Assembly: GCA_025056175.1 (NCBI GenBank) | Contig: JANWWK010000019.1 | Coordinates: forward strand, 1-59,232 | Reading direction: 5' to 3' | DNA: 59,232 nt | Source: Anaerolineales bacterium | Lineage (GTDB): Bacteria > Chloroflexota > Anaerolineae > Anaerolineales > Villigracilaceae | In this document: positions 1 through 59,232 of the stretch, piece by piece | Layout of the letters: every line of letters begins with the position of its first letter | How positions within the stretch are numbered: the stretch's first letter is position 1 | Position numbers and translations under genes: made by a program | The notes under the pieces: model-generated | The model's input: the letters and a program-made list of their open reading frames with translations, nothing else | The model's database searches: none | What the model was told of the DNA's origin: nothing

Positions 1-137
1 CACCCTAACCCTCTCCCAAAGGGAGAGGGAAACGGCCGCAAATCGGCGATGTCGCTGCCAAAAGCGGCAAAAATCTGGGCCATTTCTCCCCTCTCCCTAC
101 GGGAGAGGGGCCGGGGGTGAGGGAGGCTAGATAGTTA
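1..137. repeat. REP-like palindromic repeat region (left part cut)
   Basis: Two C-rich/G-rich palindromes are visible. One lies at about 9-30 (CCCTCTCCC / GGGAGAGGG). The second spans about 87-123 and ends in GGGGCCGGGGGTGAGGG followed by a TAGATAGTTAC tail at 128-138. A related element with the same G-rich arm and a tail ending in TAGTTAC occurs at 35090-35162, so this is a dispersed repeat family. The left boundary may lie before the window. No coding capacity is seen. Confidence 0.6.
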
Positions 138-147
138 CAAAAATATC

Positions 148-176
148 AAAATCCCGCCTGAAAAGCGGGATTTTTT
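148..176 (+). terminator. Rho-independent terminator upstream of the mrp operon
   Basis: The stem AAAATCCCGC (148-157) pairs with GCGGGATTTT (165-174), followed by a run of T (171-176). It probably ends transcription from a gene before the window and insulates the mrp promoter directly after it. Confidence 0.8.
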
Positions 177-189
177 CTCATTTGTTTGC

Positions 190-195
190 TAAAAT
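190..195 (+). promoter_or_regulatory. -10 box TAAAAT of mrpA, leaderless geometry
   Basis: TAAAAT ends 7 nt before the mrpA ATG at 203, so the transcript would begin at or within a base or two of the start codon. No Shine-Dalgarno sequence is present, and the -35 region falls inside the terminator stem and is weak. Confidence 0.45.
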
Positions 196-202
196 ACGCC
201 CC

Positions 203-3106
203 ATGACCGAATCCATCCTGTTGCTGCCTCTCCTGTTGATTGTTCTCGGTCTGCCTGTGGTATTTCTCTTGCGGCGCATGGGATTGACCAACCCCAAGGC
301 AGGCTGGCTTCTTTCCACTTTTCCGCTTGCTGCTTTTTTCATTCTGCTTTACGCATACACGCTCTTGCCTCACGGCAAGCCGTTGTTTTTCCGCCTGCCC
401 TGGATTCCCTCGTTAGGACTGAACTTCTCCCTATACCTGGATGGGCTTGCCGCACTGTTCGGTCTCATCATCACGGGAATCGGAGCGCTGGTGGTTTTAT
501 ACACGGGTTATTACTTCGATGACGCGCATCCAACCAGGCCAACGTCCGGTGAAACGCACAAAAGCTCACTCGAAGTTCGCTTCTTTGCTTATATTCTGCT
601 CTTCATGCTCGCCATGTTGGGCGTGGTGTTGGCTGGTGACTTCATCACGATGTTCATCTTCTGGGAAGGAACGAGCATCTCATCGTTCCTTCTTATCGGG
701 TACAAGTACAAAGATGAAGCAGCGCGCAAAGGGGCATTCAAATCGCTGTTCATTACCGGTGGTGGGGGCATTGCCCTGCTGGCAGGATGCTTATTCGTCA
801 TTCACCTGACCGGCAGTGCCGACTGGAACACGGTCATTGCCGGGCGAGAATTGCTCACCAACAGCCCACTCTACCCGGCCTTCTTCACACTGATTGTGTT
901 TGGTGCATTCACCAAAAGCGCGCAGTTCCCGGCACACATCTGGCTGCCAGAAGCCATGAGCGCGCCCACCCCCGCCAGCGCTTTCCTGCACTCAGCCACA
1001 ATGGTCAAGGCGGGCATCTATCTGCTGGCGCGGCTTAACCCGGCCCTGGGCGGCACCGATTTATGGTTCTGGGTTCTCTCGGGGTTCGGCCTCATCACCA
1101 TGCTGGCAGGTGCCTATTTAGGCAGCAAGCAAAACGACCTGAAACCGCTGCTGGCTTACTCCACCGTTTCGCAGTTGGGCGTTTTGGTTGCCCTCATCGC
1201 CCAGCAAAGCGAAATTGCTTTCAAGGCGCTGGTCATCAGCATTCTGGCACACGCGCTCTACAAATCGGCGCTGTTCATGGCGGCAGGCATTATTGACCAC
1301 GAAACCGGCACGCGCGATTTGCGTCAACTGGGTGGCTTGCGAAAGCAAATGCCGATACTGTTTGCCATCACCAGCATCGCCGCGCTCTCGATGGCTGGCC
1401 TGCCGCCGCTGTTCGGCTTTCTGGCAAAAGAGACGTTACTGGCTTCGGCAACCCACCCGGGTCTGCCACCCATCATAGATAGTCTGTTTCCTCTCACAAC
1501 CGTCCTGGCAGGCGCATTGATTCTGTTTCAGGCAGCCATTCTGGTCTGGGGCGTTTTTCTCGCGCCACCGGCAGACCCGAAACACCCTCCGCACGGTCAT
1601 GACCCCCGTCCGGGCTTCTGGCTGCCGCCGGCCATCCCGGCCTTACTCTCCTTGCTGATCGGCATTACCCCGATTGAACCGGCCTTCCTGGCAAACTTCC
1701 TGGCCGATTCGGCCAAAGCCGCCTATGGTGCCAAAGTCAAAGTGTCTCTGGCGTTGTGGACGGGTATCAACGTACCACTCCTGCTATCCATCGTGGCCGT
1801 GTCGCTGGGTGCTGCCCTGTTCTGGCAGAGAAACCGCCTGCGCGCCGCGCTGATGACCTTCCTGCCCGACCTGACGGTGAACAGGCTGTACGACTGGACT
1901 CTGCGCGGGTTGGATTGGCTGGCAAAAACGGCCACTCACCTGCAGGGTGGACAGGTGCGCGTCTATCTGCGTGTCATTGCCATCAGCGCGGTTTCACTGT
2001 ATCTTTTACTGGGCGGCTTTCCTCCGCTTTCCCTCTTGCCATCCCCTCAATGGAATCTGCATGGATTGAACGGCCTGCGGGCTTTTTCTCTGGTGATTAT
2101 GGCCGTTGCGGCGCTCTCCACAATTTTCCTGCGGCGCGACCTGTTCTCTGTCCTCGCGCTGGGCGTGGTTGGCTTGAGCGTTGCCGTTTGGATGGCACTC
2201 GAACCGGCGCCTGATGTGGCGCTGGTGCAGGTGGTGGTAGATATTCTCACCACCGTCATCCTGATTCTGGGCCTGAATGCCATCCCCCGCAAACAGCGTG
2301 ACCGCGCCAACGAACTCCTGCACAGCCGACGCGGCATGACACGGGACTGGTTCGTAGCAGGGATATTCGGGCTGGCAGTTGCCCTGACGACTTTCACCGC
2401 GCTGGAACTGCGTCCACGTGAAAGCCTGGTTTCCCCCTACTATGCCGAAAACGCCAAACCGATGACCGGGGCCAAAGACATCGTGGGCGCAATTGTGGTA
2501 GATTTTCGCGGCTCAGATACACTCATCGAAATCATGGTGTTCGGCATGGCCGGAGTGGCAATCTACACCTTATTTCACTTTGGGGCGCGCAAACCCGGTG
2601 AGGCCTCCACGCAGGAGACCCTTCAAACGCTGCCCGCCAGAATGCCGAGAGGCATTTACGCCCTCCCCACCTCCCCGCTCCTGCACACCCTGGCCTATGT
2701 GATGCTGCCATTGGCCTTCTTATTAGGCGCAACACACATGATGTACGGTCACGACCAACCGGGGGATGGGTTCACAGCGGGCGTCATCATCAGTCTGGCA
2801 ATTGCAATGTGGTACATCGTGTTTGGCTACCAGGAAACACGCCGCAAATTGACCTGGCTGAACCGCAACAACCTGGTAGCCACCGGTCTAACCCTGGCGC
2901 TCTTAAACGCCCTGCTCGGCGTGGCGCTGGGAGAAGGCTTTTTCGCCCCAGTCAATTACGGCGACCGGCTTTCTTTGCCGCTCCCGCCCGGTTTTTCGCT
3001 GAGCAGTGCCTTCCTGTTCGAGGTTGCTATTTGTCTGACGGTGATGGGCGCAGCAACGCTGATGATTGACAACTTAGGACGCATCCGTGAGGACGAAAAC
3101 GCATGA
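203..3106 (+). CDS. mrpA: Mrp-type Na+/H+ antiporter subunit A fused to MrpB
   Basis: This is the large membrane subunit of the multisubunit Mrp (Mnh/Pha) cation/proton antiporter, which exchanges cytoplasmic Na+ for external H+. The 967-residue protein is almost entirely transmembrane. The N-terminal part (about 1-600) is NuoL/complex I-like, with the conserved central stretch around HIWLPEAMSAPTPASAFLHS. The C-terminal part from about residue 820 (LAYVMLPLAFLLGATHMMYG, then HDQPGDGF) is an MrpB domain. The gene is therefore an A-B fusion like PhaAB of rhizobia, and no separate mrpB follows. I chose ATG 203 over TTG 182 because a -10 box lies at 190-195. It overlaps mrpC by ATGA. The order A(B)-C-D-E-F-G is complete, so the complex should be functional. 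Confidence 0.93.
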   Translation: MTESILLLPLLLIVLGLPVVFLLRRMGLTNPKAGWLLSTFPLAAFFILLYAYTLLPHGKPLFFRLPWIPSLGLNFSLYLDGLAALFGLIITGIGALVVLYTGYYFDDAHPTRPTSGETHKSSLEVRFFAYILLFMLAMLGVVLAGDFITMFIFWEGTSISSFLLIGYKYKDEAARKGAFKSLFITGGGGIALLAGCLFVIHLTGSADWNTVIAGRELLTNSPLYPAFFTLIVFGAFTKSAQFPAHIWLPEAMSAPTPASAFLHSATMVKAGIYLLARLNPALGGTDLWFWVLSGFGLITMLAGAYLGSKQNDLKPLLAYSTVSQLGVLVALIAQQSEIAFKALVISILAHALYKSALFMAAGIIDHETGTRDLRQLGGLRKQMPILFAITSIAALSMAGLPPLFGFLAKETLLASATHPGLPPIIDSLFPLTTVLAGALILFQAAILVWGVFLAPPADPKHPPHGHDPRPGFWLPPAIPALLSLLIGITPIEPAFLANFLADSAKAAYGAKVKVSLALWTGINVPLLLSIVAVSLGAALFWQRNRLRAALMTFLPDLTVNRLYDWTLRGLDWLAKTATHLQGGQVRVYLRVIAISAVSLYLLLGGFPPLSLLPSPQWNLHGLNGLRAFSLVIMAVAALSTIFLRRDLFSVLALGVVGLSVAVWMALEPAPDVALVQVVVDILTTVILILGLNAIPRKQRDRANELLHSRRGMTRDWFVAGIFGLAVALTTFTALELRPRESLVSPYYAENAKPMTGAKDIVGAIVVDFRGSDTLIEIMVFGMAGVAIYTLFHFGARKPGEASTQETLQTLPARMPRGIYALPTSPLLHTLAYVMLPLAFLLGATHMMYGHDQPGDGFTAGVIISLAIAMWYIVFGYQETRRKLTWLNRNNLVATGLTLALLNALLGVALGEGFFAPVNYGDRLSLPLPPGFSLSSAFLFEVAICLTVMGAATLMIDNLGRIREDENA

Positions 3107-3435
3107 ATCTGATAACCGCTCTTGTGATTGGCACGTTGTTTGCTGCCGGAATTTACCAGATTTTGCGCCGCAACGTGATTCGCGCCGCCATTGGCTTAGC
3201 GCTCATTTCGAATGCCATCAACCTGTACCTCTTCAGCATGGGCACTTACAACGGCCTGGCCGCCGCGTATACCACCGCGACTGAACAAATCAGTGACCCC
3301 TTGCCGCAGGCGCTTGTTCTCACAGCCATCGTCATCAGCGCCGGAGGCTTTGCCTTCGTTCTCGGCCTGCTTTACGTCCTTTCCACCCGCTACAAAACAA
3401 GTGATAGCGATGAAATCAACGGATTAAAGCACTAA
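3103..3435 (+). CDS. mrpC: Mrp antiporter subunit C
   Basis: A small NuoK-like membrane subunit of the Mrp complex, 110 residues with three predicted helices. The family-typical segment ALISNAINLYLFSMG is followed by the DPLPQALVLTAIVISAG motif that is diagnostic for MrpC/MnhC. Its start overlaps the mrpA stop (ATGA), which implies translational coupling. Length is normal for the family. A 63-bp spacer containing a short repeat separates it from mrpD. Confidence 0.93.
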   Translation: MNLITALVIGTLFAAGIYQILRRNVIRAAIGLALISNAINLYLFSMGTYNGLAAAYTTATEQISDPLPQALVLTAIVISAGGFAFVLGLLYVLSTRYKTSDSDEINGLKH

Positions 3436-3471
3436 CAGAAAAAGCCCGCAGGCCGCACCTGCATAGACAAC

Positions 3472-3501
3472 CCGATTACTATCCTGAACCGATAACCGAT
3501 G
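3472..3501 (+). repeat. Short 7-bp-phased repeat before mrpD
   Basis: The spacer between mrpC and mrpD reads CCGATTA, CTATCCT, GAACCGA, TAACCGA and runs into the ATG of mrpD (ACCGATA ACCGATG). No Shine-Dalgarno sequence can be seen here. Comparable 7-bp-phased repeats precede pgk, metA and ileS. Confidence 0.4.
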
Positions 3502-4977
3502 ACCTCCTATTGGCTTCTCCCCCCGCTTCTGCTTCCGCTGGCAGGTGTGCCGCTCACCCTGGCGCTGCGGAAATACCCCCGCTCGCAACAGATTGCCGCA
3601 CTGCTGGTGATGTTTGCGGCCCTGCTCTCCACGCTCACCTTGCTGAGGCAGGTTTTGCGCCATACCGCGCTCACACTGCAACTCGGCGCATGGCCTTTCC
3701 CCTTCGGCATCAGCCTGACAGCCGATTTACCGGGGACTTTTATGCTCACCATGAGTCATCTGGTTCTCATGGCCGGCTTTCTGTATGCCGCCGGTTCAAC
3801 CGAAAAAGTCACCCGCTACCCCACTTTCTACACCTTGTTTTTTGCTCTGGCAGCCGGGCTGAGCGGGGCCTTTCTCACCGGCGACCTGTTCAACCTGTTC
3901 GTCTTTGCCGAAATCATCGTCATCTCGGGTGCGGCGCTCACCGCCAACGCAGACGAACCCGCCGGGGTCGAAGCTGCATACAAATATTTTTACATCTCTA
4001 CGCTGGCTGCAATGTTCTTCCTGCTGGGAGTCGGCGCGCTGTATGCCGCCTATGGCACGCTCAACCTGGCCGATTTAGCCCGCCAGATTGCTTCCACTCC
4101 GCTTTCCCCCTTAGCGCTGGCCGGATTGGCTTTTCTCGCCGTCACCTTTTTCATCAAAAGTGCTGCCGTCCCGTTCCACTTCTGGCAACCCGATTTCCAC
4201 GCCGCCGCACCGACCGCAATCAGCGCCATGCTCTCGTCGTTGGTGGTCAAAGTCGGTGTCTATGGGTTCTTGCGCCTGACCACCCTGCTTTTTCCCACCG
4301 TCAGCCTGCTGAAAACCCTGCTCGTGCTGGTCGGCATTGCGGGGGTAGTGTACGGCGGCTTTGGCGCCGCCGGGACGCACAACGCCAAGCGGATGCTGGC
4401 TTATTCTACCCTGGCACAAATTGGCTTTATCCTGGTTGGACTGGGATGGGGGACACCCTTCTCGATTGCCGCTGCGCTGGTGTTCGCTTTCAACCATGCC
4501 CTCATCAAAGCAGCCATGCTGATGCTGGCCGGGGCAATGGCAAGCCGCGCGGCGGTCAAATCAGCTTCGTTTAGCGTAGTCGTTGGGGTGGGCAAATACC
4601 ATCCGTTTGCCGGTATTCTGTTTTTGCTTGGCGGCATGGCCCTGGCAGGCATTCCACCCCTGAACGGATTTGTGAGCAAATTCCTGATTTTCTGGAGCGG
4701 ACTGGACTCGGCCAACTACCTCTCTCTTGCCGTTCTTGGCCTGGCAAGCATTCTCACGGTGACCTACGTCATCCGTGCTTTTATGCGCATCTGGTTTGAG
4801 ACCAACCCCGAAGCCAAACCAAAAGCCGGTGATAGTCTGCTTGCGCCTGCGCTCCTGATTGCCCTCAGCCTGGTGCTGGGCATTTGGGCCGACCCGCTTA
4901 TCGTCCTGGCGCAAACATCAGCCCAATGGCTGAATGACCCGCAAAATTACATCCGCTGGGTCATTGGGAGTGGATGA
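3499..4977 (+). CDS. mrpD: Mrp antiporter subunit D
   Basis: A NuoN/NuoM-like proton-channel subunit of the Mrp antiporter. The 492-residue protein has about 14 predicted membrane helices. It carries the family stretches FNLFVFAEIIVISG, FFIKSAAVPFHFWQPDFHAA and AYSTLAQIGFILVGLG, which contain the charged residues used in ion translocation. Length is typical for MrpD (about 490). The start ATG is preceded by repeat DNA rather than a good ribosome binding site, so coupling to mrpC translation is possible. The operon context leaves little doubt about its role. Confidence 0.93.
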   Translation: MTSYWLLPPLLLPLAGVPLTLALRKYPRSQQIAALLVMFAALLSTLTLLRQVLRHTALTLQLGAWPFPFGISLTADLPGTFMLTMSHLVLMAGFLYAAGSTEKVTRYPTFYTLFFALAAGLSGAFLTGDLFNLFVFAEIIVISGAALTANADEPAGVEAAYKYFYISTLAAMFFLLGVGALYAAYGTLNLADLARQIASTPLSPLALAGLAFLAVTFFIKSAAVPFHFWQPDFHAAAPTAISAMLSSLVVKVGVYGFLRLTTLLFPTVSLLKTLLVLVGIAGVVYGGFGAAGTHNAKRMLAYSTLAQIGFILVGLGWGTPFSIAAALVFAFNHALIKAAMLMLAGAMASRAAVKSASFSVVVGVGKYHPFAGILFLLGGMALAGIPPLNGFVSKFLIFWSGLDSANYLSLAVLGLASILTVTYVIRAFMRIWFETNPEAKPKAGDSLLAPALLIALSLVLGIWADPLIVLAQTSAQWLNDPQNYIRWVIGSG

Positions 4978-5031
4978 TACTCCGTTCCTTTCCACGAGCA
5001 TCTCCCTGCGTTTGCATTCCTTCTTCCCGCT

Positions 5032-5514
5032 ATGCGCTTCCTGCAAATTTCCTTCCCCCTTTTTCTGGTATATCTGGCCCTGACCGGAAATTTAACCCTT
5101 CCTAACCTGGTGATGGGTGCGCTCATCTCGTCGGGTATCACGCTGCTTTTGCCACCCATCGCGTTGCCGCCCTTTTCGTTCAGCCGCCTGCCGACCTTTC
5201 TCTGGGCCGGGCTGCGCTATGTGTTCGTTGTGGCCTGGGATGTCATCAAAGGCACTTATAGCACTGCCAAAATCGTCCTGGACCCCAAACTTCCCATCCA
5301 GCCGGGCATCATTGCAATTCCCTCCGGCACCAAAACCGAATTGGGAACCGCGCTCTCGGCACACGCAATCACCCTCTCCCCCGGTGAAATGGTGATTGCC
5401 ATTGATGAAGACGGAGTGATGTACACGCACTGCTTGAACGTAGAGGACTCTGCCCGTTTCGTGGCTGAAGCCCAATCTCTGCGTAAAAACTTATTGAGCA
5501 AGATGTTCGAGTAA
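5032..5514 (+). CDS. mrpE: Mrp antiporter subunit E
   Basis: A 160-residue subunit with two N-terminal helices (FLQISFPLFLVYLALTGNLT and the following hydrophobic stretch) and a soluble C-terminal domain. The family motif LGTALSAHAITLSPGEMVIA at about 103-122 identifies MrpE/MnhE. It lies 54 bp after mrpD. MrpE is needed for full antiporter assembly. Size and order match other mrp operons. Confidence 0.92.
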   Translation: MRFLQISFPLFLVYLALTGNLTLPNLVMGALISSGITLLLPPIALPPFSFSRLPTFLWAGLRYVFVVAWDVIKGTYSTAKIVLDPKLPIQPGIIAIPSGTKTELGTALSAHAITLSPGEMVIAIDEDGVMYTHCLNVEDSARFVAEAQSLRKNLLSKMFE

Positions 5515-5538
5515 CTTCCAAAAGCGAGAAACAAGCGT

Positions 5539-5814
5539 ATGCAACAGATACTGACCATCACCATCTGGATTGTACTTGCCGCCCACCTTCTGATGGCATT
5601 TGCCGCCGTCTGGCAAACCTTACGCGGCGAGAACGCCGTGACGCGGCTGGCCGGTTTAGACCTGACCTCGACCCTGACGATTGCCGTCCTGGTCGTCATC
5701 TCCATCATCCGCCAAAGCAGCATTTTTATAGATGTAGCCATTGCTGCCGCGGCCTTAGGGTATCTTTCGACCGTTGCGCTCGCCAAATACATTTCAGACC
5801 AGAAAGTGTTTTAG
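5539..5814 (+). CDS. mrpF: Mrp antiporter subunit F
   Basis: A small hydrophobic protein of 91 residues with three predicted helices. The core LRGENAVTRLAGLDL resembles the 'P..DR..ALD' core of the MrpF/MnhF family, although the expected Asp in that core is not obvious here. The position between mrpE and mrpG, the length and a 24-bp spacer all fit. It is assigned mainly from operon order together with hydropathy. Confidence 0.88.
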   Translation: MQQILTITIWIVLAAHLLMAFAAVWQTLRGENAVTRLAGLDLTSTLTIAVLVVISIIRQSSIFIDVAIAAAALGYLSTVALAKYISDQKVF

Positions 5815-5815
5815 C

Positions 5816-6169
5816 ATGAACCTGTTGTTGCAAATTGCGGCGCTCCTTTTCCTGGTCACAGGCACAGCCGTCTCGTTCATCGGCGTCATTGGGTTTCTGC
5901 GCATGCCCGATGTCTATACCCGTCTGCACGCAACCGGCAAAGTGAGCGTGTTCGGGCTGGTATTCCTTTTGCTGGCCGCCGATATTTTGACCCCTCTGGC
6001 AACCTGGAAAGCCCTGCTGCTGATTTTCTTCGTTTTACTGGCTGCGCCCTCCATCTCGCATTCGATTGCTTCAGCAGCTTATCGAATTGGCGTGCCGGTC
6101 AATGGCAAAAGAGACGACCTGGCGCCAAAAGTACATCAAAGCGCGCGGAAACCACGCAACCATGCGTAA
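5816..6169 (+). CDS. mrpG: Mrp antiporter subunit G
   Basis: A 117-residue membrane subunit with three helices. The characteristic MrpG segment GFLRMPDVYTRLHATGK is present at about residues 26-42. I chose ATG 5816, one base after the mrpF stop, over an upstream in-frame ATG at 5774 that would overlap mrpF by 41 bases. The polar tail after residue 90 is longer than in many MrpG proteins, and its last codons overlap the start of yvcK. Confidence 0.9.
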   Translation: MNLLLQIAALLFLVTGTAVSFIGVIGFLRMPDVYTRLHATGKVSVFGLVFLLLAADILTPLATWKALLLIFFVLLAAPSISHSIASAAYRIGVPVNGKRDDLAPKVHQSARKPRNHA

Positions 6170-7478
6170 ATGGTTCCTGTCCTTCCGCAACGAACTGGCA
6201 GGGCTGATGCTTTGGCTGACACCGGGTTTGGGTGTCAAACGCTGGCTGTTGATGTTGCTGACCGGCATCACCTTTCTGGGAGTGGGGGTTGCCTACTTTT
6301 TGCTGGATGTGTACCGTACTGCACCGGAAAGTGAGTTTCTGAACTTTGTAGATGTGGCCACCCTGCGCTTTTGGCCGCGCCCGGTACGCGTGGCGGTGTT
6401 CCTGCTCATCGGCTTTGGGCTGGTAGTTTGGGGCATTGCCGGCCTGAACCGCGCTCTGCTCAATCCCTTCTTGCGTCCCGGCCAACGGTTGGTGGACCAG
6501 ATTGCAGTTCATCGCCGCCGCGAGCGCGGTCCACGCGTGGTGGTGATGGGCGGTGGACATGGGCAATCCACCCTTCTACGCGGCCTGAAACACCACACCA
6601 ACAACATCACGGCCATCGTCACCGTAGCAGATGATGGCGGCTCTTCGGGCAAATTGCGCCAGAATTTGGGCATCTTGCCGCCGGGCGACATTCGCAACTG
6701 CCTGGCAGCGCTTTCCAACGACGAGGCCATGCTCACGCAGTTGTTTCAATATCGCTTTTCCGATGCTTCGGGGCTGGGCGGCCATTCCTTCGGCAACCTG
6801 TTCATCTCGGCGCTGGCCGACCTGACGGGCAGTTTCGAGGAAGCCGTAGCCGAATCGGGACGGGTGCTTTCGGTCAACGGACGGGTTTTGCCTGCCACGT
6901 TGCATGATGTACGCCTGATTGCGGATGTGCAACTGCCCAATTCGGTGCAGGAAGTACGCATCGAAGGCGAGAGCCGCATCCCCGAAGCGCAGGGACGAAT
7001 CCGGCGGGTGTATCTGGAGCCAAACAACCCGGCTGCCTTCCCACCTTCCATCAAATCCATCCTGATGGCTGAGATGGTGGTTGTTGGACCGGGCAGTCTG
7101 TACACCAGCCTGCTCCCCACGCTGCTGGTTCCCGATTTGGTTGCTGCGTTGCGCGCCAGCAAAGCCCTGAAGGTGTATGTCGTCAATATCGCCACCCAGC
7201 GCGGAGAGACGAGCGGCTACCATGTCAGTGACCATGTGGCGGCGCTGGAAGCCCATATTGGCCCCGATTTGTTCGATGTCATCGTGTGCAACAATGCCTG
7301 CGAAAAACCCCTCCCCCCCGGCGTGGACTGGGTGAAAATAGATGCGGCTGCCGCACGCTACCCGATTTACGCCGCCAACCTGATAGACGATGAACAACCC
7401 TGGCGGCACGATTCGCTTAAGCTGGCCCAGGTGTTGATAGACCTGCTCTACGAACGTACCGGCCCGCTGGCCGAATAA
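6162..7478 (+). CDS. yvcK: YvcK/CofD-like gluconeogenesis factor
   Basis: A member of the YvcK (GNGF) family. These are UDP-sugar-binding, CofD-like proteins required for growth on gluconeogenic carbon sources and for correct cell shape in Bacillus. The protein has two N-terminal membrane segments (about 25-48 and 72-95), then the Rossmann-like domain beginning VVVMGGGHGQS and the family signatures TVADDGGSSGKLR, PPGDIRNCLAALS and GGHSFGNLF. The N-terminal membrane anchor is absent in Bacillus YvcK. I chose ATG 6162, which overlaps mrpG by 8 bases; in-frame starts at 6066 and 6102 would lie inside mrpG. Its place at the end of the mrp operon suggests co-transcription with the antiporter. Confidence 0.88.
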   Translation: MRKWFLSFRNELAGLMLWLTPGLGVKRWLLMLLTGITFLGVGVAYFLLDVYRTAPESEFLNFVDVATLRFWPRPVRVAVFLLIGFGLVVWGIAGLNRALLNPFLRPGQRLVDQIAVHRRRERGPRVVVMGGGHGQSTLLRGLKHHTNNITAIVTVADDGGSSGKLRQNLGILPPGDIRNCLAALSNDEAMLTQLFQYRFSDASGLGGHSFGNLFISALADLTGSFEEAVAESGRVLSVNGRVLPATLHDVRLIADVQLPNSVQEVRIEGESRIPEAQGRIRRVYLEPNNPAAFPPSIKSILMAEMVVVGPGSLYTSLLPTLLVPDLVAALRASKALKVYVVNIATQRGETSGYHVSDHVAALEAHIGPDLFDVIVCNNACEKPLPPGVDWVKIDAAAARYPIYAANLIDDEQPWRHDSLKLAQVLIDLLYERTGPLAE

Positions 7479-7647
7479 AACCGCCGCGCGGCGACCTTCC
7501 ATCCGCACCCCGTCTGTCGGAGTGAGGCAGGCCAGACAACCAGAAATCCACTTAAAATTTCCCTGAAACCCGAGAAAAAGCAACCAGATTTTGTTGTAGA
7601 ATAGGCAAAGCGTCCAGCGACTGGGCGAACTCCACGCAACAATGTGG

Positions 7648-7653
7648 TAAAAT
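7648..7653 (+). promoter_or_regulatory. Probable -10 box of gap
   Basis: TAAAAT lies 50 bp before gap and gives a leader of about 43 nt ending in a strong GAGGAGG ribosome binding site (about 7690-7696). The -35 region is not recognisable. A second TAGAAT at 7597-7602 is an alternative. Confidence 0.4.
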
Positions 7654-7702
7654 CTTAATTGTGTAAAAAATCACAAACCATCAACCCTGAGGAGGTTTCG
7701 TT

Positions 7703-8761
7703 ATGACTATCAAAGTTGGTATCAACGGCTTTGGCCGCATCGGCCGTCAGGTTCTCAAGGCAATTCGCGACCGCTACCCGCAGGAATTGGAAGTGGTGGC
7801 CTTCAACGACATCGGCGATATGAAGACGATGGCGCATCTGCTCAAGTATGACTCGAACTACGGTCGTTTCGATGGCACGGTGGAAGCCACCGAGGATGGT
7901 CTGTTGATTGACGGCAAACTGGTGAAAGCCTTCAAGGAAACCGACCCGGCCAACATCCCCTGGGGCAGCCTGGGTGTGGATATCGTCATCGAATCCACCG
8001 GTCTGTTCACTATCAAAGAAGACGGCGTGAACAAAAAAGGCAAAGTGGTCAAGGGCGCAGTCAACCACATCACGCACGGCGGCGCCAAGAAAGTCATCAT
8101 CTCGGCCCCTGCCGAAGGGGAAGACATCACCATCGTGATGGGCGTCAACGAAGACAAATATGACCCGGCCAATCATCACGTCGTCTCGAACGCTTCCTGC
8201 ACCACCAACTGTCTGGCGCCCGCCGCCAAAGTGGTGCATGACCGGCTGAAAATCAAGCGCGCGTTCATGACCACCGTCCACGCCTACACCAACGACCAGA
8301 AGATTCTCGACCTGCCCCACTCCGACCTGCGCCGTGCCCGCGCCGCCGCAATGAGCATCATCCCCACCACGACCGGTGCGGCCAAAGCGGTTGCGCTCGT
8401 CATCCCCGACCTGAAAGGCAAGTTCGATGGCTACGCGCTGCGCGTCCCGACCAGCACCGTTTCGGTGGTAGATTTCACCGCCGAAGTGGAAACCGAAACC
8501 ACCACCGAAGAGCTGCGCCAGATGTTCCGCGAAGCCGCTAAAGAGCCGCGCTTCCAGGGCATTCTGCAGGCAGTGGATGAACCACTCGTCAGCATTGACT
8601 ACAAGGGCGACCCGCACTCCTCCAGCGTAGACCTGCCCTTTACGATGGTGCTGGGCAAAGAAAAGAGCAGTTTCATCAAGGTCGTCACCTGGTACGACAA
8701 CGAATGGGGCTACTCCTGCCGCACCGCCGATTTGGCTGCATTGATGGCAAAATCGCTGTAA
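7703..8761 (+). CDS. gap: Type I glyceraldehyde-3-phosphate dehydrogenase
   Basis: It oxidises glyceraldehyde 3-phosphate to 1,3-bisphosphoglycerate with NAD(P) in glycolysis, and runs in reverse in gluconeogenesis. The 352-residue protein starts with the nucleotide-binding motif [12 protein letters not shown]. It has the active-site signature [10 protein letters not shown] with the catalytic Cys, and ends with the [11 protein letters not shown] segment. The GAGGAGG ribosome binding site is 6 nt before the ATG. It is slightly longer than most bacterial GAPDHs (330-340). pgk follows and the pair forms a glycolytic operon. Confidence 0.97.
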
Positions 8762-8775
8762 GGGGTATCTGAGCA

Positions 8776-8832
8776 ATCGGTTATCCAGTCAGAAACAGAT
8801 AAGCCAGAGAAACAGATAACTGGATAACCGAT
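8776..8832 (+). repeat. 7-bp-phased inverted repeat between gap and pgk
   Basis: A 14-bp perfect inverted repeat made of two heptads, ATCGGTT-ATCCAGT (8776-8789) and ACTGGAT-AACCGAT (8819-8832), encloses two direct copies of AGAAACAGATAA (8791-8802 and 8808-8819, period 17). The arms can form a hairpin in the gap-pgk transcript just before the pgk ribosome binding site. No T-run follows, so it is not a standard terminator. Confidence 0.6.
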
Positions 8833-8848
8833 AAAACAGGAGCTGACG

Positions 8849-10021
8849 ATGAACAAAAAAACCGTACGAGATATTGACCTGAAAGGCAAGCGCGTTTTCA
8901 TGCGCGTGGATTTCAACGTGCCGATGGCAGAAGGCAAGGTCACCGATGACAAACGAATTCGCGCCGCGCTGCCGACCATTCAGTACGTGCTGGAACAGGG
9001 CGCTTCGGTGTTGCTTGCCAGCCATTTGGGGCGACCCAAAGGCGGCCCCGACCCGGAATTCAGCCTGAAGCCCGCCGCCGAAGTGCTTTCTAACCTGCTC
9101 GGACGCCCCGTCATCATGGCGCCCGATTGCGTTGGGCCGGAAGTGGAAGCAATTGCCCGCAACCTGAAGCCGGGTGAGGTGGTGATGCTTGAAAACACCC
9201 GCTTTCACAAAGGCGAAGAGAAAAACGACCTGGAACTGGCAAAGCAAATGGCCGCGCTGGCCGATGTGTACGTGAACGATGCTTTCGGCTCGGCGCACCG
9301 CGCCCACGCCTCGACCGAAGGCATTGCCCGCTTCCTGCCGGCAGTGGCTGGCTTCCTCATGGAGCAGGAGCTGGAATACCTCGGCAGAGCCATTGCCAAC
9401 CCCGAACATCCGTACATCGCCATTTTGGGTGGGGCAAAAATCAGCGATAAAATCCTGGTCGTCGAAACGCTGGCTTCCCGGTGTGACAAGCTCATCATCG
9501 GTGGCGGCATGGCAAACACTTTCCTGGCTGCCAAAGGCCTGAATATGCAGGAAAGCCTGGTGGAGACCGAATCCATCGAAACCGCCAAAGCCCTGCTCGA
9601 AAAACTGGGCGAAAAACTCGTCCTGCCGGTGGATGCTGTGGTGGCCGACCGCTTCGATGCCGAAGCTGAAAGCCAGGTTGTGGATGTTGAACACATTCCC
9701 GCCGGCTGGCGCATGCTGGATGTGGGGCCAAAGACAATTGAACTGTACAAACAAACCCTGCAGGGCGCCAAACTGATTGTCTGGAACGGACCGGTTGGCG
9801 TCTTCGAGTTCCCCAAATTTGCCGAAGGGACGTTTGCGCTTGCGCGCCTGCTGGCCGAAAGCGGCGCCACGACCGTCATCGGCGGTGGCGACAGTGCCAG
9901 CGCGGTCAAAAAAGCCGGAGTTGCCAAACAGATGACGCACGTCTCCACCGGCGGCGGGGCCAGCCTGGAATTCCTGGAAGGCAAGGAATTGCCCGGCGTG
10001 GCAGCCTTGAACGATAAGTAA
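8849..10021 (+). CDS. pgk: Phosphoglycerate kinase
   Basis: It transfers phosphate from 1,3-bisphosphoglycerate to ADP. The 390-residue protein shows the N-terminal signature [13 protein letters not shown], the [11 protein letters not shown] segment, [16 protein letters not shown], and the C-terminal nucleotide loop [15 protein letters not shown]. Length is normal. The AGGAG site before ATG 8849 is clear. The gene lies 87 bp after gap and 2 bp before a rhodanese gene, so the three are probably one transcript. Confidence 0.97.
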
Positions 10022-10023
10022 GC

Positions 10024-10377
10024 ATGCAACGCTTCGTCCCCGAAATCAGCGTGCAAGAACTCGCCAAAAAACTCGAGCAGGGTGAGACTTTCACCCTGCT
10101 CGATGTACGTGAAGAGTGGGAAGTGCGTCTGGCGGCCATCCGCGATGCGCGCACCCGGGTCTTACCCATGAGCATACTGGCACAAAAGTTACAGGAAGCC
10201 TTTCCTGAGGATTTGCGCCGCCCCGATGCGCCAATTGTCGTAATGTGTCATCACGGCGTTCGTTCGGCGCAAGTCACAGCCTGGATGCGCCAGAACGGCT
10301 GGCAGAACGTTTACAGCCTGGCCGGCGGCATTGATGCGTATGCCCGCATGGTTGACCCGTCGGTGGGCGCTTACTAA
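10024..10377 (+). CDS. Rhodanese-like domain protein
   Basis: A single-domain rhodanese (sulfurtransferase fold) of 117 residues. The fold is recognised by LLDVREEWE near residue 25 and by the active-site loop with Cys75 in VMCHHGVRSAQ, followed by the GWQNVYSLAGGIDAYA ending typical of GlpE-like proteins. The substrate is unknown; such proteins carry persulfide sulfur. The start is 2 bp after pgk, and its stop overlaps the stop of the convergent aminopeptidase gene by 4 bases. No signal peptide, so it is cytoplasmic. Confidence 0.9.
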   Translation: MQRFVPEISVQELAKKLEQGETFTLLDVREEWEVRLAAIRDARTRVLPMSILAQKLQEAFPEDLRRPDAPIVVMCHHGVRSAQVTAWMRQNGWQNVYSLAGGIDAYARMVDPSVGAY

Positions 10378-11477
10378 AAGACAAATTGCCCGTTACGGTA
10401 GATGACCTGCCCATCTACAGCCATCTCGGCATCCTGCCGCATATCACAAATCATATCCCAGTGAATGACGCTGTGGTTTTTAGAGCCGGTTTCCGGGTAA
10501 CCTGCGCCCAGCGCCATGTGAAATGTGCCGCCGATTTTCTCATCAAACAGGATGTTGCCCGTAAAACGGTCAATCTCAAAGTTCGTGCCGATGGCAAACT
10601 CTCCAACATAGCGCGCACCGGCATCCGCACCAAGCATTTCCAGCAAAAAGGCTTCGTTTTTTTCCGCGCTGGCGCGCTCCACCCGTCCCTCAGAAAAAAA
10701 CAACTCAATGCCCTCCACCGCCACGCCGTTGTAAATGGCTGGATAGGTGAATCTGACCCACCCATTGACCGATTCCTCCACCGGGCCGGTGTAGATTTCA
10801 CCGTCGGGCATGTTGTGCGTGCCAGATGAATTCATGAACGTGCGGTCTCGAATAGAGAGAGTCAAATCCACGTTTGGACCGCGCAGGGTGACCTGGTGGT
10901 GACCCTGCATCTGCGCAATCATACGCGCCTGCTCGGCTTCTACGTTCTTCCAATAAGAGACCGGGTCGGCTTCGTCGGCGTGGCAGGCGCGAAAAACAAA
11001 ATCCTGATAGACATTCCATTCCATACCCGCTTCACGGGCATAGCCTTCGGTCGGGAAGAGCGTGGTCAACCAGCGCAATTCACCAGCTGCGCCACGCCGC
11101 ATTTGGGTCTGAAGGATAGGCGCAAGCGCTTTCTGACGGCGGCCTAATCGGGCCGGGTCAAAACCGGAAAGCGCACGCGGGTTCATAGAAGAATGAATGC
11201 GGATGCGCGACTCGAAAGTTTCGTAAGCCAGTTTTTGAAAGGTGGGAGGATAGTCTAACTGCCCATCGCCGGCTTTCTCGAAGAAAATTTCCTGCTGGTC
11301 AGAGAACTCCATCAGCACGTGCGGATGCGCGCCGACTTCTAAGGCGCGGACATACAGAGCGCGAATGAGAGGTTCAGCAGCTGTGGTGCCTTCGATGAGA
11401 ACCCGGTCGCCTGAGACCAGACGGGTCGAATAATCTACCAGGATGCGCGCAAAGCGCTCGATGCGAGGGTCGGTCAC
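10374..11477 (-). CDS. M29-family metal aminopeptidase
   Basis: A thermophilic-type aminopeptidase (AmpS/AmpT, family M29) that removes N-terminal residues from peptides with a dinuclear metal centre. The 367-residue protein begins TDPRIERFARILVDYSTRL. Near the end it has the family stretch with HSVIHWDMICDM, which supplies metal ligands. I chose the GTG at 11477 because GGAGGA sits 6 nt upstream. A longer in-frame reading to 11522 would cover the -10 box TATAAT at about 11511-11516. Its stop codon overlaps that of the rhodanese gene. Confidence 0.9.
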   Translation of the reverse strand: MTDPRIERFARILVDYSTRLVSGDRVLIEGTTAAEPLIRALYVRALEVGAHPHVLMEFSDQQEIFFEKAGDGQLDYPPTFQKLAYETFESRIRIHSSMNPRALSGFDPARLGRRQKALAPILQTQMRRGAAGELRWLTTLFPTEGYAREAGMEWNVYQDFVFRACHADEADPVSYWKNVEAEQARMIAQMQGHHQVTLRGPNVDLTLSIRDRTFMNSSGTHNMPDGEIYTGPVEESVNGWVRFTYPAIYNGVAVEGIELFFSEGRVERASAEKNEAFLLEMLGADAGARYVGEFAIGTNFEIDRFTGNILFDEKIGGTFHMALGAGYPETGSKNHSVIHWDMICDMRQDAEMAVDGQVIYRNGQFVF

Positions 11478-11510
11478 AAAAATCCTCCGCCACAACCAGA
11501 ATACACTCAT

Positions 11511-11516
11511 TATACA
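11511..11516 (-). promoter_or_regulatory. -10 box of the M29 aminopeptidase gene
   Basis: On the minus strand TATAAT lies about 33 bp before the GTG start and right after the terminator of the M50 gene. A -35 would fall in the terminator stem and is not clear. Confidence 0.45.
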
Positions 11517-11517
11517 C

Positions 11518-11555
11518 CCCAAAAACTCCCGAAAGGGGCTTCCTTTCGGGAGTTT
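11518..11555 (-). terminator. Terminator downstream of the M50 protease gene
   Basis: A 14-bp perfect stem AAACTCCCGAAAGG (11523-11536) with CCTTTCGGGAGTTT (11542-11555) and a 5-nt loop. On the minus strand the stem is followed by a T-run, so it ends the M50 transcript directly before the promoter of the next gene. Confidence 0.85.
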
Positions 11556-11559
11556 GCGC

Positions 11560-12657
11560 CTACAAAACTGGCACGTTGGCTCTGGCCCGCAGCGCGGAGC
11601 GAATCATCAGATATTCGGTGATGTTTTCCGGTGTGATGATGCCAACCAGTTGCCCACCGTGCGTCACCGGCAGAACGGGGATGCCGCATTCCTGCAAACG
11701 CAGCAGCGCATTTTCCACCATTTCGTAACTATCTACTATCGGCAGGTTGACGTGCATTACCTGGCTGACGGGCCAATCTTCCCCGTGTTGGGTGAGGGCT
11801 TTCAGGAAATCATCACGGGTGACAATGCCCAGCACGCGGCCATCTTCCACCACCGGAAAATCACGCTGTGAGCCGGCCAGGACGAGTTGTACCATACGTG
11901 CCAGCGTATCGCGCGGCGAGAGCGTCTCGAAATCGGTCAACATGGCGCGGGACACCGGAATGCCACCCAGCGCGTTCTTCATCTGCACCATGCTGGCTTC
12001 CTGCGAAGCGCCCATCCACACAAAGAAGGCGATGAAAAGCAGGAACGGATTGGTGAACAAACCAATGAACCCGAACAGGAAGGCCAATCCCTGCCCGACC
12101 GTTGCGGCAATTTGCGTGGCGCGGACATAGTCCATGTTCATTGCCAGCACCGCACGCAGCACCCGTCCACCATCCATCGGGAAGGCCGGAATCAGGTTGA
12201 ACGCCACCAGAAAGATGTTGACCATCATCAGGCGTTCAACGAAGGAGCCGGTTGCCAGAGTCAACTCGCGCAGCGGCACAAGGGTATCGGTAAAGACCAG
12301 CCAGGCAAACAGGGCTGCGGCAATGACGACATTGACCGCCGGGCCGGCCAGCGCCACCCACAGCTCCTGAATCGGTTTATCGGGCATCCGCTCCAAACGC
12401 GCCACCCCACCAATGGGATAAAGCGTGATGTCGCGGGTACGCACGCCGAATTTACGCGCCGTGAGTGCATGTCCATATTCGTGCAAAGTCACGGCAGCAA
12501 ACAAGAGCAGGATAAACGCCACGCCTTCCAGCGCGCCTGACAGCGTGCCGGTCTGTTGCCAGTAAACAAAACCATACCACGCCACAATCAACAAGAAAGT
12601 TGCATGGACGAAGACGTCAATCCCTGCAAACGTTCCAAGTTTCCACTGCCACTTCAT
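11560..12657 (-). CDS. Site-2-protease-like M50 metallopeptidase with two CBS domains
   Basis: An intramembrane zinc protease of the M50 family. The 365-residue protein has the HEYGH zinc motif (His59, Glu60, His63) in an early membrane helix and the second metal motif in NLIPAFPMDGGRVLRAVLA (about 165-183). A pair of CBS domains follows (about 245-360). CBS domains bind adenine nucleotides, so activity may respond to energy state. This architecture is widespread, and substrates are generally unknown. Start ATG 12657 has GGAGGT 4-5 nt upstream. Its leader contains a possible hairpin at 12703-12772. It ends at a strong terminator and looks monocistronic. Confidence 0.9.
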   Translation of the reverse strand: MKWQWKLGTFAGIDVFVHATFLLIVAWYGFVYWQQTGTLSGALEGVAFILLLFAAVTLHEYGHALTARKFGVRTRDITLYPIGGVARLERMPDKPIQELWVALAGPAVNVVIAAALFAWLVFTDTLVPLRELTLATGSFVERLMMVNIFLVAFNLIPAFPMDGGRVLRAVLAMNMDYVRATQIAATVGQGLAFLFGFIGLFTNPFLLFIAFFVWMGASQEASMVQMKNALGGIPVSRAMLTDFETLSPRDTLARMVQLVLAGSQRDFPVVEDGRVLGIVTRDDFLKALTQHGEDWPVSQVMHVNLPIVDSYEMVENALLRLQECGIPVLPVTHGGQLVGIITPENITEYLMIRSALRARANVPVL

Positions 12658-13080
12658 GGGTCACCTCCATTTCCGCGAGAAAACCAGTCAACCATCCTGT
12701 CCCATCCTGCCGCATGAATGCCCGGGCTGTTCATCCAAACCCTTCTGAAAAGGGTATGTGATAGGCAGGATGCAAGAGCTTCCAGGCCTGTTCACATCGC
12801 TTGAGATTGTATTCCCCAAGCATAAGACAAGCATTATAGGAATCAAAGAACACTGTATACATCGTTGTTGGGCAACTATCCACCCTGACCGTAAGCATCT
12901 TCCACCCCCTACACGGCAGCAGGAGAGGGAAACGTCCGCTACGTTTTTTGTGAAACAACGCACGAAACGCGCTAAAATAAAAGCAGAGTTCAGGCCGGCG
13001 GCGACCCGCAAGCAGTTCGACGCAAAGTGCTGAGCGGGTTTGACCCCCAGCCTCAGGGTTCCGGTATTCAGGAGGCTTTC
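12658..13080. other. 423-bp intergenic region with two divergent leaders
   Basis: No believable gene is present; the short open frames lack family features and ribosome sites. On the minus side, upstream of the M50 gene, CATCCTGCC (12703-12711) pairs with GGCAGGATG (12764-12772) around an inner hairpin ACCCTT/AAGGGT (12739-12755). Possible minus-strand -10 boxes (TATAAT, TACAAT) lie at 12833-12838 and 12806-12811. On the plus side, a -10 box TAAAAT at 12973-12978 precedes a structured leader described separately. Confidence 0.5.
12973..13080 (+). promoter_or_regulatory. Structured leader of the NodB-like gene with a sequestered ribosome binding site
   Basis: After the -10 box TAAAAT (12973-12978), the leader can fold a hairpin ACCCGC-A-AGCA (13004-13014) with TGCT-GA-GCGGGT (13028-13039). 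The loop contains GACGCAAAG. Nearer the gene, AGCCTC (13049-13054) is fully complementary to GAGGCT (13072-13077), which overlaps the AGGAGG ribosome binding site of the ATG at 13081. GGGT (13036-13039) can instead pair with ACCC (13043-13046), enclosed by CTGAG/CTCAG. The alternatives suggest translational control. The family is not recognised. Confidence 0.4.
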
Positions 13081-13836
13081 ATGACTCTTCCAGGCGACCC
13101 CAATCTGGCACGACGCATCCCGGCCATCGAATATCACGATACCGAATACAAGGGCGGACAAACTGTGCAAATGACGACCCCCTGGTTCCTGGCGCAGATG
13201 GAATGGCTAAACGACAACGGCTATTACACTCTCAACAACGAAGAAATGTTGCGCTTCGTACAGGGCGAATATCAACCTCCCAAACGCTCGTGTTTTCTGC
13301 GTTTTGATGTGGGCATGCCCATTTACCGCAACCTGCAAGAAGTCATCGTGCCAACGCTGGTGCGATATGGCTTCCGCGCCACCTTTTTCGTGCTGACCAG
13401 CGCCATCAAAGAGAGCAGCAATACCAACGATGTGTGCTGGAGCCACCTGCGAGAGTGGGAACAAACCGGGCTGATAGAAATCGGCTCACACGGAGTGTAT
13501 CATCCCGATTACCGCACAGCCTCGACGGCCACCCGCGTTTGGGATGCCCGGGAAAGCAAGCGCATCATCGAAAGCCAACTCGGACATCCCATCCGTTTTT
13601 TTGCCTTCCCGTTTGATTCTGTACCGAACAACCCCGGCGCGCTTTTGAAATTGTTTGGCTATCAGTTGGGATTTGCGGGAAATTCGCGCATCAAAGACCG
13701 CAGCATCCTGTTCAAAGACCCCAACCCATATTCTTTGCCGTGCTATTACCCCTATAGTTACCGCAAAATCTACCCGCAAATTACCGGCACGGCACGTTTA
13801 ACCTTTGGACAGATGATAGAAGCGGCCATCCGCTGA
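13081..13836 (+). CDS. Polysaccharide deacetylase (NodB)-like protein, altered metal site
   Basis: A protein with the NodB homology fold, 251 residues, no signal peptide. Motif 1, normally TFDDG, reads RFDVG with Asp76 kept but the metal-binding second Asp replaced by Val77. Motif 2 is intact as SHGVYH (His137, His141). The FFAFPFDS segment near 175 corresponds to motif 3. Members deacetylate N-acetyl sugars or act on related amides, but loss of the second Asp makes ordinary zinc-dependent catalysis doubtful. ATG 13081 follows AGGAGG at 10 nt; an upstream in-frame ATG at 13027 lies within leader structure and was rejected. Convergent with the next gene. Confidence 0.8.
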   Translation: MTLPGDPNLARRIPAIEYHDTEYKGGQTVQMTTPWFLAQMEWLNDNGYYTLNNEEMLRFVQGEYQPPKRSCFLRFDVGMPIYRNLQEVIVPTLVRYGFRATFFVLTSAIKESSNTNDVCWSHLREWEQTGLIEIGSHGVYHPDYRTASTATRVWDARESKRIIESQLGHPIRFFAFPFDSVPNNPGALLKLFGYQLGFAGNSRIKDRSILFKDPNPYSLPCYYPYSYRKIYPQITGTARLTFGQMIEAAIR

Positions 13837-13839
13837 ACT

Positions 13840-14643
13840 TCAGGCTGCAACGGTGTAGGAGAGGAGTATCCACCCCTGGCCGGCAACTTCGCCCCAGCCA
13901 TTTAGCTCGCGTGTAATTTCGACCACCTGGTCTTTGCGCAAGGTGCCGACCTGTGGGGCATTGAGCGCCGGTTCTTTGCGAACGTTAAGCGAAGCGATAT
14001 TGACGCGCACACGCCGCGTCAGACGAAATCCCAGCGCATTCGCAGGAATCAGTGCCGAACGTTCTGGAATGGGCAGCAACGAATCGCTAGCGGTATCACG
14101 CCAGGCGCGCCAAAACAAATCGAGTGGCAAGGGGCGTGCAGCGCCGGTGAGCGCATCGGAGCGGGCGGGGTCGTGCAGATAGACGTTGCGAATATCCAGG
14201 CCAACTGCCACCACAAAATGCAGTCCTCCCGGCGCCGCAGCGAGCCAGCCTGCTTCGGTCAGGGTGTGCGCACGAAGCGGCAAGAGCAGTGGTTTGCCGG
14301 CGGCAAGCGCAACGAAAACATCCTGCATCCCCAGGCCATTCCGCACTTCAGCGGTAAGGCCGAGCGTGGCAAACGCAGCGCGCAACTGCGGCAGAGTAAA
14401 AGGTGCATCGCCGGGCAGGGCAAAACGCGCCGAGAAGACATCCGGCGTAAACGCCGAAAGCGGCTGATAGGCGCGCAAAAGCATCACCGCTGCCGCGGCG
14501 CCGCTATCATTCTGACGCGAGTCGGCGCCCGGCCCAAACTGAGAAACAAACGGCACGGGCAAGGTAACAAGCGGGCGGAAAGCCCCCTCCAGCGTCAATT
14601 CAACGGTCAAGCCGGTATCGAGGGATTCGACCTGATAGCGCAT
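13840..14643 (-). CDS. C39-like papain-fold protein with C-terminal SH3b domain, Cys replaced by Ser
   Basis: A 267-residue protein. Residues about 30-200 resemble Peptidase_C39_2 domains: SRQNDSGAAAAVMLL corresponds to the QxDCGP active-site helix, and GLHFVVAVGLDIRNVYLHDP to the catalytic His strand and following Asp. The nucleophilic Cys is replaced by Ser47, encoded AGC, a single base from TGC. Residues about 215-267 form a bacterial SH3 domain with VNIASLNVRKEPALNAPQVG. No signal peptide is evident. The protein may be a pseudoenzyme that binds peptides or cell wall, or a Ser variant. It lies downstream of the 173-residue gene on the same strand. Confidence 0.7.
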   Translation of the reverse strand: MRYQVESLDTGLTVELTLEGAFRPLVTLPVPFVSQFGPGADSRQNDSGAAAAVMLLRAYQPLSAFTPDVFSARFALPGDAPFTLPQLRAAFATLGLTAEVRNGLGMQDVFVALAAGKPLLLPLRAHTLTEAGWLAAAPGGLHFVVAVGLDIRNVYLHDPARSDALTGAARPLPLDLFWRAWRDTASDSLLPIPERSALIPANALGFRLTRRVRVNIASLNVRKEPALNAPQVGTLRKDQVVEITRELNGWGEVAGQGWILLSYTVAA

Positions 14644-14709
14644 TGCCCATCTCTTCGGGGAAAAAAGTGACCGCCATCGGCAAGATGACAGTCACTCTAA
14701 CGCAAGAAA

Positions 14710-15231
14710 TTACTTTGAGCCGCTCACCACTTCATAACGGCGGTCGAAGGTGTTGACCGCCTCGCGGTTGAGCGAGGTGAGATGCCGGATGGCCGCTGGC
14801 AAAGCCTCGGGCGTGCCGAGCGATTGTTCGACCGTATCAAGCGCAGCGTTGATTTGCTCTCCCAGTTCGAAGAAGGCATTATCGAACGCGTAGAGCTGCG
14901 CCAGTTCCTGCTCATTGATTTTGACAGCGTCGAAAAAGCCGGCGTAACCATAAGTGGCATTGCGAATTTTATCGGTAAACGTACGCATCAGAACGGCAGC
15001 TTTTTCCATGTCATCCACGAATTCGATAGCGCCCTGCTGAATAAGCTCGCTCTGCAAAGCCGAAAGCCGCTTATAAAGTTCCTCGAAACGGCGCGCTACC
15101 GTATCGCGCAACAATTTATCGGCAGCACGGCGCTTTTCGCGTTCGATGTAACCGCTGAAACCGGGGATGTACGAAATCAGTTTGGTAAGCGCATCCTGGT
15201 CGGCGCTCACGCGTCCGTAATAATCGCTCAT
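14710..15231 (-). CDS. Conserved helical protein of unknown function
   Basis: A 173-residue charged, predicted all-helical protein without signal peptide or membrane segment. It begins MSDYYGRVSADQDALTKLIS, then has IPGFSGYIEREKRRAADKLLR and long amphipathic helices. No catalytic motif can be recognised. A GGAGGA ribosome binding site sits just before the ATG. A -10 box TATAAT on the minus strand (15271-15276) gives a leader of about 35 nt. It is divergent from the aldolase gene and is followed after 66 bp by the C39-like gene. I do not assign a function. Confidence 0.8.
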   Translation of the reverse strand: MSDYYGRVSADQDALTKLISYIPGFSGYIEREKRRAADKLLRDTVARRFEELYKRLSALQSELIQQGAIEFVDDMEKAAVLMRTFTDKIRNATYGYAGFFDAVKINEQELAQLYAFDNAFFELGEQINAALDTVEQSLGTPEALPAAIRHLTSLNREAVNTFDRRYEVVSGSK

Positions 15232-15263
15232 GGGTTCCTCCTGGAAAGATGAGTCGGGACGAT

Positions 15264-15295
15264 TTGGTTCATTATAGCCTGTATTTGTGTATAAT
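15264..15295. promoter_or_regulatory. Back-to-back -10 boxes between the unknown gene and fba
   Basis: On the plus strand TATAAT lies at 15290-15295 with possible -35 elements TTGGTT (15264-15269) or TTCATT (15268-15273, 16-bp spacing). On the minus strand TATAAT lies at 15271-15276. The two promoters overlap, so their activities may interfere. Confidence 0.5.
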
Positions 15296-15389
15296 CAAGC
15301 AGGCCACACCGTCATTTACGCAGTTTTGTACGGGAAGTTGCACACCCTCCCGCTTCGGCGGGTGAATTTCTGAAAGAGAGGATACTGCC

Positions 15390-16340
15390 ATGATTGTCAC
15401 CACCAAAAAGTTGTTCGAGGCCGCTTATGGCAAGTATGCCATTGGCGCATACAACATCAATAACCTGGAGCAGGCCATGGGCCTGTTTCGCGGTAACGTA
15501 GAAAGCAAGGCGCCGTTCATCATCCAAATCAGCAAAGGCGCCCGTTCGTATACGCACAAAAAGATGCTCGAAGCGATGATTCGCGCGGCAGATGAGATTT
15601 TCCCGGAAGCCATTTTTGCCGTTCATTTGGACCATGGCGACGAACAAACCTGCTACGACTGCATCGAAAGCGGTTTCTACTCTTCGGTAATGATTGACGC
15701 CAGCCACGAGCCATTCGAGAAGAACGTGGAAATTACCCGCCGTGTGGTAGAAGCTGCCCACGCACGCGGGATTGTGGTCGAAGCGGAACTGGGGCAATTG
15801 GGCGGTGTGGAAGAGCATGTAAGCGTAGACGAAGCCAACGCGCATCTGACCGACCCCGACCAGGCCAAACAATTCGTGGAACTGACGGGCTGTGACTCGC
15901 TGGCCTGCGCCATCGGCACCAGTCACGGCGCTTATAAATTCACCGGCAACCAGGGCCTGCGCTTCGATGTCCTGGCAGAAATTCAAAAACGTCTACCGGG
16001 CTTTCCGCTGGTTATGCACGGCTCCAGTTCGGTGCCGCAAGAAGAAGTGGAGCGCATCAACGCGGCAGGCGGTAGTATTAAGGGCGCTAAAGGGGTAGAT
16101 GAGAACGAATTTGCCCGCGCCGCCACGCTTGGCGTGACCAAAGTGAACATTGATACCGATGGCCGTCTGGTGTGGACGCGCGTTCACCGCGAATATTTCC
16201 GTGACCATCCCGCCGAGTTCGACCTGCGCCCCATCGGCAAGGTCTTCATGGCCGAGTATGCCAAATTCATCGCGCACAAGAACGAAAAACTCGGCTCCGC
16301 CGGGCGGCTCGACGAAGTGCGCGCCATGCTGGGTAAGTAA
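15390..16340 (+). CDS. fba: Class II fructose-1,6-bisphosphate aldolase
   Basis: It cleaves fructose 1,6-bisphosphate to the two triose phosphates using a divalent metal. The 316-residue protein has VHLDHGDEQTCYDCIESGF with the zinc-binding His, SVMIDASHEPFEKNVE, and the later metal/phosphate sites LACAIGTSHGAYKF and MHGSSSVPQE. Related ketose-bisphosphate aldolases (tagatose type) look similar, so the exact substrate is an inference from the glycolytic company. A terminator follows at 16348-16378. The leader is about 88 nt after the TATAAT box. Confidence 0.93.
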   Translation: MIVTTKKLFEAAYGKYAIGAYNINNLEQAMGLFRGNVESKAPFIIQISKGARSYTHKKMLEAMIRAADEIFPEAIFAVHLDHGDEQTCYDCIESGFYSSVMIDASHEPFEKNVEITRRVVEAAHARGIVVEAELGQLGGVEEHVSVDEANAHLTDPDQAKQFVELTGCDSLACAIGTSHGAYKFTGNQGLRFDVLAEIQKRLPGFPLVMHGSSSVPQEEVERINAAGGSIKGAKGVDENEFARAATLGVTKVNIDTDGRLVWTRVHREYFRDHPAEFDLRPIGKVFMAEYAKFIAHKNEKLGSAGRLDEVRAMLGK

Positions 16341-16347
16341 CTGCCCA

Positions 16348-16378
16348 ACAGCCCCAGGGTATCTGGGGCTGTTTTTTT
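16348..16378 (+). terminator. Terminator after fba
   Basis: Stem ACAGCCCCAG (16348-16357) with CTGGGGCTGT (16363-16372), a 5-nt loop and a T7 run. The next gene starts only 7 bp later. Confidence 0.9.
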
Positions 16379-16384
16379 CCTGCT

Positions 16385-17020
16385 ATGGCTCAACTCATCG
16401 CCATCGTCGGTCCCAGTGGAGCAGGCAAAACCAGCCTGGCGCACGCTCTGCGCATGTCTTACCCGTTTGCGCTGGGTTTGGAACAACACACCGAACGTCC
16501 GTTTCAGGCTTTATTTCAAAGCGATGCCCGCTGGGCGCTTGCCAACCAGTTTGATTATCTGCTCCTGCGCGCCGAGCAGGAACGCACGCTGCGACGCGCT
16601 GCCGCGCCCGGTCTGCTGGATGGCGGACTGGAACAGGATTTTCACGGCTTTACACGCCTGTTTCGCGCCCGCAATTACCTGAACGAAGCCGAATTCGACC
16701 TGTGCCGACGCCTGTATCTGACCATCCGTATCGGTCAGCCGCCGCCAGACCTGGTGATTGCTTTGCAGGTTTCGGAAGCCGAGCTGGCCCGCCGCCTGCA
16801 CCTGCGCGAACGCATCAACATTACCCAACCGGAAGATAACGCCCTGCTCAGCGCTTACCTGAATGAGTGGCTGACCTCGCTGCCTGCGACGCAGGTTGTG
16901 CGCGTGGATGTTTCGACTGCACGCCCCGATTATAGCGACGTCATCCCGCATCTTCTTGCTGAACTGCGCGCCCGGCTGGGGCTGGATGCCGGCACGTATG
17001 AGACGGGATACATTCCCTAG
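16385..17020 (+). CDS. P-loop nucleoside kinase-like protein (dNK family-like)
   Basis: A 211-residue P-loop NTPase. The Walker A motif GPSGAGKTS is at residues 9-17. The order ERPF near 40, LLDGGLEQDFHGFTRLF near 80 and the Arg-rich lid RRLHLRERINI near 140 resembles deoxynucleoside kinases (PF01712), which phosphorylate deoxynucleosides for salvage. The usual DRS motif after the lid strand is DGG here, so specificity is uncertain. It begins 7 bp after the fba terminator and has no visible promoter or ribosome site, so expression may depend on terminator read-through. Confidence 0.7.
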   Translation: MAQLIAIVGPSGAGKTSLAHALRMSYPFALGLEQHTERPFQALFQSDARWALANQFDYLLLRAEQERTLRRAAAPGLLDGGLEQDFHGFTRLFRARNYLNEAEFDLCRRLYLTIRIGQPPPDLVIALQVSEAELARRLHLRERINITQPEDNALLSAYLNEWLTSLPATQVVRVDVSTARPDYSDVIPHLLAELRARLGLDAGTYETGYIP

Positions 17021-17061
17021 CCGCCCGCGTGTGTTCTTACACAATTCTGACGGGTTTTTGT

Positions 17062-17090
17062 TTGACACAGTCACGCGCTTGCACTAGAAT
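17062..17090 (+). promoter_or_regulatory. Consensus promoter of the pirin gene
   Basis: TTGACA (17062-17067), 17-bp spacer, TAGAAT (17085-17090). This is the best -35/-10 match on the plus strand and gives a leader of about 40 nt. Confidence 0.8.
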
Positions 17091-17136
17091 TGCGACAAAG
17101 CAACTCCGAATTACAGGTGCAGCAAGGAGCGCGTTG

Positions 17137-18003
17137 ATGACAACCATTCGTAACATTAAACAAATCATTCACCCTCAAATGGTCATTGAGGGCGCGGGTG
17201 TGTTATTGCGCCGTTCGTTTGGGCCGCATAAGAGCAATCTCTTCGACCCCTTCCTTTTGTTTGACCACTTTGCATTTAACGACCCCATCGAAGGCCCCAT
17301 TCGCGGTTTCCCAACCCACCCGCATCGCGGCATCGAAACGGTGACGTACATGCTCGAAGGGGTAGTGCGCCACCGCGACAGTCTCGGCAACATGGGCGAA
17401 ATCGGTCCAGGCGATGTGCAATGGATGACTTCAGGGCGAGGCATTCTGCATGAAGAAATGCCCCGACGTGGACCGAGCGGCGCCATTTACGGCTTTCAGT
17501 TGTGGGTCAACCTGCCGGCGCGCTTGAAAATGTCTCCGCCGAAATATCAAGAAGTGACCGCCGAGAGCATTCCCATCGTGGAACGCGATGGTGTGAAAGC
17601 ACGTGTGGTGGCCGGAGAGCTGTTCGGCACACGCGGCCCGGTAAGGGAAATCGCCGCGGAACCGCTCTATGCCGATGTGGAAATTGGGCCAGGCAGAGAA
17701 TTCATCCAGGCGTTGCCACCCGAACATACTGTGCTGGCCTACGTCTTCGAGGGCAGCGGACAATTTCTCAACGGCGAAACAGGCCACAGCGTGGCGGTGC
17801 AGGCGGTTTCGATGGTCGAGTTCGGTCCGGGCACAGAAATCCACATCCAGGCAGATGAATCTTCCAGTATCCGCTTCATGCTGATAGCAGGCGCACCATT
17901 CCGCGAGCCAATCGTTCCGTATGGGCCGTTCGTCATGAATACAGTGGAAGAAATTCAGCAGGCGCTGATAGACTTACGAAACGGAACGTTCGTTCAGGCA
18001 TAA
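17137..18003 (+). CDS. Pirin-family cupin protein
   Basis: A bicupin of the pirin family, 288 residues. The metal-binding segment HPHRGIETVTYMLEG provides two His ligands, followed by MTSGRGILHEEMP with the remaining His and Glu. Bacterial pirins act as quercetinases or as regulators of metabolic enzymes; the role here is not known. ATG 17137 was chosen because AAGGAGCG precedes it by 6-9 nt and a consensus promoter lies just upstream. The open frame extends to 17029 but that part would include the promoter. Monocistronic; a long inverted repeat follows at 18025-18100. Confidence 0.9.
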   Translation: MTTIRNIKQIIHPQMVIEGAGVLLRRSFGPHKSNLFDPFLLFDHFAFNDPIEGPIRGFPTHPHRGIETVTYMLEGVVRHRDSLGNMGEIGPGDVQWMTSGRGILHEEMPRRGPSGAIYGFQLWVNLPARLKMSPPKYQEVTAESIPIVERDGVKARVVAGELFGTRGPVREIAAEPLYADVEIGPGREFIQALPPEHTVLAYVFEGSGQFLNGETGHSVAVQAVSMVEFGPGTEIHIQADESSSIRFMLIAGAPFREPIVPYGPFVMNTVEEIQQALIDLRNGTFVQA

Positions 18004-18024
18004 ATCCATTCGGCTCTCTTCATC

Positions 18025-18100
18025 TCCAAACGGCGCTCCCAAACGGATTGGTTGCAAACGGCAAGATGCACTCGTTTCCAGGCCAGGAGCGCTGTTTGGA
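18025..18100 (+). repeat. Long-loop inverted repeat after the pirin gene
   Basis: TCCAAACGGCGCTCC (18025-18039) is complementary to GGAGCGCTGTTTGGA (18086-18100) with one G-T pair. The 46-nt loop carries AAACGG twice. No T-run follows. It may be a structured 3' end or a mobile-element-like palindrome. The rest of the spacer to 18282 holds no gene; TACAAT near 18242 is a possible -10 box for the kinase gene. Confidence 0.45.
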
Positions 18101-18282
18101 TTCTCAAGGCCTGCCCAAGAGACGTAAACAGGTCAGCAAAACATGCCAAAATCATGCCGTGTATCCTGCACCTCTTGTTTTACAGAAAGTAATTTGTATC
18201 CGTTCTCACAATTTCTCTCAGGAAACATCGCGGTTTAGCGATACAATATAAACACCAGCTGCACGCGCCGGTAAGGCCCACC

Positions 18283-21075
18283 ATGTTGCAAACCGTTTGG
18301 AAACTGCTCCGCCCGCCGTACTATGAGGATGAAGAGAAGAATCGGATTGCCCGATTTTTACACGTCATCCTGCTCACCACAATCGGCATCTTGCTGGTTG
18401 CCACAGGCATCACTCTTTCGGCGGGGAAAATCGCTTCGGCTATTGCTACAATTTTCGTTTACGTTCCCATCCTGTTGGCCTATTGGGCAAATCGTACCGG
18501 TCACACCCATCTCTCCAGCTACATCGTTTTGTTTGGCGCAATCGCAGGGCTGACGTTCGTATTGGCGGTGGGACAGGGAATTCACGATATTGGCATCATC
18601 AATTACGGCCTGATTCTCATCGTTGCCAGTTATCTGCTGCGCCGCAAAGAGATTCTGTGGGTTGCACTGGGGCTGGTGGCCTCAGCGGCTGCGCTGGTTT
18701 TTGGAGAATTTTACGGTTGGCTGCCGATAAAAAATTCCCCCGCAGATTTTGCCCCCGAAGTTTCGGATTTCTTCCTGGTCTCCCTGTTTCTGACGCTTGG
18801 CACGGTGGCAATTTTTCTGCTCTCCACCGCGTTACAACAATCGCTCGAAAAAACCAAAAACGCGGAACTGCGCTGGCGTACGCTGGTCAACAGCATCCCC
18901 GATACAGTAGTCACGCTCAACACCAACGGCGTCATCGAAACAGTGCATGGCCTGTTGCCCGAGACGGCAACAGGCTATGTTGGCAAGTCTATCTCCGAGA
19001 TACTGGCGCCAGGTCAACTGCACTTAGATGCCGAACTTAAGAGCGTCTTGCGTGGAAACACGCTGGCGGGCGAAGTGCAACTCTTGGACCGGGATGGCAA
19101 CCTACGCTGGTTCTGGGTCAGCCTTGGGCCGCGCCATCAGCCGAATGGGCGGATTGACGGTATCATCGCCATCGTGCGCGACATTCAAGACAAAAAAGAT
19201 GCCGAAGCCGAACTGCAAGCCAGCCGCGAAGCCCTGAGCGCCCGCACCCGGCAACTGGAAATTTTACAGGAAATCAGCCGCGGTGTTGCCAGTCTGAAAG
19301 ACCTGCCCGGCACCTTGCATCTGGCACTGGAACAAATCAAGACCGCTCTGCCTCTGGCTGGCTTCGTTGTGACCTTTTACGACCCGAAGACCAACCTGCT
19401 CTCCTTCCCACTGGTGTATGACGAGGGCCAGTTCTATGAAGAAAAGCCCTCGCCGCTCTACCCTGAAAATGTGGTGGCCCAATCTATCTACACCCGCCAG
19501 ACACACATTTTGAACCGTAGCGAGGAGGAACTTCGTCACCCGGTCATCCCCCACTCGAAACGATTGGGGACGAAAAAGGTCTCGGCTTCGGTCGTTACCG
19601 CGCCAATGGTGGTGCATGGGCGCGTCATTGGGACCATTTCAGCCCACTCCTATTCCCTCAATACCTATAACGCAGACCACGCTGCCATCCTGAGCGGCGC
19701 AGCCAGCCAGATTGCCATCGCCATCGAAAACGCACGGCTCTATGAAACCAGCCGCGCCCGCGCTGAACGCCTGGCAACCTTGAACGAAATTGGCCGTTCC
19801 ATTTCAGCCCTGCGCGACTTGAACGGTGTGCTGGAAAGCGCCTATCACCTGTTACGATACGTCCTCCCGCTGGATGCGTTCTACATCGCCCTGTACGACC
19901 CCGAAACCCGGATGATTTCTTACCCGATTGTTATAGACGGCGGAAAAAAGTGGGACGAAGCCTCCACGCCGCTTCAGCCCGATACACAACTGAGTAAAAC
20001 CATCCTGAGCGGTGAAGCCTATCTGGTCAACCGGAGTGCTGAAGAAGTGAGTCGGCGGCAGGCCAACCTGCCCTTACAAAACGCTCTGGGCGAGGCCGAA
20101 AAAGTCTCAGCCTCGCTAATGCTGGCGCCCCTGCAATTCGGCGGCAAAGTGCTGGGGGCCATTTCCGCGCAAAGTTACACGCTGAATGCCTACACGTATG
20201 ATGACCTGGAACTGCTCTCCGGCGCTGCGACACAAATTGCAATTGCCATCGAAAACGCGCGGCTCTACACCGCCCTGGAAAAAGAACTGGCCGAACGCAA
20301 ACGCGCTGAAGCTGAAGTCCGCACGTTGAATGCGGAATTGGAAAGGCGCGTGCTGCTGCGCACCAGAGAACTGGAAGCCGCTCACAAGGAACTGGCGTCT
20401 TTTACCTACACCGTTTCGCACGACCTGCGCGCGCCCCTGCGGGGCATTCACGGCCTCACGCACATTTTCCTGGAAGATTACGGCGCCTCCCTTGCTCCTG
20501 CAGCCATCTCGCACATTCGGCGTATTCAAGAAAACGCGCATCTGATGGGCCGGCTGATTGACGAACTGTTGGCATTTACCCATCTGGGCCGTCAAGCCTT
20601 GCGTCAGCATCAGCTGGATATACAGGCGATGACCCAGGCCATCATCAACGACCTGATGAAGACCAACACGCAACAGATTGAGTTCATCGTTCAGACCATG
20701 CCCCATGCTTACGGAGATGCTCCCTTGGTGCGCCAGGCGCTTACCAACCTGCTTTCCAACGCTATCAAGTTTTCATCCACACAGGAACATCCACGCATCG
20801 AGGTCGGCAGTTTCGAGCAGGAGGGTGAAATCGTCTACTTCGTGCGTGATAACGGCGTCGGCTTCGATATGGCATACGCCGGAAAATTGTTTGGCGTGTT
20901 TGAACGCCTGCACCGGCAGGATGAGTTCGAAGGCAGCGGTGTTGGACTGGCGATTGTCAAACGCATCATCAACAAACACGGTGGCCGGGTTTGGGCCGAA
21001 GGCAAAGTCGGACAAGGTGCCACCTTTTTTTTTACCTTGCCGCAAAAACCAACGAAACCGGAGAAACATTCATGA
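18283..21075 (+). CDS. Membrane sensor histidine kinase with PAS and two GAF domains
   Basis: A 930-residue hybrid-free sensor kinase. Residues 1-185 contain about six membrane helices. A PAS domain spans about 195-310 (ending IVRDIQDKKDAEAEL). Two tandem GAF domains follow at about 320-490 and 493-665; both begin with similar stretches (LEILQEISRGVASLKDL, LATLNEIGRSISALRDL) and so look like an internal duplication. After a coiled coil comes the HisKA box VSHDLRAPLRG near 710, and then HATPase motifs LLSNAIKFSS, VRDNGVGFD and GSGVGLAIVKRI. No response regulator is adjacent. The ligand is unknown. Its stop overlaps the next gene by ATGA. Confidence 0.92.
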   Translation: MLQTVWKLLRPPYYEDEEKNRIARFLHVILLTTIGILLVATGITLSAGKIASAIATIFVYVPILLAYWANRTGHTHLSSYIVLFGAIAGLTFVLAVGQGIHDIGIINYGLILIVASYLLRRKEILWVALGLVASAAALVFGEFYGWLPIKNSPADFAPEVSDFFLVSLFLTLGTVAIFLLSTALQQSLEKTKNAELRWRTLVNSIPDTVVTLNTNGVIETVHGLLPETATGYVGKSISEILAPGQLHLDAELKSVLRGNTLAGEVQLLDRDGNLRWFWVSLGPRHQPNGRIDGIIAIVRDIQDKKDAEAELQASREALSARTRQLEILQEISRGVASLKDLPGTLHLALEQIKTALPLAGFVVTFYDPKTNLLSFPLVYDEGQFYEEKPSPLYPENVVAQSIYTRQTHILNRSEEELRHPVIPHSKRLGTKKVSASVVTAPMVVHGRVIGTISAHSYSLNTYNADHAAILSGAASQIAIAIENARLYETSRARAERLATLNEIGRSISALRDLNGVLESAYHLLRYVLPLDAFYIALYDPETRMISYPIVIDGGKKWDEASTPLQPDTQLSKTILSGEAYLVNRSAEEVSRRQANLPLQNALGEAEKVSASLMLAPLQFGGKVLGAISAQSYTLNAYTYDDLELLSGAATQIAIAIENARLYTALEKELAERKRAEAEVRTLNAELERRVLLRTRELEAAHKELASFTYTVSHDLRAPLRGIHGLTHIFLEDYGASLAPAAISHIRRIQENAHLMGRLIDELLAFTHLGRQALRQHQLDIQAMTQAIINDLMKTNTQQIEFIVQTMPHAYGDAPLVRQALTNLLSNAIKFSSTQEHPRIEVGSFEQEGEIVYFVRDNGVGFDMAYAGKLFGVFERLHRQDEFEGSGVGLAIVKRIINKHGGRVWAEGKVGQGATFFFTLPQKPTKPEKHS

Positions 21076-21560
21076 GCAAACCACTCTCCCCCTCCGCCCA
21101 AAAAGTGCAAAACACCCTGCATGCGCTGGGATATGCGTTCACAGTCATTGAAAGCGAGACGCCCACCAAAACCGCCGCGCAAGCGGCCACATTTGTGGGC
21201 TGCCTGTTGGGACAAATCGTCAAATCGCTTATCTTTCAAGGACAGAGCAGCGGCAAAATCATTCTCGTCCTGGTCAGCGGTGAGAACCGCGTAGATGAAA
21301 AACGATTGAGCGAACTGGTCGGCGAACCGATTGGCCGCGCCGACCCCGAACGGGTACGCAGCGTCACCGGCTTTGCCATCGGCGGTGTACCGCCCATTGG
21401 ACATTTACAAAAACTGGAAACCTACCTGGACGAAGACCTGATGCAATACGAGACGCTATGGGCTGCCGCCGGAACGCCCAACTCGCTCTTTCAACTCACC
21501 CCCACCGCGCTTCAGGAGATGACCGGAGCGCAGGTCACGCAGGTCAAAGAATGGCGCTGA
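21072..21560 (+). CDS. YbaK/EbsC-family protein (aminoacyl-tRNA deacylase-like)
   Basis: A 162-residue member of the YbaK/ProX editing-domain family, which hydrolyses mischarged aminoacyl-tRNAs such as Cys-tRNA(Pro) or Ala-tRNA(Pro). Visible motifs are TPTKTAAQAATFVGC, the conserved IVKSLIF lysine strand, VLVSGENRVDEKRLSELVG and the GFAIGGVPPIGH loop. The exact tRNA target cannot be read from the sequence. It is translationally coupled to the upstream kinase and its end overlaps the next start by 10 bases. A longer frame from 20991 lies inside the kinase gene and was rejected. Confidence 0.88.
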   Translation: MSKPLSPSAQKVQNTLHALGYAFTVIESETPTKTAAQAATFVGCLLGQIVKSLIFQGQSSGKIILVLVSGENRVDEKRLSELVGEPIGRADPERVRSVTGFAIGGVPPIGHLQKLETYLDEDLMQYETLWAAAGTPNSLFQLTPTALQEMTGAQVTQVKEWR

Positions 21561-22015
21561 ACAACATCCTGAATTTCCTGCGTCTGGAAGACAGACTCTG
21601 CTGCGGTGGACAGCCCACCCCGCCCCAATTTGAAGATGCCGCTCGCGCCGGAATTGAAGTGGTCATCAACCTGGCGCTGCCCACATCCGATAACGCCCTG
21701 CCGAATGAACCGGAATTGGTACGCGCACTGGGCATGGAACACGTTCACATTCCAGTCGTTTGGGAAGCTCCCCAGCCTGCCGATTTAGAGCAGTTCATGA
21801 ACACGATGGACGCCCACGCAGGAAAACACATCCTTGTCCACTGTGCCATGAACTACCGCGCAACGGCGTTCATTGGCCTGTGGCGCGTCCTTGGGCAGGG
21901 CTGGAACATCGAACAGGCCTTTGCGCCTCAACGCACCCTCTGGAATCTCGCAGACTATCCGGTCTGGGAAGCTTTCGTGCAAACCATGCTGACGAATCAC
22001 CTCCGCACCCCCTGA
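21551..22015 (+). CDS. Protein tyrosine phosphatase-like protein with short P-loop
   Basis: A 154-residue protein of the DSP/PTP-like fold. It has [21 protein letters not shown] at the start and [12 protein letters not shown] at about 97-108. Active phosphatases of this fold have C-X5-R; here the spacing is C-X4-R, as in a known subfamily of tyrosine phosphatase-like proteins that keep HCAMN. Catalytic activity is therefore doubtful. ATG 21551 overlaps the YbaK-like gene by 10 bases; the open frame from 21458 would overlap much more. The FGGY kinase follows after 8 bp. Confidence 0.75.
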
Positions 22016-22023
22016 ACCAAACC

Positions 22024-23559
22024 ATGCCCGAAAATCTGCTCGCCCTCGACAACGGCACCCAAAGTGTGCGCGCGCTGGTGTTCGACCCGCGCGGCAAACT
22101 GCTCGCCAAACAACGCATCCCCATCGAACCCTACTTCTCTTCTGCTCCCGGCCTGGCCGAACAAGACCCCAACGTGTTTTGGGACGCCCTGTGCCAGGCC
22201 TGCCGTGGGTTGTGGGCGCAGGGGGTGGAAAAATCCAGTCTTGCAGCAGTTGCGCTCACCACCCAGCGCAGCACGGTCATCAATGTAGATAAAAACGGCC
22301 AGCCGCTGCGCCCGGCCATCGTCTGGCTCGATAAACGCCGTACCGAGGGCCTGCCACCGGTCGGCGGCCTGTGGGGACTGGGATTCAAACTGGCAGGCGC
22401 ATCCCGAACGGTGGCCTACCTGCAAGCCGAAGCCGAAGCCAACTGGATTCGCACGCATCAACCGGAAATCTGGCAGGCCACGCACAAATACCTGTTCCTT
22501 TCGGGCTATCTCACCTATCGGCTCACCGGACGTTTCGTGGATTCTACTGCCTGCCAGGTCGGCTACGTGCCATTCGATTACAAAGCGCAAACCTGGGCAA
22601 GAACATGGGACTGGAAATGGCAGGCCGTGCCAATGGAGCGCTCCTTGCTGGTGGAACTTGTCCCGCCGGGTTCCCCACTGGGCGAAATTTCCCCTGCCGC
22701 AGCCGAAGAAACCGGCCTGCCGGTGGGGTTGCCGCTCATTGCCGCTGCCGCCGACAAGGCCACCGAAGTGCTGGGCGCAGGCTGTCTGGAACCGCACATC
22801 GGCTGCCTCAGCTATGGCAGCGCAGCCACCATCAACACCATGCACCAGCGTTACATCGAGGTTATCCCCCTCATTCCGCCCTACCCTGCGGCCGTGCCGG
22901 GGCGCTATAGCCTGGAAGTGCAGATTTATCGCGGCTACTGGATGGTCACCTGGTTCAAGCGCGAGTTCGGTTTGCGCGAACAAAAGCTGGCTGAGGAGCA
23001 GGGAATCGAACCGGAAGCCCTGTTCGACGATTTGGTGCGAAGCGTGCCGCCCGGTTCTGATGGCCTGGTGCTTCAACCCTTCTGGTCACCTGGTCTGCGC
23101 TTTCCCGGCCCGGAAGCACGCGGCGCTGTGATTGGCTTCAACGATGTGCATACGCGCGCCCATCTGTACCGTGCTATCCTGGAGGGGTTGGCTTATGCCC
23201 TGCGCGAAGGCGCCGAGCGCACGAGCAAACGCAGCGGCGTGCCAATTACCGAACTGCGCGTGGCAGGCGGCGGCAGTCAGAGCGATGCTGCCATGCAACT
23301 GACCGCCGATGTTTTTGGGCTGCCGGCCTCACGTCCCCATGTGTACGAAGCCTCGGGCCTGGGTGCGGCCATAGATGCCGCTGTGGGCCTCGGCCTGCAC
23401 CCCAATTTCGAGACCGCCATCCGTGAGATGACGCGGCGCGGTACCACCTTCGACCCCAACCCCCAAACGCACGCCCGCTACGATGAATTGTTCCAGCACG
23501 TATACCGGCAACTCTACCAGCGACTGAAACCCCTCTACCAGACAATGGAAAAACGATAA
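22024..23559 (+). CDS. FGGY-family carbohydrate kinase
   Basis: An ATP-dependent sugar kinase of the FGGY/ASKHA superfamily, 511 residues. The phosphate-1 motif [16 protein letters not shown] is at the N-terminus. The signature [11 protein letters not shown] is near 390-400 and the adenosine loop [20 protein letters not shown] near 413-432. WLDKRR near 105 is usual for xylulokinase, glycerol kinase and related enzymes. The substrate cannot be fixed from sequence, and no sugar transporter or isomerase lies nearby. It is the last gene of a close-packed run that starts with the histidine kinase. Confidence 0.88.
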
Positions 23560-23575
23560 CCCGCGCGCTCTTCTG

Positions 23576-24898
23576 CTAGCCAAACAAGCGCGGCAAGCCC
23601 TTGAGACCCGTTTTTTGCAACGTCTTCATCAGTTTTTGCGTTTCGCGGAATTGCTTCATCAGCCGGTTAACAGCCTGTACATCATTGCCGGAGCCGGCAG
23701 CAATGCGGCGGCGGCGCGAAGCGTTGAGAATATCAGGATTGCGCCGCTCTTCGGGGGTCATCGAATTGATAATCGCCTCGATTTGCTTAAAGTTCTTCTC
23801 CACTTCGCGCGGGTCCACCTGGCGGGCAACCTGTCCCAACTGTCCTGGCAGCATCTCCAGTAACTGCGTCAGCGGGCCCATCTTTCGCATCTGGCGCATC
23901 TGCTCCAGCCAATCCTGCAAATCCATCTCCCCTTTCATCAATTTTTGGGCCTGTTTCTGCGCCGTTTGGGCATCAAAAGCTGCTTCGGCCTTCTCGATGA
24001 GACCAATCACATCGCCCATTCCCAAAATGCGCGACGCCAGGCGCCCCGGGTCATACGTTTCGAGGGCATCCAGCTTCTCACCCGTCCCCAAAAACTTAAT
24101 CGGCACACCCGTCACCGAACGGATGGAAATGGCCGCTCCACCGCGCGCATCGCCATCCATCTTGGTCAAAATCAGGCCGGTAATTGCAACGTTATCGCGG
24201 AAGCCTTCGGCCACATGCAGGGCTTCCTGGCCTATCATCGCATCTACCACCAGGAGCACTTCCACCGGCGAAATACGCTTCTCAATCGCCCTGAGTTCGG
24301 TCATCAGGGCTTCATCGAGTTGCGAACGGCCTGCCGTATCTACAATCATCACGGTATAACCGCCCTTTTGTGCCTGGTCGAGCGCGTAAGCAGCCAATTC
24401 CGGCGGTTTTTTCTTTAAGTCAGCAATCACCGGCACATCTACCCGTTCACCCAATTGCTGTAACTGCTGAACCGCCGCCGGGCGATAGGGGTCGCCCGCC
24501 ACCAGCATCACCCGTTCTCCGCGCGAACGCAGCAGTTTCGCCAGTTTCCCAGCCTGTGTGGTCTTACCAGAGCCTTGCAGCCCCACCAGCATCACCACGC
24601 GCGGCTTCGGGCCAGAGAGATTCAGCGGCGCCGGCTCTCCGAGCGTAGCAATCAATTCCTCGTGAACAATTTTGATGACCTGTTGACCGGGGTTCAGTGC
24701 TTTGGAGACTTCTGCCCCTACCGCACGTGCTTTCACGCGGTTGACGAAATCCTTTACCACGCTGTAATGCACATCGGCTTCCAACAAAGCCAGGCGCACC
24801 TCACGCATGGCAGCATCCACATCCGCTTCGGAGAGTTTTCCCCGGCGGCGCAACTGGTCAAAGACCTGATTCAGACGATGAGTAAGATTTTCGAACAT
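23576..24898 (-). CDS. ffh: Signal recognition particle protein Ffh (SRP54)
   Basis: The GTPase of the signal recognition particle, which binds 4.5S RNA and nascent membrane proteins and docks on FtsY. The 440-residue protein has an NG domain: N-terminal helices (FENLTHRLNQVFDQLR), the G1 loop GLQGSGKTTQAGKLA near 107, DTAGRSQLDEALM near 186 and TKMDGDARGG near 245. The M domain follows with the Met-rich region and RNA-binding helix ILNASRRRRIAAGSG. ATG 24898 was chosen because a TTGACC/TACAAT promoter lies immediately upstream; the open frame extends to 24982 but covers that promoter. Confidence 0.96.
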   Translation of the reverse strand: MFENLTHRLNQVFDQLRRRGKLSEADVDAAMREVRLALLEADVHYSVVKDFVNRVKARAVGAEVSKALNPGQQVIKIVHEELIATLGEPAPLNLSGPKPRVVMLVGLQGSGKTTQAGKLAKLLRSRGERVMLVAGDPYRPAAVQQLQQLGERVDVPVIADLKKKPPELAAYALDQAQKGGYTVMIVDTAGRSQLDEALMTELRAIEKRISPVEVLLVVDAMIGQEALHVAEGFRDNVAITGLILTKMDGDARGGAAISIRSVTGVPIKFLGTGEKLDALETYDPGRLASRILGMGDVIGLIEKAEAAFDAQTAQKQAQKLMKGEMDLQDWLEQMRQMRKMGPLTQLLEMLPGQLGQVARQVDPREVEKNFKQIEAIINSMTPEERRNPDILNASRRRRIAAGSGNDVQAVNRLMKQFRETQKLMKTLQKTGLKGLPRLFG

Positions 24899-24907
24899 AG
24901 CGGACAG

Positions 24908-24936
24908 ATTGTAGTGTAGAAAAAAGGGATGGTCAA
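24908..24936 (-). promoter_or_regulatory. Promoter of ffh
   Basis: On the minus strand, TTGACC (24931-24936), 17-bp spacer and TACAAT (24908-24913). The -10 box is 9 nt from the ATG, so the transcript has almost no leader. Confidence 0.75.
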
Positions 24937-25020
24937 GGAAGAAACAAACAGCCGCAACACAATTTCTTCGCAGGCCAGACAACAGCGCGATTATAATAGC
25001 TTCACCGGCAAGGAGCAGCC

Positions 25021-25707
25021 ATGAAACCCCTCAAATTCAGCATCCTCGAAGGTCCATTCACCATCCATCGTCTTAAGCCTGGCGCGAGCATCCCTAAGGG
25101 GGTCACCTCCAGCCCGTTTTACAGCATCAGCGGCTCTGTCGAAGAACTCTCCATCGTCGCGCCGGAAAAAATCACCATCGAGAGCGAACAATCCGAACCG
25201 GGCTGGAGCGTACTCAAAGTGGTTGGACCTCTTCCTTTCGAGGAAACCGGCATCCTGGCAGGCATCACCGCACTCCTGGCCGCCGCAGGCATTCCTCTAT
25301 TTGCCATCTCCACATTCGAGACCGATTACATCCTGGTCAAACACACACAACTGAAAGCCGCCAAAAGCGCCCTGACCGCTGCCGGACACAAATTTGCCCG
25401 CCCCGCCAGAGTGGATGAAAAAGCCACCGCCCCTCTGAACGCCGCCTCCTACGCCCTGCTGCTGGAAAAACAAATTCCGCTCATCAAGAGCCTGCTGGTT
25501 GAAAAAATCGGCCCGGCAGCACTTGCCACCCTGCGCAGCGAAGCTGCCCTGGCTGCTGCCGTCGGCGGATTGTATGAATTCCTGCCCACCGCCATCCGGC
25601 TGGTAGTCAACCGCGATGTTTTCGTCTCCTACTGTGTGCGGAATCTCGACCGCATCCTGCCGGAAATCCCCATCCCTGCCAAAAAGCCCGCCGCCCAACG
25701 CCGATGA
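25021..25707 (+). CDS. ACT-domain protein with unknown C-terminal domain
   Basis: A 228-residue cytoplasmic protein. The first half is a tandem ACT domain (FSILEGPFTIHRLKPGA, then VVGPLPFEETGILAGITALL, then AGIPLFAISTFETDYILVK), the ACT_7/CASTOR-like type that usually binds amino acids. Residues about 145-215 form a separate helical segment (LLEKQIPLIKSLLVEKIGP, then LYEFLPTAIRLVV) that I do not recognise. A TATAAT box at 24992-24997 and an AAGGAG site support the start. The gene is divergent from ffh and overlaps the following glycosyltransferase by ATGA. A ligand-sensing role is inferred. Confidence 0.75.
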   Translation: MKPLKFSILEGPFTIHRLKPGASIPKGVTSSPFYSISGSVEELSIVAPEKITIESEQSEPGWSVLKVVGPLPFEETGILAGITALLAAAGIPLFAISTFETDYILVKHTQLKAAKSALTAAGHKFARPARVDEKATAPLNAASYALLLEKQIPLIKSLLVEKIGPAALATLRSEAALAAAVGGLYEFLPTAIRLVVNRDVFVSYCVRNLDRILPEIPIPAKKPAAQRR

Positions 25708-28076
25708 GTCTGCCCACCCTGTTCGCCCTGTGGACCGCCCAGGGCCTGCTTGCCTTTGTCTGGCTGCTGCTCCTGCCCACCGATTCGGGCAATTTTTCTT
25801 GGGGAAGATGGACGCTGCTGGGCATCACACTGACCCTGAGCATTCTCTCTGCCCTGGGCTGGCGTCTTGTCCGCGCCAAAAATACGCCGCTGGCACTTGC
25901 CCCCGTTCTCCACAACGCGCTCTACCTCCTGGCACTGACCGCCGCGCTCGCCGCTCCGCTCACCCTGCTCGTGCTGCAGGCGCTGGGCCAAACCAGCTAC
26001 ACCTACACCGCCTACGCCTCCCGTCTGGCCCCCCTGGCCACCTGGTTCACCCTCGCCGGCCTGGAGTGGCTCTTCCTGCACCGCCCACCAAACCCAATAC
26101 GAATTCCACCTTCCTCCTTACGCCCTTTTCTTGTTATCACCTTCGTCCTGGGGCTGTTGTTTCTCCTCATCCGCTTCACCGGCTGGGGCCTCACCCCCAC
26201 CCGCGATGGCTCTTTTGGCTTTCCGTCCACTCCCTTCCTGGAATGGCAGGTACTTCTTGCCCTTGTGGTCGCCCTGCTGGCGGGTTTCCTGCTGCAGGGG
26301 CTGTCCACACACCGCCTGGACGTCATCCTGTTCGTCCTGACGTATTTGCTCACCTGCCTGCTGTGGCTCGCCGACCCGCTTGTGCCGGGCTTCTTCGCCA
26401 CGCCGCCACGCGCCCCCAACTTCGAGCCATATCCATTTTCCGACGCGCTGATTTACGCCCAATATGCCCAGCAAGCCCTGATAGGCGAAGGCCTGCTCTG
26501 GCCCGACATCCCCACCCGCCCGTTCTACGTCTCTCTGCTCGTCTGGCAACATGCCCTGGTCGGGCAGAGCTACTATGCCGTCATCACCCTGCAAACACTC
26601 TGGCTGGCCTTCTTCCCCGCCCTGCTCTACCTGCTGGGAAAAGAGTTCGGCTCGCGTCCACTGGGGCTGTTGCTGGCCCTGCTGGCTGCCCTGCGCGACC
26701 TGACCGCCAACCACGCCGCGCCCTTTGCGCTCAACTACACCTATTCCAAACTCTACTTTTCGGAAATCCCCACGGCGCTGTTTCTGGTTCTCTTCACCAT
26801 TCTGGCCATTCGCTGGCTCAAAACCCCCAAACCGCCCGCATATGCTCTGCTGATGGGCGGCATCCTGGGGATTGCGGCTCTCATCCGCCTGCAAAGTGTC
26901 ATCCTGTTGGGTGCGCTGGCACTTGTGAGCCTGATTCCGCTATGGCGCACCCGCCGCGCCGATTGGCTTCGCAGCCTGGTGTGGATGACGCTTGGTCTCT
27001 TACTCGCCCTTGCCCCCTGGCTCATCCGCAACACGCTGGCCGCCGGCGGCCTGGTTCTCGACAATCCCATCTCACAATCTATGGTTCTCGCCCGCCGCTG
27101 GAGCGGAAGCAGCGGCAACGAAAGCCTTCCTCGCCTGCCAGGAGAAAGCACCGCCCAATACGTCAGCCGTCTGAACCGAATGGCGCTCGAACACCTGCAA
27201 CGCAACCCACAACGCATTCTCGGCAGCGCCGCCAATCATTTCTTTAACAATCTCATCACCAGCCTGCACACTTTCCCTGTGCGCGACCAGCTGACCAGCC
27301 TGGACGAACTGCGCTGGCCCAGGCACGCCTTCTGGCAAAGCGGTTTTCGCTCCATTCCGCACACCCTTCTCTACACCCTGCTCTTCGCCATCGGCCTGAC
27401 GGCCGCATGGCTTCATCTGCGTTGGGCAGGTCTGCTCCCTCTGGCATTCAGCCTGTTCTACCATGCCTGGACGGCGCTTTTCCTCAGTTCTGGCGACCGT
27501 TTTCTGGTGCCAATCGATTGGACCACTTATTTATACCAGGCCTGGGGTTTGCTCTTGCTCGCCCAGAGCGCACTGACCGGGTTGCGAGGCGTCCCACCTG
27601 CCCTATCCCAAGACACCTGTGCCTCTATCGAATCGCCACTCTCTGGCGGCTCTGCCGGCTGGAAACGAACTGCCCCGACGGTGGCGCTGATTCTGTTTCT
27701 CGGCACATCCATCCCGCTGACCGAACTCGTCTTCCCGCAACGTTATTCGGCCTCTGCGGCCTGCCCGTTCGCCACCCGGCCCGAAGAAGTGTGCGTACAG
27801 GGCCGTGCCATTTACCCGCGCTACTACGAATCGGGCGATGGGGAACCAGGAACGGCCAAACGTGGCTATGAAATCAGCGCAGAAGCGCGTCTGGTCTTTT
27901 GGTTGGCCGGTCCGCAGCCAGGGCTGGTCATCTTACCGCTGGAAACCGCCCCTGTCTTCTTCCCTCACGCCGCCGATGTATGGATTAGCGGCACAAAGGA
28001 TGACGAAACGTTGCGGGCAAACCTGGTGCAGGTGGAGCAAAATGGAACCGTGATTGTCCTTCACCGCACACCTTGA
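25704..28076 (+). CDS. Large multi-pass membrane glycosyltransferase-like protein
   Basis: A 790-residue protein with many predicted membrane helices (the first seven within residues 1-230), resembling GT39/PMT-type transferases that use polyprenol-linked sugars. The helical core is broken by soluble loops near 235-260 (PYPFSDALIYAQYAQQALIG) and a C-terminal extracytoplasmic segment from about 660. The DA near 245 could match the catalytic acidic loop of the GT-C fold. Acceptor and donor are unknown. It overlaps the ACT gene start-to-stop. Strong third-position C makes long frames in other readings, which are shadows. Confidence 0.65.
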   Translation: MSLPTLFALWTAQGLLAFVWLLLLPTDSGNFSWGRWTLLGITLTLSILSALGWRLVRAKNTPLALAPVLHNALYLLALTAALAAPLTLLVLQALGQTSYTYTAYASRLAPLATWFTLAGLEWLFLHRPPNPIRIPPSSLRPFLVITFVLGLLFLLIRFTGWGLTPTRDGSFGFPSTPFLEWQVLLALVVALLAGFLLQGLSTHRLDVILFVLTYLLTCLLWLADPLVPGFFATPPRAPNFEPYPFSDALIYAQYAQQALIGEGLLWPDIPTRPFYVSLLVWQHALVGQSYYAVITLQTLWLAFFPALLYLLGKEFGSRPLGLLLALLAALRDLTANHAAPFALNYTYSKLYFSEIPTALFLVLFTILAIRWLKTPKPPAYALLMGGILGIAALIRLQSVILLGALALVSLIPLWRTRRADWLRSLVWMTLGLLLALAPWLIRNTLAAGGLVLDNPISQSMVLARRWSGSSGNESLPRLPGESTAQYVSRLNRMALEHLQRNPQRILGSAANHFFNNLITSLHTFPVRDQLTSLDELRWPRHAFWQSGFRSIPHTLLYTLLFAIGLTAAWLHLRWAGLLPLAFSLFYHAWTALFLSSGDRFLVPIDWTTYLYQAWGLLLLAQSALTGLRGVPPALSQDTCASIESPLSGGSAGWKRTAPTVALILFLGTSIPLTELVFPQRYSASAACPFATRPEEVCVQGRAIYPRYYESGDGEPGTAKRGYEISAEARLVFWLAGPQPGLVILPLETAPVFFPHAADVWISGTKDDETLRANLVQVEQNGTVIVLHRTP

Positions 28077-28127
28077 CTCAACAGAATTTTGAATCTCCAT
28101 GCAAATCCGCGCCCCCTCCACCTGCCT

Positions 28128-28991
28128 ATGCGTCTCAAAGCCGACTTAACTCTCTTTGCTGTTGCCATCATCTGGGGAACGGCCTTCATCGCCCAGGATG
28201 TGGCCGGGCAATACCGCGTGGCCTACCTGTTCAACGCTGCCAGTTTCCTGCTCGGCGCACTTGCCTTGTTGCCATTTCTGCCGCGCCGCAGCCCACAAGC
28301 CCCCCTTTCGCGCAGCGAAATTGGATGGATGAGCCTTGCCGGCCTGGTCTTATTTGTTGCTGCGGCGTTACAACAAATCGGCATTTTCTACACACAAGTT
28401 GCCAACGCAGGCTTCCTCACCAGCCTGTACACCGTCATCACCCCGTTTTTACTCTGGTGGTTTTTCCGCGAAAAGCCGCACTGGCTCGATGCCGTAGCCG
28501 TCAGTGGGGCGGTAGCAGGCGCTTACCTGCTCTCTACCAGCGGACAAGGTTTGCAATTTCAGCAAGGCGATGGCCTGGTCTTCGCCGGTGCGCTCTTTTG
28601 GGCGTTACACTTCGTCATCCTGGGAAAATTTGCCTCCCGTTACGAACCGGTTACGTTCTCAATCGGACAGTTCCTGGTCTGCGGTCTGCTCAACCTGGCG
28701 GTTGGCTTACTCACAGAACCCCTCAGTGCGCTCACTGCCCTGCCTCTGCTGGGGGCTATTGTCTATCGCGGCCTGATGTCGGTCGGAATCGGCTACACCC
28801 TGCAAGTGTGGGGGCAAAACCACACCCCACCCACCGATGCTGCCCTGATTCTCGGCCTGGAATCAGTCTTTGCAGCCCTGGCCGGATGGTTGTTTTTACA
28901 ACAAACTCTGCAATCTATTCAACTGATTGGCTGCGCCGTCATTTTTACTGCCGTCATGCTCTCACAGCTTAAAAGCCGTCCAACGGAGTAA
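28128..28991 (+). CDS. EamA/DMT-family transporter
   Basis: A drug/metabolite transporter superfamily member of 287 residues with ten predicted helices in two EamA repeats (IWGTAFIAQDVAGQY in the first; ALFWALHFVILGKFASRYEP and LGLESVFAALAGWLFLQQ in the second). Substrate unknown. ATG 28128 is preferred over an upstream TTG at 28089 because the extra segment is polar and lacks a ribosome site. It lies 51 bp after the glycosyltransferase gene and may be in the same transcript. Confidence 0.88.
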   Translation: MRLKADLTLFAVAIIWGTAFIAQDVAGQYRVAYLFNAASFLLGALALLPFLPRRSPQAPLSRSEIGWMSLAGLVLFVAAALQQIGIFYTQVANAGFLTSLYTVITPFLLWWFFREKPHWLDAVAVSGAVAGAYLLSTSGQGLQFQQGDGLVFAGALFWALHFVILGKFASRYEPVTFSIGQFLVCGLLNLAVGLLTEPLSALTALPLLGAIVYRGLMSVGIGYTLQVWGQNHTPPTDAALILGLESVFAALAGWLFLQQTLQSIQLIGCAVIFTAVMLSQLKSRPTE

Positions 28992-28994
28992 AAT
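28989..28994 (+). promoter_or_regulatory. -10 box of the 3D-domain gene, leaderless geometry
   Basis: TAAAAT overlaps the stop of the EamA gene and ends 6 nt before ATG 29001. No Shine-Dalgarno site exists in the gap. Confidence 0.4.
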
Positions 28995-29000
28995 CAAGTC

Positions 29001-30239
29001 ATGCTGCACAGAATAGCATGGCTGTTTCTAGCGTTCCTGTTGCTCTCTTGCCGCGCCCCTCTCGAACCATCCGCAACCGAGTTGGGCCTGCGCTCATCCG
29101 CTCCAGCCTTTGTGTTCTTGCTGGATGGAGAAACCATCTACACGCTCAAAGCCGGGCCGCATACCCCGGCCTCGCTCGCCGCCCAGGCGGGTCTGACCTT
29201 CGCTCCAACAGACCGTTTCCTCTTGAACGGAAAGCGCATCCCCGCCGACCTGCCCCTGCCAGCAGGCATTTCCTGCACGCTGCAACTCATCCGCGCTGTC
29301 AACGTGACCATGCGCACGCCTGACGGTGAGACCACCTTTTTGAGTTCCGCTCCTACCCTCGGCCAGGCGCTGGCCGAACGAGGGTTTCACCTGCGCGCGG
29401 CAGATTTTCTCTCTCCGCCGCCCGAAACCCCCCTGAAAAACGGCCTGCTTGCCACCTATCGCCCGGCGCATGAATACCTCGTCCGCATAGATGGAGAGGG
29501 AGTGACCGTGTTCTCGGCTGGCGAAACAGTCGGGCAAATCCTGGTTTCTGCTGGCTTACCACTCCTGGGGCTAGATTACGCCCTGCCCTCCGAAGCAGCC
29601 CCACCGCCGGCCGAAGGGGTCATCGAAATCGTACGAGTGCAGGAATCGCTTTCAGTGGCACAAATCCCCATCCCCTTCCCCACGCGCTATACCGATTCAG
29701 CAGAAATTCCGCTCGGTTCAGAAAATCTCATCCAGGTTGGCGAGCCAGGCCTGAAAGTCAGCACTCTGCGCATCCGCTATGAAAACGGCGTGGAAGTCTC
29801 GCGCATCGTCGAAACTGAACGCATCGTGCGTCAGCCCCAGGAGCAAATCATCGGACGCGGCACACAAGTCGTCCTGCAAACACTGGCCATTCCCGGCGGA
29901 CAAATTCAATACTGGCGTGCGGTACAAATGTATGCGACCTCGTATTCTCCCTGCCGTTCCGGCGGTACAACCTGTTCGTATGGAACAGCCAGCGGCCTGC
30001 CCGTGCAGCGCGGCGTGGTCGCTGTTACGCGCGCCCTGTTCAATGCTCTGCGCGGCACGCAGGTATACATCCCCGGTTACGGAATCGCTACCATTGGCGA
30101 CGTAGGCGGGGGCTTCCCAGATGGGCGCTTGTGGATTGACCTGGCCTACAGCGATGAAGACTGGCAACCCTGGAGCGGTTGGGTCACGGTCTATTTTCTG
30201 GCCCCGGCGCCGGCGTTCATTCCTCTGCCTTTGCGGTGA
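29001..30239 (+). CDS. Secreted lipoprotein with DUF348/G5-like and 3D domains
   Basis: A 412-residue exported protein. The signal peptide ends in the lipobox LLSC (about 13-16). DUF348-like modules follow at about 35-220 (VNVTMRTPDGETTFLSSAPT and HEYLVRIDGEGVTVFSAGET). A G5-like stretch is at 240-300 (RIRYENGVEVSRIVETERIV), and a C-terminal 3D domain at about 305-400 has the three aspartates in IGDVGGGFPDG, LWIDLAYSD. The layout matches Bacillus YabE, and 3D domains occur in cell-wall lytic enzymes. It precedes an LCP gene and rsmA; YabE-like genes are often near ksgA/rsmA. Confidence 0.85.
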   Translation: MLHRIAWLFLAFLLLSCRAPLEPSATELGLRSSAPAFVFLLDGETIYTLKAGPHTPASLAAQAGLTFAPTDRFLLNGKRIPADLPLPAGISCTLQLIRAVNVTMRTPDGETTFLSSAPTLGQALAERGFHLRAADFLSPPPETPLKNGLLATYRPAHEYLVRIDGEGVTVFSAGETVGQILVSAGLPLLGLDYALPSEAAPPPAEGVIEIVRVQESLSVAQIPIPFPTRYTDSAEIPLGSENLIQVGEPGLKVSTLRIRYENGVEVSRIVETERIVRQPQEQIIGRGTQVVLQTLAIPGGQIQYWRAVQMYATSYSPCRSGGTTCSYGTASGLPVQRGVVAVTRALFNALRGTQVYIPGYGIATIGDVGGGFPDGRLWIDLAYSDEDWQPWSGWVTVYFLAPAPAFIPLPLR

Positions 30240-30242
30240 ACC

Positions 30243-31409
30243 ATGTCCCAAAAAGAACGCTCCATCTTTACTCTGCTTGTGCTGATTGCCATCGGCCTGT
30301 GGGCGCTGGTGGGCTACCGCTTCTACAATGGCGCCTGGCAAAGGCCGCTTGGACCAGTCCTGGCCTTGCCGATGTTCCAACCCCTGGCAGGCGGAGAGGA
30401 TGCGGCCCCAGCGCGTAGCAGCAGCGCCGTCACAGCGCGGCCTGGTCAACCCACCCGTACCCCCTACACCCCGGAAGCGAGCGGCGCGCCTCTATGCGGT
30501 GGCCCTCCCACCATGACCATCCTCGCCATCGGGTCCGATTCGCGCGGCACGGGGTATCTTTATGGCCTGGCAGATGTCATCCGTTATGTACGCATAGATT
30601 TTGCCACCCCGCGCGTCACCGTGCTGGAATTTCCGCGCGATATTTGGGTGGAAATTCCCGAACTCGACCCCAAACACGGCATCACCCACGGGAAACTGAA
30701 TCAGGCTTATCTCTACGGCAACAAGGGGATGGGTTACTATCACGGCCCCAGCGAAGGACCAGGGTTGCTGGCGCGCACCCTGCTCCACAATTTTGGCGCT
30801 GCGCCTGAACACTACATCGCTGCCAACATGCAAACGTTCGTCAAACTGGTTAACGCCGTCGGCGGCATTGACGTCACCCTGCCCCATAGCGTAGACGGGC
30901 GCAAGCCCGACCAACCCGACCGTCACGACCTGTATTTCAAAGCCGGCAAACACCATCTAAATGGCAACCAGGCGCTCATGCTGGCACGTCTGCGTCCGCA
31001 GGGAGTGTTCGAGCGTGCAGAAACACAAAACCTGGTTCTATGCGCCCTGCGTGATGCGTTGCTCCAGCCCAAAAACCTGACCAAACTGCCCGAAATCATC
31101 GAAGCCTTCGAGAATGCCGTACAAACCGACCTGAGCCCGCAACAAATCAGCCAGCTGGCCTGCCTGCTGCCTTCTTTGCAATCCCACAACATCCAGTTCG
31201 TCACTTTTCCGTCAGAAACGCTCGTCGCCGCCCGCACTTATGATAAAGGCGTGAACAAGGACGTCTTCATCTTCCAGGCCGATTTCGAGACCCTGCGGCT
31301 GCTAGTGGCCGATTTCGAGCGCGGACGGTGGCCCCCGCGCGTCCTCTCCGCGCCCGTCACGGTTACACCGGGCAAATCTACATCAGAAAGCGGCTTCGTT
31401 TGCCCATGA
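30243..31409 (+). CDS. LytR-CpsA-Psr (LCP) family protein
   Basis: A 388-residue membrane-anchored enzyme with a single N-terminal helix (SIFTLLVLIAIGLWALVGYR). The LCP domain lies at about 95-345: TILAIGSDSRGTGY, YVRIDFATPRVTVLEFPRDI, KLNQAYLYG and QALMLARLRPQGVFERAETQ contain the conserved Asp and Arg residues that bind polyprenyl pyrophosphate. LCP proteins attach secondary polymers to peptidoglycan or proteins. A Pro/Thr-rich spacer at 60-85 separates anchor from domain. It starts 3 bp after the 3D gene and overlaps rsmA by ATGA. Confidence 0.9.
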   Translation: MSQKERSIFTLLVLIAIGLWALVGYRFYNGAWQRPLGPVLALPMFQPLAGGEDAAPARSSSAVTARPGQPTRTPYTPEASGAPLCGGPPTMTILAIGSDSRGTGYLYGLADVIRYVRIDFATPRVTVLEFPRDIWVEIPELDPKHGITHGKLNQAYLYGNKGMGYYHGPSEGPGLLARTLLHNFGAAPEHYIAANMQTFVKLVNAVGGIDVTLPHSVDGRKPDQPDRHDLYFKAGKHHLNGNQALMLARLRPQGVFERAETQNLVLCALRDALLQPKNLTKLPEIIEAFENAVQTDLSPQQISQLACLLPSLQSHNIQFVTFPSETLVAARTYDKGVNKDVFIFQADFETLRLLVADFERGRWPPRVLSAPVTVTPGKSTSESGFVCP

Positions 31410-32227
31410 ACCTGCCTGCGCTCCACGTCACCGCCCTGTTGCGCCAACATGGGCTGCGCCCCGATAAAGCGTTGGGGCAGAACTTCCTGCACGATCCCAC
31501 CGCGCTGGAAAAAATCGTCCAGGCCGCCGAAATTTCAAGCGAAGATACGGTGTTGGAGATTGGACCCGGCGCAGGCAGCCTGACGCGTTACCTGGCCCTG
31601 GCTGCCAGACAGGTGATTGCGGTAGAACTCGATACCGACCTGGTTCCGATTCTGCGAGAAGTACTCGCCGCCCATCCCAACACGTACATCGTCCAGGGAG
31701 ACATCCTGCATCTCTCCCCTGCCGAGCTTGCCCTGCCAGAGGGGTATCTGGTTGTTGCCAACATTCCCTACTACATCACATCGGCCATCTTCCGCCATCT
31801 GCTCGAAACGCAACCCCGTCCCCGCCGTATCGTCCTGACGATTCAAAAAGAAGTGGCCGAGCGGATTTGTGCAGCTCCAGGCGCAATGAGCCTGCTGGCG
31901 TTGAGCGTGCAGGTGTATGGAAAGCCATCCATCGTCGCGCGTATCCCGGCCGGGGCATTCTACCCGGTTCCCAAAGTGGATTCGGCAGTGATTCGGGTCG
32001 AGTTGTATCCTGAGCCGCTCATCCCGCCTGCCCGTTTAGAGCGGTTCTTTCAACTGGCACGCGCCGGGTTCAGCCAAAAACGCAAAACCCTGCGGAACAG
32101 TCTCTCCGCAGGGTTGAGAATTTCCCCATCTGAAGCCGCCGAACTGCTGCGGCGCGCCGGCCTGGATGGGATGCGCCGCGCCGAAACGCTCTCGCTCGAA
32201 GAATGGCGCATCCTCGCCGAACTGTAG
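31406..32227 (+). CDS. rsmA: 16S rRNA dimethyladenosine transferase RsmA (KsgA)
   Basis: It methylates two adjacent adenosines in helix 45 of 16S rRNA using S-adenosylmethionine. The 273-residue protein has KALGQNFLHDPTALEKIV at the N-terminus, the SAM-binding EIGPGAGSLTRYL near 50 and the catalytic NIPYYITSAIFRHLL near 117. GFSQKRKTLRNSL lies in the C-terminal domain. ATG 31406 overlaps the LCP stop. The frame open from 31328 lies in the LCP gene and was rejected. Convergent with the minus-strand glycosyltransferase, with 6 bp between. Confidence 0.95.
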   Translation: MNLPALHVTALLRQHGLRPDKALGQNFLHDPTALEKIVQAAEISSEDTVLEIGPGAGSLTRYLALAARQVIAVELDTDLVPILREVLAAHPNTYIVQGDILHLSPAELALPEGYLVVANIPYYITSAIFRHLLETQPRPRRIVLTIQKEVAERICAAPGAMSLLALSVQVYGKPSIVARIPAGAFYPVPKVDSAVIRVELYPEPLIPPARLERFFQLARAGFSQKRKTLRNSLSAGLRISPSEAAELLRRAGLDGMRRAETLSLEEWRILAEL

Positions 32228-32233
32228 AGGGAA

Positions 32234-32983
32234 TTAGCGCATCACGAATTCCGAATTGCGCACAGCCTGTAAATCACGGTAATGCCACTTGACCTGCCAC
32301 ACCCGAAATGCCGCCTCCAACTGAATTTTGAGCGACATTTTCGACTTTCCAAACTTGCGGTCGGCAAAATAAATCGGCACCTGTGCCACACGATAGCCCA
32401 GCCTCCAGGCAATATAGGCCATCTCGACCAGAAAAACATACCCGTTTGACCGAATCCGCTCCAGCGGCATCCCCAAAATCGTTTCACGCCGCCACAAACG
32501 ATAACCAGTGGTGACATCCCGCAGCGGAAAGCCCAGAATGGTGCGGGCATAAAAATTCCCAAACGCGGAAAGGCCCTTGCGCCACAGCGGCCACTCTCTA
32601 TCTACACTACCGCCCGGCACGTAGCGTGAACCAAATGCCACATCAGCCTGTTCAAGCGCGGCGGCCATTTCGACCAGTTTAGCGGGGTCGTGCGAAAAAT
32701 CTGCATCCATCTGCCCCACCGCCTCTGCGCCATCAGCAATCGCGTGGCGAAAGCCCTGCAGATAAGCGGTGCGTAAACCCATTTTGCCAGGCCGGTGAAT
32801 GACCAGAACACGGCCCGGATGCTGCACTGCCAGGTCATCGGCAATCTGGCCGGTGCCGTCGGGGCTGTTATCATCCACCACCAACACCTTCAGAGAATCA
32901 AGCGGAAGCGTAAATAAAGCGGAGACCAGTTTAGGCAGGTTCTCCGCTTCGTTATACGTTGGTACGACAATCGTAATTTGCAA
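32234..32983 (-). CDS. Polyprenol-phosphate mannosyltransferase-like GT2
   Basis: A family GT2 glycosyltransferase of 249 residues related to dolichol-phosphate mannose synthase. It has VVPTYNEAENLPKLV at the start, VVDDNSPDGTG near 36, QMDADFSHDPAKLVEM with the DAD metal motif near 92, and VTTGYRLWRRE near 158. The enzyme would charge a polyprenyl phosphate with a sugar at the membrane for GT-C enzymes. No C-terminal membrane domain is present. The start appears to be TTG 32983 with AGGAG about 9 nt upstream, in the stop region of the response regulator. Last gene of the roadblock operon. Confidence 0.85.
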   Translation of the reverse strand: MQITIVVPTYNEAENLPKLVSALFTLPLDSLKVLVVDDNSPDGTGQIADDLAVQHPGRVLVIHRPGKMGLRTAYLQGFRHAIADGAEAVGQMDADFSHDPAKLVEMAAALEQADVAFGSRYVPGGSVDREWPLWRKGLSAFGNFYARTILGFPLRDVTTGYRLWRRETILGMPLERIRSNGYVFLVEMAYIAWRLGYRVAQVPIYFADRKFGKSKMSLKIQLEAAFRVWQVKWHYRDLQAVRNSEFVMR

Positions 32984-32994
32984 ACCAGTTTCTC

Positions 32995-33849
32995 CTACTT
33001 TTTACGCGCGAACAACTCCGCCTTGAGCTCATCGGTCGTTTTAAACCTGGCTTCTCCATGCACAAGCGTTCCGCTACGAATGGCCAGTCGTTTCTTGTGC
33101 GTGGCTGTCTGGTCGCGGTCTTTGAGAGGATAGAAGTAATCGAGCGATTGCTCCAGACGCGTGCGTACCCGTTCTTCCATCGTCCCCGCCAGGCCGGCCT
33201 CCAGCACCAGGACAAAATCGGTAGGCGCAAGATGTCCCAGGAAACTATCGGGACTGGCAAGTTCGCGGATAGAATTCTGAATCATCAAACTAACAGCACG
33301 CATCACATCATCGGAAGCCACAAAGCCGTAATACTCACGGAAAGCATCCAGATTTTCCAGCGAGACCACCACCATTGCCCAGCCCGATTGCCGCAGGCAC
33401 TCTTCCAGTTTCTCTTCCACCAAAGCACCTTCCGGCAAACCGGTGACGGGGTTCGTGAGGGTATCCTGGCTGGCGCGCCGCAGGGCGTTTCGCACCCGCA
33501 GACGCAGTTCCTGCACATCAAACGGCTTGGTGATGTAATCATCCGCACCCAGTTCCAGACCATGCAGGCGGTCTGCGCGGTCGCGTTTTTCAGTCAGGAA
33601 AATGATCGGAATATCGTTGGTACGGCGGTCAGAGCGTAGACGGCGGGCCACTTCATAACCGTCAATATCGGGCAGTCGGATGTCGAGGATAATCAAATCC
33701 GGCCGGGCTGTGCCAGCCGCTCGCACGCCGTCTTCACCCCAGTTGACGGTAAAGACTTCATAGCCCTGTACGCGGAAATATGCGTTGAGCATATCGGCCA
33801 CGTCCAGGTCATCTTCGACGATGAGGATTTTTTGTTTGGTCTCAGCCAC
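32995..33849 (-). CDS. Response regulator with degenerate GGDEF domain
   Basis: A 284-residue two-domain protein. The receiver domain (1-125) is complete: acidic pocket VEDD, phosphoacceptor Asp56 in IILDIRLPD and Lys108 in ITKPFD. The output domain (about 130-284) has the start of a GGDEF domain (NPVTGLPEGALVEEKL) but the GGDEF signature reads LAPTDF at about 208-212, so diguanylate cyclase activity is not expected. It may bind nucleotide or act as a protein adaptor. Start GTG 33849 has GGCGAGG upstream. It sits between V4R and GT2 genes in one operon. Confidence 0.88.
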   Translation of the reverse strand: MAETKQKILIVEDDLDVADMLNAYFRVQGYEVFTVNWGEDGVRAAGTARPDLIILDIRLPDIDGYEVARRLRSDRRTNDIPIIFLTEKRDRADRLHGLELGADDYITKPFDVQELRLRVRNALRRASQDTLTNPVTGLPEGALVEEKLEECLRQSGWAMVVVSLENLDAFREYYGFVASDDVMRAVSLMIQNSIRELASPDSFLGHLAPTDFVLVLEAGLAGTMEERVRTRLEQSLDYFYPLKDRDQTATHKKRLAIRSGTLVHGEARFKTTDELKAELFARKK

Positions 33850-33873
33850 AGCGCGCCTCGCCAGGAAAATGTA

Positions 33874-34509
33874 TCAGGCTATCGGTTCTTTCTGGATGAT
33901 GAATTCGCACACATCATCGCCCACCGCAACGCATTTGGATTCGTTGACCCGGAACTCGTTGCCGCCCGAAACCCATTTCAGACCTTCCTGCAACAGCCCA
34001 ACTGCAATGAAGCAGACAGGTTTATCCAATCCTGTGCGTCCCCAGCAAACCGGGCATTTGTGAATGGTGTAAACGAATTCGCTCTCCCGTTCTTCAACGG
34101 TACTGTATTGATCGCTCACCTGGGAGAAGATTTTCGCCATCGCCGGAATGCCGATACGCATCTTGGCTTGCAAAGGCAACACCTTGAACGCCAGGTCACC
34201 CGCGCCGGCCAAAGCGCCAAAGTTTCGCAAGGCATCGGCAAAAGTAGCACGCCCGGCGCGCAGAGCCAGGCCACGCCCACCGCGTGGGCCATACATTTCT
34301 TCGAGCGCAACGTTGATGGAGGACAGGTCGGCGAAATCGAAGGTTTTTTCCAGGTTATCGGCGGGGTAGTTATCAATATAGTTATTCAACCCGGCCAGGT
34401 TAAGAATGGCATTGAGGCCGTTCTTCCCCATCACGTCTTCCAGGGCTTTGAGAATGATGTAACCGAACTTGCTCGGGTAATACAAGCCTGATTTTGGGAT
34501 TGGGCTCAT
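33874..34509 (-). CDS. V4R-domain protein
   Basis: A 211-residue cytoplasmic protein with a C-terminal V4R (vinyl-4-reductase) small-molecule-binding domain. The domain is recognised by the Cys pattern CPVCWGR, PVCFIAVGLLQEGLKWV and ESKCVAVGDDVCEF. The N-terminal part (10-120) is the heme-NO-binding/V4R-associated helical region (YYPSKFGYIILKALEDVMGKN). Such domains bind hydrocarbons, tetrapyrroles or other ligands in regulators. ATG 34509 has GGCGGAGA just upstream; 13 bp separate it from the roadblock gene. A sensing role in the operon is inferred. Confidence 0.82.
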   Translation of the reverse strand: MSPIPKSGLYYPSKFGYIILKALEDVMGKNGLNAILNLAGLNNYIDNYPADNLEKTFDFADLSSINVALEEMYGPRGGRGLALRAGRATFADALRNFGALAGAGDLAFKVLPLQAKMRIGIPAMAKIFSQVSDQYSTVEERESEFVYTIHKCPVCWGRTGLDKPVCFIAVGLLQEGLKWVSGGNEFRVNESKCVAVGDDVCEFIIQKEPIA

Positions 34510-34522
34510 AACGGTCTCCGCC

Positions 34523-34894
34523 TTAGATGAGTTTTGCGAGGTCTTCGGTCGCGCGGCGCATATCCAGGAAGATAAGGCCGAGTTTGGCTTGTTCACGGGC
34601 GAGGGCGGTCAATACGGCTTCCTCACCTACAGACATGAGAACGACAAAGCCTTTTTCGCCTTTGATATACACCTGCTCCAGAGAGCCGCGCCCAAGTTCA
34701 GTTGCAATTCGCTCACCAAGCGAAAGCATAGCGGCAGACATGGCCGAAACGCGGTCTTCTTCGACGCCTTGCGGCAGGGCAGATGCAATGCTCAAACCAT
34801 CTACGCTCACGACGGCTGAGGCTTCAATATCCGGCGAGGACGCCTGCAACGCGCGCAGACGGTCCACCATCAGTTGAGTGCGTGACTTGGACAA
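34523..34894 (-). CDS. Roadblock/LC7-domain protein
   Basis: A 123-residue single-domain protein of the roadblock/LC7 superfamily (MglB-like). Features are LMVDRLRALQASSPDIEASAVV..DGLSIASALP, then LGERIATELGRGSLEQVYIKG and the final strand VLMSVGEEAVLTALA. Prokaryotic members regulate small Ras-like GTPases or act as dimeric scaffolds, but no GTPase gene is in the window. The start is TTG 34894, because AGGAGG lies 6 nt upstream; the open frame to 34924 has no ribosome site. It is the first gene of a four-gene operon behind a strong promoter. Confidence 0.85.
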   Translation of the reverse strand: MSKSRTQLMVDRLRALQASSPDIEASAVVSVDGLSIASALPQGVEEDRVSAMSAAMLSLGERIATELGRGSLEQVYIKGEKGFVVLMSVGEEAVLTALAREQAKLGLIFLDMRRATEDLAKLI

Positions 34895-34972
34895 GACGGC
34901 CCTCCTGACATAAAACTCAATCACCCGTCATCATCAAACGGCTGATTGGCATGATGTTGTAATTTTTTTGCT

Positions 34973-35001
34973 ACTTTAGCACAGCGATTTTTCTATGTCA
35001 A
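34973..35001 (-). promoter_or_regulatory. Consensus promoter of the roadblock-V4R-RR-GT2 operon
   Basis: On the minus strand TTGACA (34996-35001), 17-bp spacer, TAAAGT (34973-34978), with an AT-rich initial transcribed region and a leader of about 70 nt. Confidence 0.75.
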
Positions 35002-35089
35002 GTTTTCGTGCAACGCCGCTATTATAGCATGAGACGCCCAAAGCGTTGATAGTTCTGCGCAATTCAACTGTGCAATTTGTACTTCTTCC

Positions 35090-35162
35090 GTAACTATCTA
35101 CCCTCACCCGGCCACTCTCCCTGTGGGAAAGGGGCCGGGGGTGAGGGAAACCAGCTAGTTAC
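35090..35162. repeat. REP/MITE-like palindromic element
   Basis: A 73-bp imperfect palindrome. The ends GTAACTATCTACCCTCACCC and GGGTGAGGG..AGCTAGTTAC are inverted copies, enclosing CTCTCCCTGTGGGAAAGG. It shares its G-rich arm and the TAGTTAC end with the element at the left edge of the window (about 87-138). It has no open frame and could be mobilised in trans. Confidence 0.6.
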
Positions 35163-35278
35163 CCCAAAATAATGTTAATGCACTGCACCCAAATCCCTGC
35201 GCCGAAACAATGCTTTCACAACGAACTCGCCAGACAGAATGAGTATAATACCGTCAGACGCTACGAAGGGAGACGCCA

Positions 35279-36139
35279 ATGACTTTTTCAATTGTCGCTT
35301 ACGACCTCAAAGACGAAGCCTGGGGAGTAGCGGTGGCCTCCAAGTTCCCCGCGGTAGGGGCTGTCGTTCCCTGGGCACAAGCGGATGCAGGGGCTATTGC
35401 TACCCAGGCCTTTGCCAACGTATCCTACGGTATCCAAGGCCTGGAATGGCTGCGGCAGGGCATGAACGCCGAAACGGTTCTCTCCCGTCTGACCAACAGC
35501 GACTCAGGGCGGGAAACCCGTCAGGTCGGAATTGTGGACAGAAGCGGGCGCGCCGCCACTTTCACCGGCAAAGAGTGTATGACCTGGGCTGGCGGCCTGA
35601 GCGGGGCCGGCTACGCCATTCAGGGCAACCTGCTGGCCGGTCCCGATGTCATCTACAGCATGGAAAGCGCCTTTCTGCGCACCGATGGCGACCTGCCCAC
35701 CCGCCTTTATGCCGCACTGATGGCCGGCGACCGGGCCGGCGGTGACCGACGCGGTCGGCAAAGCGCAGCCATTCTTATCGTCAAAGCCCAGGCCGGTTAT
35801 GGCGGCTACACCGACCGCATGCTCGATTATCGCGTAGATGATGACCCCGACCCGGTGGTAAAATTGGGCGAACTCATCTACCTGCACCGGCTCTACTTCG
35901 GCAAAAGCCCGGAACACGAGCGCATTCCCCTGGCCGGCGCACCGCTCTTCGAGCTGCAAAAAGTGATGGCACGCCTGGGGTATCTCCAATCCCCGCCCAG
36001 TGGCCTGTATGACAAAGCCACCCGCGAAGCCTTCCGCGCTTTTACCGGCAACGAAAATTTCGAGGAACGCTGTGACCCCGATGCCGGCTGGATTGATGCC
36101 CCGGTGTACGACTATCTTTTGCGGAAATTCGGAAAATGA
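35279..36139 (+). CDS. DUF1028 Ntn-hydrolase-like protein with peptidoglycan-binding tail
   Basis: A 286-residue protein. Residues 1-215 form a DUF1028 domain (TFSIVAYDLKDEAWGVAVAS, AQADAGAIATQAFANVSYG, GIVDRSGRAATFTG, GNLLAGPDVIYSM), which has an Ntn-hydrolase-like fold and often accompanies amidase genes. Residues 222-286 resemble the short peptidoglycan-binding-like tail found with this family (LFELQKVMARLGYLQSPPSG). No signal peptide is visible. The reaction is unknown. Its stop overlaps the next ATG (ATGA), so it is coupled to the HAD phosphatase. Confidence 0.87.
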   Translation: MTFSIVAYDLKDEAWGVAVASKFPAVGAVVPWAQADAGAIATQAFANVSYGIQGLEWLRQGMNAETVLSRLTNSDSGRETRQVGIVDRSGRAATFTGKECMTWAGGLSGAGYAIQGNLLAGPDVIYSMESAFLRTDGDLPTRLYAALMAGDRAGGDRRGRQSAAILIVKAQAGYGGYTDRMLDYRVDDDPDPVVKLGELIYLHRLYFGKSPEHERIPLAGAPLFELQKVMARLGYLQSPPSGLYDKATREAFRAFTGNENFEERCDPDAGWIDAPVYDYLLRKFGK

Positions 36140-36936
36140 CCACACTCCCTCCCTCTGCCCGCGGACTCATCCTGGATATGGATGGCGTCCTGTGGGCTGA
36201 TTCTCACGCGTTGATAGACCTGCCCGCCACATTCGACCGGTTTCGAGAACGCAACCTGAAGGTGACGCTGGCAACCAACAACGGCACCCGCACAGTGGAA
36301 CAGTATCTGGAGAAACTGGCCGGTTTCGGCGTCACGGTTGAACCCTGGCAGGTAGTGACCTCTGCCCTGGCGGTGGCCGAGTTGCTCGCGCGGCGCTTCG
36401 CGCCCGGCACGCCGATTTTTGCCATCGGCGGCGAAGGCGTCATGCAGGCTTTGCGCGCCAAAGGGTTCATGCTTTTGTCGGTGGAAGAAGCTCCCCAGGC
36501 CGAAGCGGTTGTCTTCGGCATTGACCGCGCCATCACCTTCCAGAAAATGGTGGAAGCCACGTTGCTGGTACGGGCTGGCAAGCCATTCTACGCCACCAAC
36601 CCCGACAAGACCTTCCCCACCCCGCGCGGACAAATTCCCGGCGCCGGTGCCTGGCTTTCCGTCATCACAACCGCCAGCGAGGTACAGCCCGTCATTGCCG
36701 GCAAACCCCAAACAGCCATGCTGGAACTGGCACTGGAGCGGCTGGGAACGCCGCGCGAGGCCACCTGGGTCATTGGCGACCGATTGGAAACCGATATTGC
36801 CGGCGGACAGGCGCTCGGATGCCCAACCGCACTGGTATTGACGGGTGTCTCAACACGCGCCCAGGGGGAAGCCTGGACACCCCGCATAGACTTAATTGCC
36901 GACAGCCTGTGGGAATTGGTCAAACCCGAAACGTAA
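36136..36936 (+). CDS. HAD-superfamily IIA phosphatase (NagD-like)
   Basis: A 266-residue HAD hydrolase of subclass IIA. Motif I is LILDMDGVLW with both aspartates, motif II ATNNGTR, and the C-terminal motif WVIGDRLETDIAGGQALGC supplies the acidic residues for Mg2+. The cap domain between about 70 and 190 is of the NagD/p-nitrophenyl phosphatase type. Members remove phosphate from small metabolites such as nucleoside monophosphates or 2-phosphoglycolate; the substrate here is not known. Coupled to the DUF1028 gene. Confidence 0.9.
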   Translation: MTTLPPSARGLILDMDGVLWADSHALIDLPATFDRFRERNLKVTLATNNGTRTVEQYLEKLAGFGVTVEPWQVVTSALAVAELLARRFAPGTPIFAIGGEGVMQALRAKGFMLLSVEEAPQAEAVVFGIDRAITFQKMVEATLLVRAGKPFYATNPDKTFPTPRGQIPGAGAWLSVITTASEVQPVIAGKPQTAMLELALERLGTPREATWVIGDRLETDIAGGQALGCPTALVLTGVSTRAQGEAWTPRIDLIADSLWELVKPET

Positions 36937-36960
36937 GCCCCCAGACAGCCGCCGCAAGAC

Positions 36961-38796
36961 TCACGTCAACTCCCTGAGCCGTTGCGCCAGCAAAAAGACC
37001 GCCGCCGCCAGCAAGAGCGCCACCAATATCCAATACCAGAAATGAAAGAGCAGAATAAGAGCGCTGACGACAGCCAGCAGGGTGGTGATGCCTGCCACCG
37101 TCTCGACGAATGCACCACGTAGCACCGACTCGGTAACGATGAGCAGAAGCGTGGCAACGAACAGCCCCGCCCCCAAATGTGCCGGAGTAAACACCATTAA
37201 GCCAGCAAGCGTGAACAAAAGCAAACTCAGGCTGATGGCCGCCCAGGTCTGTGCAGCGCGCTCGAAGCGAATTTGCGCCGCCGGGGCTGGCGCCGCCAGG
37301 TGGTGAATATGCGCTTGCGGGTCATCCTGAAGACCTTGCCGCAGACGTTCCAGGCGATTGGTGAGGCTCTCAAGCAGGGCTGCATTTTCCGAAAACTCGC
37401 GGCGCAAGGCGCGCACTTCGGCGCGTAAAGCGTCTTTGACTTTTTCCAGCGCGGCATATTGCCTGGCAAGGTGGGGATTGCCCTCCATGCCCTTGAGTTT
37501 GATGCCCAGCAATTGCAGCTCCACCGCTTTTTTGGGAATCAGCCCGTGTAACTCGGCCTGACGGGCCGAGAGTTTTTCGCAATTCTCTTCCAACAGAGCC
37601 AACGCTTGCGACGGCGGGGGGATTTTTTCCAGCCCGGCAAAGCCCAACGGGTCATACCATGCGCCACGCGGCGAGCCATCGCGGTTGTACATCGGCCCGG
37701 CAGGCGCATTCTCGCCGGAGATGGGGTCGCGCGCAAATAACCCCCACAGACCACGATATTGACTGACCCACGGGGTACTTTCGTCTATCAGCACCGGCGA
37801 CCAGGCCGCAGGCTGACCAGGCCCAATCGAGAAGCCATCTCCGCGCGCATAGTCCACAAACGGAATGCGAAACGGATCGAACGGTTTTTGTCCGAGCGTT
37901 TCGGTCCAGAATTGGCTGAAGACGGCAAAAACGCGCCGCGCCCAATCCGGCAAATCGAGATGCGCTTCGGCCATGTATTCGCCTGGTCGAAAGTAAGAAG
38001 CGTGTGAACCAGCCCCAACATACACGACTGGATGCCCCTCCACAAAATCGAGTTCGCTCACATCGTCCCAGCGGCGGCGCAGGTCATCCCCCTGAAAATC
38101 GTGCGAAGCATAGGCCACCCATTCGGGGATGAGATGGCCGTCTTCTTCGTACAGATAAATCGAGATGTGCTCCCAATCGGCTTCATGGTCGTTAACGCCA
38201 TCAAAGCCAGAGCGCCAGTTGTTGTAGCAGTAAAAAAACCAGTATTGCAGAACCGTCCAGCCATTTTGCCGCGTTACACGTCCATAATAGGTGTAGCGCG
38301 GGGTTTCTTGCTGAAGGCGGTGATAAGCCAGTTCGGCTGCCGCCGCGAGCGCTGCTGGCACGCGCCCGCGCAGGAGGAACGACAGGGAAAACAAAGCATC
38401 CAGAATGCGTGGAAACAACCCACCCCGTGCCAGGCGTCCCAGGCCGGGGTGAAAAACGTTTCCGCTTTGGGCCTCCAGACGCGCCTGCTCGGCCAACGCC
38501 AGGGCGGCTTCGGAAAAACTGAGCGGTTCGATAAAGCGCAGGTAGTACACCGTGCCAAAGGGCGCCGAGCGGGGTTCGATGAGTTTCTGCACGTTCAGCT
38601 CACCTTGTGGCACGAGCAAGGTATCACGCCCTGCCCCTGCAGAATCGCCGCGCGCAGTCTCTGGGGCATGCGCCCAGAGACTGGATTCGCGCACATACGT
38701 CTCGATATCCATCGGATAGAATTTCTCACCGCGCGTAAAACGCAACACCGGCTCAAAACGGCGCAATAAGCTCAAATCAGAAGCATCGGCAGGCAT
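36961..38796 (-). CDS. Vps62-like protein with coiled coil and C-terminal membrane helices
   Basis: A 611-residue protein. The first about 350 residues resemble the Vps62/DUF946 domain: RFEPVLRFTRGEKFYPMDIE at the start, LQYWFFYCYNNWRSGFDGVNDHEADWEHI and VYVGAGSHASYFRPGEY. This is a rare domain in bacteria, best known from fungal and plant proteins of uncertain function. A coiled coil follows at about 390-500 (KDALRAEVRALRREFSEN), then four to five helices (520-611). The His/Asp/Glu-rich core (DHEADWEH, HASYF) could bind metal. ATG 38796 lies 11 bp after the upstream gene. Function is not assigned. Confidence 0.7.
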   Translation of the reverse strand: MPADASDLSLLRRFEPVLRFTRGEKFYPMDIETYVRESSLWAHAPETARGDSAGAGRDTLLVPQGELNVQKLIEPRSAPFGTVYYLRFIEPLSFSEAALALAEQARLEAQSGNVFHPGLGRLARGGLFPRILDALFSLSFLLRGRVPAALAAAAELAYHRLQQETPRYTYYGRVTRQNGWTVLQYWFFYCYNNWRSGFDGVNDHEADWEHISIYLYEEDGHLIPEWVAYASHDFQGDDLRRRWDDVSELDFVEGHPVVYVGAGSHASYFRPGEYMAEAHLDLPDWARRVFAVFSQFWTETLGQKPFDPFRIPFVDYARGDGFSIGPGQPAAWSPVLIDESTPWVSQYRGLWGLFARDPISGENAPAGPMYNRDGSPRGAWYDPLGFAGLEKIPPPSQALALLEENCEKLSARQAELHGLIPKKAVELQLLGIKLKGMEGNPHLARQYAALEKVKDALRAEVRALRREFSENAALLESLTNRLERLRQGLQDDPQAHIHHLAAPAPAAQIRFERAAQTWAAISLSLLLFTLAGLMVFTPAHLGAGLFVATLLLIVTESVLRGAFVETVAGITTLLAVVSALILLFHFWYWILVALLLAAAVFLLAQRLRELT

Positions 38797-38806
38797 ACAG
38801 GGACGG

Positions 38807-39265
38807 TCAATCAAGGCGTTCACCGGGGTCAGTCCTGATTTTGAAAATGCGCTGCACGTCGGCCTGGTTGAGCGCCAGGGCAATGAAGGTATCTGAGGCC
38901 ATGATGATGTAATTGGGACGCCCGTAAAAGTAACCGAGCAGAGAAACCGTGAGAGAAATGGCCGTCCACACCATCAAGACCACCCAACTCCAGCGTTTCA
39001 TCCGCAAAAAACCGGCCAGCACAACCAGGCCGCTCAACGAAAGCAAAGCATAGACCGTACTGGTCAGGAGCGCGCTGCCAAGCGGCGTGAGTTGCATCTC
39101 CCCCCAATCGAATAGCGCGCCATTCACACCGCTCTGAAAAATGCCAACCTGCTGCAAGGGCAAAATCGCCTGCACCAGGCGTGCAAGAAAAAGGACGAAA
39201 ATTGCCCAGGCAATCAGGGTAACGGCTATCGGGCGTTTCTGGCGCGAATGTCTGGCGCGAAACAT
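38807..39265 (-). CDS. Small four-helix membrane protein of unknown function
   Basis: A 152-residue protein with four predicted membrane helices (ITLIAWAIFVLFLARLVQ-like first helix, then helices near 60, 90 and 115). The cytoplasmic N-terminus is basic (FRARHSRQKR). No family is recognised with confidence. ATG 39265 is preferred because a -10 box TATACT (39272-39277) ends 6 nt upstream, which gives a leaderless start. The Vps62-like gene follows after 10 bp and is probably co-transcribed, so the two proteins may work at the same membrane. Confidence 0.7.
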   Translation of the reverse strand: MFRARHSRQKRPIAVTLIAWAIFVLFLARLVQAILPLQQVGIFQSGVNGALFDWGEMQLTPLGSALLTSTVYALLSLSGLVVLAGFLRMKRWSWVVLMVWTAISLTVSLLGYFYGRPNYIIMASDTFIALALNQADVQRIFKIRTDPGERLD

Positions 39266-39320
39266 GCTTTGAGTATACAACGCCCAACGTGGTTTTTCCA
39301 GTGAAGCAGGGAATTACCGC

Positions 39321-40262
39321 CTAAAAATCGCTCGGCAGCGCCGGTTTGGGGATTTCTCGACGGTCGTAAGGCGTCACCTGATAGACGTAATAGTTCAGCC
39401 AGTTGGCAAACAACAGATGCGCGTGTCCACGCCAGCGCACAACCGGCATACGGGAGGGATCATCTTCAGGGTAATAATTGACCGGCACATGAATCGGCAA
39501 GCCTTTGCTCACATCACGGTCATATTCGCTCTTGAGCGTCAGCGGGTCATATTCCGAGTGACCGGTGACGAAGATGTGTCGGCCATCCTTCGAGCCAACC
39601 AGATAGACACCAGCCTCGTCCGATTCGGCCAGAAGTTGAATATCGTCCACTTTTTCGATGTCCTCGCGGCGGATTTCGGTATGGCGCGAATGCGGCGCGT
39701 AGAAGACATCATCGAAGCCCCGTAAAAGCCGTTCGTGCGGTACCAGGGTACGATGCGCAAAGACGCCAAACATCTTGCGGGGAAGAGGATACTTTGGAAC
39801 CCCGTAGCGATGATACAGCCCGGCCTGCGCCCCCCAGCAGATGTAAAACGTCGACTCCACGTTGGTCTCCGCCCAGTCCATAATGCGGGTCAGTTCCTTC
39901 CAGTAATCCACTTCCTCGAACTCCATTTGCTCAACCGGCGCGCCAGTGATAATCAGACCATCGAACTTTTCGTTCCGCACGGCCTCGAACGTTTCGTAGT
40001 GATTGAGCAGATGGTCGGGGTCGGTATTCTTTGATTTGTGCGTGGCGGTATGTAGCAGCGTGATGTTGACTTGCAAGGCAGTGTTCCCCAACAGCCGCAG
40101 GAGTTGGGTTTCGGTGGCGATTTTGGTCGGCATCAGGTTGAGAATTGCCAGTTCCAGCGGACGAATGTCCTGATGTTCGGCGCGCTCTTCGCCCATCACA
40201 AAGACATTTTCGGCCTCCAGAATGGCACGGGCAGGTAAAGTGGAAGGAATACGAACGGGCAT
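39321..40262 (-). CDS. metA: Homoserine O-acetyltransferase, MetA type
   Basis: It activates the hydroxyl of homoserine for methionine synthesis. The 313-residue MetA-family protein keeps Cys142 in [15 protein letters not shown] as nucleophile, the later catalytic His in YAPHSRHTE and Glu in [10 protein letters not shown]. Position 111, which decides the acyl donor in this family, is Glu ([10 protein letters not shown]), as in acetyl-CoA-using enzymes; E. coli MetA has Gly and uses succinyl-CoA. The neighbouring metY uses O-acetylhomoserine, which agrees. The gene follows metY after 84 bp containing a hairpin-forming repeat and is presumably under the same SAM-I riboswitch. Confidence 0.93.
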
Positions 40263-40276
40263 AGCACCTCAGAATA

Positions 40277-40333
40277 ATGCAGAATGATGAATGCAGAATG
40301 CAGAAAGAGTTTCCTCGTTCTGCATTCTGCATT
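40277..40333 (-). repeat. Heptad repeat and 16-bp hairpin between metY and metA
   Basis: On the plus strand the heptads ATGCAGA (40277), ATGATGA (40284), ATGCAGA (40291) and ATGCAGA (40298) are followed by two inverted heptads TCTGCAT (40319-40332). AATGCAGAATGCAGAA (40290-40305) pairs perfectly with TTCTGCATTCTGCATT (40318-40333) around a 12-nt loop. It could attenuate or stabilise the metY-metA message. Confidence 0.6.
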
Positions 40334-40346
40334 TTATAGTGTGCGA

Positions 40347-41639
40347 TTAAGCGTTGAGCGCCTGGTCCAGGTCCCAGAGGATGTCTTCGATGTCTTCGAT
40401 GCCAACGCTCAAGCGGACGAAGTCGGGCCGCACACCGGCGGTTTCCTGCTGTTCAGGAGTCAGCTGGCTGTGCGTGGTTGTGGCCGGGTGAATCGCCAGC
40501 GATTTGGCATCGCCCACGTTTGCCAGGTGGCTGAACAGTTGCAGGCTATCAATGAACTTTTTGCCCGCTTCTGCCCCGCCCTTAATGCCGAAGCCCAACA
40601 CCGCACCTGCTCCTTTGGGCAAGTAGCGCCGGGCGCGTTCGTAATCGGGGTGGCTCTTGAGGCCGGGGTAAGTGACCCACGAAACTTTGGGGTGTTTTTC
40701 GAGAAATTCGGCCACCGCCTGGGCATTCTGGACATGCCGTTCGATGCGTAAGGAGAGCGTTTCAATGCCCTGTAAAGTCTGCCACGAGTTGAAGGGTGCC
40801 TGGCACGCGCCAATATCGCGCAGCACGTGAACGCGCGCCTTGATGGCAAAAGGCGGCAGCCCCACTTCGGTCAGCGAAGCATACACCAGGCCATGATATG
40901 AAGGGTCGGGTTCGGTAAAGTTTGGGTAGCGTCCACTGGCGTAATCGAAGTTCCCGCCATCCACAATCACGCCGCCAATGGTGGTGCCATGTCCGCCGAG
41001 GAATTTGGTGGTGGAATGGGTAATCACATTCGCGCCCCATTCAAACGGGCGGAACAGATACGGCGTTGCCAGGGTGTTATCAATGAACAGGACGATTTTA
41101 TGGCGGCGGGCAATTTCAGCCACTTCTTCGATGGGGAAAACGGCAATATCGGGATTGCCGAGCGTTTCACCGTAGAGAATTTTGGTGTTAGGGCGAATCG
41201 CGCGCTCGAAGTTTTGTGGGTCAGTCGGGTCCACAAACGTGACTTCGATGCCAAGTTTTGGCAAGGTGTACTTGAACTGGTTGTACGTGCCTCCGTAGAG
41301 ACGGCTCGACGTAACGATATGGTCGCCAGCATTGCACAGGGTGAAAATGGCCTGCGCCTGCGCTGCGTGTCCGCTGCTGGCGGCCAACGCCGCCACCCCG
41401 CCTTCCAGGTCAGCAATGCGCTGTTCCAGCACATCGGTGGTAGGGTTCATGATGCGGGTATAGATGTTGCCCAGTTCCTTGAGCGCGAACAGGTTCGCAG
41501 CATGTTCCGTATTGCGGAACTGATAACTGGTGGTCTGATAGATGGGTACAGCCCGGCTGCCGGTGGTCGGGTCAGGGGAATACCCGGCGTGCAGTTGACG
41601 GGTGGCGAAGCCAAACGTACGTGCAGGTTTGTTAGACAT
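40347..41639 (-). CDS. metY: O-acetylhomoserine aminocarboxypropyltransferase (sulfhydrylase)
   Basis: A PLP enzyme that makes homocysteine from O-acetylhomoserine and sulfide. The 430-residue protein of the Cys/Met-metabolism family shows FATRQLHAGYSPDPTTGSRA at the start, SSRLYGGTYNQFKYTLP near 110, and the PLP lysine in THSTTKFLGGHGT near 210. Its length of about 430 and the long loop after the lysine distinguish it from MetB/MetC (about 380). The start has GAGGAGG about 7 nt upstream. The leader carries a SAM-I riboswitch with terminator, so expression should fall when S-adenosylmethionine is abundant. Confidence 0.95.
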   Translation of the reverse strand: MSNKPARTFGFATRQLHAGYSPDPTTGSRAVPIYQTTSYQFRNTEHAANLFALKELGNIYTRIMNPTTDVLEQRIADLEGGVAALAASSGHAAQAQAIFTLCNAGDHIVTSSRLYGGTYNQFKYTLPKLGIEVTFVDPTDPQNFERAIRPNTKILYGETLGNPDIAVFPIEEVAEIARRHKIVLFIDNTLATPYLFRPFEWGANVITHSTTKFLGGHGTTIGGVIVDGGNFDYASGRYPNFTEPDPSYHGLVYASLTEVGLPPFAIKARVHVLRDIGACQAPFNSWQTLQGIETLSLRIERHVQNAQAVAEFLEKHPKVSWVTYPGLKSHPDYERARRYLPKGAGAVLGFGIKGGAEAGKKFIDSLQLFSHLANVGDAKSLAIHPATTTHSQLTPEQQETAGVRPDFVRLSVGIEDIEDILWDLDQALNA

Positions 41640-41699
41640 ATTGTGCCTCCTCAGGGTGTGATGATAGGGTTAGAGTTTGCCGCCCTTACCAGGAGAGAC

Positions 41700-41735
41700 A
41701 AAAAAATACCTCTCCTGGAAGTACAAGAAGAGGTA
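41700..41735 (-). terminator. Expression-platform terminator of the SAM-I riboswitch
   Basis: On the minus strand TACCTCT (41729-41735) pairs with AGAGGTA (41707-41713), followed by T7 (41700-41706). The 3' arm is part of CCAGGAGAG, which can instead pair with CTCTCCTGG around the T-run, so terminator and alternative fold exclude each other. Confidence 0.7.
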
Positions 41736-41767
41736 CGCGCGTTTACCATCCTCTCATCTTCCAGATT

Positions 41768-41852
41768 ACTCTGCCGGAATTGGCACCTTGACCTTGCGGT
41801 CAGGTTGTCGAGGCTTCACAGGGCCGGTCCCTCCGCCTCTCTGGATAAGAGC
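41768..41852 (-). ncRNA. SAM-I riboswitch (S-box) aptamer upstream of metY
   Basis: On the minus strand the order of S-box elements is complete: P1/P2 start CTCTTATCCAGAGAGG, core CGGAGGGACCGGCCC, TGTGAAGCC, ACAACC, a P4 hairpin TGACC-GCAA-GGTCA, then GGTGCCAATTCCGGC and closing AGAG. The conserved GGCAACC reads GACAACC, a small deviation. It controls metY-metA by binding S-adenosylmethionine. Confidence 0.93.
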
Positions 41853-41895
41853 GTATTCAAGTTGTTTTCGCTGTCCCTTGCAGCGAATTTCGCCG

Positions 41896-41924
41896 TTTAT
41901 ATCACCGATAAATTGGAGTGTCAA
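41896..41924 (-). promoter_or_regulatory. Promoter of the SAM-riboswitch metY-metA operon
   Basis: On the minus strand TTGACA (41919-41924), 17-bp spacer, TATAAA (41896-41901). Transcription would start near 41889, about 37 nt before the aptamer. Confidence 0.8.
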
Positions 41925-42024
41925 GGGCAAAATTGAAAATTTGTGTAAACAAGTGATTAAGCGCAAAAAGATGCGCCGCAAACCTGCCTGAGCGCCCCCG
42001 CCTTTTCATCGGCACAGGACGCAG

Positions 42025-42030
42025 TATAAT
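42025..42030 (+). promoter_or_regulatory. -10 box of the NYN gene, leaderless geometry
   Basis: TATAAT ends 6 nt before ATG 42037. TTTTCA at 42003-42008 is a weak -35 at 16 bp. No Shine-Dalgarno sequence precedes the start. Confidence 0.5.
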
Positions 42031-42036
42031 GACGGT

Positions 42037-42804
42037 ATGCCTGAAGAACAAATTTCCTCTCTCACAAGACACAAAATTGCCATGCTGATTGATGGTGATA
42101 ACGCACAAGCCAGCCTGTTTCCGCAAATGCTGGTAGAAGCCGGCAAATACGGCATGGTCACTGTGCGTCGCATCTACGGCGACTGGACCACCCCCAGCAT
42201 GAACTCCTGGAAAGAGATTCTGAACTACCACGCCGTTCAGCCCATCCAACAATTCCGCTACACCGTCGGCAAAAATGCGACCGACAGCGCAATGATAATT
42301 GACGCGATGGACATCCTGCACAGCGGCGTGGTCAACGGCTTTTGCCTGGTCTCTTCGGATAGTGACTATACGCGCCTGGCAACCCGCATCCGCGAAACGG
42401 GCGTGTTCGTGATGGGCATTGGCGAAAAGAAAACCCCCAAACCGTTCGTCAACGCCTGCGACGTCTTCGTCTATACCGAAAACCTGGTGGCTGAAACCAA
42501 AAAACAAAAAGAGCGAACGCGCAAACCCGCCACCGAGAAAAAGAAAGAGAAAGAAGAACGCGAAGAGCTCGACCCCATGCCCATTTTGGAAAAAGCCTAC
42601 GATATTGCTGTGCAGGAAGATGGCTGGGCGCGGCTGGATTTAATGGGCAATGCGCTCTACCAGCTCGACCCTGGCTTCGACCCGCGCACCTATGGGCATA
42701 AACAACTTTCACGGCTGGTTGCCAGCCTGAAAGATACGTTCGAGATGAAAACGCAGGAAATTGACGGGTCAACGCTCTTCTACGTGAAGATGAAAGACAC
42801 CTGA
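42037..42804 (+). CDS. NYN-domain (LabA/DUF88) protein with LOTUS/OST-HTH domain
   Basis: A 255-residue putative RNA-processing protein. The NYN domain (about 10-150) has the PIN-like acidic residues in MLIDGDNA, NATDSAMIIDAMD and LVSSDSDYTRLATRIRE, suggesting a metal-dependent nuclease. A Lys/Glu-rich linker (155-180) leads to a C-terminal winged-helix domain of the OST-HTH/LOTUS type (PMPILEKAYDIAVQEDGWAR, RTYGHKQLSRLVASL). LOTUS domains bind RNA, including G-rich RNA. It is transcribed from its own leaderless promoter and is divergent from metY. Confidence 0.88.
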   Translation: MPEEQISSLTRHKIAMLIDGDNAQASLFPQMLVEAGKYGMVTVRRIYGDWTTPSMNSWKEILNYHAVQPIQQFRYTVGKNATDSAMIIDAMDILHSGVVNGFCLVSSDSDYTRLATRIRETGVFVMGIGEKKTPKPFVNACDVFVYTENLVAETKKQKERTRKPATEKKKEKEEREELDPMPILEKAYDIAVQEDGWARLDLMGNALYQLDPGFDPRTYGHKQLSRLVASLKDTFEMKTQEIDGSTLFYVKMKDT

Positions 42805-42807
42805 TGC

Positions 42808-42836
42808 TTGTCCCTGCGCTGCAATCTGGGTATAAT
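42808..42836 (+). promoter_or_regulatory. Promoter of the T-box-ileS unit
   Basis: TTGTCC (42808-42813), 17-bp spacer, TATAAT (42831-42836), right after the NYN stop codon. Confidence 0.75.
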
Positions 42837-42842
42837 TTGCTT

Positions 42843-43128
42843 GGTAAAGGCGATGATGGAAACGAGTACGCCTGTGGAACTGCCAGCGAGTTCGGGCTTG
42901 GTGCGAGCCGAATCAGCCAAACAGGCCGAAAATCCTTCCGTAGCCGCGCGCTGAAACGCCAATCCTCCTGGCAGAGTAAGCAAGCCGCATGCCCTGCGTT
43001 ATCGGGGCAGGGGATACGCCTGCTGTCTTAAGGGCCGTCCCCGCAAAGCGCCTTCGCAAGAAGGAAACTGGGTGGTACCGCGTGAGCGTCCTGCGCTCTC
43101 GTCCCATGCGTGGACGGGAGTTTTTTGT
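42843..43128 (+). ncRNA. T-box leader for isoleucine
   Basis: The conserved T-box TGGGTGGTACCGCG is at 43069-43082. Stem I can be traced: GGC plus GATGAT K-turn (42849-42858), AGTA loop E (42865-42868), a distal helix GCCTGT/ACAGGC, GAA (42928-42930) and the specifier ATC, an isoleucine codon, at 42932-42934, closed by TTCC and GCC. Uncharged tRNA-Ile would stabilise the antiterminator and allow ileS transcription. The terminator follows at 43096-43126. Confidence 0.93.
43096..43126 (+). terminator. T-box-controlled terminator before ileS
   Basis: Nine-bp stem CTCTCGTCC (43096-43104) with GGACGGGAG (43112-43120), a 7-nt loop and T6. The 5' arm lies downstream of the T-box sequence, as expected for the mutually exclusive antiterminator. 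Confidence 0.88.
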
Positions 43129-43163
43129 TAGCAACGTGTTTCACCTGGCTATCGACCGCTGAA

Positions 43164-43198
43164 TACTGACTACTGATTACTGACCACTGACTACTGCC
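43164..43198 (+). repeat. Five-copy 7-bp tandem repeat before ileS
   Basis: TACTGAC, TACTGAT, TACTGAC, CACTGAC, TACTGCC lie end to end between the T-box terminator and the GGAGG ribosome site of ileS. The period is exactly 7 bp. Confidence 0.8.
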
Positions 43199-43210
43199 CC
43201 GGAGGTGCCT

Positions 43211-46200
43211 GTGTCATTCAAACCCGTCTCTCCCAAGCTCGATGTCGTCGCGCTGGAAGAAGCCATCCTGAAATTCTGGAAGCGGGAAAAAATCTTCGAG
43301 AAAACCCTCACCACCCGCGAGGGCGGGCCGGAATTCGTCTTCTACGAAGGACCGCCCACCGCCAACGGTAAACCGGGCGTGCATCATGTACTGGCGCGCG
43401 CCTTCAAAGACCTGTTCCCGCGTTACCGCGTGATGCGCGGCTACCACGTCTCACGACGCGGCGGATGGGATACGCACGGCCTGCCTGTTGAAATCGAAGT
43501 CGAAAAGAAACACGGCTTCACCAACAAACAGCAAATCGAAGAATACGGGATTGACAAATTCAACGCAGAATGCCGCAAATCGGTCTTCAACTACATTCAA
43601 GATTGGGAACGCCTGACCGACCGCATTGCCTACTGGGTCGATTTGGAGACCGCTTATGTCACCTTTACCAACGATTACATCGAGTCCATCTGGTGGATTT
43701 TGCGCCAGTTCTGGGAAAAAGACCTGCTTTATCAGGGTTTCAAGGTGGTTCCCTACTGCCCACGCTGCGGTACACCGCTTTCAGACCACGAAGTAGCACT
43801 CGGCTACGACGAAGCCTCCGACCCCTCGGTCTTCGTCCGTCTGCCGCTGGCTGATGACCCGGGTACTTCCCTGCTGGTCTGGACGACCACGCCCTGGACG
43901 TTGCCCGCCAACGTAGCCGTTGCCGCCGGCGCCGACGTGGATTACGTCAAAGTGGAGCGACCCCTCTCCGACCCGGTGACCGGTGCCAGCAGCGGCACAG
44001 AAAAACTGATTCTGGCACATGCCCTGCTCGAAAAGGTCTTCCGCGGGGAAGAAGTGAAAGTGCTGGAGACCTTCAAAGGCAAAAAACTCAAAGGCGTGCA
44101 CTATCAGCCGCTCTACACCTTCATTCCACCTGAAAAGAAAGCACACTACGTGATTCTCGGCGATTTCGTCAGCACCGAAGACGGCACCGGCCTGGTTCAC
44201 ATCGCTCCGGCATTTGGTGCAGACGATATGCGTGTGGCCATGGAGTACGACCTGCCGGTTATCATGACCGTAGCCCCCGATGGCACGTTCCTGCCCGAAG
44301 TTACCCCCTGGCGCGGTGTGTTCGTCAAAGATGCCGACCCCGACATCACCAGAGACCTGGAGCGGCGCGGCCTGCTCTATCGCGCTGAACGCTACACACA
44401 CACCTATCCCTTCTGCTGGCGCTGTAAAACCCCCCTGCTCTACTACGCCCGCGAAGCCTGGTATATCCGCACCAGCCAGTTCAAAGAACGCATGGTGGAA
44501 TTGAACAAAACCATTCAGTGGGTACCAGAACACATCCGCGATGGACGTTTTGGCAACTGGCTGGCAAACAACATTGACTGGGCGCTCAGCCGCGAACGCT
44601 ACTGGGGAACGCCTCTGCCAGTGTGGGAGTGCGAAACCTGCAAGCATCAGCACTGCATCGGCTCGGTGTCCGAACTCAGCCAGCTTTCCGGGCGCGACCT
44701 GAGCGACCTCGACCTGCACCGCCCGCATGTAGATAACGTCCACTTCCCCTGCCAGCAATGCGGCGGAAAAATGACGCGCGTGCCGGAACTGATTGACGTG
44801 TGGTTCGACTCCGGTTCGATGCCTTACGCGCAGTGGCATTACCCGTTTGAGAACCGAGAAATTTTCGCCCAACAGTATCCCGCCGATTACATTTGCGAAG
44901 CCGTTGACCAGACGCGCGGCTGGTTTTACTCCCTGCATGCCATTGGCACCCTGCTCAACGATAGTGTAACGTTCAAGAACGTGGTCTGTCTGGGTCTCAT
45001 CCTGGATGGCGAAGGCCGCAAGATGTCTAAATCCCTGGGCAACATCGTGGACCCGTGGGATGTGTTGAACGCACACGGCGCCGACGCTTTCCGCTGGTAC
45101 CTCTACACCGCTACCCCACCCGGCAACGAGCGGCGCTTCTCGATTGACCTGGTGGGCGAAGTCCTCCGTAACTTTACGCTTACCCTGTGGAACGTCTATT
45201 CGTTCTTCGTCACTTATGCCAACCTGGACGGCTGGCAACCATCGGAAAACAAAGACCTCTCTTACAGCCCGCTCGACCGATGGCTGCTCTCAGAACTGAA
45301 CACCCTCGTGCGCGAGGTGACCGCCGCGTACGAAACCTTCGATGCCACCAACGCCACGCGTCCCATCGAAAAGTTCGTAGAGAACCTCTCCACCTGGTAT
45401 TTGCGCCGTTCCCGCCGCCGCTTCTGGAAATCCGATTCAGATTCTGACAAACAGGCAGCCTATGCCACACTGTACACGGCTCTGGTCACCCTGAGCAAAC
45501 TGCTGGCCCCGGCCATGCCCTTCCTGGCCGAAGAGCTGTATCAGAACCTGGTGCGCTCCTGGGACCCACAGGCGCCCGAATCGGTGCATTTATCCACCTG
45601 GCCGCAAGCCGATGCAGCCCTGATAGATGAAAAACTCAACCGCGATATGGCGCTCGTCATGCGCCTGGCCTCGCTGGGGCACGCTGCGCGCGCCAAAGCC
45701 AATCGCAAAGTGCGCCAACCCCTGGCCGAAGCGGCGTTCTCGGTTGCCAACGTCTACGAGCGGGAGGTTGTGCGCGCATACGACGACCTGCTGTCAGACG
45801 AACTCAACGTCAAACAGGTGCGCCTGCTCGATGCCAGCACCGAAGCCGTTCAGCACACGGTCAAACCCCTGCCCAAGCAGTTAGGGCAAAAATATGGCAA
45901 CAAATTCCCGGCGCTGCAAAAAGCCATCCTGGCAATGAACCCGGAAGACGTGGCACGCACCCTGCTGAACGAGGGCAAACTGCACGTCGAAGTGGAAGGC
46001 GTCGGATACGACATCCTGCCCGATGAGGTAGAAGTCAAAGCCCTCGCCAGAGAAGGCTTCGCGGTGGCTGAAGAAGGCTCCTATGTCGCTGCCCTGGTCA
46101 CCGACCTGACACCTGAACTGATTGCGGAGGGGCTGGCGCGCGAATTCGTTCGCCGCGTGCAAGATTTTCGCAAGGAAAGCGGCCTGGATGTGGCCGACCG

Positions 46201-46381
46201 TATCCGCCTGTACGTACAGGCCACCGAGACACTCAAGGAAGCCATTCACCGCCACCAGGAATACATCACCGGCGAAACGCTCACCGTCGAACTCGCGTTC
46301 GCCCCTGCCCCTGCCCACGCACGCGTCAACGAAGAAGCCTTCGACGGTGAAAAAGTGACCTTTGGCCTGCTCAAAGCCTGA
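43211..46381 (+). CDS. ileS: Isoleucyl-tRNA synthetase, eukaryote-like type
   Basis: It charges tRNA-Ile. The 1056-residue class Ia synthetase has the ATP-binding HIGH region in GPPTANGKPGVHHVLA (47-62) and KMSKS in GRKMSKSLGN near 604. The HIGH motif reads HHVL, as variants occur in this longer, eukaryote-like (IleS2) type, which in other bacteria is linked to mupirocin tolerance. The editing domain lies between about 200 and 400, and the anticodon-binding domain after 690. GTG 43211 was chosen since GGAGG (43201-43205) is at ideal distance; GTG 43205 would overlap the ribosome site. Regulated by the upstream T-box. Confidence 0.95.
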   Translation: MSFKPVSPKLDVVALEEAILKFWKREKIFEKTLTTREGGPEFVFYEGPPTANGKPGVHHVLARAFKDLFPRYRVMRGYHVSRRGGWDTHGLPVEIEVEKKHGFTNKQQIEEYGIDKFNAECRKSVFNYIQDWERLTDRIAYWVDLETAYVTFTNDYIESIWWILRQFWEKDLLYQGFKVVPYCPRCGTPLSDHEVALGYDEASDPSVFVRLPLADDPGTSLLVWTTTPWTLPANVAVAAGADVDYVKVERPLSDPVTGASSGTEKLILAHALLEKVFRGEEVKVLETFKGKKLKGVHYQPLYTFIPPEKKAHYVILGDFVSTEDGTGLVHIAPAFGADDMRVAMEYDLPVIMTVAPDGTFLPEVTPWRGVFVKDADPDITRDLERRGLLYRAERYTHTYPFCWRCKTPLLYYAREAWYIRTSQFKERMVELNKTIQWVPEHIRDGRFGNWLANNIDWALSRERYWGTPLPVWECETCKHQHCIGSVSELSQLSGRDLSDLDLHRPHVDNVHFPCQQCGGKMTRVPELIDVWFDSGSMPYAQWHYPFENREIFAQQYPADYICEAVDQTRGWFYSLHAIGTLLNDSVTFKNVVCLGLILDGEGRKMSKSLGNIVDPWDVLNAHGADAFRWYLYTATPPGNERRFSIDLVGEVLRNFTLTLWNVYSFFVTYANLDGWQPSENKDLSYSPLDRWLLSELNTLVREVTAAYETFDATNATRPIEKFVENLSTWYLRRSRRRFWKSDSDSDKQAAYATLYTALVTLSKLLAPAMPFLAEELYQNLVRSWDPQAPESVHLSTWPQADAALIDEKLNRDMALVMRLASLGHAARAKANRKVRQPLAEAAFSVANVYEREVVRAYDDLLSDELNVKQVRLLDASTEAVQHTVKPLPKQLGQKYGNKFPALQKAILAMNPEDVARTLLNEGKLHVEVEGVGYDILPDEVEVKALAREGFAVAEEGSYVAALVTDLTPELIAEGLAREFVRRVQDFRKESGLDVADRIRLYVQATETLKEAIHRHQEYITGETLTVELAFAPAPAHARVNEEAFDGEKVTFGLLKA

Positions 46382-46488
46382 CCATCTGCGCACTGCTTTC
46401 GTGCGGAAATTGCATCACCCAGTCCTGACGCGCCACACACATCCGGCAAAACGCAGAAGATTGCGTCAGGCCCAATCCCTTCCTGACA

Positions 46489-46528
46489 GAATGACTCGTT
46501 ACGGAGCATGCTCCGTGATGAGTCATTC
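46489..46528 (+). repeat. 40-nt near-perfect palindrome after ileS
   Basis: GAATGACTCGTTACGGAGCA is complementary to the following half up to GAGTCATTC, with only G-T pairs as exceptions, and CGGAGCATGCTCCG at the centre. GTTTTCG follows, so it can serve as an ileS terminator, but the length and symmetry suggest a dispersed palindromic element. The remaining spacer 46382-46634 has no gene; TAGAAT at 46609-46614 is a possible -10 box for the next operon. Confidence 0.55.
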
Positions 46529-46634
46529 GTTTTCGTAACCCACTCAACACATTGCCGTCACAAACCTGAAACATCCTTCCAGTAAAATCGAGTCAGCCGC
46601 TTTCGCGGTAGAATTCGTCTCCGAAGGAAAATTC

Positions 46635-47363
46635 ATGTCCAGTGTGGATAATCTCTCCCCCCATCTGCTGCTTGTAGATGACGAAACGGCCATTACCGCC
46701 AACCTGGCACCGTTCCTGGAACGCGCCGGTTTCAGCGTCAACACTGCCCGAGACGGCGTGCAGGCTCTCGAACAGATAACGCATCTCAAGCCCGACCTGG
46801 TCATTCTGGATGTTCTCATGCCGCGCATGGATGGACGCCAGGTGCTACGTCACCTGCGTCAACAAGGCGATTGGACGCCCATCATCCTGCTGACACAGGT
46901 CGGGGAGGCCTCAGAGCGCGCGATGGCGCTCGAAGAAGGTGCCGATGACTACATCAACAAACCCTTTGACCCGCGCGAACTGGTAGCGCGCATCCGCTCG
47001 GTGCTGCGCCGCGCCCGTCCGGGTCAACCTCCGCTGGCAGCAGCCTGGAAGCTGGTCTGCGGCAAACTGGTGTTCGACCGCCGCGCCCGCCGTGTCTTTC
47101 TCGAAGAACGCGAACTGGCACTCACCCCCAAAGCAGTGGCCTTGCTCGAATACCTGATGACCCACCCCGATGAACTCATCACCCGCGAACGCCTGCTCGA
47201 AACCGTATGGGGATGGGATTACCCCGTCGGCACCCGCACCGTAGATACCCGCATTGCCGAACTGCGCCGGGAACTGGGCGATGACGCCGCCACCCCCACG
47301 TATATCGAAACCGTTCCCGGCGAGGGCTACCGCTTCGCCGGAAAGGTGGAAGGACAGGCATGA
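46635..47363 (+). CDS. OmpR-family response regulator
   Basis: A 242-residue DNA-binding response regulator. The receiver domain has the acidic pair in LLVDDETA, phosphoacceptor Asp59 in VILDVLMPRMDG and the Lys in INKPFDPRE. The winged-helix output domain (about 140-238) shows LALTPKAVALLEYLMTHP, ERLLETVWGWDYPVGTRTVD and IETVPGEGYRFAG. The promoters it controls are unknown. Its stop overlaps the next ATG, so it forms a two-component pair with the histidine kinase. Confidence 0.95.
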   Translation: MSSVDNLSPHLLLVDDETAITANLAPFLERAGFSVNTARDGVQALEQITHLKPDLVILDVLMPRMDGRQVLRHLRQQGDWTPIILLTQVGEASERAMALEEGADDYINKPFDPRELVARIRSVLRRARPGQPPLAAAWKLVCGKLVFDRRARRVFLEERELALTPKAVALLEYLMTHPDELITRERLLETVWGWDYPVGTRTVDTRIAELRRELGDDAATPTYIETVPGEGYRFAGKVEGQA

Positions 47364-48280
47364 AACGCTGGAGCTGGGCATTGCTCTGTGTCGTCCCGCT
47401 GGCCTGTGGCGGCCTGCTGGCAACAGCCTTCTGGCTGGAGGCATTGCCGAACCGAATTGCCTATCTGCGGGCGGATTTGGGAACGCTCGCGCTCCTGTCT
47501 GGATTGCTTGCCAGCGGCATTGCGGCAGGCGAAGGCCTGCGCCGTCTTGGAGAAGAACGCCGTCAACGCGCGTTTCTGCAAACTCTGCAAACCGAAAGCA
47601 TCCGGGAACGGCACGAATTCCTGCGGCGGCTCGACCACGAACTGAAAAACCCATTGATGGGGATGCGCGCCGGTCTGGCAAACCTGACCGGCACCGAACT
47701 GAACGCCCCTCAACGTGAAATCATCGAAAGCGTGGAAACCCAAACCCTGCGCCTCAGCCGTCTGCTGGCCGATTTACGCAAACTGGCCGAGCTGGAAATC
47801 CGCCCGCTGGATTGCGCTCCGGTGGATATGAACGAGCTGCTCCAGGATGCAGCCGCCCTGACCACCGAACGCCCCGAAGCCGAAGGACGGCAAATTATGC
47901 TCACGCTTCCACAGGCACCCTGGCCGTTGCCACCCGTTTCGGGGGACCGTGACCTGCTTTTCCTGCTCATCCACAACCTGTTGGATAACGCCCTCAAGTT
48001 CACCGCACCAGGCGACAAAATCGAACTGCGTGCCTTCGAGGACGGCGCACGCGTGGTGGTCGAAGTGGCCGATACGGGTGCCGGCATCCCTGAAAAAGAC
48101 GCACAACTGGTCTGGAACGAACTATATCGCGGCGAGAACGCACGCGGTGTGCCGGGCAGCGGCATTGGCCTGGCGCTGGTGCGTGCCATCGCCGAACGCC
48201 ACAACGGCGAAGTCTTTCTGCGCAGCCGCGTGGGTCAGGGAACGGTCTTTACCCTGCGCCTGCCGGTGTATCGAAAATAA
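47360..48280 (+). CDS. Membrane sensor histidine kinase
   Basis: A 306-residue kinase with two N-terminal helices (about 4-25 and 35-55) and almost no extracytoplasmic loop, so it probably senses within the membrane or through a partner. The phosphoacceptor is in LRRLDHELKNPLMG near 97. The catalytic domain has LLIHNLLDNALKFTAPG, VEVADTGAGIPE and GSGIGLALVRAIAE. It is coupled to the OmpR regulator and convergent with the lipoprotein gene 8 bp away. Confidence 0.93.
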   Translation: MKRWSWALLCVVPLACGGLLATAFWLEALPNRIAYLRADLGTLALLSGLLASGIAAGEGLRRLGEERRQRAFLQTLQTESIRERHEFLRRLDHELKNPLMGMRAGLANLTGTELNAPQREIIESVETQTLRLSRLLADLRKLAELEIRPLDCAPVDMNELLQDAAALTTERPEAEGRQIMLTLPQAPWPLPPVSGDRDLLFLLIHNLLDNALKFTAPGDKIELRAFEDGARVVVEVADTGAGIPEKDAQLVWNELYRGENARGVPGSGIGLALVRAIAERHNGEVFLRSRVGQGTVFTLRLPVYRK

Positions 48281-48288
48281 TCCACCCC

Positions 48289-49617
48289 TTACTTTTCCAT
48301 CCCCGTCACCGGGCTGATTTCCTCCCACAACAGCCCCCCGTTGGTGGTATAAACCAGCGCCGATTTCTCCCCTGTGCGGGCAATGACCCAGCCGGTCTCG
48401 GCATCTACGAAATTCGGCACTCCCTGCCAGGCAGTAGCAAGCACCGGCCTCCAGCTCAGGCCGCCATCGGTGGTGCGGTAGATGACGGCAGGCGCAGCCG
48501 GGTCACTGCTGGCCGCCCCAATAAACCAACCTTCCCGCGCATTCAAAAATTGAAAACCACCATAAGGCTGGGGCAAAACCCGCGCCTGCAACTCCTTGCC
48601 AGGTCCGGCAGTATATAGCCAGCCCCAAACCTTTCCGCCATCGTTTGCCAGGCAACGCACCGACAGCGCAAGACCATCTCCACCGGTATACACCAGGCCA
48701 GTGACCCCACAACCGGCTTTTTCTCCGCCAAACCAATCGGCAGGCAGGCCAGCCGGCACGGGCAAACTCACTGCCTGCCAGGTTTGCCCGCCATCACGAG
48801 TGGCGTAGAGGAACAGGCCAGGTAACAAACCGGGGCAATCGCCCGTCAGCCAGCCTTCACGCGCCGAAACGAAGGCCAGTCCGGTCTTCTGGCAAACCAT
48901 CAGGTCAAGATGCTGCACGGGGTCCAGAACCCGCCGCCACGTCAGACCACCATCTTCGGTTACGAACGCCGCCACGTAATCATGGCTCATGCCAGCGCCC
49001 AGGCGCGCCATCAACCAGCCATACGTCGCATCGAGAAAGCCAAAATGAACGGGGACGAAATATTCTGCCGGTACGCCCTCCAGCGAGAGAGGCGCACCGG
49101 TTTGCCATGTTTGGCCGAAATCTGCCGTGCGCCAAACCACAACACCCGAATCCGGGAAACCTCCTGCTTCGCGGTCGCTCCACAACGCCCAGGCGCGCCC
49201 TTGCGGGCCGAAAAATGCCGTCAGAGCGAGGCCTTGCGGCGGCAGGGACTGCAACACGGCACGGGGCGTGCGATTCTGCCAGGTGCGGCCTCCATCGCGC
49301 GTCAAGAGGACGAAATCGGTGTCTGAGCCTTCTATTTGTCCAATTCCCCATCCGGTGGTTTTGTCGAGCATGTGAATGGACGTCAGGCGGATTTTCTTTC
49401 CAGCCGGTAACGGGTCGAAATCGGCGGGTGGAATGGGTGTCGGCGTGAAGGTGGGGAAAACAACCGGCACGGTCGGCGGCAGGGTGAGGGTTGCTTCCGG
49501 CGCAGCAGGCTCCAGCCCGACCTGAAAAACACCACAGGCCGACATCACCAGGCAGGTGGAAAACAAAACCACCGCGCGGAGCAGAGTTGGAGAGCAGGAA
49601 AAAGAACGAAGCAGCAT
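48289..49617 (-). CDS. Ycf48/BNR-repeat propeller lipoprotein
   Basis: A 442-residue exported protein. The signal peptide ends in a lipobox with Cys (LVMSAC, about 24-29). After a Pro/Thr-rich spacer come repeated WxxxxPxxxxx and 'TxDGGxTW' strands (LLTRDGGRTWQNRTP, WRTADFGQTWQTGAP, FVTEDGGLTWRRVLD, YATRDGGQTWQAVSL, YRTTDGGLSWRPVLA) that mark a BNR/Ycf48-like beta-propeller. Ligand unknown. A -10 box TAGAAT (49624-49629) ends 6 nt before ATG 49617, so it has its own leaderless promoter despite following the sigma gene. Confidence 0.85.
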   Translation of the reverse strand: MLLRSFSCSPTLLRAVVLFSTCLVMSACGVFQVGLEPAAPEATLTLPPTVPVVFPTFTPTPIPPADFDPLPAGKKIRLTSIHMLDKTTGWGIGQIEGSDTDFVLLTRDGGRTWQNRTPRAVLQSLPPQGLALTAFFGPQGRAWALWSDREAGGFPDSGVVVWRTADFGQTWQTGAPLSLEGVPAEYFVPVHFGFLDATYGWLMARLGAGMSHDYVAAFVTEDGGLTWRRVLDPVQHLDLMVCQKTGLAFVSAREGWLTGDCPGLLPGLFLYATRDGGQTWQAVSLPVPAGLPADWFGGEKAGCGVTGLVYTGGDGLALSVRCLANDGGKVWGWLYTAGPGKELQARVLPQPYGGFQFLNAREGWFIGAASSDPAAPAVIYRTTDGGLSWRPVLATAWQGVPNFVDAETGWVIARTGEKSALVYTTNGGLLWEEISPVTGMEK

Positions 49618-49637
49618 ATCGGCATTCTACCGCAATC

Positions 49638-50267
49638 TCATCCAACCGCGAGCAACGAAGCGGTTGGCCGCGGGGAAGGTGCCGCATAGAGGGATGGCAA
49701 CAGGTCGGGCTGTTTGCAAAGGGTCTGACGCAGACGCAACCGCGCACGCGCCAGGCGGCTCTTGACCGTGCCAAGCGGAACGCGCAAAACAAGCGCTGCT
49801 TCGGCATAATCTAACCCTTCGATATCCACCAGAGTCAAGACCAGGCGATACTCTGGCGACAAATGCAACAAAGCGGCCTGAATTACCTGCTCCAGCTCAG
49901 ATTGTTCGCTGCGGGAACACGGGTCCTGAGCCCAATCGGCCAGCCAGTGTGGACTTTCGTTTTCATCGTCATCGTATAACCAGGGTTCAAGGGTGCAGGT
50001 TGCCTGCCGTTTCAGACGGCGCAGTTCATCGTAGCACACATTTTTGAGAATGCGTAACAACCAGAAATCAAACGAACCGCCGCGATAATGCTTCAGGCCC
50101 CGAAACGCCAGCACAAACGTATTCTGCACGGCATCTTCGGCGACATCTTCATCGCCCAGCATACGAAACGCGACGTGGTACAGGCGATTCTGGTACTTCA
50201 GGACGAGTTCGTTGAAAGCAGATAAATCACCATTTCGAGCAGATTCAATGAGTTCACGCGGGTTCAT
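49638..50267 (-). CDS. ECF RNA polymerase sigma factor
   Basis: A 209-residue sigma-70 factor of the extracytoplasmic-function class. Region 2 includes ELVLKYQNRLYHVAFRML, DEDVAEDAVQNTFVLAFRGL and FDFWLLRILKNVCYDELRR. Region 4 includes LSPEYRLVLTLVDIEGLDYAEAALVL and LGTVKSRLARARLRLRQ. No anti-sigma factor gene with a zinc motif lies next to it; its neighbours are two propeller lipoproteins. A TATAAA box upstream on the minus strand and AAAGG before the ATG support the start. It may regulate the neighbouring lipoprotein genes, which is inference. Confidence 0.92.
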   Translation of the reverse strand: MNPRELIESARNGDLSAFNELVLKYQNRLYHVAFRMLGDEDVAEDAVQNTFVLAFRGLKHYRGGSFDFWLLRILKNVCYDELRRLKRQATCTLEPWLYDDDENESPHWLADWAQDPCSRSEQSELEQVIQAALLHLSPEYRLVLTLVDIEGLDYAEAALVLRVPLGTVKSRLARARLRLRQTLCKQPDLLPSLYAAPSPRPTASLLAVG

Positions 50268-50350
50268 AACATCGCCTTTCCAAAAACGTTGCCATGCTAT
50301 TTATACTCATCCGCTGTTTTCAGGTGGTGACGGCGATGTTACGAAACGGT

Positions 50351-50394
50351 GACAAAACAACAGGCGGCCTGTTCGTGCGTCACCAGGCCACCTG
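50351..50394 (-). terminator. Terminator after the propeller lipoprotein gene
   Basis: CAGGCGGCCTG (50361-50371) pairs with CAGGCCACCTG (50384-50394) with one mismatch; on the minus strand it is followed by TTGTTTTGTC. It separates this gene from the sigma factor gene. Confidence 0.6.
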
Positions 50395-50419
50395 TCTGCC
50401 GCACACTGCCGACAGGAAT

Positions 50420-51862
50420 TCACTTCTTGATAGTGATAGTTCCCACGTCGGTCATTTCTCCAGGTTCCACCAACACCTGCTCAGAAACCAGACCGATATT
50501 GCCGGTCAATTGCGCCCATTGGTCACCGACTTTCATGACAAGCGTGTAATAGCCAGGCGGAACGTTCTCGAAAACGAACTTTCCCTGCGCATCCGTCTTG
50601 CCAGTCAGAAAGAAAGGCTGGTCTGCACAGGGCGTATCGCCAAAATAGGTGCTTCCCAAAATTTCTACGCAAATTTCCACATCCGAATTTGCCACCGGCG
50701 CACCATCCTCCTGTTTGACCTGACCGGTCAGGGAGCCAGCAGGCTTCTCCTGCGTGGAGGGCAGGGCAGGGCCTGTGCCCATCACCACTGCGCCGCGAAG
50801 GTCATTGACCGGCAAAGCGCTGTTATCCATGCGGAACACCGTCCAGGCATCTCCCGTGAGAATGCTCAAACCGTACTCGGTCGAAGCCCACACTCTACCC
50901 TGCTTATCAACAGCCAGAGCCGTGATGCTATCGCTGCTCAAATCGGAATTTTGGAAGGTGAAATTCTTCCACGCGCCCTTTTCGACAACATAAATTCCGT
51001 TGGTCAGCGTCCCCAGCCAGATTTTGCCATCAGCGCCCACCACAATCTGCTCCGGGGAAGACAGAAAATTAGAACTCTTGAGCAATTCCCATTTCCCGCC
51101 GCGTAAAACAGCAACGCCGTTACTGTGCGCTACCACGGGGTGACCATCTGCATCGAAGGCCAGCGACTTGAAGAACATTTTCTGGTCGAATCCCTGGCCT
51201 TCTTGATAGACGGTCCAGGCGTTTCCATCGAACGAAGCCACACTGTTGGCCGTCACAACCCAAATCGTCCCATCGGAGGCCACGTCAACGTCATACACCA
51301 AATCGGTCGCTGAACTGCCGGTTGCCAGGTCCGCGGAGGAGAACTGAGTCCAGGTGCCATCATAGCGGCTGACACCTTTGAAGTGCGCCACCCACAGCCG
51401 GTTTTCGCCATCGCAAGCGAGAGCATTCGCGGTGGTATATTCCCCCTGGCTCACATTTTTCCAATTTTTGCCATCGAACAGACTAACGCCATCGTAATGC
51501 GCAACGGCAATGCTGCCATTCGGGCAAGACGCGAGAGCGGTGATGTAATCACTGGCAAGTTGTGAATTGTCGGTATCGTAAATTTGCCAGCCGTTATCCG
51601 TCAGGCAAACAACACCCTTATCCTGCGTGCCAAAACAAGCCGCATTTGATAAATTGACCGCCGATTGGGCTCCGACAGCCGGAGCCGCTGTTGGCTGAGA
51701 GGGCACGGTCGGTGGTGCTTCCACTTGCGTTTCGGCTGGCACTGCAATCTGCTCCGATGGAGAAGCAGGTGTGGGGTTCTGTGTGGCTGTGGAAGCGCAA
51801 GCCAGCGAGACGAGCAGGAAGATGCTCATCCATGTCAAGAGAGAATGTATTTTTTTGTACAT
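50420..51862 (-). CDS. Lipoprotein with beta-propeller and carboxypeptidase-regulatory-like domain
   Basis: A 480-residue exported lipoprotein. The signal peptide ends LVSLAC (Cys at about 22), followed by a long Pro/Thr/Ser linker. Residues about 75-375 contain repeated strands of the two-component-regulator propeller type (DGENRLWVAHFKGVSRYDG, VASDGTIWVVTANSVASFDG, VDKQGRVWASTEYGLSIL). Residues about 385-480 form a CarboxypepD_reg-like beta sandwich (GSLTGQVKQEDGAPVANSDV, FVFENVPPGYYTLVM). It probably binds a surface ligand or carbohydrate. An AAAGGAG site precedes ATG 51862. No catalytic residues are seen. Confidence 0.82.
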   Translation of the reverse strand: MYKKIHSLLTWMSIFLLVSLACASTATQNPTPASPSEQIAVPAETQVEAPPTVPSQPTAAPAVGAQSAVNLSNAACFGTQDKGVVCLTDNGWQIYDTDNSQLASDYITALASCPNGSIAVAHYDGVSLFDGKNWKNVSQGEYTTANALACDGENRLWVAHFKGVSRYDGTWTQFSSADLATGSSATDLVYDVDVASDGTIWVVTANSVASFDGNAWTVYQEGQGFDQKMFFKSLAFDADGHPVVAHSNGVAVLRGGKWELLKSSNFLSSPEQIVVGADGKIWLGTLTNGIYVVEKGAWKNFTFQNSDLSSDSITALAVDKQGRVWASTEYGLSILTGDAWTVFRMDNSALPVNDLRGAVVMGTGPALPSTQEKPAGSLTGQVKQEDGAPVANSDVEICVEILGSTYFGDTPCADQPFFLTGKTDAQGKFVFENVPPGYYTLVMKVGDQWAQLTGNIGLVSEQVLVEPGEMTDVGTITIKK

Positions 51863-51974
51863 TTTCTACTCCTTTATCACAAAAATAGGACACTAGGAGT
51901 ATGTTAATTTTTTCACTTTTGGAATTTAATCCCCTTTATTTCCTAATTTGCGCCAAAAAACACAAAGTGAGGAA

Positions 51975-52004
51975 TAAAAAAAGAGCGGATGAATTTCCGC
52001 TCTT
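51975..52004 (-). terminator. Terminator after mgsA
   Basis: AAGAGCGGA (51981-51989) with TCCGCTCTT (51996-52004), 6-nt loop; the minus strand continues into T6 (51975-51980). Confidence 0.85.
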
Positions 52005-52075
52005 GTGATTAGCCACCTGGCATTCTTGCCGCTTTTTGGATCGGCCCCCTTGTCGAATGGCGAACTGCAAAACGC

Positions 52076-52540
52076 TTACTTTGTCTGCCGGTTGCGAAGG
52101 TAACGCTCCAAATCAGGCGTGGCGCGCGGATACTCTAACCCCATCAACGGCGAAGAGATGATGAAATCTGCCGTAGCACGGTTCGAGGCCGTTGGGATGT
52201 TATAAAGAACAGCCAGGCGCAACAGTGCTTTGATGTCAGGGTCGTGCGGCTGCGGCTCCAGAGGGTCCCAAAAGAAAATCAAAAAGTCAATTTCGCCCTC
52301 GCAAATTTTTGCGCCAATTTGCTGGTCGCCGCCAAGCGGGCCGCTTTTGAACTGCGTAATCGGCAGGTCGAGTTCGCGTTCCAACAGGCTGCCAGTCGTG
52401 CCAGTGCCAAACAGGTGATGGCGAGAGAGTGTCTCACGGTTGAAGCGCGCCCATTCGAGCAAATCTTGCTTCTTGTTATCATGGGCTACGAGCGCAATCC
52501 GCTTTTTGATGCCGATAACGGCAGGAGTGGCATTCAGCAT
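52076..52540 (-). CDS. mgsA: Methylglyoxal synthase
   Basis: It converts dihydroxyacetone phosphate to methylglyoxal and phosphate, a bypass that relieves phosphosugar build-up. The 154-residue protein has [16 protein letters not shown] at the start, [11 protein letters not shown], the catalytic-loop [15 protein letters not shown] and [21 protein letters not shown]. Length is normal. ATG 52540 was chosen; the frame remains open to 52795 but that part overlaps the LysM gene. It begins 13 bp after the LysM gene stop and shares its transcript, which is an unexpected pairing. Confidence 0.95.
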
Positions 52541-52553
52541 AAGGATTTCTCTT

Positions 52554-53708
52554 TCACGGCTGGGGTGTTCCGTCGGGAGCAACCCCTTGCCACGAAAAGA
52601 CGCGCTGAATGGAGTTCGCTCCAGCGCTGGCCCAGATGGGCTGGCCTTGCGCGTCGGTACCGGTCTGGCGCACCGTGCTAACCCACCAGCGAAAGATATG
52701 CGGACGCGAATCTTTCGGTCGGAAGGAGAGCGGCACGATGTATTTGGTATCGCGCACATAATCCACCAGACGGCGGCCTTCTCCTTCGGTGACATCTTCG
52801 ATGGTCACGATATAGGCTTCATTTTCGCGCAACGTACCAATCGAAGCCCACTGAAGCGTGATGCTATCGTTCGCCAGCGTAAACGAAGCGCCATCGGGCG
52901 GCAGGAGCAGATTCACGGCCGGGTAAGGGGGCGGCACGGTGGGGGTAGGGGTCGGGCCAGGCGTGGGTGCGCGTTCACACAAGGGGATGATGAGTTTCAT
53001 CCCCAAAAAGACCGTATCGGTACTCAGGCTGTTGTACGATTTGATGGCATCGGGCGGCACATTGTAATTGGCCGAGATACTCGAAAGCGTATCATTTTGC
53101 TGAACGGTAATAATGACCTTTTCACAAGCCTGTAAGGTGGCCTGCGCTGGCTCCGGCGTCGAAGTGGGCGCAGGCGGCGGCGTGGCGGTAGGATACGGCA
53201 CTTTGATTTTTTGCCCAACCGCCAGAATACACTGTGTAGAAAGATTGTTCAAAATGATGATACTGTTGAGCGAAACGTTGAATTGCGCCGCAATGCCCAG
53301 ACAGGTGTCGTTCGGGCCAACGGTGTACTCGAACGGCGGCAGGGGTGTATCGGTCGGTACCGGCGTGTTGGTGGCAGCCATGGTGGGGGTAAAGGTCTGG
53401 GTAGGAGTGGGAGTGATGGTAGCGGTCGGACCGTTCGCCTGCGCGGGCAAACGAGCGCCGGTCACACGTATTGCGCCAAAGACCAGCACTGCACCAATTG
53501 CCAGCAGCAAAACCATCAGCCCCAAGGCCGCCGGCAGGCTCAACGTGATTTCTGGCATACGGCTGGCCGAAACCCCGGCTGATTTTTTGGGTTCGAGAAC
53601 GGGGGTAAACTCTGTGCCGCACACCAGACAGCGCGCTGCATTTTCGGCCAGGCGCGTGCCACAGGTGGGGCAAATTTTTGTAGAGGGATTGACAGTTTCA
53701 GGACTCAT
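52554..53708 (-). CDS. Membrane protein with zinc ribbon and two LysM domains
   Basis: A 384-residue protein. A zinc ribbon at 10-35 ([21 protein letters not shown]) is on the cytoplasmic side, then one membrane helix near 60-82. A Thr/Pro linker and two LysM domains follow: [20 protein letters not shown] (about 130-175) and [20 protein letters not shown] (about 200-245). The C-terminal part (about 265-384) is a beta-rich region found with such proteins. LysM binds peptidoglycan or chitin-like glycans. Its -10 box TATAAT (53719-53724 on the minus strand) ends 10 nt before the ATG. First gene of the mgsA unit. Confidence 0.85.
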
Positions 53709-53718
53709 ACGGAAAGCG

Positions 53719-53745
53719 ATTATACCACCCCCGCTTTGATATAAT
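53719..53745. promoter_or_regulatory. Divergent leaderless promoters (LysM gene and E1 gene)
   Basis: Plus strand: TATAAT (53740-53745) ends 7 nt before ATG 53753. Minus strand: TATAAT (53719-53724) ends 10 nt before ATG 53708. The whole divergent region is 44 bp and holds no Shine-Dalgarno site for the E1 gene. Confidence 0.55.
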
Positions 53746-53752
53746 CGCCCCG

Positions 53753-55702
53753 ATGACCGACAATCTGAAACTATACCAAACCATGCTTCTCATCCGCCGC
53801 TTCGAGGAACGCGCTCTGGCGGAGTTCTCGACCGGTAAACTCTTCGGCACCACACATGCCTACATTGGACAAGAAGCCAATGCCGCTGCTGTGTTTTCCG
53901 TCCTGCGCGAAGGAGACATCGTATGGAGTAATCATCGCTGTCACGGCCATTTTCTCGCTTATGGCGGCGACCCGTATCGTCTGGCCGCCGAACTGATGGG
54001 ACGCGCCACCGGCCTGGTGGGGGGACGTGGTGGCAGTCAGCATATCCAGTGGCGTGACTTCTATTCCAATGGCATTCAGGGCGGTTTTACGCCCATTGCG
54101 GCCGGTATGGCGCTGGCCGAAAAAAACACCCAAACCGGCAACATCGTGCTGGCGTTTCTGGGGGATGGCACCTTAGGCGAAGGCGCGCTCTACGAAAGCC
54201 TGAACCTGGCTGCACTCTGGCATTTGCCGGTTCTCTACGTGCTGGAAAACAACCGCATCGCCCAAACGACTCCGGTCGAACAGGGTGTTGCCGGTTCGAT
54301 GGCGGCGCGTTTTCAGGCCTTTGGCATACCCACATGGGAAGCCGATTCGAGCGATGTGTTGAGTCTGCAACCGCTCGCCCGGCAAGCGGTCGAACACACG
54401 CGCAGCGGGCAGCCGGCGGCGCTCATCCTGCACACCTGCCGCTTCGCTGCCCACAGCAAAGGTGATGATACCCGCCCGCGCGAAGAAGTTGCTCGCCTGC
54501 GCGCCGAGCGCGACCCGCTCACCATTCACGCTGCACGCCTTTCTGCGCTCGAACGAGAGCAAGCCGAAACTCAGGTTGCGGCCTGCATTGAGGACGCTTT
54601 CAGCCGCGCAGAAAAAGATAACTACCCGGTCTTTCAGGTATCTGCGCCGCTCCATTCCCCTGCTCCCCCGCAACAGCAGCCGTCCCTGCAAGCGCAGAGC
54701 CGAACCACCGTGCTGGAACGTCTCAACGCCGCCCTGCACATGGCGCTGGAGAACGACCCACGTGTTTACGTGCTGGGTGAAGACATCCTCGACCCCTACG
54801 GGGGCGCCTTCAAGGTCACGCGCGGCCTTTCAACCCGCTTCCCCAACCGCGTGCTGACCACGCCCATCTCCGAAGCAGCCATTTTAGGCCTCTCTACCGG
54901 CATGGCCTTGCGCGGTTTGCGCCCGGTGGCCGAAGTGATGTTTGGTGATTTCATCACGCTCATGGCCGACCAGCTCATCAACCACGCTGCCAAATTCCGC
55001 TGGATGTATAACGACCAGGTGCGCGTACCGCTCGTGCTGCGCGCTCCCATGGGAGGGCGACGCGGCTACGGTCCGACGCACTCACAATCGCTGGAAAAAC
55101 ACTTTCTCGGCGTGCCAGGCTTAAAAGTTCTGGCGCCGAGCGTGCTTGGCGACCCTGCCGCGCTCCTGCTGGCTGCCATTGCGGAAGATGACCCCGTCCT
55201 GTTCATCGAACACAAACTGCTTTACACCCGCCCCCTGCTTCAGCCAGCCGACTTGTCGGATTGGCGCCTGGAATTTTTCGGTCAACCGTTTGCGGATATT
55301 GCCTTGCGCCTCTCCGATGACCTCTCTCCGCACCTGACCATCGCCACTTACGGCTACAATCTGGAACTGGTCCTGGCTGCTGCACAGGAATTAATTTACG
55401 AGCATGAGATTCTGCCGGAAATTATCGTCTTTTCGCAATTAAGCCCCTTCCCTTCGACGGTTTCGCATCCGTTTCTGCAATCAGCCGCCAAAACACGCCG
55501 CCTGTTGACGGTAGAAGAGGGAACATTCACGCTGGGCTGGGGCGCCGAACTGGCCACCCGCGCTGCCGAACACATCGCAGGCGTAAAAGTGCGCCGCGTG
55601 GCCGCCCTCGATTTGCCGATTGCCAACTCCAAACCGCTCGAAGAGGCCATCCTGCCATCCAAAGAGACCATTCTTCAGGCTGCGTTGCACCTTATAAAGT
55701 AA
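53753..55702 (+). CDS. 2-oxoacid dehydrogenase E1 component, alpha-beta fusion
   Basis: A thiamine-diphosphate enzyme that decarboxylates a 2-oxoacid and passes the acyl group to a lipoyl domain. Alpha part, about 1-290: LLIRRFEERALAEFSTGKL, HRCHGHFLAYGGDP, GGRGGSQHI and the ThDP motif GDGTLGEGALYESLNLAALW..VLENN. A Pro/Gln linker at about 300-320 leads to the beta part (to 649): NDPRVYVLGEDILDPYGGAF, LSTGMALRGLRPVAEVMFGDF and EEGTFTLGWGAELATRA. Alpha and beta are separate genes in most species. The substrate (pyruvate, branched-chain or acetoin-like) cannot be told. No usual E2 or E3 gene is nearby; a lipoyl-NeuD fusion is. Confidence 0.92.
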   Translation: MTDNLKLYQTMLLIRRFEERALAEFSTGKLFGTTHAYIGQEANAAAVFSVLREGDIVWSNHRCHGHFLAYGGDPYRLAAELMGRATGLVGGRGGSQHIQWRDFYSNGIQGGFTPIAAGMALAEKNTQTGNIVLAFLGDGTLGEGALYESLNLAALWHLPVLYVLENNRIAQTTPVEQGVAGSMAARFQAFGIPTWEADSSDVLSLQPLARQAVEHTRSGQPAALILHTCRFAAHSKGDDTRPREEVARLRAERDPLTIHAARLSALEREQAETQVAACIEDAFSRAEKDNYPVFQVSAPLHSPAPPQQQPSLQAQSRTTVLERLNAALHMALENDPRVYVLGEDILDPYGGAFKVTRGLSTRFPNRVLTTPISEAAILGLSTGMALRGLRPVAEVMFGDFITLMADQLINHAAKFRWMYNDQVRVPLVLRAPMGGRRGYGPTHSQSLEKHFLGVPGLKVLAPSVLGDPAALLLAAIAEDDPVLFIEHKLLYTRPLLQPADLSDWRLEFFGQPFADIALRLSDDLSPHLTIATYGYNLELVLAAAQELIYEHEILPEIIVFSQLSPFPSTVSHPFLQSAAKTRRLLTVEEGTFTLGWGAELATRAAEHIAGVKVRRVAALDLPIANSKPLEEAILPSKETILQAALHLIK

Positions 55703-55710
55703 ACAAAAAC

Positions 55711-55737
55711 AGCCCCTCGCTCAACCTGAGGAGGGGC
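55711..55737 (-). terminator. Terminator between the convergent E1 and DUF4013 genes
   Basis: GCCCCTC (55712-55718) with GAGGGGC (55731-55737); the minus strand continues TGTTTTTGTTT. It serves the DUF4013 gene and may also stop E1 transcription. Confidence 0.7.
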
Positions 55738-55756
55738 AAACCGGATAGAAACGGAG

Positions 55757-56431
55757 TTATACGACCGGCAAACCAGCTCTGGCCTGTTTGTAAGCCTGTC
55801 CGAACAAATGATTGGAAAACAGCTGATAGTAAGCAGCCACGGCCAGAAGACCGACACCACAAACCAGGCTGCCAAGCGGCGAGAGAACCGTAAGCAGCAA
55901 CCCGGACAAAATGACACTCAGCAAATACGGGCCGACCGCAGCGCGCAACAGGCCAAAGACCTCGCCAAAGCGAAAGGCTGCGCCCAACTGCCCATCATTC
56001 GCCATCATATTGCCCAGCGCCGGCGGAACGAGAAGACCGGTCAGCACGACGAGAAAGAAGACCACACACCCCATGCACAGCATCAGAACGGTCGTTCCCA
56101 TTCCTAAAGCATCCGGGTTCGATTCGCTCAAAGCGGCAACCAGGCCAAAGTTGAGCACCTGCCAGCAGCCTACCACCAGCAACAACGGCAAACTATACGC
56201 AAGTTGCACCACCACTCCCTTGAACCCCGTGCCAACGAAACCGCCGAAATCGCTCCAATCGGGCAGAAGGACAGGTTCGTCTTTGATGACACGCCGCATG
56301 ATTTCCAACCCCCAGCCAGCCAGAATGATTGGCCCAACGACCGGGATAAGAAATACCAGCGCGGCAATACCAGCTTTCTTAAGCCAATCAGCATCTTCAA
56401 AAGCATAAGAAAAAGCGCGTCCAAAATCCAT
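55757..56431 (-). CDS. DUF4013 membrane protein
   Basis: A 224-residue integral membrane protein with about six helices, recognised by the DUF4013 opening MDFGRAFSYAFEDADWLKKA and the LPDWSDFGGFVGTGFK segment near 58-73. Function of the family is unknown. A TATAAT box on the minus strand (56467-56472) and an AGGAGG site just before ATG 56431 support it. It lies between the E1 gene and the lipoyl-NeuD gene but on the opposite strand. Confidence 0.85.
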   Translation of the reverse strand: MDFGRAFSYAFEDADWLKKAGIAALVFLIPVVGPIILAGWGLEIMRRVIKDEPVLLPDWSDFGGFVGTGFKGVVVQLAYSLPLLLVVGCWQVLNFGLVAALSESNPDALGMGTTVLMLCMGCVVFFLVVLTGLLVPPALGNMMANDGQLGAAFRFGEVFGLLRAAVGPYLLSVILSGLLLTVLSPLGSLVCGVGLLAVAAYYQLFSNHLFGQAYKQARAGLPVV

Positions 56432-56520
56432 GACATCCTCCTCAATGGTGGTTTTTACGATGTTTCATTATAGGGTTAAACTATACAAAATTGCAAGCAC
56501 TTTCGTTAAGGAATAGAAAA

Positions 56521-57636
56521 ATGGCGTCCATCCCCGTTCTTGTGCCGTTGTTAAATGCCAACGAACCGGAAGCCCGGCTGATAGAAATTCACGTCCACGA
56601 AGGCCAGGCCATCCGCAAAGGCGATTTACTTTTCACGCTCGAAACCACCAAAGCTGCCAGCGATGTTGAAGCGCCCGGAGACGGATTTGTGCGCCTGCAA
56701 GCGCAGGAAGGCGAAACCCTTGTCGTGGGCGCCGTACTGGCATATCTGACCGAAACACCCGATGAGCCGGTTGCCGCGCGGCAAACCGTTTCAGAAAGCA
56801 AACCTGCTGCGGTAGAGAACCAGAAGCACCGCTCCGAATCGCTGCGCATCACCAAACCCGCCCGCGCATTGGCCGAATCGCTGGGCATTGACCTTTCCAC
56901 CCTGCCGACCGACCGTCTTATCACCGAAGCGGCCATTCGGCAGATGGCCTCTTCAACGGGACAACCTGCACGACTGCCGGAAGCGGAAACCACAAGCCGA
57001 AACGCGGCCATTCTGCTCTACGGCGCCGGCGGACACGCAAAAGCCGTGTTGGAGATGATTCAATCCATCGGCGCCTTTAGAGTGGTCGGTATCGTAGATG
57101 ACAACCCTGCGCTCACCGGCACATCCGTATTGGGCGTGCCAGTGCTGGGAACGCGCGATGCCCTGCCAGCGCTCCTTCGACAGGGCATCTTTCTGGCCGC
57201 CAACGGGGTAGGCGGCATCATCAACATCGAAATTCGTGTTAAACTGTTCGAGTTACTGACGGCGCATGGGTTTGCCTTCCCGGTTCTGCGCCACCCGCGC
57301 GCCACCGTTGAGCCTTCCGCCGTGCTGGAAGACGGCGTTCAGGTCTTTGCGAATGCGTATGTCGGCTCTTCGGCCATCCTGCGCGAAAAGTGCATGGTCA
57401 ACACCGGCGCCATCGTCTCGCACGATTGCGAAATTGGGCGCTACGCTCACATCGCGCCTGGCTGCCTGTTGGCTGGACACGTGCAGGTCGGTGAACGCGC
57501 TCTGGTGGGCATGGGCGTCACGACCATCATTGGCCTGAAAATCGGCGAAGGTGCACGCGTCGGTAACGGCGCTGTCCTGCTGGCCGATGTCCCGGCACGG
57601 CAGATTGTTCCGGCCGGAAAGGTGTGGACGGGCTGA
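56521..57636 (+). CDS. Fusion of lipoyl domain, E3-binding domain and NeuD/PglD-type acyltransferase
   Basis: A 371-residue protein of unusual design. Residues 1-80 are a lipoyl/biotinyl domain with the modification Lys44 in LETTKAASDVEAPGDG. Residues about 110-147 resemble an E3-binding peripheral subunit domain (ITKPARALAESLGIDLSTLP, LITEAAIRQM). Residues 160-371 are a NeuD/PglD-like sugar O/N-acyltransferase: Rossmann start ILLYGAGGHAKAVLEM, then a left-handed beta-helix with the catalytic His in NTGAIVSHDCEIG. The normal E2 catalytic domain is absent. It could accept an acyl group on lipoamide from an E1 such as the one at 53753 and pass it to an amino sugar or other acceptor; this is inference. 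AAGGAA precedes ATG 56521. Confidence 0.85.
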   Translation: MASIPVLVPLLNANEPEARLIEIHVHEGQAIRKGDLLFTLETTKAASDVEAPGDGFVRLQAQEGETLVVGAVLAYLTETPDEPVAARQTVSESKPAAVENQKHRSESLRITKPARALAESLGIDLSTLPTDRLITEAAIRQMASSTGQPARLPEAETTSRNAAILLYGAGGHAKAVLEMIQSIGAFRVVGIVDDNPALTGTSVLGVPVLGTRDALPALLRQGIFLAANGVGGIINIEIRVKLFELLTAHGFAFPVLRHPRATVEPSAVLEDGVQVFANAYVGSSAILREKCMVNTGAIVSHDCEIGRYAHIAPGCLLAGHVQVGERALVGMGVTTIIGLKIGEGARVGNGAVLLADVPARQIVPAGKVWTG

Positions 57637-57637
57637 G

Positions 57638-58627
57638 TTACCTGCCGAGTTTCTTTTTGAACGCCTGCGTGAGCGCCGGAACGAACGTAAACAGGTCACC
57701 GACCACGCCATAGCGCGCGACCTGGAAGATGGGTGCTTCGGGGTCTTTGTTAATCGCCACCACCAGTTTGGCGCTGCGAATACCCACGATGTGCTGAATC
57801 GCACCCGAAATGCCTGCTGCAATGTACAAATCCGGCGAAACCACCTTCCCAGTCTGCCCCACCTGATGGGCATAAGGGATATAACCGGCATCCACCACCG
57901 CGCGCGAAGCGCCCACCGCTCCGCCCAGCACGCCTGCCAGTTCCCCAAGTAACTGGAATCCCTCTCTGGCTGCGGCTGCTTCATCGCCACCAAACGCCGG
58001 GTGATTGGTCACCCCACGCCCTCCCGAAACGATAACCCCGGCATCTGCCAGGCTCACGCCGCTTTCACCGGGCGCATAGCCCTCCACCACCGTAAGCGGC
58101 TGCCCAACTGCAGCGTAACGCCTGACCTCGCCATGTCGCCCGGGTTGATGCGCCGGACGGGCAAACGCACGCGCCCGCAGGGTGATGAATTGTGGCCGCG
58201 CCATGCAAGCAGCCTTTTCAAACAATTTGCCTTCGTAAATCGGGCGGGTGACCACCAGCGTTTCGCCCTCGGCCTCCAAACCGGTAGCATCGGTCAAAAC
58301 GCCGCTTTGCAAGTCTATCGCGCACATGGCGGCCACCTCGCGGGTGCGGGTGGTGCTGGGAAGCAAGACGGCATCGGGAGCGGTATCGGTCAGAATCGCG
58401 CTGAGCGTAGAAGCATACGTCTCCGGGCGGAAATCGGCCAGCGCAGGGTCATCTGCAGCCAGCACTTCATCGGCTCCAAACGCAAAAGCCGCCTCAATCA
58501 ACCCCTCCAGGCCGGTACCCAACACAACGGCAGACACCTGGCCAAACGCCCTGGCCGCGCCCAAGGCTTCCCACGAGGCCGATACAGCGTCTCCCTGAAA
58601 ATGGTCAATGTACACACACAGTTTCAT
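57638..58627 (-). CDS. etfA: Electron transfer flavoprotein alpha subunit
   Basis: The FAD-binding subunit of ETF, which carries electrons from acyl-CoA dehydrogenases and similar flavoenzymes to the respiratory chain or in bifurcation. The 329-residue protein has the N-terminal domain ([20 protein letters not shown]) and the FAD domain signature [11 protein letters not shown] near 194, then [35 protein letters not shown] near 250-285 and [21 protein letters not shown]. The order etfB-etfA with ATGA overlap shows co-translation. It is convergent with the lipoyl-NeuD gene, 1 bp away. Confidence 0.95.
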
Positions 58628-59232
58628 AGCACCTTCTCCGCCAGAATTTTTTCCACCAGGGTTTCGGCAATTGCTTCGGGGCTTTCGCCGGTGATAATTT
58701 CACATCTGGCCTCGCGCGCAGGCGGATTCATCAAACTGCGGCGGTGAACCACCGTCTGCGGAGCAGACATCCCCAAATCGGCCAGCGACCAGACCGGGAT
58801 GACCGCTTTGGATGCCTTGCGGATGCCCATAAACGAGGGATAGCGCGGCTCGCCAATGCTCTGGACAACGCTCATCACCGCCGGCAGAGAGGCACTGACC
58901 GTTTGTTTGCCCTCTTCTAGAACGCGCTCGACGCGCACAGCGGCCGCCAGCGCTTCAATTTTGCCCGCAAAACTCAACAGCGGCCAGCCAAGCAAACGCG
59001 CTGTCTGTGCCGCCATGAGACCGGAGCCATTATCCAGCGTTTGGCGGCCAAAAATAACCAGGTCGGCCGCGCCGATTTTGTGAATGGCCGCTGCCAGCAC
59101 GCGCGCCGCGCCCTGGCTATCCAGGCTCTCGAGGGCAGGGTCTGAAACGAGAATGGCCTCATCAGCCCCCATCGCCAGCGCATGTTTCAGAGCTTCACGC
59201 GCACTTTCAGGCCCGAGGCACAACGCCGTTAC
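58624..59232 (-). CDS. etfB: Electron transfer flavoprotein beta subunit (partial)
   Basis: The C-terminal 202 or so residues of ETF beta; the start lies beyond the right edge. Visible are the segment [15 protein letters not shown], the AMP/FAD region [28 protein letters not shown], and [25 protein letters not shown], all characteristic. Family members have about 260 residues, so about 55-60 are missing. Its stop overlaps the etfA start. Whether the pair is of the bifurcating type cannot be judged from this part. Confidence 0.93.

Follow-up and report, generated by a model that had tools for sequence, protein, structure and literature searches.

The question raised by the 59,232-nucleotide stretch of DNA analysed here (the window) is why one protein should carry the lipoyl arm of a 2-oxoacid dehydrogenase E2 in front of a sugar acyltransferase, and where its acyl group would come from and go to. 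We consider it probable that the protein serves a CoA-independent relay of acyl groups from 2-oxoacids to amino sugars, in which the catalytic domain of E2 has been swapped for a N-acyltransferase of the NeuD/PglD type.

The fusion protein (371 aa; 56521..57636, plus strand) was delimited by its open reading frame, domain profiles, a structural model and full-length relatives. The frame starts with ATG; a TTG is located in frame 30 nt upstream, and homologues mostly align from near the ATG. Full-length relatives are 43-79% identical overall, and since such relatives with 43-50% identity occur in other families of the order, the open reading frame is no chance arrangement. Pfam searches with the 371 residues returned Biotin_lipoyl (18-76), PglD_N (164-244) and Hexapep repeats. 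Prediction of the whole chain with AlphaFold2, based on an alignment of 22 relatives (mean pLDDT of 85.7), which the first-pass annotation of this DNA had proposed as a check, recovered all three modules: residues 1-78 form a lipoyl barrel and residues 160-371 the NeuD body, and between them a low-confidence linker (89-105) is followed by two helices (112-120 and 136-145) and a second linker. The lipoyl domain (residues 1-78; 56521..56754, plus strand), with its modelled strands within residues 4-77, was matched by PF00364 at residues 18-76 with an E-value of 4.5e-9, and the module was detected in 22/22 members of the alignment (A1). Lys44 of the ETTK motif (56650..56652, plus strand), the expected lipoylation site, is Lys in 83/83 fused copies, and N12, N14 and E15 are likewise fixed throughout these 83; the lipoyl module was thus correctly recognised at the outset.

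For the middle segment, Pfam E3_binding, searched at E ≤ 0.1, yielded a match in 1/22 members of A1 (E 0.092, not reaching the Pfam cut-off), and the segment was therefore tested by fold and by profile. Modelled in isolation (47 aa, mean pLDDT 82.5) and searched against 350,542 PDB chains, it gave 17 matches with E ≤ 10, of which 15 were peripheral-subunit/E3-binding domains or E2 models (best E 0.15, none significant singly), with VIA Z-scores of up to 5.8. A profile of the segment ranked the pyruvate dehydrogenase (PDH) E2 of the genome first among 1,799 non-family ORFs (duplicates included), with E-values of 1.4e-5 for the whole protein and 0.02 for its best-scoring stretch; the remaining E2 proteins of the genome followed at 0.22 and 22, behind an unrelated ORF (0.078), so only one of the three E2 proteins stood out in this test. 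Residues 107-146 (56839..56958, plus strand), which include both helices, were accordingly assigned to a peripheral-subunit/E3-binding-like domain (PSBD-like) that is devoid of the usual Gly loop. The E3-binding-like segment of the first-pass annotation is thus borne out by its fold; the softer part is the docking of E3, which is uncertain because Arg is kept at position 115 in only 20/83 fused copies and the Gly loop is missing. All three modules are genuine, with the case for the middle one made more by its fold than by its sequence.

No match to the CAT-like E2 catalytic domain (PF00198) was obtained by Pfam in the fusion protein; residues 160-371 are of the NeuD type instead. NCBIfam assigned residues 164-363 to TIGR03570 (NeuD), the score of 182 bits exceeding the curated cut-off (160.8). 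This body consists of a PglD_N-type nucleotide-sugar binding domain (residues 160-250; 56998..57270, plus strand; PF17836), containing Asp193-Asp194 and the subfamily motif N-x-VGGI, and a left-handed beta-helix acyltransferase domain (residues 251-371; 57271..57633, plus strand; PF00132). Its best fold match was PerB (4eaa; Z 31.0, rmsd 1.7 over 204 residues), with PglB-ATD (4m99) at Z 30.1 and VioB (7txp) at Z 28.9. The protein would function like an E2, but by fold and score it is a NeuD-type acyltransferase and in the strict sense no E2. Across the 83 aligned fused copies, Lys44, Asp193, Asp194, Asn294, Thr295, Gly319, Leu328 and Gly366 are invariant, and His301 (57421..57423, plus strand), the putative catalytic residue, is His in 82/83 fused and 22/22 other subfamily copies; the earlier statement that the E2 catalytic domain was replaced by a NeuD-type one with the catalytic His retained therefore holds. 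In the alignment His301 is equivalent to His142 of Pcryo_0637, which, according to PMC8040287, acts as the base, with Gly160 as the oxyanion amide and an Asp pair binding UDP. Going by these roles, the fusion protein keeps the UDP-binding Asp pair, the catalytic His and the oxyanion Gly.

Two candidate marks of the acyl donor were considered, of which one was weakened and the other dropped. The C-terminal G-x-P-A turn, the Pro of which goes cis on CoA binding in Pcryo_0637 (PMC8040287), occurs in 6/7 ordinary NeuD proteins and in 0/83 fused copies. Its loss as a mark of lipoyl use is weakened by the copies without an arm, 0/22 of which have it; as these (L174-L193) keep His301, the absence of the turn marks the subfamily and not the arm. 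Thr295 and Leu328, which delimit a stretch at 57403..57504 (plus strand), are the two alignment positions that fully separate fused from arm-less copies (83/83 against 0/22 for each). Thr295 was nevertheless dropped as a mark of a non-CoA donor, since it is shared by 3/3 ordinary NeuD proteins aligned. Judged from the alignment, Thr295 and Leu328 track the working arm completely, and Thr295 is no simple donor switch. The N-x-VGGI loop is absent from the three ordinary NeuD proteins aligned.

The cognate E1 (649 aa; 53753..55702, plus strand; PF00676, PF02779 and PF02780) combines alpha (about 1-295) and beta (about 318-649) in one chain and ends 818 nt before the ATG of the fusion on the same strand, in agreement with the fused E1 first noted 0.8 kb upstream. 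Between the two is a DUF4013 gene (55757-56431) on the opposite strand; relatives of it were found in 10 loci, all fused, and it is placed between E1 and fusion in the window and in a further nine fused loci. As in pyruvate dehydrogenase E1 of the PDH_E1_alph_y type, the best NCBIfam model of the cognate E1 is TIGR03182, and the subfamily retains the His of HSK (alpha, at least 97% of copies), the His of THSQ (beta, at least 80%) and the GDG motif, all of which have catalytic roles; the nearest PDB chain to the alpha half is human PDH E1 alpha. It differs in scoring 240 bits, under the curated cut-off of 393.85, in having GGSQH, against GGSMH in two of the three other E1 of the genome, and in an EDILDPYGG stretch of E1-beta that is one residue longer than in all three. 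It is a guess that these motif changes might affect the substrate. A distinct E1 subfamily thus adjoins the fusions.

Of 400 genomes sampled from the order, 168 matched the family profile at E 1e-60; among the matches listed, at least 116 spanned model positions ≤5 to ≥360 and at least 25 began at position 135 or later (both counted by hand). The class sample gave matches in 10/396 genomes and the phylum sample in 10/400, all from this same bacterial order. The order of three modules, a search for which had been suggested together with the initial reading, hence recurs in many genomes across the order, with none outside it in the samples searched. No full-length fusion was found in 50,697 phage records (5 matches, transferase half only), in 72,556 plasmid records (95 matches, 0 over 80% of the query) or, by two pattern scans, in viral contigs. 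A single scan of a collection of species genomes, by exact matching of peptide patterns taken from P0001, returned 11 loci, and four Anaerolineae/Chloroflexi records among them (L035-L038) span nearly the whole query; because this collection was scanned once and by exact patterns, fusions in other phyla may exist. Of the phage matches, those from phages of Aphanizomenon and Planktothrix (H31-H33) carry a PglD-like acyltransferase gene. Two PLSDB 'plasmid' records (H2, H3) measure 2.17 Mb, the size of a Neisseria chromosome, and are possibly mislabelled.

The association of E1 with the arm was analysed in 114 loci around copies with and without it, in which E1 genes were mapped by profiles and the line between fused and non-fused was drawn at a lipoyl profile score of >100 bits. 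Fragments at contig ends (L060, L069, L070, L071, L073, L075, L076) were dropped from the count, two of which (L073, L075) are fused with E1 beside them, as were S_L184 (470 nt upstream only) and the ordinary NeuD loci L077-L079; L036-L038, copies of L047, L048 and L053, were left out of the alignment, and the row for the window was entered by hand from its own map. E1 was present on the same strand within 4 kb of 82/83 fused copies and of 0/21 copies without a working arm. In fused loci E1 alpha and beta are either joined in a single chain or encoded separately. Only E1-beta is adjacent (tblastn) in four fused loci whose upstream sequence is long enough, and these four genomes encode an E1-alpha of the cognate type elsewhere (54-72% identity). 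In a whole-genome check of 18 genomes, the 13 searched that hold an arm-less copy contained no cognate E1 (best E1 ≤43% identity, in the canonical range), and in one of these 13, G570, there was no E1 at E 1e-40; many genomes are draft assemblies, in which a missing E1 is no proof of absence in the individual case. The sole fused copy without E1 (L065 9007-10191, genome G041) has Gln in place of His301, and its whole genome contains no E1 above 40% identity; it is probably a decaying or repurposed orphan. The linkage to E1 is therefore complete apart from one copy that has lost its catalytic His, and comparative genomics strongly supports a coupling between E1 and the lipoyl arm.

Homologues lacking lipoylation had been named by the first-pass annotation as evidence against its reading. 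Relatives without a lipoyl domain or its Lys do exist, and they support the coupling, as 0/21 have E1 beside them. Eighteen of these relatives have no lipoyl domain and three have a lipoyl-like remnant without the Lys: L191 (5684-6715; 57.5 bits) with His, L183 (6357-7298; 54.9 bits) with Arg and L193 (6007-7116; 26.0 bits) with Thr at position 44, as read from the sequences. ETTK is replaced and the N-x-N-E motif gone in all three, no PSBD segment is detectable in them and E1 is absent nearby. Elsewhere in the 30 non-fused loci, no lipoyl remnant above chance was detected in the 1.2 kb upstream of the transferase domain (best E 0.71). A tree built from 108 transferase domains places the arm-less copies among fused ones, and L183, L191 and L193 form one well-supported clade (100/97). 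The state of the arm changes 3 times on the best tree; with the ordinary NeuD rows in the tree, well-supported branches require 2 changes. Arm losses are few, with 2 independent pairs on starred branches, and a sign test was not significant (median p 0.5); formal significance for arm loss is not attained because there are only two such pairs. The three remnants show an arm that decayed from a fused ancestor, with the Lys lost when E1 is absent.

A linkage to sugar genes, likewise proposed at the outset, was recovered in other families of the order and not around the window. A DegT-family aminotransferase is located ≤3 kb downstream on the same strand in 28/84 fused loci, with a gap to the fusion of <60 nt in 21, and a bacterial phosphoglycosyl transferase ≤6 kb upstream in 37/84. 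One or both are near 46/84 fused loci, 19 having both; among the 38 with neither some are contig ends, as 77 loci extend 1.3 kb or more downstream and 73 extend 3.2 kb or more upstream. The best models of the aminotransferase are PseC and LegC, with scores below their cut-offs. As some non-fused loci have these genes too (aminotransferase near 8/30, phosphoglycosyl transferase near 5/30), they are not specific to the arm. Within the window's own family, none of the fused loci has these sugar genes adjacent; in the window's genome, close relatives of the aminotransferase (65%; C89:71416-72561) and of the phosphoglycosyl transferase (68%; C75:10296-10910) are encoded on other contigs. The same genome encodes a canonical PDH in a complete operon (E1a, E1b, E2; C59), one lipoamide dehydrogenase over the cut-off (C79:7905-9290), a lipoyl synthase over the cut-off (C92) and an LplA-like ligase (C82; 113 bits against a model cut-off of 480); the other ligase-family match is a biotin ligase (C31). 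Two more E1/E2 gene pairs were noted in it (G000; C17:13220-16567 and C79:25494-29270), one with a single E1 ORF of 804 aa.

For the lipoylation of Lys44, the acyl transfer from lipoyl, the sugar acceptor, the recycling by E3 and the identity of the acyl group, we infer the following course. The dedicated thiamine-dependent E1 would decarboxylate a 2-oxoacid and load the acyl group onto lipoyl-Lys44, and the flexible arm would bring the S-acyl-dihydrolipoyl group into the active site of the beta-helix, while the PglD_N domain would hold a nucleotide-bound (UDP) 4-amino sugar. His301 would serve as the base that activates the sugar amine, and Gly319 as the oxyanion amide, by analogy with His142 and Gly160 of Pcryo_0637 (PMC8040287). 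The sugar would thus be N-acylated without free acyl-CoA, the arm reoxidised by the lipoamide dehydrogenase of the genome, and the acylated sugar handed to a phosphoglycosyl transferase for a surface glycan. The acyl group is expected to be small, with the nearest E1 family using pyruvate. Since the canonical PDH already supplies acetyl-CoA, the group may plausibly differ from acetyl, and keeping such a device beside that PDH suggests either economy or a non-acetyl group. The stronger proposal, on which we are evenly divided, is that of a new class of 2-oxoacid dehydrogenase complex, a 2-oxoacid : nucleotide-amino-sugar N-acyltransferase built as a trimer with swinging lipoyl arms and delivering a non-acetyl (e.g. 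hydroxyacyl or branched) group for which the cell has no ready acyl-CoA.

The NeuD domain might instead use ordinary acetyl-CoA, with the lipoyl and PSBD modules only tethering E1 and perhaps raising local acetyl-CoA together with the canonical E2. The complete canonical PDH operon, the CoA-binding close fold relatives and the Thr295 common to ordinary NeuD proteins are all in keeping with this. It is quite improbable all the same, as the CoA-type G-x-P-A turn is missing in 83/83 fused copies, the E2 catalytic domain is unmatched in the fusion protein, and the joint absence of the arm (or its Lys) and E1 would go unexplained. We regard as very improbable indeed that the beta-helix domain is an E2-like transferase from lipoyl to CoA or another thiol, with the sugar-binding half as a relic. 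The position beside E1 is that of an E2, and the symmetry of trimeric beta-helix cores is like that of E2 trimers; a relic is at odds with Asp193 and Asp194 fixed in 83/83 copies and His301 in 82/83, and with the aminotransferase and phosphoglycosyl transferase neighbours, which some arm-less loci have as well.

The relay could also operate as proposed on an acceptor other than a UDP-4-amino sugar, such as a different amine, or a hydroxyl group, of some other nucleotide- or lipid-linked molecule. A changed acceptor is hinted at by the N-x-VGGI loop, absent in the three ordinary NeuD proteins aligned, and the best fold match, PerB, is a GDP-sugar enzyme; with a PseC/LegC-like aminotransferase directly adjoining the fusion (<60 nt) in 21 loci, we hold such an acceptor to be unlikely. 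The acyl relay to an amino sugar, as already suggested by the first-pass annotation, is the interpretation supported by these comparisons; that CoA is absent as the donor, we infer.

Compared with the E2 of pyruvate and other 2-oxoacid dehydrogenases, the fusion protein shares the N-terminal lipoyl domain with its Lys, the flexible linkers, the PSBD fold and the alpha-beta E1 partner, and differs in the NeuD-type beta-helix in place of the catalytic domain, the PSBD without Gly loop and an acceptor predicted to be an amino sugar rather than CoA. With NeuD, PglD, PerB and PglB-ATD (TIGR03570) it has in common the PglD_N domain with the left-handed beta-helix, the catalytic His, the UDP-binding Asp pair and the oxyanion Gly, from which it is set apart by its own lipoyl arm and PSBD, the missing G-x-P-A turn, the N-x-VGGI loop and the co-inherited E1. 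The bacillosamine-type pathway of Campylobacter has the layout PglC-PglD-PglE. Like it, 19/84 fused loci have a phosphoglycosyl transferase, an N-acyltransferase and an aminotransferase near one another; unlike it, their phosphoglycosyl transferase is separated from the lipoyl-armed acyltransferase by E1 alpha and E1 beta, so that the layout recalls PglC-PglD-PglE with what may be a keto-acid acyl supply inserted.

If the relay is true, lipoyl-bound acyl groups are used outside CoA metabolism as a carrier-borne donor in glycan assembly, in the way that acyl-ACP serves LpxA and LpxD. It would also lead straight from keto acids to unusual N-acyl sugars, for the engineering of which it would supply a modular core. 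The armed, dead-armed and arm-less relatives constitute a natural set that makes the idea of the relay directly testable. A search limited to the open-access PMC literature yielded no description of a lipoyl-NeuD fusion; the 'lipoylation' of glycans in PMC4875605 refers to fatty-acid chains.

Some further features of gene arrangement were recorded. In L048 (G025), a distance of ~17 kb within one contig separates E1-alpha from E1-beta and the fusion, and sensor-kinase-like genes are found directly upstream of E1-beta; in L062 (3497-8902; G049), a gene similar to a sensor kinase of the window is placed between E1-alpha and E1-beta. Downstream of the fusion in the window (57638-59232, minus strand) are two convergent genes that by eye resemble electron-transfer flavoprotein subunits.
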